From Candidatus Woesearchaeota archaeon (GTDB lineage: Archaea; Nanobdellota; Nanobdellia; SCGC-AAA011-G17; GW2011-AR20), in the NCBI GenBank assembly GCA_016203115.1, contig JACQNJ010000033.1, positions 1 to 35,481 on the forward strand: a stretch of DNA of 35,481 nucleotides, in the 5' to 3' direction. Both the position numbers and the translations under genes were made by a program. The notes below the pieces were generated by a model. That model searched no databases and was not told the origin of the DNA. It was given only the letters and a program-made list of their open reading frames with translations. Shown one piece after another: positions 1-35,481 of the stretch (the first letter of the stretch is position 1; each line of letters begins with the position of its first letter).

Positions 1-2
1 AA

Positions 3-197
3 GGTAAATATTATGTGCTCTCTAACAATAGGATTGAGTGTCTTAACAGTAAGATTAACCTCTGGTACAAGAAGTTCAGAGGGTTCAAGAGATTGGACAC
101 AGCCAATCTCTGGTGCGAAATGTGGAAATTCTTCTACAATCTAATGAGGCCGAGAGTTATCCCTCATGAAGTTATCAGCATACATCAAATAATCTAA
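3..197 (+). mobile_element. C-terminal fragment of a DDE transposase (IS6/IS240-like), truncated by window edge
   Basis: Open frame to the window edge reads GKYYVLSNNRIECLNSKINLWYKKFRGFKRLDTANLWCEMWKFFYNLMRP, matching the 'NN.iE.lNs.iK..yk.fRGFK...sA...' C-terminus of DDE transposases. Confidence 0.7.
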
Positions 198-284
198 GAA
201 TTTTATCAAAATTCCATAAGTAATGATTAATCATCATTATTTAAGTTAACAGAACCAAATTAAAGAATGTTTAAAAATGTTTAG

Positions 285-524
285 TTATACTCTCTCTTCT
301 AGCCTTCTTAGCTGGTTTTCTAAAATATTCAATGCCTCTCTCCTATTAATAAACCTTCTAGTTTTGACCTTAAAATAAACAGGGTAGACATTATGTACCC
401 CATCTTTTCTTTTTATAGCTCTAGCGAACCAATCAGCTTCCGGTGTTTTTCCATAATCTTCTAACACCCTAAAATAGGCGTCATTTACATGAAGATGATT
501 TAATGGAGCATCAAAGTATACCAT
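285..524 (-). CDS. hypothetical protein (79 aa)
   Basis: Open frame with protein-like composition; no recognisable family. Confidence 0.4.
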   Translation of the reverse strand: MVYFDAPLNHLHVNDAYFRVLEDYGKTPEADWFARAIKRKDGVHNVYPVYFKVKTRRFINRREALNILENQLRRLEERV

Positions 525-554
525 ATAATTTATGAAAAGAGAAACAATAAAAAG

Positions 555-1661
555 TTATAGTCTACAAACCTTGCAAACTTTTCTCACTCTATCCCTTGCT
601 ATGGTTAAGGCAGAGCATCTTACACAATTTTCATGTTTATCTAAATTCTTTAATACAATAGAAGTATTTTTTGTTATTTTTTCTTCCACTAATTCAAACA
701 TTTTTTTTTCTGAGAATCCTTTATGCTCTGCATAGCTGCTTATAACACCACCGGCATTTGCTACAAAATCAGGGATTATTAAAATTCCTTTTTTAGTCAA
801 TAGCTCTTCTGTCTCATGGGTCATTGGAATGTTGCTTCCTTCAACTATGATTTTAGCTTTTATATTATCAACATCACCCGGAGAAATTAGATCTGGAATA
901 GCTGCTGTTATTAATACATCTACCTCTAATCCTATTATGTCTCTGCTTGGGATTCTTGTCCCATCCTGGTAATCTGTAACTCTCCCTTTTTCTTTTTTTA
1001 CCATTGCTAATTCTTTGAAATTTAATCCATCTTTATTGTAAATCACACCAGATGAATCTGAGACTGCTACTAATTTAGCTCCGTGCTCTGACAGGAATTT
1101 AGCTGCAAACCATCCAACATTCCCAAAACCCTCTATTGCCACTGTTGTGCTCTTTACATTCATTTTTTTATGCTTTAGAGCGACTAATGTTGCATGATAA
1201 ACTCCAAAACCTGTTGAGCCAAGTTCATGCGGCAGACCACCCATTTTTTTAGGTTTCCCTGTACAGGATTTTTTATTTCCATTTGCCTTTGCAAACCATT
1301 CCATTTCCTGCTCTGAGGTATTCATATCAGGAGCTGCTATATACATGGAAGGAGAGATTAATTTTAAAGCTTTAGCAAACTCCTCCACTAATTCTTTCTT
1401 TTCTTTCTTGCTTATGGATTTATCATCTGCTATTATTCCTGATTTAGCCCCCCCAAAGGGAAGGTCAGCAAGAGAGCATTTCCAAGTCATTACTCTTGCC
1501 AGTTTTGAGACTTCTTCAACAGAAACACTAGGAGTCATTCTAATGCCTCCCTTTCCAGGTCCTCTTGCAAGAGAATCAATTACAACAAAGCCATGCATCC
1601 CTGTTTTTGGATGATAAACTTCAAAAATTTTTTCTGGACCGATTTCATCAAATTCAACCAT
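555..1661 (-). CDS. gdhA: Glu/Leu/Phe/Val dehydrogenase (glutamate dehydrogenase)
   Basis: GPGKGGIRM, MTWKCSLADLPFGGAKSGI, AAPDMNT, AIEGFGNVGWFAAKFL, EGSNIPMT, PDFVANAGGVI motifs. Confidence 0.95.
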   Translation of the reverse strand: MVEFDEIGPEKIFEVYHPKTGMHGFVVIDSLARGPGKGGIRMTPSVSVEEVSKLARVMTWKCSLADLPFGGAKSGIIADDKSISKKEKKELVEEFAKALKLISPSMYIAAPDMNTSEQEMEWFAKANGNKKSCTGKPKKMGGLPHELGSTGFGVYHATLVALKHKKMNVKSTTVAIEGFGNVGWFAAKFLSEHGAKLVAVSDSSGVIYNKDGLNFKELAMVKKEKGRVTDYQDGTRIPSRDIIGLEVDVLITAAIPDLISPGDVDNIKAKIIVEGSNIPMTHETEELLTKKGILIIPDFVANAGGVISSYAEHKGFSEKKMFELVEEKITKNTSIVLKNLDKHENCVRCSALTIARDRVRKVCKVCRL

Positions 1662-1673
1662 TTTACTCCTATA

Positions 1674-1900
1674 TTACATTAATTCTTTTGTTATATAATG
1701 TGTTATTATTAATATACTTATTCCAATTATGATTGATGACCATAAGCTCAATTATTTGGAAAAAGATATATGTCTTGTAATTCCCAAACACCCCTCCAAA
1801 AAGATATAACTGCTACACCTATCATTATAGAGAAGATTATCTGGTGATGGGTTTTCATCCTGCTAATCTTTTTGAGCATATTATTTACAAAATTTGTCAT
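1674..1900 (-). pseudogene. small two-TM membrane protein split by an apparent 1-nt frameshift
   Basis: MTNFVNNMLKKISRMKTHHQIIFSIMIGVAVISFWRGVWELQDIYLFPNN* (1900..1748) continues in another frame as LSLWSSIIIGISILIITHYITKELM* (stop 1674). Confidence 0.55.
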
Positions 1901-2056
1901 TATAAAAAACTTTTGTATAAGATGACTTTTTTCTTGAGATGAAAAATTTGGTGAAAAGAAAAAAATGAGTTAGATTAATAATCCTACAAATAATAAAAGT
2001 TTTAACTGGAAATGCTATAGAGTAATGTTTATTAATATTGAAATTCTGCTATTTTT

Positions 2057-3964
2057 ATGAGCTTAGCTGGAAGAAGGTTTAGCAGACGTTTTGCAATTGT
2101 AGCATCTCTAGCCTCTTTACTTACATTAGAATGTGATAATTCTGAAGAGGGGGTTTATTATTCTGCTCCAACTCAGCCTGTAGTAAATACTACGCAAAGA
2201 AGTAATAACCCTCCTGAGACTTTTATAGACAGAACTTATTTTACACAAGAAGGAAAAGAATTTGTAATAGAATTCAGTGGCAGAGACAATGATCCAGGGG
2301 ATAGAGTAGCAAGATTTGAATACAGAATAGATAATGACCCATGGAGGTCATATACTGAAAATCGCCTTGTTTTGGCTACAGCCTTTTATGATAAAGGAGT
2401 ACATACTGTTGAGTTTAGAGCGATTGATACATCAGGAGTTCCTGATCCAACCCCTTCTAGGGTAACTTTTCAAGGTATAAAAGAAGAAAGTGTTTTAGCA
2501 ACTACTACTAATTCAAATGGCGTTGGAAATTTAGTAGTTAATGGGAAAGAAATAGATGTAAGAACTGTTGATTCTGATTCAAGGGCACCAATAGGAAGTA
2601 TAGGTATAGAAGCTGTTTCTTATGGAAATGTAATTGGAACTATAAGCAAGGATCCATTAGGGAGATATTGGCCCCTAATATGGCCTGTTAGAATTAGTGG
2701 AAGAGGAAAGACATTGGCTGATATTGTTTTGGAAGTAGAGATGCAGAAGATTTCTGGCGATAGACCCTATACAATTTATACATCTGAGCCTTTATTTGAT
2801 AGCGAAACAAAATTATATTTAAGGTATGTTAACACGACCATATTAGAATTTATGACCGGCTATTTCAAAAAAAGAGATGAGCTAGGAAGAGCAATTGAGA
2901 TAGCTGAGTTCATCAATACATATGGAGGTTTTCAGGGGGAGAAGCAGATTACATTGGCTACTGACCTGAACAAGTTTAGATCAGATTACATAATGCATTT
3001 ACCTGACATAATAAACAAAATAGCCTCTCTTGTTGGTGTGACCGCAAGTCCGTATGCAATATACTGCGATGTATATGAGCAAACATCATTTGTCGGGACC
3101 AACACAGTTTCTTTTGATTTTAATGGGAACTATACAACTATGCTAGGCAGGGTTACATCACAAGATGGTGCACCTATCAGCGGAGCAACAATATCACAGA
3201 TACAGCCACCTGGACCTTCAAGCAGCACAAACTCAAAAGGGGAATATTCTATGTTTTATGTTAGAACAGGATATAAGCTAAGATTAAAGGTAGAAAGCCC
3301 AGGATTTGAGACGATTGTTAATGACGGAGACCTCCTTCCTGGATTGTGGGACTTAAAAAGAAATGACTATGTGATGCAAAAAACAAGATCACCAGAAACA
3401 TTGAAAACTATAACCTTACAGCCAAAAGATGGGAAGGATACTAGGATTGTAAAATTTGTTTGTCCACCATGCAGAGATCAGATATTGTTCTTTGAATGGC
3501 CCAATAGAGATGATGCTTTTGTTGGAAGAGATGAGGAGGATCAAATTATTTATAACATAAACAGGGCTTATATTGCATTTGATATGTCCAGGGTACAAGG
3601 GCTTAATATTCAACAAGCATTTTTAGAGTTATATGGTACAATGCGTTCAAATATATGGGGGGGTATAGTGGGCAATATTGGAGTAAGGAGAGTGTCATCT
3701 GGATGGACAGAAAATGGGTTAGAATGGAATAATCAACCCTCTTTTGAATCTCTTGTTCAAGATGCAATAAATATTGATTCCGGATACAAATGGAGGAGAT
3801 GGGATGTAAGTTCTGCTGCTATCTCATGGATGTCTGGCTTTGCAAATAATGGATTAGTATTAATCTCGTCAGATGAGAATACAGAAGGATATTTTGATTT
3901 TCTTACAAGCGACAGCCCAGACTCTCAACACCTACCCAGAATTGTAATATTCTATTCTGAATGA
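2057..3964 (+). CDS. Exported multidomain protein: carboxypeptidase-regulatory-like domain plus C-terminal DNRLRE-like domain
   Basis: N-terminal signal (RRFSRRFAIVASLASLLTLEC); 'MLGRVTSQDGAPISGATISQIQPPG...TNSKGEYSMFYVRTGYKLRLKVESPGFE'; C-terminal 'RAYIAFDMS...AFLELY...GWTENGLEWNNQPSF...WDVSSAAISWMSG..NNGLVLIS'. Confidence 0.7.
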   Translation: MSLAGRRFSRRFAIVASLASLLTLECDNSEEGVYYSAPTQPVVNTTQRSNNPPETFIDRTYFTQEGKEFVIEFSGRDNDPGDRVARFEYRIDNDPWRSYTENRLVLATAFYDKGVHTVEFRAIDTSGVPDPTPSRVTFQGIKEESVLATTTNSNGVGNLVVNGKEIDVRTVDSDSRAPIGSIGIEAVSYGNVIGTISKDPLGRYWPLIWPVRISGRGKTLADIVLEVEMQKISGDRPYTIYTSEPLFDSETKLYLRYVNTTILEFMTGYFKKRDELGRAIEIAEFINTYGGFQGEKQITLATDLNKFRSDYIMHLPDIINKIASLVGVTASPYAIYCDVYEQTSFVGTNTVSFDFNGNYTTMLGRVTSQDGAPISGATISQIQPPGPSSSTNSKGEYSMFYVRTGYKLRLKVESPGFETIVNDGDLLPGLWDLKRNDYVMQKTRSPETLKTITLQPKDGKDTRIVKFVCPPCRDQILFFEWPNRDDAFVGRDEEDQIIYNINRAYIAFDMSRVQGLNIQQAFLELYGTMRSNIWGGIVGNIGVRRVSSGWTENGLEWNNQPSFESLVQDAINIDSGYKWRRWDVSSAAISWMSGFANNGLVLISSDENTEGYFDFLTSDSPDSQHLPRIVIFYSE

Positions 3965-5605
3965 TTATTTATGAGCAAAATAAAATACTCTCTTTTTAGG
4001 AGTATTAAGCTCACATCTTATAAAGAAATTTCTTTCTAGCTGAATAATTTCATCTTTTTTTACTTTTTTTATTGATGATTCGGCTATTGCCTTTATTTTT
4101 TTGGCATTATCCATTACTATTTCTATATTTACCAAATCTTTTGAAACAGGAAGCCAGTGAATTAAGGATGCGTTTAAATTTTGATCTGGGGCTGTTGAAA
4201 TATATTCTTTGTTTTTAAAATTGAATAAATGCATTAATCTGTATATCTTGTTTTTTCCTAACTTGTCTTGAATGTAAAATTCTCCTGATGACTTTAATAT
4301 TCTAAAACCTTTCTTTAAATTAGGATGTAAAGGCAGTTTAGCTGTTAATTTGGGGGCATTATTTATTCTAATTTTTTTGGGATTGATAATTGCAAAATAC
4401 CTCTTTGCTTTTTTGTCTATTACTTCCTTGTTTAAATGCGCTAATTTTTCAAAATTGACATGGATCTCTGATTTTGTCAATCTGGCATCTTTTATAAAAT
4501 TGATAACTGTATCTGGCTGAAACCCTCGCTTTCTTAAAGCCTTTAATGTGCCTAGCCTTGGATCATCCCATCCTGTAAGCTTCTTTTCTTGAATTAATCT
4601 CTTAGCTTCTGAAGTTGATTTTACTCCTGAAAATATTATTCTTCCTAAGTAGATTGTTTCAGGATATTGCCAACTGAAATAGTCGTAAATGTATTTCTGC
4701 CTTATATCCGATATTTCCAAATCAATTCCTCTTAAAATATGGGTTACTTCAAGCTCATGATCATCAATTGCCGAAGCGAAGTTTAGCAATGGCCATACCT
4801 TTGCTTTTTTATTTAGTGGATGACTTGATTTGTTTACTATTCTAAACGCTGGCCAATCTCTTACTGCCGGATTTTCATGCATGATGTTTGTCTTTACCCT
4901 GTAGACAGCTTCCCCTTCCTTATATTTTTTAAACATTTTTTTCCATCTTTTTAGTGCTTCTGAACTGGATAAATTTCTGCATTCACATTCCATGCTTTTA
5001 TCTATTAATTTTTTGAATTCTTCCTGATCGCAGGTACAGATATAAGCATTATTACTCTCTATTAATTTCTCAGCATATTTGTAGTAAATTTTCAATCTCC
5101 CAGACTGAATTATTCTTTTATTTATTTTAATTTTTAACCACTTTAGATCCTCTTCAAACCACTTATAAGCTTCTTTCATTGGAACTTTGTTCTTAGGATC
5201 TGTATCATCAAATCTTAAAATGAAAGTTCCTTTGTATCTTTGAACAAAAAAATAATTCCATAGAGCAATTCTGGAGTGGCCTAGAGACATTGGACCATTT
5301 GGGTTTGGAGCAAAACGCATTACTACTTTGCCCTTTTTTGCTTTTGGTAAACTGGGAATTGTTAGAACTTCTTTTATTTTCTTTTTTTGAGGAATATTAT
5401 AATTTTTCAGTTTATTTTTTTGTTCTTCTAATGATAAAGAGTTTACTTCTTTTACTATTTCATTAATTTCTTGTGATATTTGCTGGATATTATTTTTTAA
5501 GCTGGGATTTTCCTGCAAGACCTTCCCTATGACTGCTCCTGGATTGGCTTTTCCATTAAATTGAACAGCATTATTTAGAGCATGTTTTAGAATTATATTT
5601 TTCAT
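3965..5605 (-). CDS. gltX: Glutamyl-tRNA synthetase (archaeal type)
   Basis: RFAPNPNGPMSLGHSR (HIGH-like), FDDTDP, DWPAFRIV, DDHELEVTHILRG, KSTSEAKRLI, GWDDPRLGTLKALRKRGF. Confidence 0.95.
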   Translation of the reverse strand: MKNIILKHALNNAVQFNGKANPGAVIGKVLQENPSLKNNIQQISQEINEIVKEVNSLSLEEQKNKLKNYNIPQKKKIKEVLTIPSLPKAKKGKVVMRFAPNPNGPMSLGHSRIALWNYFFVQRYKGTFILRFDDTDPKNKVPMKEAYKWFEEDLKWLKIKINKRIIQSGRLKIYYKYAEKLIESNNAYICTCDQEEFKKLIDKSMECECRNLSSSEALKRWKKMFKKYKEGEAVYRVKTNIMHENPAVRDWPAFRIVNKSSHPLNKKAKVWPLLNFASAIDDHELEVTHILRGIDLEISDIRQKYIYDYFSWQYPETIYLGRIIFSGVKSTSEAKRLIQEKKLTGWDDPRLGTLKALRKRGFQPDTVINFIKDARLTKSEIHVNFEKLAHLNKEVIDKKAKRYFAIINPKKIRINNAPKLTAKLPLHPNLKKGFRILKSSGEFYIQDKLGKNKIYRLMHLFNFKNKEYISTAPDQNLNASLIHWLPVSKDLVNIEIVMDNAKKIKAIAESSIKKVKKDEIIQLERNFFIRCELNTPKKRVFYFAHK

Positions 5606-6024
5606 TTTATTAACCCTTTTATTATATTTATAATATTTTCAAATTCTTTTTTGTTTTTTTCATAAAATTCCATTGGAATGTCTTCACCATAATAATTTAA
5701 CCTATTCCTAAAAAATGACATTTGCGAGATTAGATAACTTTCACCTTCATAGTCTTTATTATTTATATAGAAATAACTGATCAAGCATTGATGATTTTTT
5801 GATCTTAACCCATTTTTCAATAGATAGGCTACAAGCAATTCTTTTATTACCTCATAATAATCTTCTACCACGAGAGAAACTGTATCTTGGTTTATTTTTG
5901 TATTTTTAGCCCTTTTTAATCTTAACATTGCCTTTTCTGTTATTGCTTTTATTCTATCATTATCTACCTCTATCTTCCTTATGAAGTTTCTTTCACAGTC
6001 TTTCCAGTTCATTATGTCATTCAT
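5602..6024 (-). CDS. HEPN domain protein (putative type VII TA partner)
   Basis: VVEDYYEVIKELLVAYLLKNGLRSKNHQCLISYF...FFRNRLNYYG; translationally coupled to MNT gene. Confidence 0.8.
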   Translation of the reverse strand: MNDIMNWKDCERNFIRKIEVDNDRIKAITEKAMLRLKRAKNTKINQDTVSLVVEDYYEVIKELLVAYLLKNGLRSKNHQCLISYFYINNKDYEGESYLISQMSFFRNRLNYYGEDIPMEFYEKNKKEFENIINIIKGLIK

Positions 6025-6521
6025 TTTACATATCCAAACAATTTTATTCCATTTAGGATATTATTTAATAGACTCTTTGGCACTCTTTTAATATTTGATT
6101 CCAGGAATATATCTATTTTATGCTTTAGTATTTTTTCATATTCTTTTAAACTTAATTCTTTTTTGACTGGCGTTTCTATGAATATATCAATATCTGAATC
6201 TTTATCATATTCTCCTTTTCTTACGCTTCCAAAAACTACTATTAATGAAGGATTTAACTCTTTTATTAAGAAGTCTATTAAACCTGCTTCATACATCTTG
6301 TTTATCATAAAGAAGGTTTTTAGAAATTTTGAATAGTTGTTGTATGAAAATTTATTTTTTTCATCTATTATACCTTTTATTCTTAATTCCCTTAAGTATC
6401 TCTGAATCGTTGAAGTTGGAACTTTAGTCTCTTTATTTATCCTTCTAATCGTAAAATATTCTTCGGGGTTATTGAAGAATAGTTCTAATACACTATCCCA
6501 TTTTTGGTTCTTAAGTACCAT
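6021..6521 (-). CDS. wHTH + nucleotidyltransferase (MNT) domain protein
   Basis: LIVVFGSVRKGEYDKDSDIDIFIET; N-terminal wHTH. Confidence 0.85.
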   Translation of the reverse strand: MVLKNQKWDSVLELFFNNPEEYFTIRRINKETKVPTSTIQRYLRELRIKGIIDEKNKFSYNNYSKFLKTFFMINKMYEAGLIDFLIKELNPSLIVVFGSVRKGEYDKDSDIDIFIETPVKKELSLKEYEKILKHKIDIFLESNIKRVPKSLLNNILNGIKLFGYVK

Positions 6522-6597
6522 TTTTGAAATTAGTGTACCATTTTTAGTATATAAGGTTTTTGTTTTATTATTTATTACTTTACAGTAATTAAAATAG

Positions 6598-6611
6598 AAA
6601 GGTTTATAAAT
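6598..6611 (+). promoter_or_regulatory. archaeal BRE/TATA-like promoter
   Basis: gaaaggtttataaatg upstream of ORF 6663. Confidence 0.5.
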
Positions 6612-6662
6612 GATGAAAATTTTGATATTATAGATAAAAAGGGGTTAAAAGGAGATAAGAAG

Positions 6663-6911
6663 ATGACAGTTTTAAGATTAACAATGTCGCCTGGTGCTCA
6701 GAAGTTATATAATAAACTACAGGCTATCCATGCTGCTAGGAGAATAATTAGAGATGGAAGAGCAGCTGAGAAAGATTTAGAGGCATTAGAAGGTTTAGTA
6801 AGAAGAGCAGATGGAACTTTTACAAGAAGGTCACAAAACGTGGTTAGACAAGTTGCATATGCCCTTGAAAATCAGACGCCTGTTTATAATGGTATAGATA
6901 TAAGAGTTTAA
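6663..6911 (+). CDS. hypothetical basic protein (82 aa), first gene of orphan operon
   Basis: Purine-rich ggagat upstream; ORF spaced 11 nt from the next. Confidence 0.55.
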   Translation: MTVLRLTMSPGAQKLYNKLQAIHAARRIIRDGRAAEKDLEALEGLVRRADGTFTRRSQNVVRQVAYALENQTPVYNGIDIRV

Positions 6912-6922
6912 TGGAGCAATAA

Positions 6923-7585
6923 ATGGGGTTTTCATTATTTAATCGAAATGTAGAACTAGGAAGAGTTCAAGAGTCAATAGGTGCAACACCGATATATTCT
7001 GCTTTAATGGATGGTCTGTCTGAGATGGAAAGAATGGGTGTTGATAGATTAGTTTTAGCCTTATATGACTCAAAACCAGATGATAGTGTGAGAGGCAGGT
7101 GGATATCTCCAGAAGAATCATGTTATTATCCTTTTGAGTTGTTGGCTGACTCAGAACAAGAAATTATTAGAGATCATAAACATTACACTATAATCTCATT
7201 AGTGAGAGCGAACGTTGGAGGAGTTAGAACATATCCAGCTAGGGGGTTAGAGATCTTTCATAGAACAGCAGTTAATCCTTTTCTCCCTCGGTTAAAACCA
7301 GAATCAAGTTTAAGATATGTAACAAGAGATGAGGGTTATGTGGGGGAAGAAGATCTTAAAAGATATTTAGAAGAAAGTGAAGCAGTTGATGCATGGACAC
7401 CAACGGCTATAGAACAAGCGGTTAATGCTGGGATTCAAGAATATCAAACAACAACAAAAAGATTAATGGAAGATGCGGGAGTGCATGATTCTCTTGAAAA
7501 TATGGAACAAAGGCAATACACACCATTTGAACAAATTATGGTAAACATGAGAAGAGGCATTAATAAAGCGATAAATAAAAAATAA
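6923..7585 (+). CDS. hypothetical protein (220 aa)
   Basis: Compact operon context; no recognised family. Confidence 0.6.
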   Translation: MGFSLFNRNVELGRVQESIGATPIYSALMDGLSEMERMGVDRLVLALYDSKPDDSVRGRWISPEESCYYPFELLADSEQEIIRDHKHYTIISLVRANVGGVRTYPARGLEIFHRTAVNPFLPRLKPESSLRYVTRDEGYVGEEDLKRYLEESEAVDAWTPTAIEQAVNAGIQEYQTTTKRLMEDAGVHDSLENMEQRQYTPFEQIMVNMRRGINKAINKK

Positions 7586-7588
7586 AAA

Positions 7589-8254
7589 ATGGCAAGAAAA
7601 AAAATATTTGGGGCTTTAACTGCTGCAGTTTTAGGTTTAGCTAGTCAAGCACAAGCTAATGAAACAACTGTATACACAGGAGTTGATACTACTTATGTAA
7701 ATGCAGATTCTCTTAGAACAAAAAGAGTAGATCCTGCAGGTTTATCTCAAAAACAAGCCTCTCCCGATTTACAAGAGCAACATAGTCCAAAAATGAGGTT
7801 AGGGGGATATATCTTCGGTACAGGTGGAATGGTATATGAAACTAAAGATCGTAATTTTGGTGGTGGACCTGATGTAAGTGTTGGTTCAGAAATAAGAATT
7901 ATTGGACCATTGTATGTACAAGGACAATTTGTAGGTGTACTGGTAAAAGGAAAAGAAGAGACTCAAAGGTTGGCTGCATATAATGCTGGGATAGAAGCGA
8001 AATTAGGAAACCCTTTTGGACCTAATACTAACTTTATTGTTGGAGGGGGTTGGATAGGAGTTCGTACTGGAGATGAAAGAGCAGATGGACAGGGAGTGTA
8101 TTCTCGGTTGGGTCTGGAACTCAATATTGGAAAGCCTGATTATTATCAAACTTCAACGGGCATAAGATACGGAATTGATATGTCCAGAATTAGGACCAAA
8201 TCTGGTGATAAGGCCAGAGAAGTGGGTTCTTTTTTACAATTAGTTATTTATTAA
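7589..8254 (+). CDS. exported beta-barrel-like protein (221 aa)
   Basis: Signal peptide MARKKIFGALTAAVLGLASQAQA; repeated amphipathic beta strands; C-terminal LQLVIY. Confidence 0.6.
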   Translation: MARKKIFGALTAAVLGLASQAQANETTVYTGVDTTYVNADSLRTKRVDPAGLSQKQASPDLQEQHSPKMRLGGYIFGTGGMVYETKDRNFGGGPDVSVGSEIRIIGPLYVQGQFVGVLVKGKEETQRLAAYNAGIEAKLGNPFGPNTNFIVGGGWIGVRTGDERADGQGVYSRLGLELNIGKPDYYQTSTGIRYGIDMSRIRTKSGDKAREVGSFLQLVIY

Positions 8255-8261
8255 ATTTAAG

Positions 8262-8489
8262 ATGGCAGAAAATAAACAAGAACAAATTGGATTTCATAAA
8301 GGAAGTTTAACAACTTTAGCTAAAGAAAGACAGGAATTATTAAGAATAGTTAAAATTACAGAAGAATTAATGAAAGCTCACAGTAATGCATTAAAAGAGT
8401 TAGGTGTTGATTTAGAAAAAGAAGCTAAAGAAGCCCTTGAGAAAATGCAGAGAGAGCAAAGTAAAAAATTAGATGAGAAGGTAGAGTAA
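8262..8489 (+). CDS. hypothetical coiled-coil-like protein (75 aa)
   Basis: Charged helical sequence in compact operon. Confidence 0.5.
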   Translation: MAENKQEQIGFHKGSLTTLAKERQELLRIVKITEELMKAHSNALKELGVDLEKEAKEALEKMQREQSKKLDEKVE

Positions 8490-8490
8490 A

Positions 8491-8787
8491 ATGGGAATTA
8501 ATCCTTTATCAGCATTCAGTAATACACCTGTACAACCTTGTGATTTTCCGAGAAGTGTTCGTCATAGGGATAAAGATATATCTGGCTTAATCGCAAGAGG
8601 TCTTACTATTGCTGCTGCTGCTGCAACATTAACAGGTTTATTGTTAAATTCGTATTCAAAGTCACATGAATTCCAACCACAGATCATACAAGAGGAGATG
8701 AGGGTTCCTCAAAGGTATGATTCTGATGTTCTTAGAATAAAGTTATTAGAAAGAGATACTCCTGGATTAGGGAAATATATGATTTAA
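8491..8787 (+). CDS. hypothetical single-TM protein (98 aa)
   Basis: TM segment GLTIAAAAATLTGLLLNSY; 1-nt spacing to neighbours. Confidence 0.5.
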   Translation: MGINPLSAFSNTPVQPCDFPRSVRHRDKDISGLIARGLTIAAAAATLTGLLLNSYSKSHEFQPQIIQEEMRVPQRYDSDVLRIKLLERDTPGLGKYMI

Positions 8788-8788
8788 A

Positions 8789-9226
8789 ATGGAAAATCTG
8801 AAAATTCTTAACAGCAAAGAAAAAAAACAGATTTTAGACAGAGTTAAGAAACATTTTGGAATCAAAGGATTAGATTTAGATTATGCTTTCTTTAGAAACA
8901 ATGAAAATAAGGTATTTCTTTTAAACAAGGATGTTAAAAAAGTTGAGTTTGATAAGCTAAGAATAAATTCCTTAGGTGTATATTTTGGAGCTTTTGACAA
9001 TAATTTTAGATTATCTATAGAAGGAGCTCAGATGATTGGAAACAAAGCAACTAAGAATATTATTGAGATTGAAGATCCTAAAGCATGGCTTGAAGGGAAT
9101 AACATTAAAACTGAGGGAGAAAATGGATTGAAAATAGTCAAATCGGGAAAAGACTGTTTAGGGACAGGGCAACTAAAGGATGGGGTGCTGATAAATTATA
9201 TTCCTAAAGAGAGGAGAACAAAGTGA
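8789..9226 (+). CDS. PUA-domain, NIP7-like protein
   Basis: C-terminal 'GLKIVKSGKDCLGTGQLKDGVLINYIPKERR' resembles archaeal PUA/NIP7 proteins. Confidence 0.6.
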   Translation: MENLKILNSKEKKQILDRVKKHFGIKGLDLDYAFFRNNENKVFLLNKDVKKVEFDKLRINSLGVYFGAFDNNFRLSIEGAQMIGNKATKNIIEIEDPKAWLEGNNIKTEGENGLKIVKSGKDCLGTGQLKDGVLINYIPKERRTK

Positions 9227-9270
9227 TTTTTATACAATATGTTTAAATTTTTATCTTTCTTAATTCATTT

Positions 9271-10653
9271 ATGAATTTGTCTGTTGACCTGATTATTGTT
9301 TTACTTTTTCTAATTCTTATTTTTATTGTAGGACTTTTTGAGAGAAAGAAAATTAACTTAGATGATTATTGGGTAAACAGCAGAAAAACAAACAAGTTTG
9401 TTCTTATTGCTACTGTAACATCGACATTTATTGGTGTTGGGGCTCTTATAAGCAATGCTGGAGTTGCTTTTTCGGGAGGAGGATTAATGACACTTTTTTT
9501 AATGAGCTCATTTTTCTTTTACTTTCTTATATTTGCCTGGTTTTTTGCACCAAAAATAAAGGAGTTTGGAGACAAGTATCATGCTTATACTTTACCTGAT
9601 TTTCTGGAGCACACATATTCTAAAAAAGTAAGGATTGCAGGGCTGCTTTTGAATTTATTAACCTATGGATTCTGGTTGGCTCTTCAAATATTAGGCATTG
9701 GCATTTTTGTATCTCTTTTAGGTGGAATTAATCCAATTGCTGCTACAGCCATTGGCGGAGCTGTTATTATTTTATACACTTCTATAGGGGGGTTAAGGGC
9801 AGACATAAGGACAGATGTCTTCCAATTTTTCATAATGCTTTCCATTGTGCTCATATTTCTTCCTGCAGTTATAATAAAAAACAAGGGCTTCAGCTTAATT
9901 TCCGAGCTTCCAAGCTCTTTTCTTACAGGACAAGAGTTTGCCCCATTGTATGTGTTTGTTCTTGGCTTTTTATTTTTGGGGGCGAGTAATTTTGTAAGCT
10001 CTGATTTATGGCAGAGAGCATATGCCGCTGATTCTAAGAAAAATGCTCTTTGGTCAATGAAAGTGGCGGGAATAATTGTCTTTATTTTTTTGATTGCTGG
10101 AGTGTTAATGGGTGTTTATGGCAAGATTGTTGTTCCTTATGCAGATGCAAATACTGTGGTTCCTGAGTTAATGAAGCTTTATCTTCCTCCCTTGCTCTTC
10201 GGATTTGTAATGGCTGGATTTTTTGCAGCTATCATGTCCTCTGCAGATACTTCACTTTTAGTGCTTAGCATGACAATTACCCATGATCTTTATCAAAAGA
10301 CGCTTGGCCACAAATTTACCCATGAAAAGATACTGAGAATTAGCCGCTGGGTAACTTTTATTGCGGGGATTCTTGCTTTGATTATCGCGCTTTTTATTTT
10401 TAATGTTGTACACTTGGCAATAGATGCTGTTAGTTTTTATGTAGCGCTTTTACCTGCCATTATATTTGGTTTTTACTGGAAAAAAGCTACAGCCAATGCA
10501 GCCTTTTGGAGTATTATTTTAGGAACCTTGACAATAATCACGTTTTTGTTTATTTCTCCTGTGGAAGCATTTATTCCTGGAATTATTGTAAGCTTTATTT
10601 CTTTTTTAATTGTAAATTATTTTGAAAACAAAAAGCTAAAAATTTGTTTTTAA
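9271..10653 (+). CDS. Sodium:solute symporter (SSS) family transporter
   Basis: About 12 TMs; DDYWVNSRKTNKFVLIATVTSTFIGVGALISNAG, GASNFVSSDLWQRAYAADSKKNALWSMKVAG, AIMSSADTSLLVLS. Confidence 0.9.
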   Translation: MNLSVDLIIVLLFLILIFIVGLFERKKINLDDYWVNSRKTNKFVLIATVTSTFIGVGALISNAGVAFSGGGLMTLFLMSSFFFYFLIFAWFFAPKIKEFGDKYHAYTLPDFLEHTYSKKVRIAGLLLNLLTYGFWLALQILGIGIFVSLLGGINPIAATAIGGAVIILYTSIGGLRADIRTDVFQFFIMLSIVLIFLPAVIIKNKGFSLISELPSSFLTGQEFAPLYVFVLGFLFLGASNFVSSDLWQRAYAADSKKNALWSMKVAGIIVFIFLIAGVLMGVYGKIVVPYADANTVVPELMKLYLPPLLFGFVMAGFFAAIMSSADTSLLVLSMTITHDLYQKTLGHKFTHEKILRISRWVTFIAGILALIIALFIFNVVHLAIDAVSFYVALLPAIIFGFYWKKATANAAFWSIILGTLTIITFLFISPVEAFIPGIIVSFISFLIVNYFENKKLKICF

Positions 10654-11462
10654 TCTTCAAATTCTGAAAAAGAAGAGTTAACTACTCTTTCCCTTTTATC
10701 TATAGAACTTATTTTATTCATGTCTTCCTCAGAGATTTTCCAAGAAAAAATATCCATATTTTCTTTGATATGAGCTTCAGAACTTGCTTTTGGAATTACA
10801 ACGGTTCTTTTTTGCACCAACCACCTTAGCACTAACTGGGATATTGTCCTGTTGTATTTCTTTGTTATTTCCTTTAACAGTTTATCATCTAATATATCTC
10901 CTCTTGCTAAAGGAGAATACGCTGTTAAAACAACATTTTCTTCTTTGCATGATTCTAATAGTGCTTCCTGGTTTAGATAGGGATGGTATTCTACCTGGTT
11001 AACTGAAATTGGAATTTCTGATTTTTCTATTGCCTCTTTCATTAATCTTATTGAGAAGTTGCTTATTCCTATGCTTCTTACTTTTTTATCTTTAACTAAT
11101 TTTTTGAAAGCTTTTAGGGTCTCTTCTATTTGGATACTAGAATTAGGCCAGTGGATTAGGTATAGGTCAATATAATTTGTTTGTAATTCTCTTAAAGATT
11201 TATCACAGTCTTTTAAAACACTGTCATAGTCTAAACCAGATCCTTGAACTTTTGTTGTTATGAATAATTTTTTTCTGTTGAATTTTTTTATTACTTCTCC
11301 TATCTCCTTATGATTATGATAATAATCTGCAGTATCTATATGAGTATAGCCTAGTTTTAATGCTGTTGTTACTGCTTCCTTGCATTTTTCTCCTATTAAT
11401 CCCCATGTTCCAATCCCTAATACAGGCATTTCATATCCTGAAACTAATTTTATTGATTTCAT
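10650..11462 (-). CDS. Aldo/keto reductase
   Basis: MPVLGIGTWG, YTHIDTADYYHNHKEIGEVIK, DLYLIHWPN, IGISNFS, NQVEYHPYLNQ, AYSPLARG, VIPKASS. Confidence 0.95.
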   Translation of the reverse strand: MKSIKLVSGYEMPVLGIGTWGLIGEKCKEAVTTALKLGYTHIDTADYYHNHKEIGEVIKKFNRKKLFITTKVQGSGLDYDSVLKDCDKSLRELQTNYIDLYLIHWPNSSIQIEETLKAFKKLVKDKKVRSIGISNFSIRLMKEAIEKSEIPISVNQVEYHPYLNQEALLESCKEENVVLTAYSPLARGDILDDKLLKEITKKYNRTISQLVLRWLVQKRTVVIPKASSEAHIKENMDIFSWKISEEDMNKISSIDKRERVVNSSFSEFED

Positions 11463-12499
11463 GTTATTAGATTATTAACTGGTGTTTGCTTTAAATAATC
11501 TTCTGCTGAAAAATCATGGTTTAATCTTACTAATTCATTATATTTTGTAAAGTCTATCCAAGTACACCATTTATTTTTTATTTTGAATTTTTTCTTTGCC
11601 AACATAACAACTCTTGATGGAACATGTTCTGAAACTACTTCATAATCAAACAAGTATTTTTTTAATTCTCTTGAAAATGACAAAACTTCTTCATGCTCCG
11701 GCATATTGCTTCTTTCCAATCTTTCTTGGGAAGCACCAATATGCATGTATGCTTTTGCTTCTATGAAATCAGGGTTGCCTTTTATTATTAATTTTGCATA
11801 TTCTTCCGGAGATAGCATATTTACTTCTTTTATCAATGTTAATCTTATGCAGGTTCTTTGCTTTTTCTGTGATAAATATTTTAAACTTCTATTAAATCTT
11901 TTCCAGTAATCTTTGAATAAAGGCTTATCTATACTTTCTAATAATTCTCTAGTTGGAGCATCTACACTTATATACAATTGGGTAACTGGGTTTAGATTTT
12001 TTATCTGCTCTGGATATTGGGCATTTGTTACTAAAAATGTTGAGATTCCTTCTTGATTAAACAGATTAATTAATTCATTTATTTTTGGATATGTTATAGG
12101 CTCTCCTGTCAATGATAGAGCAACATGCTTTACCTTTTTAGAGGCCTTATATGAAGAGGCATTTGACACTTCATTGTCTTTATAACCTGATAATAGTTTA
12201 TGATGCGCTTTTAGACTTTCATTTAAAATAAATTCGGGTTTATCAACATTCCATTTCCATTCTTTAGAAACTGGGGCTTTATCATCTCTCCAGCAGAAGC
12301 TGCATCTGTTAGCGCAGCTCATACTAGAAGTCATTTGCATGCATTGATTGCTCATTATCCCGTAGAATTTTAATTTATAGCAGCCACCTTCTCCCTTAAT
12401 CATATTCTTAGTCCAGTGGCAGGTTTTTACAGCAGAATGATTGCCAATAATCCTATACTGTTGCTTTTCCCATATTTTCTTCTGTAATGGTGTTATCAT
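11459..12499 (-). CDS. taw1: 4-demethylwyosine synthase (TYW1), radical SAM
   Basis: CxxxCxxC motif CANRCSFC; HVALSLTGEPITYPKINELI; FLVTNAQ; QLYISVDAP; IEAKAYMHIGAS. Confidence 0.93.
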   Translation of the reverse strand: MITPLQKKIWEKQQYRIIGNHSAVKTCHWTKNMIKGEGGCYKLKFYGIMSNQCMQMTSSMSCANRCSFCWRDDKAPVSKEWKWNVDKPEFILNESLKAHHKLLSGYKDNEVSNASSYKASKKVKHVALSLTGEPITYPKINELINLFNQEGISTFLVTNAQYPEQIKNLNPVTQLYISVDAPTRELLESIDKPLFKDYWKRFNRSLKYLSQKKQRTCIRLTLIKEVNMLSPEEYAKLIIKGNPDFIEAKAYMHIGASQERLERSNMPEHEEVLSFSRELKKYLFDYEVVSEHVPSRVVMLAKKKFKIKNKWCTWIDFTKYNELVRLNHDFSAEDYLKQTPVNNLIT

Positions 12500-12548
12500 T
12501 ATATTTAGATTTTAGATATTAATATAAATTTTTTCTATATATACTGCT

Positions 12549-12662
12549 ATGAAAGTTATTGGATCTACCCGAAGAAACCATCTGCCTTTACCTGTGGAAG
12601 AGTCTTATGGTTGGAAAATTGAATGGAAAAGATTGATTGCTGCTGTTGCTGTATTTCTTTAG
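12549..12662 (+). CDS. possible 37-aa small ORF
   Basis: MKVIGSTRRNHLPLPVEESYGWKIEWKRLIAAVAVFL*; not in supplied track; weak. Confidence 0.25.
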   Translation: MKVIGSTRRNHLPLPVEESYGWKIEWKRLIAAVAVFL

Positions 12663-12779
12663 ACCCTATATATAAACAGATCTATAGGTTCAAAACTAAT
12701 TGAAGTTATAGAAAGGTATTTAATAAAGTATGAATACCTATTTTACTGTAGGTGAAACAAATATCGGAGGATATACAAA

Positions 12780-14015
12780 ATGAAAAAATTGATTCTACTT
12801 TTAATATTAATACTGGTAATGAGTTTATTTGCAAACATAATTAGTGCTCAGAATGTAGTTTATGGTGAAGTTGTAAATTATGGTGAAATAGCAATACCAT
12901 CAAAATTATCGGATATTTCTATTAAAATTCCTTCTTCATTTTCATTGGTTAAAGATCAAACAGCAAAAGTCGCAAATTACCAAGATATGAGAATAAAATT
13001 GGCTGGTATTTTTACTAATTCTCAATGCTCTTCGGATGATGTGAAAAAACCATGCCCGGGATCTTACTTTAAAGAATACGTAAAAATTGAAGTTTCTGTT
13101 CCTGGTGGCTGTGGGTTTAATGCTACCCCAGGATGTTTAGGACCTCCTGGAATGGCTAAAGAGGTTACTCTTTATGAAGGAGAAAATGTTGAAGTATTTA
13201 ACACTAAACTAACTCTTAGGGAGGTTGTTAAAGACAAAGCAATTTTGTACATGGAGTTTAAAGAAGGTAAAGAAAAGAATATAGATTATGTTCCTGGAGA
13301 ACTAATTGTTGTATTCCATGATTATGTTACAGAAGAAAGGGCCAACAAATTATTCGAAGATTATAACTCAAAATTGATAAAATTTGAATCTCACTTTAGC
13401 AAGGAATTAAGATGGGGGATAGTTAAAGTTCCAGAAAAAGAAGAACAAAAATGGATTAAAATTTTTGAGAAGGAAGATATTGTTAAGTATGTTGAATTAA
13501 AAGGCATTTATCGTGCTGAACCACCACCAATAGTAACCTCTGAAGGGCAATTTGGCGTAATTTCACCAAAAGCTAAAGTAATCTCTGAAGAGCAAAATGG
13601 CACATTTTTAATTAAAGAAGGCTCAATAACTTCAATATCAGAACAAGCAGGATTAGTAAGTTCAATAGGGAAAGGATCTACAGTGCAAGAAGGATCAGCT
13701 TCTGTAAAAATCTTGAACAACCTATTTGTTGAAGAGAATAAGTTATTAATGGAAACTTCAGAAGGCAATAAAGAAGTAAAAGTAATGCCATCAACTGCTT
13801 CAGATATTGCAATAAACCAATTAAACCTAAAAAGTTATGAAATTGAATTAAAGGATGCAGGAAGGCCTGTATACAATGTCATTGGAAAGAGAGATATAAA
13901 GATTTTAGGTTTAATTAAATCTGAAATGAAAATTCAAACCAGAGTGAGTGCAGAAACTGGCGATATTGAAACAACTGAAAAACCTTGGTGGAGTTTCTTA
14001 GTTAAAGAAGAGTAA
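12780..14015 (+). CDS. exported hypothetical protein (411 aa)
   Basis: Signal peptide MKKLILLLILILVMSLFANIISAQ; ggagg RBS; region 'YVPGELIVVFHDYVTEERANKLFEDYNSKLIKFE' resembles protease prodomain-like modules. Confidence 0.7.
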   Translation: MKKLILLLILILVMSLFANIISAQNVVYGEVVNYGEIAIPSKLSDISIKIPSSFSLVKDQTAKVANYQDMRIKLAGIFTNSQCSSDDVKKPCPGSYFKEYVKIEVSVPGGCGFNATPGCLGPPGMAKEVTLYEGENVEVFNTKLTLREVVKDKAILYMEFKEGKEKNIDYVPGELIVVFHDYVTEERANKLFEDYNSKLIKFESHFSKELRWGIVKVPEKEEQKWIKIFEKEDIVKYVELKGIYRAEPPPIVTSEGQFGVISPKAKVISEEQNGTFLIKEGSITSISEQAGLVSSIGKGSTVQEGSASVKILNNLFVEENKLLMETSEGNKEVKVMPSTASDIAINQLNLKSYEIELKDAGRPVYNVIGKRDIKILGLIKSEMKIQTRVSAETGDIETTEKPWWSFLVKEE

Positions 14016-14201
14016 TTTTCTTTATTTTTAAGTTTTTTTGATACAATCTTTTATTCTATTTTATTACATTAGGGATATTAAAAAAGAAGGAAATTTAGTT
14101 GCTGTAGGATCTAATAAATTTAGTTAGTGGTTCTACAAGATAATCATTGGCTTTTGAAATCGAGAAAAAGATTTATATTATAAAGTATGGTATAGTTTTT
14201 T

Positions 14202-14504
14202 ATGAAATTTTATGTGTTTTTCATATTAATGCTTTTGTTTATTGGTGGATGCACTAAGTCTGTGAGTGAAAATATTTCACTAAATGAGGAATGTATTAAT
14301 TCATGCAAAGGTGCTTTAAAAGAAGGTAGGAACTTAGAAAACGGGCCTTGCTTGCTAAACCCTATGAAAAATAAAGACTGGGTTTGCGATGTTGCCCATA
14401 ATCCTAGGCAAGAGGTGGATGATATTTCAGAGAACCAGTGCAACTCTTATAAAGAGCATTTTATTGAAGTTGATCCTAATTGCAACTTCATCGTGGCTTA
14501 TTAA
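14202..14504 (+). CDS. Cys-rich putative lipoprotein (100 aa)
   Basis: Lipobox MLLFIGGC; TATA-like box (agatttatatta) upstream. Confidence 0.6.
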   Translation: MKFYVFFILMLLFIGGCTKSVSENISLNEECINSCKGALKEGRNLENGPCLLNPMKNKDWVCDVAHNPRQEVDDISENQCNSYKEHFIEVDPNCNFIVAY

Positions 14505-14548
14505 AAAGCAAGCGAAATGTTTATTAAACAAAATATTAATTTATTTTT

Positions 14549-14926
14549 GTGGATAGAAAGGAAGTATTAGAGAAAATAAAAAAGAGGGTAAAGAATAGAG
14601 AAGCTATTAAAGACAAGAGTATTGGGATTTTTAAAGAATTTGCAGATTTCTTAAAAGAGTACAAGGTTGTGGGGCTGGCTGTTGCTTTTATTATTGGAGC
14701 TGCTTCTACTTCATTAGTTAAGTCTTTAGTCAATAATATTATCATGCCGATGATCACTCCTTTTGTACCTGAAGGAGCATGGAGGACTGCAAAACTTACC
14801 ATGGGACCTTTTATTTTAGGATGGGGTGAATTTTTATCTGAGCTAATTAATTTTTTAATCATTGCAGCTGTCGTGTTTATTATAGCTAAGGCAATATTAA
14901 AAGAACAAAAGGTTGCTAAGAAATAG
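14549..14926 (+). CDS. mscL: Large-conductance mechanosensitive channel
   Basis: GIFKEFADFLKEYKVVGLAVAFIIGAASTSLVKSLVNNIIMPMI...FLSELINFLIIAAVVFII. Confidence 0.9.
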   Translation: MDRKEVLEKIKKRVKNREAIKDKSIGIFKEFADFLKEYKVVGLAVAFIIGAASTSLVKSLVNNIIMPMITPFVPEGAWRTAKLTMGPFILGWGEFLSELINFLIIAAVVFIIAKAILKEQKVAKK

Positions 14927-14927
14927 A

Positions 14928-15974
14928 TTAAAGATAATATCTTTTGTAGGTATTAATACAGGGATTTCTAGGACATACTTCCATCCATAAATCAGTTGCA
15001 TTCATGGTAACAGATACTACTGTAACTCCCCCCATTCTGATTACTTTATGTTCGCAGATTCCAGATTTTTTATCTGGAGAAGTATGATTTTTTAGAATTC
15101 TCTTTATAGTATCATGGCTTAATTTTCTTTTTTCTTTATTTAATATTTCATTTATTCTCTTTAATCTAAGTATTGACTCTCTCTCTGTGTTTTCTTTGTT
15201 TTGGTCTCTTTTAAGCAAGGGATGATTCGTGTGGATGAATTGCTTTTTTTCCTTGAACTCTTCATCATGCTCCCAAAGCTCTTCAATGTCTATAATTTTA
15301 GAGTCTGCCCAAACTACTATTGTATTTCCAGATATGCTGCTTTTTGAAAAATCCAAAATTTTTGTTATATCTTCCGACTTTTTTGCCTCTAACAATGCCC
15401 TTAACTGGAAACTTCTTGGTATTCCATACCTAAACCTTTTATGAGGAAGAGAATTTATTGTAAATGCTGCTTTTTTTGTGAGACCACAGGGGTACCCTGC
15501 TAATCCCCCAATATAATTTAACGAGAGAAATTCATTTTTTCTGAATTTTCCTTTAATTACTACAAATCCATTTTTCCTATAAAATTGAAACCAGTCTTCA
15601 TTATGGCCAAGAATCATTTTGTTGTTAATAGTCTTTATAGCAACATTTGTGCAATGCGGAATTCTAAAATCTGCAAGTTCCTCTTCACACATAAGAACAA
15701 GTAAATCTTTGAAATCAACTTCTGCGCCTTCGCTTATTGCTTTTGCTTCAACAAGAAGATCTGGAAAATATTTTTTCATCGGGGGCAGAAATTTTAATGC
15801 ATGCTTTACCAAATCCTGGTATTTTTGCATATGCACTTTTTTGTACTGCTCTTTGTTCTGAAGAAGCCTGGATTTGATACTTTTCTTAAGAATATTACCT
15901 ATTTTAAAACCAAAATCGTGATTATTGCTCGCATCTATTTTTATAAAAGGGATATCGCCTCTTTTTTTCATCAA
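14928..15974 (-). CDS. C45-family peptidase / acyl-CoA:6-APA acyltransferase-like
   Basis: DLLVLMCEEELADF, HCTNVAIKTINNKMILGHNEDW, NYIGGLAGYPCGL. Confidence 0.8.
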   Translation of the reverse strand: MMKKRGDIPFIKIDASNNHDFGFKIGNILKKSIKSRLLQNKEQYKKVHMQKYQDLVKHALKFLPPMKKYFPDLLVEAKAISEGAEVDFKDLLVLMCEEELADFRIPHCTNVAIKTINNKMILGHNEDWFQFYRKNGFVVIKGKFRKNEFLSLNYIGGLAGYPCGLTKKAAFTINSLPHKRFRYGIPRSFQLRALLEAKKSEDITKILDFSKSSISGNTIVVWADSKIIDIEELWEHDEEFKEKKQFIHTNHPLLKRDQNKENTERESILRLKRINEILNKEKRKLSHDTIKRILKNHTSPDKKSGICEHKVIRMGGVTVVSVTMNATDLWMEVCPRNPCINTYKRYYL

Positions 15975-15999
15975 TTTGTTAAGAATTTAGAAGTTTTTA

Positions 16000-16182
16000 T
16001 TACTTTCTTATTAATTCCAATACTTCCATTTCTGGAGGTTCAACACTTTTTCTTATATCCCCAAACGTTGGGAACTGCCTTATTTTAACCAGAGGGTTTG
16101 TTTTATGAAATATTTTCTTTTTTCTGGGTGGCCTAATTCTTTGAGTGTTTAAAAAAATTTCCTGTCTTGATACTTGCAGCAT
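16000..16182 (-). CDS. short hypothetical protein
   Basis: 60-aa ORF with protein-like composition, between two - strand genes. Confidence 0.3.
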   Translation of the reverse strand: MLQVSRQEIFLNTQRIRPPRKKKIFHKTNPLVKIRQFPTFGDIRKSVEPPEMEVLELIRK

Positions 16183-16234
16183 ATTTATAGTTCCTTCTAT
16201 ACTCCTTTTTTATGAATCGATTAAAAATATTATC

Positions 16235-16990
16235 TTAAAGCAAGAGAGGGTCATAGACTGCAGGAAGAGCTCTTACTTCTTCTGCGATTCTTACCAATCC
16301 TGCTCCTTCTCTTGCATACCTTCTGTAGACTCCTTGAACAGAGTTTATAGGGTCTAGGGTGTTTTGTAAGCTATCTTCGCGAGAGGTAAAGAAAAATTCT
16401 TCAACCAAGCCATTTGTTGAAAAGTGAACTACTTTTCCCATACCCAAATTTCCATAGGCTGTTTGTTTTATCTGCAATACGTGTGCCTGAGGATACCCTA
16501 ATGGGACTGCTAAGCCAACCAATCCTCTGTTTCCTACTTCTATCCTACTTCCATTGCTTGATGAAAAATCTCCTGGAAGTACAGACCTAAGAAAATCATT
16601 GTCATAAGGATCAAAATCTTGAGGTAGATTGGCTGGCTCTCTGAAATGCTTAACTCCTGTCATTAAGCCTCCAACACTATCATAAACATGCCCCCCATCA
16701 GGATTTTCAATAGCTTCAAGGTATGATGATAGATCTCCTGCATCTCTTATAGGGGTGTAGTTTGTTCCCACTCCCCATGCCATACGATCCCTTTCTAGCC
16801 TTTGAATTAAGCCTTCCCCATCTGCCACTATTAATGTCCCTTTGTATAACTTGTTTTCGTCAATACCTTCCTGTAATGGGCTCCCATCTTGGTGAATTCT
16901 TCCCCCTTCTATGTGGGGAAGACATTTCCCTAAGTTTACGGTAGAATGATGCCTTACAAGCCAGTCAAAGAATTGTGAGCTATTTATCAT
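16235..16990 (-). CDS. hypothetical protein (251 aa)
   Basis: Intact ORF; no family recognised. Confidence 0.6.
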   Translation of the reverse strand: MINSSQFFDWLVRHHSTVNLGKCLPHIEGGRIHQDGSPLQEGIDENKLYKGTLIVADGEGLIQRLERDRMAWGVGTNYTPIRDAGDLSSYLEAIENPDGGHVYDSVGGLMTGVKHFREPANLPQDFDPYDNDFLRSVLPGDFSSSNGSRIEVGNRGLVGLAVPLGYPQAHVLQIKQTAYGNLGMGKVVHFSTNGLVEEFFFTSREDSLQNTLDPINSVQGVYRRYAREGAGLVRIAEEVRALPAVYDPLLL

Positions 16991-17088
16991 AGTGTTTATA
17001 AGAAGTGTACTAGTATATTTATGTTACCCTATTATTTTTTTATTTTTTATCCAAAAATAGCGTAAATTTTATAAATAAATAAAAAATA

Positions 17089-18105
17089 TTGATGTTTATG
17101 GCAAAGATAAGTAGAGAACTGCTCTTTCTTTACTCTGAGAATGCGAGGATTAAAATAAAAGAATTGGCTCATTTGCTGAAAAAAAGCCCTCAAAGGCTAA
17201 AATATAATGTAAAGACCTTAGAAAAGGATAAGATTGCATTTAACCCCTATAGTATGATAGACTACTCTTTCTTTGGACTTTTATTGTTTAGGGTTTATTT
17301 TAAGGGGGGGTATATCAGCGAAAAAAATAAGAACTTGATATTACAAAAATTGAGAGACCAGCCTTATGTGGTTTCTATTTACGAGTTAGATGGGGCTTTC
17401 GACTTAGTCATTGAAATGGAAGCTCCTAATGCTTCTAGATTTAACAAAGAATTGAGAAAAATTACCACTGAGACACCTACCTTAAATAATTATAAGATTT
17501 TACTTAATGTTGTTACACATATGTACCCTAGGCTCTATTTATTAAAGCATTCTTCTTTGGCTGAATTAATAACTAAATTTGGAAGGGACACAATTGTTGG
17601 AGGGGACAGGCAAGTAGAAACTTTCAGTAAAAGTGAGATTGATGTCCTTTACTCCGTATTGTTAAATCCCAAGATAAGACTGACTAAATTGGCACAACAA
17701 ACTGGCATGAACATTAAAACAGCAAACAGCATACTTAAAAGGCTGACACAGAGAAAAATAATCAAGGGATATAAAAACCTGGTTGATACGCATGCTTTAG
17801 AGATCCATAAGCATAGATTATTTTTGAAACTGCATAATCTTTCCCAGGAAAGGGAAAATCAATTGATGGATTATATTTTGAAGACTCCTGAGATAATTCA
17901 AGTGAATAAAACTGTTGGAGACTGGGATATGGAGCTAGATTTGGAGTCTTTTGACAAGAGCAGAATCCGCTATTTAACTGTGCAGCTAAGAGAGGATTTT
18001 GGAGAGCTAATAGAAAATTTTGATATCATGGAATTTTACCAGTACCATAAGAAAACATTTTTGCCTAATTATCTGCTAGAGGAATATAAAGAAGAAAAAA
18101 GTTGA
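17089..18105 (+). CDS. Lrp/AsnC-like regulator with two HTH segments
   Basis: N-terminal HTH (ARIKIKELAHLLKKSPQRLKYNVKTLEKDKII-like) and a second HTH (NPKIRLTKLAQQTGMNIKTANSILKRLTQRKIIKGYK). Confidence 0.8.
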   Translation: MMFMAKISRELLFLYSENARIKIKELAHLLKKSPQRLKYNVKTLEKDKIAFNPYSMIDYSFFGLLLFRVYFKGGYISEKNKNLILQKLRDQPYVVSIYELDGAFDLVIEMEAPNASRFNKELRKITTETPTLNNYKILLNVVTHMYPRLYLLKHSSLAELITKFGRDTIVGGDRQVETFSKSEIDVLYSVLLNPKIRLTKLAQQTGMNIKTANSILKRLTQRKIIKGYKNLVDTHALEIHKHRLFLKLHNLSQERENQLMDYILKTPEIIQVNKTVGDWDMELDLESFDKSRIRYLTVQLREDFGELIENFDIMEFYQYHKKTFLPNYLLEEYKEEKS

Positions 18106-18170
18106 ACTGTTTTCATTGTAGAAAGGAGGGTTCTTTTTAACTAGGATAAAACATTATTTGAATCAGATTA

Positions 18171-18734
18171 TTAATGAGTTTTGCGCAACTTAACATTAAA
18201 TATCTGGGCTTGATATATCGCTGCAATAATCTGAATTATACCCATTGTGACAAAAAGCACCTTAAATGAGAAATAACTTACTATTAAACCCCCTGTTACA
18301 ACTGCAATACCTGTAAATATCTGAGCTTCCCCTCCTGCTAATCCCCATTGATAGCCATCATGTTTTCTATCTTCGTGCTTTGCATATAGTGCATTCCATG
18401 TAGGTGTAGCAAGAGCTGCAGCAATTCCTAATCCTGTCTGGACTATAAACAAATGTGTTGTAGATGAAACAAATAAGAATCCAAAAGTAAAAATTGCATT
18501 TAAAGTATACCCTATAACCATTAATTTTTCTTTGTTTTTTTTCCCATCACTTAGCTTGCCAACAACCATGTAGAGAACTCCTGCTACGATGAGGTATGTT
18601 GCCCAAGCCCATGTTATATCTAGAATGTCTCCACCAATTCTTTCTGTAAAAACAGCAAAAAGAGGACCTAGCATTCCTTCGCCAAAATACCAGATATTTC
18701 CTCCGTATAAAAGGATTTTAACATATCTGTTCAT
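18171..18734 (-). CDS. half-size MFS transporter (about 6 TM)
   Basis: MFS-like motif VVGKLSDGKKNKEKLMVIGY; 187 aa. Confidence 0.7.
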   Translation of the reverse strand: MNRYVKILLYGGNIWYFGEGMLGPLFAVFTERIGGDILDITWAWATYLIVAGVLYMVVGKLSDGKKNKEKLMVIGYTLNAIFTFGFLFVSSTTHLFIVQTGLGIAAALATPTWNALYAKHEDRKHDGYQWGLAGGEAQIFTGIAVVTGGLIVSYFSFKVLFVTMGIIQIIAAIYQAQIFNVKLRKTH

Positions 18735-18970
18735 AATTGCAATAATAATCTTAGTTATATAAATCTTGCTTTAAGGGAGGCTCTCACTTCGTCTGGGCGT
18801 TGAACAGAGATTATATGGCATATTACCCATATTACCTGATGAGCTTTTGATGTAAACAAGAGTATTACACTTAATCTTTAATGGGTGTTCGTTCCATGTA
18901 TATTATTTATTTTATATATTTATAGTATGAACTAGAAAGATTTAAATATTAGTATAAAATAGGTAATATA

Positions 18971-19630
18971 ATGATAGTATACAACCCCTACTATGCCAAA
19001 ATTATTGAGGAAAGAATCAAAGCGGCACAAGGTCTATTAGATGAAATTCCAGCTAAATATTGCTTTATTACAGGATCATTTATTTACAAAACGAAATATA
19101 GAGACATTGATATTTTTGTTGTTACAAGATCAAAAAAAGAAATAAAGACAAGCAATAAAAAAGCTAAAGTAACAATTATTGACTTTAACAATTTATATTC
19201 TTTATACTATCATTCGATATCAAAAAGCTGCATAGCAAAAAACATTCTACCAACAAAACCGCTTAAAGTCACCATTTCAGATTATTGGTATGTTATAAAT
19301 GAAGCAGTCCCTACTCTTTTCAATCGGAAAAACAAATATCATAAAGATGTTCGCTTCCTTGTTCTTTATACTGAATATTTTATGACAGGAGAAATACTGG
19401 ATACCTTCCAGTTGGATAAAAAAATCAGTAATTTTAGAAACTATGATGATATTCTAAAGTATATTAAAGAAAATGTTCCAAAAGTGATGAATAGACATAG
19501 AAAGAAATCATATCTAAAAAGATTTTTTTACACTCAGGCAGGTTTCTACAAAGACCTGCGCGATTATTCCGCCCAAAGTTTTTTATATAATCTAACTCAC
19601 TCGATTACAAGATGTATTGCACATGGTTAA
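18971..19630 (+). CDS. nucleotidyltransferase-domain protein
   Basis: CFITGSFIYKTKYRDIDIFVV (GSx..DxD); promoter-like agaaagatttaaatatt upstream. Confidence 0.75.
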   Translation: MIVYNPYYAKIIEERIKAAQGLLDEIPAKYCFITGSFIYKTKYRDIDIFVVTRSKKEIKTSNKKAKVTIIDFNNLYSLYYHSISKSCIAKNILPTKPLKVTISDYWYVINEAVPTLFNRKNKYHKDVRFLVLYTEYFMTGEILDTFQLDKKISNFRNYDDILKYIKENVPKVMNRHRKKSYLKRFFYTQAGFYKDLRDYSAQSFLYNLTHSITRCIAHG

Positions 19631-20000
19631 TCCAGATGATTTCAAAAATAAAATCGAACAATCAATTTCACAAGATTACAAAGTAGAGTTCTTAGGTAAA
19701 AACTTTGACCAAATTGCAAATCTACTTACGGATACAAAAGCAGAAAAAATTTTCAAATGGGTTGAGGATGTAGTAAAGAGCAAGATCCAGCCCATTCTTG
19801 TTGGATCAAAAAAGCCATATAAAGAATGGACAGTAAGTGAACTTCTCACCTTTCGTTATCCCTTCAGCATTGGAAATACAGAGTATAGAATAATCTTTGT
19901 AAAAGTAAAGAATTCCATTTACATTGAATTCCACCTTGGAGACCATAACTACTATGACAAAGTTCGCAAAGAGCTTGGTCTAAAGAAAAGCAGCTATTAA
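19617..20000 (+). CDS. hypothetical protein overlapping NTase gene, possible RelE-fold-like toxin
   Basis: 14-nt overlap with NTase gene; 'YRIIFVKVKNSIYIEFHLGDHNYYDKVRKEL' has the pattern of RelE-like C-terminal strands. Confidence 0.5.
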   Translation: MHMVNPDDFKNKIEQSISQDYKVEFLGKNFDQIANLLTDTKAEKIFKWVEDVVKSKIQPILVGSKKPYKEWTVSELLTFRYPFSIGNTEYRIIFVKVKNSIYIEFHLGDHNYYDKVRKELGLKKSSY

Positions 20001-20023
20001 TTTTTGATGTCTTTTGCATGTTT

Positions 20024-20653
20024 TTATTCTATTTTTGAAGATTTTAGCCATTTCTGCTTGAAAAGATCAAGAAGCATTTTATTTAAATCAGATTTTGTAC
20101 CCTGGATTAAGTAGGACAACTGCATTTCATTAGTTTCTTTGTTTATGCTGACACTTAGAACCTTATGCCTTTTTGTGTAGTCTAACAGGTTATTTATTTT
20201 TTCTTCATCTATTATATTGTTTGTTACAATTGTTAATCTCCTTTGATGAGATCCAATGTCTTTTGCTTCAAGATACTTATCTGAAACTAAGACAACCCAG
20301 ACAAAAATGTAAATAATCACGCCAAGGATATATTCCCCTACTCCTACCATGAATCCAAAAATAGCGAAAAGCCAAATTGTTGCTGCTGTTGTGAAGCCAA
20401 ACACCTTATCTGAACCTTTTATCAAAGCTCCTGCACCTAAAAATCCAATTCCTGTTACAACTGCTGCCAGTAAAGCAAGTTCATTTGCAGGATTATTGAG
20501 ATTTGCAAATACTCCTAAAGCAGAAGCCCCTAGTGCTACGAAAATAAAAGTGCCAAACCCTACCGGCTTATGAGATCTCTGCCTTTCTACACCTATAAGC
20601 AAAGAAAGTAAGAAAGTTACCAACATCCTTAGGCTAATAATTATTATTTCCAT
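20024..20653 (-). CDS. MgtC/SapB family membrane protein
   Basis: LLSLLIGVERQRSHKPVGFGTFIFVALGASALG...GIGFLGAGALIK...GFTTAATIWLFAIFG. Confidence 0.92.
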   Translation of the reverse strand: MEIIIISLRMLVTFLLSLLIGVERQRSHKPVGFGTFIFVALGASALGVFANLNNPANELALLAAVVTGIGFLGAGALIKGSDKVFGFTTAATIWLFAIFGFMVGVGEYILGVIIYIFVWVVLVSDKYLEAKDIGSHQRRLTIVTNNIIDEEKINNLLDYTKRHKVLSVSINKETNEMQLSYLIQGTKSDLNKMLLDLFKQKWLKSSKIE

Positions 20654-20800
20654 GAGGTTGCCATTGAACTTGGCACTTATTTATAAAACTTGTGGAAAAT
20701 TCTGTGTTATCCCGAAATTATTTCATAAGGCTGATTTATTTATGAAGCTAAATAATTTCTTGAAGCCTTAAAACAGCCAAAGGATCAAACAAAACAGGAT

Positions 20801-20914
20801 ATGAGCAATAGAAAAATAAGACTAAAGAGGTTAATAGAAAAGACACCAAAAAACTCAGAGAATGTTAAGAAATTGTTAGAGATACGGCAAAAGAATAAGA
20901 AAAAAGGACAATAG
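20801..20914 (+). CDS. possible 37-aa basic small protein
   Basis: MSNRKIRLKRLIEKTPKNSENVKKLLEIRQKNKKKGQ*; not in supplied track. Confidence 0.3.
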   Translation: MSNRKIRLKRLIEKTPKNSENVKKLLEIRQKNKKKGQ

Positions 20915-21062
20915 GCACAACTCACTGATTTACAGCATTATGCCTCTGAAGCCTTGTTTGCCTTTAAAATCCCTATAACAGCTTTTGTTGTTTGTCTGCT
21001 AACTTGGTTATTAGCTCTGATTTTATGATATTAATGAAAAAGCAAGGATTTATAATGGCTTC

Positions 21063-22379
21063 ATGAGCCTTTTTTCTATGGGATTTGAAAAATTAAACTT
21101 ACATGCAGATGTAGTTAAAGCAATAAATAAAAGCGGTTTTGTAGAACCAACTGCTATTCAAAATAGATGTATCCCTGAGATTAAAGCAGGTAAGGATGTT
21201 GTGGGACAATCACTTACCGGGTCGGGGAAAACAGCTGCTTTCGGTCTTCCTATAATTGAAAAGATTCAGCATGGAAAAGGTGTTCAGGCTTTGATTTTAA
21301 CACCTACAAGGGAGTTGGCAATTCAATTGCAAGAGACTCTTTCAAAATTTTCTTCTTTTATGAAAGTTCATGTTATTGCAGTTTATGGAGGGGTAAGCAT
21401 TCAACTCCAAGTAGATGCACTCAAAAAAGCAGATATTGTTGTGGCAACCCCTGGAAGAATGCTTGATCATATTAAACGGAATAATGTTAATTTCAGCAAT
21501 ACTCAATTCCTTGTTTTAGATGAATCAGACAAAATGTTTGAAATGGGTTTAATTGAAGATGTTGAGAAGATTATTAGACAACTGCCTAAAGAAAGACAAA
21601 CTCTTCTTTTCAGTGCAACTATGTCAAACGACATACAACATCTTGTTAAGAAGCATCTTAGAAATCCTGTGATAATAAAAGAACAAATTCATGTTGATAA
21701 AAAGCTTTTGAAACAAATTTATTATGAAGTAAAACAACAAGAAAAATTTTCTCTTTTAGTGCATTTGTTAAAAAATAAAACTTCGGGACTTGCAATTGTC
21801 TTTTGCGGGACAAGAAGGGAAGTTGATATTGTTTCCAGAAATTTACGATTAAATGGATTAATGGCTATGGCTGTTCATGGCGGATTAAGCCAAAATAAGA
21901 GAACTTTTGCTATAGATTCTTTGAAAAAAGAAAATGTTCAAGTGCTAGTCGCTACTGATGTTGCTGCAAGAGGTCTTGATATTAATAATATTTCACATGT
22001 TTACAATTATGATTCTCCAAAGACTCCGAGCGAGAATACTCATAGAATTGGGAGAACTGCAAGAGCTGGAAAATATGGGGAAGCTGTGACTCTCCTTTCT
22101 GATAGGGATTATGACAATTTTAGAAACGTGTTAACTGATAGAAGCATAGAAATTCAAAAGGAGCAATTGCCGCAATTTGAGAGAGTCATGTTTGTAAGAG
22201 AAGTACAGAAAAACAAGAATTTTTTTTCAAGAAGGGATTCTACAAGACCCAGCTATTCCAGACATAACTTATGGTTGAGAGATACATCAAGAAATTTTAA
22301 ACCTAGATTTAATCATTCTACATCAAGAGATTCTTCCAGAACGAGAAATAACAAAGAAAATAGAAAATATAGATCTTAG
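21063..22379 (+). CDS. DEAD-box RNA helicase
   Basis: GSGKTAAFGLP, PTRELAIQL, VATPGRMLDH, DESDKMFEMG, LFSATM, VATDVAARGLDI, HRIGRTARAG; S/R-rich tail. Confidence 0.95.
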   Translation: MSLFSMGFEKLNLHADVVKAINKSGFVEPTAIQNRCIPEIKAGKDVVGQSLTGSGKTAAFGLPIIEKIQHGKGVQALILTPTRELAIQLQETLSKFSSFMKVHVIAVYGGVSIQLQVDALKKADIVVATPGRMLDHIKRNNVNFSNTQFLVLDESDKMFEMGLIEDVEKIIRQLPKERQTLLFSATMSNDIQHLVKKHLRNPVIIKEQIHVDKKLLKQIYYEVKQQEKFSLLVHLLKNKTSGLAIVFCGTRREVDIVSRNLRLNGLMAMAVHGGLSQNKRTFAIDSLKKENVQVLVATDVAARGLDINNISHVYNYDSPKTPSENTHRIGRTARAGKYGEAVTLLSDRDYDNFRNVLTDRSIEIQKEQLPQFERVMFVREVQKNKNFFSRRDSTRPSYSRHNLWLRDTSRNFKPRFNHSTSRDSSRTRNNKENRKYRS

Positions 22380-22511
22380 GTTTTCAAAAACATTTTAGTG
22401 ATTTCAAATTGCAACTAATCACTGTTAGCCGAACCGACCCCTGCGAAGTGGTAAGAGCATAAGTTCGTCGTTTTTTAGTTAGTGGTGGAGTTCAGTCAGT
22501 AGTTTAGGGTT

Positions 22512-22523
22512 GATAGGGTAATT
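22512..22523. repeat. 12-bp inverted repeat arm GATAGGGTAATT (partner 25102-25113)
   Basis: Exact reverse complement AATTACCCTATC at 25102-25113. Confidence 0.55.
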
Positions 22524-22589
22524 CGTCCAAAAACGCAACATTTATATATTATTCATAATTATTGAATAATTATTCACTTATATTGAAAG

Positions 22590-23174
22590 ATGATACCGAA
22601 AAACACTGCAATGGTGGTAATGTTTCTGCTAAGGAACACTGATAAATTTGGCTATAATATTAATCAGATTGCCAAGCTAAACAAGATTAGTGTAGGCAGT
22701 GCATTCAAAATTCTTAAAGAACTTGAGAAAGATAAGTTAATTATAAAGAATGAAATCAGCAATGCATCTCATTATAAGCTTAATTTTGATAATCCTGAAA
22801 CAATAAAATTATGTGAACTTCTTCTTTTAGCAGAAAGAAGAAATCTTAAAGGATATGCAAAACTATATGCAGATGAACTTATAAAATTTAAAGATGCTGA
22901 GATTATTATTATTTTTGGTTCTGTTCTAAGACTAAAAGAGTTTAATGATATTGATGTTCTCTTTATTACTAATAAGGTTAAAAAAGTAAATAATTTTTGT
23001 CTTGAAATATCTAAAGTAAAAACAAAGCCAGTTGTTCCCTTGATTATGAAGCAGGAAGATTTAATAAAAGCACTGAAACAAAAGAAAGATGCCCTCATAA
23101 ACCTGATGAAAGAAGGTATTGTGCTTAAAGGAGAAACTATATTTTTGGAGGTCATAAAAAATGTTAATTCATAA
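22590..23174 (+). CDS. wHTH + MNT nucleotidyltransferase (putative antitoxin)
   Basis: IIIIFGSVLRLKEFNDIDVLFI; overlaps downstream HEPN. Confidence 0.8.
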   Translation: MIPKNTAMVVMFLLRNTDKFGYNINQIAKLNKISVGSAFKILKELEKDKLIIKNEISNASHYKLNFDNPETIKLCELLLLAERRNLKGYAKLYADELIKFKDAEIIIIFGSVLRLKEFNDIDVLFITNKVKKVNNFCLEISKVKTKPVVPLIMKQEDLIKALKQKKDALINLMKEGIVLKGETIFLEVIKNVNS

Positions 23175-23637
23175 GCAAAAGCTGGATTGGTGCTTGGCAA
23201 AAGAAACAAGAATGAAGAAGATTAAACCTAATGACAAACTATCGCAAGAGCATCTCGATAAAGCAAAACATAATCTTCGCGCCGCCGACTATAACATTAA
23301 AGGGGGTTTTAGTGATTGGGGTGTTTCACAATTTTATTATTCTATGTACCATGCTTTGCTTGCAGTGCTTTTCAAGCTCGGTTATGAATCAAAAAACCAT
23401 GAGTGTACGATAAATGCTGTTGAATATTTGATAGAAGAAGGAAAGATTCATCTTGATCTGAAAGATATCGCTTTTATCAGAACAACTGAACAAATGACTT
23501 CAAAAGATGCAAAATCGCTCCGGGAAGAATTTCAATATGGGACAGAAACGGCTGTCAATGAGAAAATCTTGAAAGAATTATTGGAGAATACCAAGAGAAT
23601 AGTGGAAAAAATTGAGATTGCATTGATTGAGTATTAG
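23161..23637 (+). CDS. HEPN domain protein (putative toxin)
   Basis: AKHNLRAADYNIKGGFSDWGVSQFYYSMYHALLAVLFKLGYESKNHECTI...LREEFQYG. Confidence 0.85.
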   Translation: MLIHKQKLDWCLAKETRMKKIKPNDKLSQEHLDKAKHNLRAADYNIKGGFSDWGVSQFYYSMYHALLAVLFKLGYESKNHECTINAVEYLIEEGKIHLDLKDIAFIRTTEQMTSKDAKSLREEFQYGTETAVNEKILKELLENTKRIVEKIEIALIEY

Positions 23638-23800
23638 GGGTGTTAAGTGAGGTCGACCGAAGGGAGAAGTGCAACGCCCCGACGAACCGTAGTGAGGAGA
23701 GTTTTTGCGCTACCGAGACTTCATGTGTCGCCGTATTTTCCTGGTACTTTGCTAATGATAAATAACTGCTTTAGCAGACAAGATTTAGGGAGTCGCTCGT
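23638..23800. repeat. GC-rich intergenic boundary element A
   Basis: Begins immediately after HEPN stop; contains GTTAAGT and gagagtttttgcgctaccgagacttc, similar to element B. Confidence 0.4.
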
Positions 23801-23845
23801 TTAAAATAGAAATCTTTATATATTACTGGTTCATATTTGGTACAC

Positions 23846-24397
23846 ATGGTTCAAAAAAGAAACAGTCTGGAAATGGACATTATTGAGTTGCTGTTAAATG
23901 TAGATAATCATGTGAGAGGTATAGCTAAGAAGCTGAATGAGTCACACTCCACAATCTTAAGAAAGCTGGATAATCTCAAAAGAGAGAATGTCATTGACTC
24001 TAGAAAAGAAGGTAAGAATAAGATTTTCTTCCTAAAAAAGAATCTTGTCTCAAAGACTTATATTCTACAAGCAGAATTACACAAGCTGGCTAAATTGTTG
24101 CGACACAACCCAGAATTAGGTGTTATCTTCGAGGATATTTTGAAAAAGACTGATGCGAAATTAATTGTATTGTTTGGATCTTATGCAAAGGGACTCGCGA
24201 AAAAAGATAGCGATGTTGATATTTACATTGAAACCAAAAACAGGGATGTTAAAAAAGTAATTGAAGCTATCCATTCAAAAATTAATGTTAAGATAGGATC
24301 TTTTGACATTAAGTCTCCATTAATCAAAGAAATTATAAAAGATCACGTAATTCTTAGAGGAATTGAGGTATTTTATGACAAACAAGTTCCTGAATAA
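23846..24397 (+). CDS. wHTH + MNT nucleotidyltransferase (putative antitoxin)
   Basis: LIVLFGSYAKGLAKKDSDVDIYIET; ATG at 23846 about 26 nt after TATA-like ctttatatatt (track start 23837 is TTG). Confidence 0.85.
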   Translation: MVQKRNSLEMDIIELLLNVDNHVRGIAKKLNESHSTILRKLDNLKRENVIDSRKEGKNKIFFLKKNLVSKTYILQAELHKLAKLLRHNPELGVIFEDILKKTDAKLIVLFGSYAKGLAKKDSDVDIYIETKNRDVKKVIEAIHSKINVKIGSFDIKSPLIKEIIKDHVILRGIEVFYDKQVPE

Positions 24398-24854
24398 ACT
24401 GAAAAAGGAAGAGAAGTTGGAATTGGTTGAACCATCAGAGGATATTTGTAACTCATACTCAGAAAAATCAGTTAATTGCTTGAAATCGGCTAAATTATTG
24501 CTACAGAATAATCTTTATGAGAATTCCATTGGTCAATCTTATTATGCGATGTATAATATTTTACTTGCATTATTATTCAGAGTAGGCATTAAATGTGAAA
24601 ATCATGGTGGCTCAATTCTTTTGCTGAAATTATTATTTAGCGAGAATGATTTGTATTCGCTAATTTCTGATGCGAAAAAAGAAAGAATAGACAAACAGTA
24701 TTACGTGACAACAGAAAAAGATGAAATCACTAAAGAGATCGCTACCGAATTACTCAATAATGCCGAAAATTTTGTTTTGAAAATAAAGATGGTTGTTAAA
24801 AACCTGAATAATGATTCTATCGATAAATTGAGGGAAAGATTCATAACTATTTAG
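24363..24854 (+). CDS. HEPN domain protein (putative toxin)
   Basis: NSIGQSYYAMYNILLALLFRVGIKCENHGGSI...KKERIDKQYYVT; overlaps MNT. Confidence 0.85.
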   Translation: MRYFMTNKFLNKLKKEEKLELVEPSEDICNSYSEKSVNCLKSAKLLLQNNLYENSIGQSYYAMYNILLALLFRVGIKCENHGGSILLLKLLFSENDLYSLISDAKKERIDKQYYVTTEKDEITKEIATELLNNAENFVLKIKMVVKNLNNDSIDKLRERFITI

Positions 24855-25050
24855 TCGTCGTATTCCACATTAGTTTAAAGAATTTATCGTAGGATTCCGC
24901 CGCTTCTTTTTGATGAATAATTACTCCAAGCGGTTTATCTGTCCAGACAATGATCCCTATTTTATCATTCCTGATTATTGTTTCAGTAAGTGGCTCAAAT
25001 CCTACTTGGGTGTATTTTACCTCTGATTTTGGATATTTTATCTCAGATTA
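24847..25050 (-). pseudogene. C-terminal remnant of a TrmB-like archaeal transcriptional regulator
   Basis: SEIKYPKSEVKYTQVGFEPLTETIIRNDKIGIIVWTDKPLGVIIHQKEAAESYDKFFKLMWNTTTK*, preceded by an in-frame stop. Confidence 0.5.
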
Positions 25051-25078
25051 ATGCAAGATAAGAATTATCTTTTTTACA

Positions 25079-25375
25079 GCGACCCCACTCGTTTAGTTAG
25101 AAATTACCCTATCCAAGATAAATATCTTTTTCGTAGAAAAAGTCTAAATGTGTGTTAGCACTACAGACCCCCACGTTTTTAAGAACTCAAATTTTATTGA
25201 AACTAATGCCTGTTAGTTTCTCCGACCTACGAGCGAGGACTAGAATTATCGTTAATAAAATTTCCGAGCGGAGTGGGGAGGACAAGGCATCAGCCGAAGA
25301 GTTTTTGAGTTGCTGTACTTCTAGGCGCTGTCGTAGTTTTCCAGAGTAAAGTTAGTCGTGGGGGCGGGCGTTAGT
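25079..25375. repeat. GC-rich intergenic boundary element B
   Basis: GAAACTAA-n6-TTAGTTTC hairpin; TTTTTGAGTTGCT (25302-25314), GGCGCTGTC (25324-25332) and GGGGGCGGGCGTTA (25360-25373) recur inverted in element C. Confidence 0.6.
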
Positions 25376-25870
25376 AAGTTTTTGTTTAATCTTCTGGATT
25401 TGAGTTTCAGTTATTTTCTCAATTACTTCTTCCATCTTCAGAACAAAGTTTCTCGCAGTTGCTGAATCTGTTTTCAGTTTTTCTTTATCTATTTGTTCCG
25501 TTACGTAATATTGTGTATCCACACGTAACTCTTTGGCTAATAATAACTCAGTATAAAACTGTTCTTCAACAATGTTCTCTTCAACGAGAAGAAAATGCAT
25601 TAATGAAATGGTGCAGTCATGGATTTCTGATTTTATGCCACATTTTTGAAGCAGAGCATACAAAACAAAATATCGGGAATAATACGCTGTTGTTGCTATC
25701 CAATCTATTTCTTCTTTTTCAATGGCGGAATCAAGCATATTTAGCGCACTCTTTGCTTTTTCGATATACGCTTTGCACAGATTATCATTTGGTTCTTCCA
25801 GTTTAATGCCTCGCTTCTGCTTCCAGCACCAAGAAACGTGGCTTTTGGAATCTTTATCTTTCGATTTCAT
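25352..25870 (-). CDS. HEPN domain protein (putative toxin); C-terminal codons lie inside boundary repeat
   Basis: WIATTAYYSRYFVLYALLQKCGIKSEIHDCTI...ELRVDTQYYVT; similar to the 24363 HEPN. Confidence 0.85.
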   Translation of the reverse strand: MKSKDKDSKSHVSWCWKQKRGIKLEEPNDNLCKAYIEKAKSALNMLDSAIEKEEIDWIATTAYYSRYFVLYALLQKCGIKSEIHDCTISLMHFLLVEENIVEEQFYTELLLAKELRVDTQYYVTEQIDKEKLKTDSATARNFVLKMEEVIEKITETQIQKIKQKLTNARPHD

Positions 25871-26471
25871 AGTAATACCTCCATAATGCGTTAATAAAAA
25901 TGTCTGGGTTGTGCAAAATAAGGTGGTATTTTAGGATTTCCATAATCAAGGCGTCTTTTTTTCTTAGTCCATTCTCAAAGCTTTCAGGTATTGTAGTCTT
26001 AAGATTAATGGTTTTTCCGTATGTTTTTCCCATAGCTTTTATTTTTGTGATTTCAGCTTCTTTCAGTTCTCCTAAACAAAACAGGTCAAGATCACTATCT
26101 TCTTTGAATGTTCTTTTAGCATAAGAACCAAATAAAACAAATGAACCTGAAAGATTAAGTTTAGAAATTTCTGTCGTTATTTTTTTAATGAGAAATACTT
26201 GTTCTTGAAAGAGTATTGCTTCTACAAGTTCGCTTATAATCAAATAATTTTTGGTGAGATTATTATCAAGATTTAAAGTGTAAACTTTGTTTTTGCCAAT
26301 AGTCTTAGCGATTAGGACTTTATCTTTTTCTAATGCTCCAAGATGTGGAAGAAGAGTAACATGGCTTTTCTTGGTTAATTTAGCCATTTCTCTAGTGTGG
26401 TATTGGGCTAAATAGTTTGAACGGTAAAGGCTAATTATCCTCAGTTTGTTACTGGTCGTTTTATCTACCAT
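25854..26471 (-). CDS. wHTH + MNT nucleotidyltransferase (putative antitoxin)
   Basis: GSFVLFGSYAKRTFKEDSDLDLFCLG; overlaps HEPN start. Confidence 0.85.
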   Translation of the reverse strand: MVDKTTSNKLRIISLYRSNYLAQYHTREMAKLTKKSHVTLLPHLGALEKDKVLIAKTIGKNKVYTLNLDNNLTKNYLIISELVEAILFQEQVFLIKKITTEISKLNLSGSFVLFGSYAKRTFKEDSDLDLFCLGELKEAEITKIKAMGKTYGKTINLKTTIPESFENGLRKKDALIMEILKYHLILHNPDIFINALWRYYYEIER

Positions 26472-26544
26472 GTGGTATTAATAATTACCATCAGTATAAA
26501 AATGTTTTGGTTATTGTGTTATTACTCATAAAAGACAAACAAAC

Positions 26545-26561
26545 AGAAAGCTTTATAAATA
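26545..26561 (+). promoter_or_regulatory. archaeal BRE/TATA promoter agaaagctttataaata
   Basis: Identical 17-mer at 28142-28158; start codon about 20 nt downstream. Confidence 0.65.
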
Positions 26562-26581
26562 GGTGCTACTTTAAGCCTCAT

Positions 26582-26942
26582 ATGAACTTTAAAGAATTAC
26601 TGGCAGCAGGTTTGATTGGAGCATTGGTTGCAGGGGTAGATGGATGTAAAAAGGAAACGCCTGATCTTGAAGCTGTGGTTGAACAGACTGCCTCATTTGA
26701 AAGAACAATCAACGGACACTCCTATAAGTTTGAAGGAAATAAAGTTACAGAGATAACTTCTGATGAAGATACTCAAGCAATATATGGTATCATTTCCGAT
26801 GCTCATGGCGAAGCAATTCAGTGCTAATTTTGGTGGTCTTGAAGCTTGGAAGCATCTTGATGGAAAAACATATAGTGGAATGGTCGGAGTTCTCACAGTA
26901 AAGGGAGATCAAGCGAAATTTGAAATGTTATACGCACAGTAA
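26582..26942 (+). pseudogene. small lipoprotein with apparent 1-nt frameshift
   Basis: Frame 1 MNFKELLAAGLIGALVAGVDGCKKE...YGIISDAHGEAIQC* (to 26827); +1 frame ORF 26805..26942 MAKQFSANFGGLEAWKHLDGKTYSGMVGVLTVKGDQAKFEMLYAQ*. Confidence 0.55.
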
Positions 26943-26955
26943 GTCTATCGTTTGT

Positions 26956-27208
26956 TAACGCCCGCCCCCAATAAATCTCTGAAAATTTTGTTTAGTCTAC
27001 GTTAAGTGAAGTTGCTAATTTCATTCCGTTTTTTCTCTTGACTAAACGAAGACAGCGCCGTCAAGAAGTATCAGTTCACTTTTAGCGATAAAAGCAACTC
27101 AAAAATTGAAACTAAGCCCTGTTCAACGACCTGAGGGCATCAGCCCGAAAATGCAATGTGGCAAGCGAGATTAATTTTAGCAAATTTTAAGGGCTGGGGA
27201 CGGCGCGC
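26956..27208. repeat. GC-rich intergenic boundary element C
   Basis: TAACGCCCGCCCCC (26956-26969) pairs with B; GCGAGATTAATTTTAG (27165-27180) and GACGGCGCGC (27199-27208) pair with D. Confidence 0.6.
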
Positions 27209-27209
27209 A

Positions 27210-27930
27210 TTATTTTATTGCAACAATATCCAGATGTCTTGGTCTTTCCATTTCTATATTCTTGTAATCTCTATAAACTTCAAATTTCGAGAATCCAGCT
27301 TTTTGTAATTGGTCCACCCAATCTCTCTCTAAGAATATGGGTAACACATAAATCTTGATACTCTTTTTCACCAATTTTATGAATTACATCCCTAATTCTA
27401 AAATGCTCTGTAAATCTATCGTGTATTTTTGTTTTTATTTTTTCCCCATTATCTCCGAGAGTCTCATTTTCAATGAATTTTTCCTTGCTCTCAGGAATAT
27501 GTTCCCAACTTTTATTATCTATAACAAAAATGCCACCTTTTCTAAGAGATTGAAAAATATTTTTTATGACTTTCCAATATTGTAAGGGTTCCTCTCCTAA
27601 AGTGGTCCACATACATATGGCGGCATCAAATTTTTCAGGATATGAAAAATTATTTGCGTTTTGTAAAACAAATTGGGCATTTGAACTTTCTTTTTTCGCA
27701 TCATCTTCTGCTTTCTTAATTTGAAATGGCGAAAAATCAATTCCTACGACTTCGTAGCCCATCTTGGATAATGGAATAGCGTGCCTTCCTATACCGCAAG
27801 CTACATCCAAAATTTTTTTTACATCATGTTTTTTAAAAATCCCATCTAAAAGATTGATTTCTAAATTTGTATCTACAAGATGATTAATAATTGTTTTATA
27901 ATGTTCTGGAAGTTTATAGAGGATTTGCAT
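27210..27930 (-). pseudogene. class I SAM-dependent methyltransferase with C-terminal frameshift
   Basis: KKILDVACGIGRHAIPLSKMGYEVVGIDFSPFQI; annotated ORF ends 27280, but the +1 frame continues ..DWVDQLQKAGFSKFEVYRDYKNIEMERPRHLDIVAIK* to 27210. Confidence 0.8.
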
Positions 27931-27969
27931 AATTTAAGTAAAATGATTAGTTATTTAAAGTTTTGTTTG

Positions 27970-28138
27970 GCGCGCCGTCTGGGCGGGGGACGGAATAACT
28001 AAAATTAATCTCGCGCAGAGTTTTTTTGCTTCAGCAAAAAATTTCGTTGAATTCCTGTTAGTTTCGTCTGACCAACGGGAAGACCTAAAATTTAGTGCAA
28101 TGTTCCGAAGGAAAATTTTAGAGTTTTTTTCGGGGCAC
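27970..28138. repeat. GC-rich intergenic boundary element D
   Basis: GCGCGCCGTC (27970-27979) and CTAAAATTAATCTCGC (27999-28014) are inverted copies of C; ends TTTTTTTCGGGGCAC (28124-28138). Confidence 0.6.
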
Positions 28139-28141
28139 AAT

Positions 28142-28158
28142 AGAAAGCTTTATAAATA
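28142..28158 (+). promoter_or_regulatory. archaeal BRE/TATA promoter agaaagctttataaata
   Basis: Identical to 26545-26561; ATG at 28179. Confidence 0.65.
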
Positions 28159-28178
28159 TCAACTAAATAGTAGTAACT

Positions 28179-28604
28179 ATGGACGTTGATTACAAAAAAT
28201 TAGTAAATGTAGTAGAAAATGCTAAATTTCAAAGTTATGAAAGATTAAGTTACTCTGGAGGGGATTTCCTTTTATTTCCAGGAGAACATACTAAACGAGA
28301 TGAAGAAGATGGAAATCCGCCAATTTTTTGTAATCCATCATTAATGGCAGATTGGGATATATATTTCGGAATGAACGTAGTACCAAAAGATTTTAGACGA
28401 CCATGCTTATTGCATGAAATACTTGAAATGAGTTCATTCGACGAAATAAAACAAGCTCCCAATCTGACAAAGGAAGAAGCTTTGAGACAAGCTCACGATA
28501 TTGCAAGAGAATATGATAATAGATACGCAAGAGAAACATTAAGTGAGCCAAGATATACAGAATATACAAAGCTTCGACAAAGACTTCTGAACGGACGTAG
28601 TTAA
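28179..28604 (+). CDS. hypothetical protein (141 aa) in inverted-repeat-bounded unit
   Basis: Promoter upstream; stop codon (28602-28604) directly abuts right repeat arm. Confidence 0.65.
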   Translation: MDVDYKKLVNVVENAKFQSYERLSYSGGDFLLFPGEHTKRDEEDGNPPIFCNPSLMADWDIYFGMNVVPKDFRRPCLLHEILEMSSFDEIKQAPNLTKEEALRQAHDIAREYDNRYARETLSEPRYTEYTKLRQRLLNGRS

Positions 28605-28634
28605 GTGCCCCGAAAAAAATTGAAACTAACAGTC
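28605..28634. repeat. boundary element E: GTGCCCCGAAAAAAA (28605-28619) plus TTGAAACTAACAG
   Basis: Perfect 15-bp inverted copy of 28124-28138; GAAACTAACAG is the inverse of CTGTTAGTTTC in B and D. Confidence 0.65.
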
Positions 28635-28746
28635 TTTTAACGAAGTTCTTTGAATTTTGTTAAAATACAGCTTAAAGGGGCTATATTTGAGTAATGATTC
28701 TAGAAATTTTAGTAAAATATAAAAAGATATATCACATGTTTATGTT

Positions 28747-29586
28747 ATGGGTTATACTCCTGTTGATGTTGAAACAGCTGTAGAAAGAGAGTGCAGGAGA
28801 AGGAGATATTCTGAAAAGACAATAAAAACTTATTTGTTTTGCATTGATAAATTTTTAAAATGGTGCAGGAAAGATTTAGGAAAAATAAGCAAAAAGGATG
28901 TAAGGTTATTTCTTGAACACTTAAGCGAGAAAAATCTTGCTGGAAGCTCTCTAAATGTTAATCACATGGCATTAAGATTCTTGTTTCAGGAAGTTCTTGG
29001 TAAGACAATGTGGATTGACATAAAATATTCTAAAGTGCCAGAAAAGTTACCTACTGTCCTTACAAAAGAAGAAGTAAAGATGCTATTAGAATCTATTGAC
29101 AACCCTAAGCACAGGCTAATGATAGGGCTTATGTACTCTGCAGGGTTGAGAGTTTCTGAGCTAATCAATCTAAAAATTAAAGATTTTGAGTTTGACAAGG
29201 GATATGGATTTATTAGAGCAGGCAAAGGAAACAAAGACAGGCTTTTTGTCTTATCTCAAAAAATAAAGGATGGTGTTATTTCTTTGTTAGAAAAAGAGAA
29301 ATTAAATCATGAAGGATTATTGTTTATAGGCAATAGAAACAGAGCTTACAATCCTAGAAGCCTGCAAATTATTGTTAAAAAAGCATGTAAAAGAGCAGGT
29401 ATCAAGAAAAATGTGCATTGCCATACACTTAGGCATAGTTTTGCAACCCACTTAATTGAAAATGGGTATGATGTTTCTGCTGTGCAGGCAATTCTTGGCC
29501 ATAAAAGCCCTGAAACAACTATGGTTTACATTCACATGGCTTCTCCCAGTATGATAAGCATAAAGAGTCCTTTAGACACCCTATAG
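28747..29586 (+). CDS. xerA: XerA/XerC-D-like tyrosine recombinase
   Basis: YSAGLRVSELINLKIKDFEF, GKGNKDR, HTLRHSFATHLIENGYDVSAVQAILGHKSPETTMVYIH, C-terminal IKSPLDTL; R-K-H-R-H-Y catalytic set visible. Confidence 0.93.
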   Translation: MGYTPVDVETAVERECRRRRYSEKTIKTYLFCIDKFLKWCRKDLGKISKKDVRLFLEHLSEKNLAGSSLNVNHMALRFLFQEVLGKTMWIDIKYSKVPEKLPTVLTKEEVKMLLESIDNPKHRLMIGLMYSAGLRVSELINLKIKDFEFDKGYGFIRAGKGNKDRLFVLSQKIKDGVISLLEKEKLNHEGLLFIGNRNRAYNPRSLQIIVKKACKRAGIKKNVHCHTLRHSFATHLIENGYDVSAVQAILGHKSPETTMVYIHMASPSMISIKSPLDTL

Positions 29587-29620
29587 GCAGATTATTATAA
29601 AAGATAATTCTATTTAAAAC

Positions 29621-29989
29621 ATGGAAATCCAAAAATTAACTCATTTTTCTAACCTATTTGACAATATTAAAGAAATAGTTAAAGCTAAACAATATGAAAA
29701 AGAAACCAGGAATAATAAAGAGGTTTTAGACACTGAAAAAGAGATTTTAAATGGAAATAAAATAAATTCTGAAAATTTGCATAAATTTGAAAAGAAAATT
29801 GAAAATGCTTTTTTGTTTAGATCAGGATTAGGGCAAGATGGGAATAAAAAAAGCAGGGTTATTGTTTATTGTGTTTTTAAAAATAAATTGATTTTTTTGA
29901 GATTTGTACATCATAAAGAATGGGAAGAATTCTTGAATAATCATAAGAAATTTGAAGTTTTAAAGAAAGAAATTTTAAGCTACGAATAG
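29621..29989 (+). CDS. hypothetical protein (122 aa)
   Basis: Intact ORF; 'SRVIVYCVFKNKLIFLRFVHHKEWEEFL' weakly RelE-like. Confidence 0.5.
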   Translation: MEIQKLTHFSNLFDNIKEIVKAKQYEKETRNNKEVLDTEKEILNGNKINSENLHKFEKKIENAFLFRSGLGQDGNKKSRVIVYCVFKNKLIFLRFVHHKEWEEFLNNHKKFEVLKKEILSYE

Positions 29990-30024
29990 AAAGCTTTAAA
30001 TACTAAATGGTATCTATTGGTAGC

Positions 30025-30270
30025 ATGAATACACAAATAAATTTAAGATTGCCTGAGAAAATGCTGGTTTCGGCTCAAGCTTATGCGAAAAAATACGGTT
30101 TTGGCACTGTGCAGGATCTTATAAAAGAAACTATGAGAGAAAAACTTTTTACAGAACAAGCAATATCAAAAGAAGAGCTAATACTAGTTAAGAGACTAGT
30201 TGAGGCCATTGAAAGTAAAAATTTGTATGGAACTGAGGAAGAACTCTTTCGAAAACTAAAGGAAAAGTAA
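30025..30270 (+). CDS. RHH-like antitoxin
   Basis: NTQINLRLPEKMLVSAQAYAKKYGFGTVQDLIKETMREKLF; TATA-like box aaagctttaaata upstream supports the ATG at 30025. Confidence 0.75.
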   Translation: MNTQINLRLPEKMLVSAQAYAKKYGFGTVQDLIKETMREKLFTEQAISKEELILVKRLVEAIESKNLYGTEEELFRKLKEK

Positions 30271-30272
30271 AG

Positions 30273-30569
30273 ATGGAATATAAATTAAAACCATCTCATT
30301 TCTTTTTAAAACAACTAGAAGAACTTAGCAGTGAAGCTGCAAGAATTGTTGAAAATCGATTGAGACTTGTCAAAATAAACCCTTTTCGCAATAAAAGAAT
30401 TGAAGGGTATAATCTATTTTTGTTCAGAATACGCTTTGAAGATAATCGCAAGGAAAAAAGAATTATTTATCTTGTTGATAAGCCTTGTGTGAAACTTATA
30501 TGCATCCTTGATAGGGACAAAGAGTATAAGGACTTAAAAAAATACCTTAAAGATTTAGGATATCTTTGA
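30273..30569 (+). CDS. RelE/ParE-family toxin
   Basis: KPSHFFLKQLEELSSEAARIVENRL...NPFRNKRIEGYNLFLFRIRFED..EKRIIYLVD; 2 nt after antitoxin. Confidence 0.85.
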   Translation: MEYKLKPSHFFLKQLEELSSEAARIVENRLRLVKINPFRNKRIEGYNLFLFRIRFEDNRKEKRIIYLVDKPCVKLICILDRDKEYKDLKKYLKDLGYL

Positions 30570-30600
30570 TTCTACTAAGTCTTTGCTCAGAAAGTTGTGA

Positions 30601-30957
30601 TTACTTTTTTTCTTTCCACATTTTATAAACTAATAATAAAGTTCCAATAACTATTACAAAATCTGCTATGTTAAAAACTGGCCAGAATTTTAAATCTATA
30701 AAATCTCTAACATAACCTAAAAATATTCTGTCAATTAAATTACCAATAGTTCCTGCTAATATCAAAGTTAAAGGAAAAGGATATTCTTTATAATATTTTA
30801 AAATTATCAATATAACTATTATTGAAACTGCTATTAACAAGTATCTTTGCCCTTGAAACAAGCTAAAAGCTGCTCCTGAATTATACGTTGTTGCTAAATA
30901 GAGCTTTGCAGCCTGATCTAGCAGGATCAAAACAACAAGTAATATTATGTTGAACAT
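30601..30957 (-). CDS. lspA: Lipoprotein signal peptidase (signal peptidase II)
   Basis: [55 protein letters not shown] (both catalytic Asp contexts). Confidence 0.92.
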
Positions 30958-31011
30958 AATAAAAAGTTTTAAAAGTAATGACTATTTAATATTTTTTAAA
31001 AAGAGAGTGAT

Positions 31012-32403
31012 ATGGCAGAATTGATAGAAGACAAAAAAAAGAAAATCCTTGGAAAAGCTTTAACAGAGTACAGAATAGAGATTGATGAGCCTGCAGCTGG
31101 AGTTGAGAAGTACTACTTTTGGGTATTAAGCTTTTTGCAAAGCGGACCTCCTTCTGGAATCAGCTTTACTGAAGTACACAAGATAACTGATTTGTATACC
31201 TCAAGTGAAACTTCTTCTTATTTTGGGATGGTTGAGCAGAGAAAAGGATTGCAGCAAGACAAGGTAAGCCAATACCTGGCAACTATTGGAAAAATGACCA
31301 AAGATTTGTTTCAGATGATTAGAGAACTGAGAATTATTGATGAAAGGTATAGTTATTACAAGGACAGCAAGAAAAAAGGTGAAGAGGGAGAGGCTGCTGA
31401 AATTTCACTGAAAAGCATATGGATTGACATGGTTGAGGGAGGAAGCAAGAACCCTACTTCTGTTTTTGGTTTGGCCCAACAAGTTGGTTTTGTTGTGCTG
31501 CCTGATTTATTTTTTACTGTTAAAGTTGATATCAATGAGGAGAACAAAGAAGACATGGGCAGAGTTGTGCACAAAGAAGTTGAAAAATTAAAAGAAAATG
31601 GTATTAACAGGAAAGTAAGAGAAGTTTTAGAAAGAAAGCTGTATCAGTATTACCTTTGGAGAACTAAAACAGAGAAAGAAGTCCTGCAAAGAAGGAAGTT
31701 TATGCTGAAATACCTAAAACAACACTATCATGTGATGAGGACTTATATTCACTGGCTGAAGCCTTATTTCAAGAATATTTCAAGACTACAAATGTATCAA
31801 AACTCTAAAAATCCAAATATTGTTGCTGGATTTGACACGAGTCAAATTGATTTGGAGCTACTAGCTAAAAGACCTGCAAAGGGAGATTACCATCCTTGCA
31901 TAAGAGCTAGGTTCACTTATGTTGCTATGCCTCAAATGGCCTACCAACAGGAGTATCAGAGAGGTGCCATCCATACAGGAAAAAGCATTATAGAAATTCA
32001 GTCTTACACATTGACTGATAAGGATATTGCAAATTATGAAAAGTTAAATGAAGAAGAAGACTTAGAGATTTTGGGAAGCTTGACTGGAGCTATGGAAGCC
32101 CTGGGCGATGAATTGAAGCAATATTTAAAAGAAGCTGGAGAAGTTTTTAAAGAAGATAAAAAAGAAAAAGATGAAGAAGAGCCTGTGAAGAGAAGCGGAA
32201 TTTTCAAATCTATTTTTTATGGATTTGGGGAAATGTTTGGCATAAAAAGAGATAGAAAGAAAGAAAGCTCTGAGGAGGAAAAAAATAGGTTAGAAAGCTG
32301 GAGAGTGCAGTATAAAAGAGAAGATGCCATAAGAGACGCTACAGGCCGCTGCTATATTTTGTATGATGTTTTTAAGAAAGCTAATAGAATGCCTACTTGG
32401 TAA
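31012..32403 (+). CDS. hypothetical protein (463 aa), function unknown
   Basis: Long intact ORF with charged C-terminus. Confidence 0.75.
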   Translation: MAELIEDKKKKILGKALTEYRIEIDEPAAGVEKYYFWVLSFLQSGPPSGISFTEVHKITDLYTSSETSSYFGMVEQRKGLQQDKVSQYLATIGKMTKDLFQMIRELRIIDERYSYYKDSKKKGEEGEAAEISLKSIWIDMVEGGSKNPTSVFGLAQQVGFVVLPDLFFTVKVDINEENKEDMGRVVHKEVEKLKENGINRKVREVLERKLYQYYLWRTKTEKEVLQRRKFMLKYLKQHYHVMRTYIHWLKPYFKNISRLQMYQNSKNPNIVAGFDTSQIDLELLAKRPAKGDYHPCIRARFTYVAMPQMAYQQEYQRGAIHTGKSIIEIQSYTLTDKDIANYEKLNEEEDLEILGSLTGAMEALGDELKQYLKEAGEVFKEDKKEKDEEEPVKRSGIFKSIFYGFGEMFGIKRDRKKESSEEEKNRLESWRVQYKREDAIRDATGRCYILYDVFKKANRMPTW

Positions 32404-32907
32404 TTATCTGCTTCGCATTCCTTTGAAGGTTATATTATACCATATCAAGAAAAAATATTTTAGATCTGTCAATAAAGGATGCTTTTCTTTTTGGTCTAAG
32501 TATTGAGATTCTGCCTCTATTAATTCCTGCAGTGATTTATTGAATCTTGAATATTGGACTCCCATTAAACCAGGAGAATATCTTAATGCTCTTTGTCTAT
32601 GGCTTGGAGGGTAAAGAGACCATGCTTTTTCATCTCTTGGTCTTATCCCTACAAGAGACATTTGTCTTCTAAGAACATGATATAGTTCTGGAATCTCATC
32701 TAACCAGTATCTTCTAAGAGTTCTTCCAAGAGGGGTAATACGCGGATCATTAGCTGGTTTTCCAAGGTGGTCTACATTATTAGATTGCACTAATTCATGC
32801 CAATGAGAATCTGCATCAGGAGACATGCTCCTAAGCTTATACATACTAAATTCTTTCCCGTCTTTGCCTAATGCTTCTCTAACATAAAATAAATCTTCTA
32901 ACCCCAT
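32404..32907 (-). CDS. Bacterial-type sugar transferase (PNPT-like), N-terminally short
   Basis: GKDGKEFSMYKLRSM, RITPLGRTLRRYWLDEIPELYHVLRRQMSLVGIRPR, YSPGLMG. Confidence 0.88.
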   Translation of the reverse strand: MGLEDLFYVREALGKDGKEFSMYKLRSMSPDADSHWHELVQSNNVDHLGKPANDPRITPLGRTLRRYWLDEIPELYHVLRRQMSLVGIRPRDEKAWSLYPPSHRQRALRYSPGLMGVQYSRFNKSLQELIEAESQYLDQKEKHPLLTDLKYFFLIWYNITFKGMRSR

Positions 32908-32943
32908 AGGTTATAGAAAATAAAAATTCTTATAAACTTATTT

Positions 32944-33201
32944 TTAAGCAATTTTATTTCCTTGTTCATCATAAATTTCTATTACATTAACTGGGCAGGC
33001 TTTTGCAGCATCTACATTTTTTTCTAGATCTTTTGCTTCTATTTCTAGTTCCCAGATGTCATTTTCTTTGTCAATTAATTTAGAACTTATTAAGTCAATC
33101 TTACCGTCATTTGCCAATTTCCAATGTTTTGGCGCCATTGCCTCGCATGAAACAGCGCCTATGCATCCTGTTCTTTTTAATCTAATAAAATATTTAACCA
33201 T
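32944..33201 (-). CDS. ferredoxin-like protein
   Basis: CIGAVSCEAMAPKHW...AAKACPVNVIEI. Confidence 0.8.
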   Translation of the reverse strand: MVKYFIRLKRTGCIGAVSCEAMAPKHWKLANDGKIDLISSKLIDKENDIWELEIEAKDLEKNVDAAKACPVNVIEIYDEQGNKIA

Positions 33202-33909
33202 TTAAATGCTGGAGATCAGACTGCCAATAAGATAACCTATTGCTGAGGTTATTAAACCTATAACAACCATCTCAAAACCGCTTTTTAACCAGCTTCTCCC
33301 TGTAAACTTTGTTTTATAAACACCAGCAAAGAATAAAACTGTTGCGGTTATAAGCAATGACAGGATAAGAGCTAATTTTTGAGTTAACATTCCTTGGGAT
33401 GAAATAAAAAAGAAAGGAATTAATGGAAACATTGAAGACAAGGCATATGAAACACCCATAGCTACTGCCTCTTTTTTTGGCTTATCAAACCTTTTCTTTA
33501 CCAACCCAAGGTCACCTTCAACCAGCTCTCTAAGGCAATGCTTTTTGTTTGAGCAAATTATGCTGACTATATTCTTGAGGGCTTTTCCCTTGAATCCTTT
33601 CCTTTTGTAAATTTTTTCAATTTCTTTTCTTACTAATTTTGCATTCAATAATATATTCTTTTTTTCTTCATTAATTTCCCCTTCGTAATACTCGACTTTT
33701 GATTTTGATGAAATGTAAGTTCCTACTGACATAGAGATTGCCCCTGCTGCTGCTTCTGTGATTCCTGCCAATAGGATTATATTACTTGATAAAAATGCAC
33801 CGCTTAATCCTGCTACCAGCGCTACTTCTGACACTAAAGCATCATTCATACCAAAAATAACAGGTCTTATTGTTTCAGAAAATTTATAGCTCTTCATTAT
33901 ACATCTCAA
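33202..33909 (-). CDS. VIT1/CCC1-family transporter
   Basis: RPVIFGMNDALVSEVALVAGLSGA, GAISMSVGTYISSKSK, KKEAVAMGVSYALSSMFPLIPFF. Confidence 0.9.
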   Translation of the reverse strand: MRCIMKSYKFSETIRPVIFGMNDALVSEVALVAGLSGAFLSSNIILLAGITEAAAGAISMSVGTYISSKSKVEYYEGEINEEKKNILLNAKLVRKEIEKIYKRKGFKGKALKNIVSIICSNKKHCLRELVEGDLGLVKKRFDKPKKEAVAMGVSYALSSMFPLIPFFFISSQGMLTQKLALILSLLITATVLFFAGVYKTKFTGRSWLKSGFEMVVIGLITSAIGYLIGSLISSI

Positions 33910-34288
33910 ATATTGGCTTTCTCATCTCGTAACCTTCTGTAACTTCGTGCCAATGGGAGATTCTTCCCTCACCCATTTCCCAGCATAAGAATATATCGCG
34001 CCCTTCGAATTTTGAAAAGAAATCGACTAAGCCTGTATTAATGTCCCTGACTATGCACCCTAACTTTATTAATTTGTGGAGCTCCCTGTGCAATTCCGTC
34101 GATAATTTGTGAAATTCCTGATTGTTTTTCGTTTCTGAATATATTTCATCAAATTCTGTGTCATAACTAACTTCAATAGACTGAAGAATTGCAATTGCTT
34201 CGCTTAAACTCCTTATTTTTTGCAAAGAATCTTTAATTTTAGGGATGTTGTTTTCTGCTTCCTCTAATGTGATGTACCTCTTTTTCAT
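33884..34288 (-). CDS. DUF2203 family protein
   Basis: GLVDFFSKFEGRDIFLCWEMGEGRISHWHEVTEGYEMRKPI. Confidence 0.85.
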   Translation of the reverse strand: MKKRYITLEEAENNIPKIKDSLQKIRSLSEAIAILQSIEVSYDTEFDEIYSETKNNQEFHKLSTELHRELHKLIKLGCIVRDINTGLVDFFSKFEGRDIFLCWEMGEGRISHWHEVTEGYEMRKPIFEMYNEEL

Positions 34289-34312
34289 ATTATTTTGTAA
34301 GCATGTTAGTAT

Positions 34313-34957
34313 TTATAAACTTTTTTCAAACGTGAATGCCGAGGGGCAAAGGCTGCTTATAACACAGCTTTTGCATTGAGGACTTCTTGCTTTGCAGATT
34401 TTTCTTCCATGAACAATTAATAATGTTGAGAAAAGGAATTCCTTATCTTTTGGCGTGACTTTTATTAAATCCTTCTCTATTATTGCTGGGTTTCTGCTTC
34501 TTGTCAGGTTTAATCTGTTTGCTAAACGTTTTATATGGGTGTCTACAGGGAATGCGTCTTTTTTGTTGAACAAATAACCTAAAACCACGTTTGCTGTTTT
34601 TCTTGAAACACCTTTTAATGTTAAAAGCTTTTCCATGGTTGAAGGAACTTTTCCATTAAAATTATTTTGTAATATTCCTGCTGTTGCTTTAATATTCTTT
34701 GATTTATTTTTATAAAAACCAGTTGAATAAACATATTTTTCTAATTGTTTCTGTGATAATTTAATTATATCCTTTGGATGTTTTACTTTTCTGAATAATT
34801 TTGTTGTTACTAGATTTACTCTTGCATCTGTACATTGTGCTGAGAGAATAACTGCTACTAGTAACTGAAAGTCTGTTTTGAAATTTAGGAAAGGCTTGTT
34901 TATTGTGTATTCCTTTTTTAGTTTTCTTAAAATTTCCAAAACTCTTTCATTATTCAT
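34313..34957 (-). CDS. nth: Endonuclease III
   Basis: ILSAQCTDARVN, LLTLKGVSRKTANVVLGY, FPVDTHIKRLANRL, CKARSPQCKSCVISSLC [4Fe-4S] loop. Confidence 0.95.
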   Translation of the reverse strand: MNNERVLEILRKLKKEYTINKPFLNFKTDFQLLVAVILSAQCTDARVNLVTTKLFRKVKHPKDIIKLSQKQLEKYVYSTGFYKNKSKNIKATAGILQNNFNGKVPSTMEKLLTLKGVSRKTANVVLGYLFNKKDAFPVDTHIKRLANRLNLTRSRNPAIIEKDLIKVTPKDKEFLFSTLLIVHGRKICKARSPQCKSCVISSLCPSAFTFEKSL

Positions 34958-35037
34958 GCATTTTAAAACTTGTATGTGTTTAAAAATTTAATTGATGATA
35001 CCAAAAGACTTAAATATACAATTGTATACATAAGTAT

Positions 35038-35280
35038 ATGGAAACTGAAACGACTATTAGGATAAACCAAATAACAAAGATGGAGCTTGATAGATTTAGG
35101 CAGTATAAAACCGAGAGCTATGATGAGCTTGTCAGGAAGCTTATCTATATAGTAAAAGTAGCGGAGAAAAAACCTAAACTTAGCCAAAAAACAATTATTG
35201 AGATAAAAGCAGCAAGAGAAAGGATTAAGAAAGGAGAGTTCTATACAGAGGAAGAAGCCAGGAAAATTCTTGGATTGTGA
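35038..35280 (+). CDS. antitoxin of a RelBE-like pair
   Basis: N-terminal TTIRINQITKMELDRFRQYKTESYDELVRKLI; followed 2 nt later by a RelE N-terminus; TATA-like cttaaatata upstream. Confidence 0.7.
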   Translation: METETTIRINQITKMELDRFRQYKTESYDELVRKLIYIVKVAEKKPKLSQKTIIEIKAARERIKKGEFYTEEEARKILGL

Positions 35281-35282
35281 TC

Positions 35283-35381
35283 ATGTATAAACTTGAATTT
35301 GAAAAAAGAGCTCTTCATGATTTGAATAAACTTGAGGCACGTGTGAAAATCTCAAAGAGAGGTAAAGATTCAAGATTGTAG
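35283..35381 (+). pseudogene. RelE-like toxin N-terminus truncated by an IS element
   Basis: MYKLEFEKRALHDLNKLEARVKISKR, then runs into transposase sequence (GKDSRL*). Confidence 0.7.
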
Positions 35382-35481
35382 AGAATCAATCTTGAATATA
35401 CTTCTGCTCTTTGACCGAAGATTTTATGGCATCTCACATAATCTCCGTACCTTCTCTTAACACTGCTGATAATAAACTCAA
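35361..35481 (-). mobile_element. C-terminal part of an IS4/IS5-like DDE transposase, truncated by window edge
   Basis: Reverse strand reads EFIISSVKRRYGDYVRCHKIFGQRAEVYSRLILYNLES. Confidence 0.7.

Follow-up and report, generated by a model that had tools for sequence, protein, structure and literature searches.

The window analysed here, 35,481 nucleotides of contig JACQNJ010000033.1 from a Candidatus Woesearchaeota archaeon (assembly GCA_016203115.1), contains four consecutive units, each enclosed by its own inverted repeats, next to the gene of a XerA-like tyrosine recombinase (Table 1). The start codon of the recombinase faces the array; the gene begins past the last element and points away from it, as had been predicted. 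The original prediction also placed each unit between its own exact, unit-specific inverted-repeat pair, and this was borne out. All five pairs were exact when checked against the sequence, and the longest exact complementary run between cognate left and right elements was 12 bp (A-B), 15 bp (B-C), 16 bp (C-D) and 15 bp (D-E), compared with 6-10 bp in the 12 non-cognate pairings and at most 9-11 bp in shuffled elements. The A-B repeat was the weakest (12 bp, with shuffles reaching 11); the other three lay far above chance. These repeats form the inner portion of longer, imperfect foldbacks. Unit A-B is probably composite, given the orphan left end at 23640, for which no partner right end was seen.

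Table 1. Features of the unit array and the adjacent recombinase gene (positions in the window).
Feature	Position	Strand	Sequence or repeats	Content or location	Basis
Core site A	22408..22435		ATTGCAACTAA-TCACTG-TTAGCCGAACC	distal array end, directly after DEAD-box helicase gene	dif-like scan
Unit A-B	22425..25206		inner inverted repeat 22512-22523/25102-25113	two MNT/HEPN pairs	
Orphan left-end element	23640..23703	+	GTGTTAAGTGAGG...AGTGCAACG...GAGAGTT	between both MNT/HEPN pairs of unit A-B	sequence alignment
Core site B	25196..25223		ATTGAAACTAA-TGCCTG-TTAGTTTCTCC		dif-like scan
Unit B-C	25213..27115		inner 25360-25373/26956-26969, plus GAGTTGCT and GGCGCTGTC blocks	minus strand: HEPN and MNT; plus strand: small lipoprotein ORF	
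Core site C	27105..27132		ATTGAAACTAA-GCCCTG-TTCAACGACCT		dif-like scan
Unit C-D	27122..28051		inner 27165-27180/27999-28014 and 27199-27208/27970-27979	SAM methyltransferase on minus strand	
Core site D	28041..28068		ATTTCGTTGAA-TTCCTG-TTAGTTTCGTC		dif-like scan
Structured left end of unit D-E	28055..28125	+	core arm, hp1, hp2 (GTGCAA loop, hp3), AGTT		
Unit D-E	28058..28629		S arms 28124-28138/28605-28619	orphan ORF 28179-28604	
Core site E	28619..28646		ATTGAAACTAA-CAGTCT-TTTAACGAAGT	recombinase-proximal, attI-like	dif-like scan
XerA-like tyrosine recombinase	28747..29586	+		279 aa, complete catalytic set	

The unit junctions are composite dif-like sites of the form [ATTGNNNNTAA]-N6-[TTANNNNN], and such a core, two arms separated by 6 nt, is present at each boundary in the window; the general form of a junction is [..TAA]-5 to 8 nt-[TTA..]. 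In a dif-like scan of the whole 763 kb assembly, cores B to E received the top four scores. All five core spacers within this one array are different. The inner core arms matched at 7.02 of 8 positions within units as against 6.00 between units, a value reached in none of 5000 permutations; the pairing is not universal, and in some units only 5 of 8 positions match. Dif-like flanks combined with matching inner arms are the arrangement of pdif or Xer modules. The right half of core E is the chromosomal half and is conserved upstream of related recombinases. The composite site that carries this conserved half, ~100-220 nt upstream of the recombinases of the clade, is dif-like and a candidate attachment site.

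The left end of a unit is a structured element with covariation. Its parts, in order, are the core arm (TTANNNNC), hairpin hp1, which is small, the larger hp2, which carries hp3 and an unpaired loop segment GTGCAA(C/T), and a terminal AGTT. The left end of unit D-E was the founding example of the covariance model R1 and scores 80 bits. When covariation was computed with the structure stated, on the main group of left ends split from the mixed set, two-sided changes were found in 9 of 15 pairs (37 such cells versus 9.6 in shuffles); RNAalifold applied to the mixed set gave no structure. The left ends at sites A, B and C of the window belong to a second group, distinct from the one modelled by R1. 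Units have nothing but the left-end structure and the core in common, the S arms being unit-specific, and terminal inverted repeats shared by all copies, as in a MITE or an insertion sequence, were not found. For 42 of 72 left ends the best match of the unit-specific arm, tested against 20 foreign arms, was its own partner (3.4 expected), and the remaining 30 had no clear partner. In an unconstrained single-stranded DNA fold of unit D-E the ends pair and the gene forms the loop (z = -8.25); unit C-D gave a similar foldback (z = -6.2). Pairing of the ends spans 0.3-4.8 kb of coding sequence, and the cargo genes run either way with respect to the unit ends (23 versus 19). Mismatches pooled over the stems comprised 34 G.T and 19 A.C, numbers that do not decide which strand is folded, and G.T made up only ~2% of hp2 pairs. 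An Rfam search gave no match, nor did exact motif scans of IMG/VR with two patterns, the first of which was partly mis-specified.

The recombinase is the founder of a monophyletic clade in which the catalytic arginines, lysine, histidines and tyrosine are invariant. It reaches 228.5 bits with the XerA family model NF040815 (cut-off 220) and is distinct from the canonical XerA of the same genome, a paralogue on contig C1 with 40% identity that lies outside the clade. Its best solved-structure match is IntI4 (2a3v). Residues 174-240 of IntI4 have only ~26 counterparts in the array recombinase, so the additional domain specific to IntI (I2 region) is lacking, and members of the clade have 60-67 aa between the corresponding motifs (the protein of locus L220 has 80) as against 107-109 in IntI. 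The NCBI integron-integrase model TIGR02249 gave 216.7 bits, below its cut-off of 265, and the tree places the recombinase outside the IntI clade (IntI support 100/100). A sister relationship to IntI was considered but finds no support in the tree, despite the match to IntI4. Likewise no attC sites were detected between the units: a scan for RYYYAAC...GTTRRRY R-boxes found none in 22380-28760 and 2 in the whole window, compared with 3.9 in shuffles.

Within the class (Woesearchaeota and kin) R1 matched 86 of 281 genomes, within the order 45 of 103, and among 22 genomes from outside the class it matched none. Closely spaced copies on one contig were always on the same strand, head to tail (>20 clusters). 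At five more loci of the recombinase clade (L216, L220, L223, L228 and L239) every strong R1 match is upstream of the recombinase and on its strand. The element was carried by 16 of 24 genomes with the recombinase clade versus 11 of 37 (Fisher p = 0.008). Elements scattered through genomes with no link to the recombinase would have told against a recombinase-linked platform, and the data go partly that way: 35 of 49 elements had no recombinase within 10 kb, being either dispersed or on short contigs, whereas 14 of 49 lay within 10 kb of a Xer-like recombinase against 2.4 expected, a roughly six-fold excess. Some of these nearby recombinases belong to other Xer lineages.

The cargo is exchanged while the ends are kept, in other families as well. 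In three genomes the unit ends were 85-96% identical and the cargo unrelated, and between G053 and G043 homology begins exactly at the core. Synteny of the whole block without change, the other outcome adverse to the original prediction, was looked for and not seen: in G001, of the same genus, the recombinase and the DNA downstream of it are conserved (~91% identity) and the array at the same site is wholly different. Toxin-antitoxin systems, restriction-modification systems, methyltransferases and hydrolases are among the cargo.

The explanation for these observations probably lies in a mobile gene-cassette array, a recombinase-linked platform that resembles an integron in its working without being one. 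Each unit comprises, in this order, the left end, arm S, cargo genes pointing either way, the S complement and the right end ATTGNNNNTAA. The site nearest the recombinase joins the right end of the last unit to the chromosomal half-site, which precedes the recombinase gene by ~100-220 nt. The adjacent XerA-like recombinase may insert and excise units at the cores. In a circular unit the right end would be joined to the left end as GAAACTAA-spacer-TTAGTTTC. We suggest that what the recombinase recognises is the pair of unit ends, placed side by side by the foldback while the gene loops out, probably in single-stranded DNA. Exchange would then not depend on spacer homology, as within one array no two sites share their first three spacer letters. 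Integron integrases are thought to need the I2 helix for single-stranded substrates (PMC7790495), and the lack of this helix in the array recombinase therefore speaks against the folded-strand step. The fuller proposal, a class-wide and independently evolved analogue of integrons in which an I2-less recombinase derived from XerA acts on folded single-stranded cassettes with the gene as loop and swappable cargo, is put forward as tentative.

It might be thought that the cores suffice to explain the units. Double-stranded Xer recombination at dif-like sites could move them as circles, in the manner of pdif modules, and the foldback arms and structured end, unread by the recombinase, would then serve transcription insulation, replication or stability. 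Two arms around a spacer of ~6 nt do resemble dif sites, the inner arms of one unit agree with each other the way those of inverted dif sites do, the recombinase is XerA-like and lacks I2, and toxin-antitoxin pairs are found among the cargo as in the Acinetobacter modules. Double-stranded Xer exchange requires matching spacers, yet spacers vary within the array. Moreover, 28-bp sites with a shared spacer served by a host dimer-resolution Xer enzyme were not found, and the recombinase clade appears to be a dedicated one. Since this explanation also leaves the pairing of S arms in unit after unit and the covarying structure at one end without a reason, we regard both the double-stranded route and the separate role of the arms as rather unlikely. 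The units could also be MITE-like, non-autonomous shells moved by an unrelated enzyme such as a single-strand transposase, the recombinase being no more than a frequent neighbour or a marker of target sites. That the majority of elements are not beside a recombinase, that shells are kept while cargo varies and that the ends are rich in hairpins would fit. One-polarity head-to-tail arrays, the excess of elements near recombinase genes and their constant orientation there, hybrid cores where target duplications would be expected and S arms that vary by unit instead of fixed terminal repeats make such an origin improbable.

A cassette platform had been predicted to be either a diverged integron or a different system, and the platform part is supported by the turnover of the array in G001 and the swap of cargo within the same ends. 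A diverged integron, with an IntI-type integrase and attI and attC sites, would account for the structural match to IntI4, for an attI-like site beside a recombinase whose start codon is toward the array, and for the boundary letters TG-TT, which are reminiscent of the attC G^TT cut. With no IntI insertion, a position outside the IntI clade, a sub-threshold integron-integrase score, no attC-like R''/R' pair in the array and a hairpin of opposite topology, which encloses the gene and holds cargo of random orientation, it is very improbable, and the different system is the better of the two options. Ordinary RNA structures, that is terminators or UTR hairpins beside independently acquired genes, deserve hardly any credence, even though the hairpins are intergenic and GC-rich and the repeat is where certain genes end. 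Positions of the structured end upstream and downstream of the gene are about equally frequent, the pairs span kilobases of coding sequence, G.T pairs are scarce in hp2, Rfam is silent and homology ends exactly at cores; the orientation and boundary data refute this as a full account.

Among known systems integrons, including the archaeal ones (PMC9668308), share several features with the array: a tyrosine recombinase with its 5' end toward a row of small gene units, folded ends that all have one polarity, and adaptive and toxin-antitoxin cargo. The attachment site beside their integrase has a candidate counterpart here. Archaeal IntIs are defined by the IntI-specific domain and archaeal attCs by a bacterial-type fold (Ghaly et al. 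2022, PMC9668308); the present recombinase and array have neither, and attC lies between genes whereas the present foldback encloses the gene. In the pdif or xrs modules of Acinetobacter plasmids, too, the genes, many of them toxin-antitoxin pairs, are flanked by dif-like sites whose inner arms match, and the recombinase is of the Xer type (PMC11705084). Chromosomal XerC/XerD serve these modules in trans, and the modules possess neither unit-specific arms nor a structured end (PMC11705084), whereas the present array has variable spacers and ends at a dedicated gene of the XerA clade. Archaeal XerA/dif resembles the array in recombinase family and site shape but resolves chromosome dimers at one site (PMC2958812, PMC3646895); here the genome has a canonical XerA as well, the recombinase belongs to a separate clade, and its sites are hybrid and form an array. 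No earlier account of such cassette arrays was found in the open-access literature searched.

DPANN archaea, tiny and mostly uncultured, have very small genomes, and little is understood of their gene gain. A cassette platform spread through the class at low copy number would, if true, offer them a concrete route of gene gain. It would also mean that integron-like capture arose a second time, in another branch of the tyrosine recombinases and with the opposite hairpin topology, which bears on the origin of new cassettes and on the way in which folded single-stranded DNA became a substrate of integron integrases. Since conserved shells carry unrelated cargo, the capture step is open to direct study.

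Two further observations concern individual sites. G011 was considered as an empty site (TTGCAATTAA-CACACT-TTTAACGG) and rejected, as the larger locus has a unit there. At the left flank (site A), G001 has the helicase orthologue followed by a different gene, and its contig ends 461 bp further on.

Every boundary between units of the array was a composite site of two arms around a 6 nt spacer (core sites A to E, of which E lies nearest the recombinase). In a scan of the entire 763 kb assembly B, C, D and E were the four highest-scoring sites. The two arms of a single core need not match each other; the inner arms agree within a unit (TTAGTTTC/GAAACTAA in B-C and D-E, TTCAACGA/TCGTTGAA in C-D). 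CTG precedes TT in all four left ends and the remaining three spacer letters vary from site to site. Short hairpin units without a gene, e.g. CATCGCGATTAAGAGAAGTT...AATCTCTTAATCGCTG, stand after right ends between some cassettes (L122, L123, L124, L131, L133, L173). Their spacers have 8 nt (CATCGCGA) and not 6; empty cassettes and a second type of site are both possible readings.

Core sites and positions of the array and of related loci (G, genomes, G000 being the assembly of the window; C, contigs; L, extracted loci)
Feature	Position	Sequence	Remark
Core A		ATTGCAACTAA-TCACTG-TTAGCCGAACC	
Core B		ATTGAAACTAA-TGCCTG-TTAGTTTCTCC	
Core C		ATTGAAACTAA-GCCCTG-TTCAACGACCT	
Core D		ATTTCGTTGAA-TTCCTG-TTAGTTTCGTC	
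Core E		ATTGAAACTAA-CAGTCT-TTTAACGAAGT	
Orphan left-end element	23640-23703		between the two MNT/HEPN pairs of unit A-B
Second MNT/HEPN pair of A-B	23787-24880		
Its G035 match	G035:C13 (L189:701-1788)		another family
Further MNT/HEPN pair	5602-6521		outside array
RelB/RelE-like pair	30007-30569		outside array, directly downstream of recombinase
Shared-shell loci	L122 (G032:C22), L124 (G066:C9), L133 (G054:C87)	ends TTTTTGGATTACTGATAAA...	two families
Recombinases outside main clade	G036:C15, G043:C7, G054:C87, G057:C18		R1-associated
Recombinase with internal stop	G011:C38 (L046:1230-2066)		adjoining unit still there
G000 contig-end repeat, ~140 bp	C11:1-145, C13:22700-22843, C16 both ends, C20:1-140	GTATCCGTTTAGTTAACCGAAAATAACAAATAGTAGTTTCAACTACTAACTC...	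five contig ends

The five inverted-repeat pairs of the original prediction proved exact at the predicted positions, and its gene content was confirmed: three MNT/HEPN pairs, a SAM methyltransferase, an orphan ORF and the XerA-like recombinase. The arms are indeed unit-specific, the exact complementary runs between left and right elements being 12, 15, 16 and 15 bp for cognate ends, at most 10 bp for non-cognate ends and at most 11 bp in shuffles. Unit A-B is probably two units, merged when one right end was lost, because an orphan left end lies between its two MNT/HEPN pairs and the second pair recurs in G035 with 78% DNA identity. No core sites were noticed around the further MNT/HEPN pair of the window, and a small RelB/RelE-like gene pair follows the recombinase.

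When the order was searched with the D-E left end, 24 of 103 genomes contained near-identical copies (up to 98% over 62-75 nt). These matches extend from the core as far as GAGTTTTT or close to it, where different DNA follows. Aligned left ends share a conserved structure: a core arm TTANNNNC, the hairpin hp1, the hairpin hp2, which carries hp3 and an unpaired GTGCAA segment, and AGTT. Two-sided changes occur at 9 of its 15 pairs (37 such cells versus 9.6 in shuffles), a signal that collapses in slid controls. Since G.T makes up only about 2% of pairs in hp2, its pairing is more like DNA than RNA. The unit-specific arm S follows AGTT, and its complement lies 0.3-4.8 kb further on, immediately before the right end ATTGNNNNTAA. 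Own S was better than all 20 foreign arms in 42 of 72 left ends (3.4 expected), and core arms matched at 7.02 of 8 positions within units versus 6.00 between them (44 S-defined units; none of 5000 permutations reached this value). Full-length unconstrained single-strand DNA folding of unit D-E paired the ends around the gene, which formed the loop (z = -8.25), and C-D gave the same architecture (z = -6.2).

In 23 units the longest ORF points along the unit and in 19 the opposite way, which rules out the structured end as an mRNA leader or terminator. The unit is a gene-carrying element at the DNA level. Its cargo domains include nucleotidyltransferases, a cytosine DNA methylase with Vsr, HD, NUDIX, isochorismatase, SAM methyltransferase and hydrolase domains. 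Units of three genomes (G032, G066 and G054) have about 100 nt of left end and 95 nt of right end in common at 85-96% identity and carry unrelated cargo (by our reading radical SAM plus methyltransferase, an ABC transporter and an M16-like peptidase); thus cargo can be exchanged within a conserved shell.

R1, a covariance model built on the left end, matched 45 of 103 genomes in the order, 86 of 281 in the class and, in another draw from the class that overlaps the first, 76 of 194. All are lower bounds because R1 covers only the commonest left-end type, and its E-values are rough; outside the class it matched 0 of 22. A genome carries ten copies at most, and two or more within a few kb are always on one strand (>20 clusters). 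Among the 49 elements of genomes that gave a strong recombinase hit, 14 lie within 10 kb of a recombinase (2.4 expected), and 12 of these 14 stand upstream of its start codon, with their right end towards it. Five further loci of the clade founded by the window's recombinase have the same layout, and the half-site upstream of clade recombinases is conserved (e.g. CAGTCT-TTTAACGAAG, CAGTTC-ATATACGAAA, CAGACT-TTAAACGAAA). The element is commoner in genomes with this clade (16/24 versus 11/37, p = 0.008), which is monophyletic (33 rows, support 100/99), separate from the IntI clade and XerA paralogues, and occurs in Woesearchaeota, Nanoarchaeota and some Aenigmatarchaeota MAGs. Nor is the link exclusive, because four R1-associated recombinases fall elsewhere in the Xer tree, which suggests that the same cassettes are served by more than one recombinase lineage.

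The array works like an integron, in that a tyrosine recombinase faces a head-to-tail cassette array through an attachment site, yet it is no integron. The recombinase-linked cassette platform originally proposed was supported; its reading as a diverged integron was not. Inter-motif spacing is 60-67 aa in the clade (80 in one) versus 107-109 in IntI, the IntI-specific domain is absent, the recombinase scores under the NCBI integron-integrase cut-off, no attC-like site was found in the array, and the hairpin surrounds the gene. In the archaeal integrons described previously, the attCs are of the bacterial type and the IntI domain is present (PMC9668308). The pdif/xrs modules (PMC11705084) have similar core sites but no counterpart of the S arms, structured end, dedicated recombinase or variable spacers. 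It seems fairly likely that the XerA-like enzyme acts at the cores. More tentatively, the two unit ends might meet by folding, probably as single-stranded DNA, and be recognised in that form. In favour of this, neither S pairing nor a covarying structure at one end would make sense unless the two ends come together, and the variable spacers suggest that exchange would proceed without spacer homology. Against this folded step counts the absence from the array's recombinase of the I2 helix, by which integron integrases are believed to have acquired activity on single strands (PMC7790495); folded-strand recognition would need another solution here.

The compared genomes are MAGs, one per species. 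Units change between relatives: G001, of the same genus, has retained the recombinase (94% protein identity) and the downstream DNA (91%), and upstream lie different units, whose arms are again unit-specific (GAGAACCTGC/GCAGGTTCTC, GGAAGCGCGC/GCGCGCTTCC). G053 and G043 share a segment, 94% identical, that starts exactly at the core (^TTAAGTGAAATTG), the DNA outside being unrelated. At least 10 of 86 R1 elements from one search lie less than 500 bp from a contig start, which would fit arrays that vary within populations and break assemblies. The ~140 bp repeat at G000 contig ends is probably the end of a different multi-copy element that breaks the assembly. In G011 the recombinase orthologue has an internal stop codon, and this array is possibly fixed.
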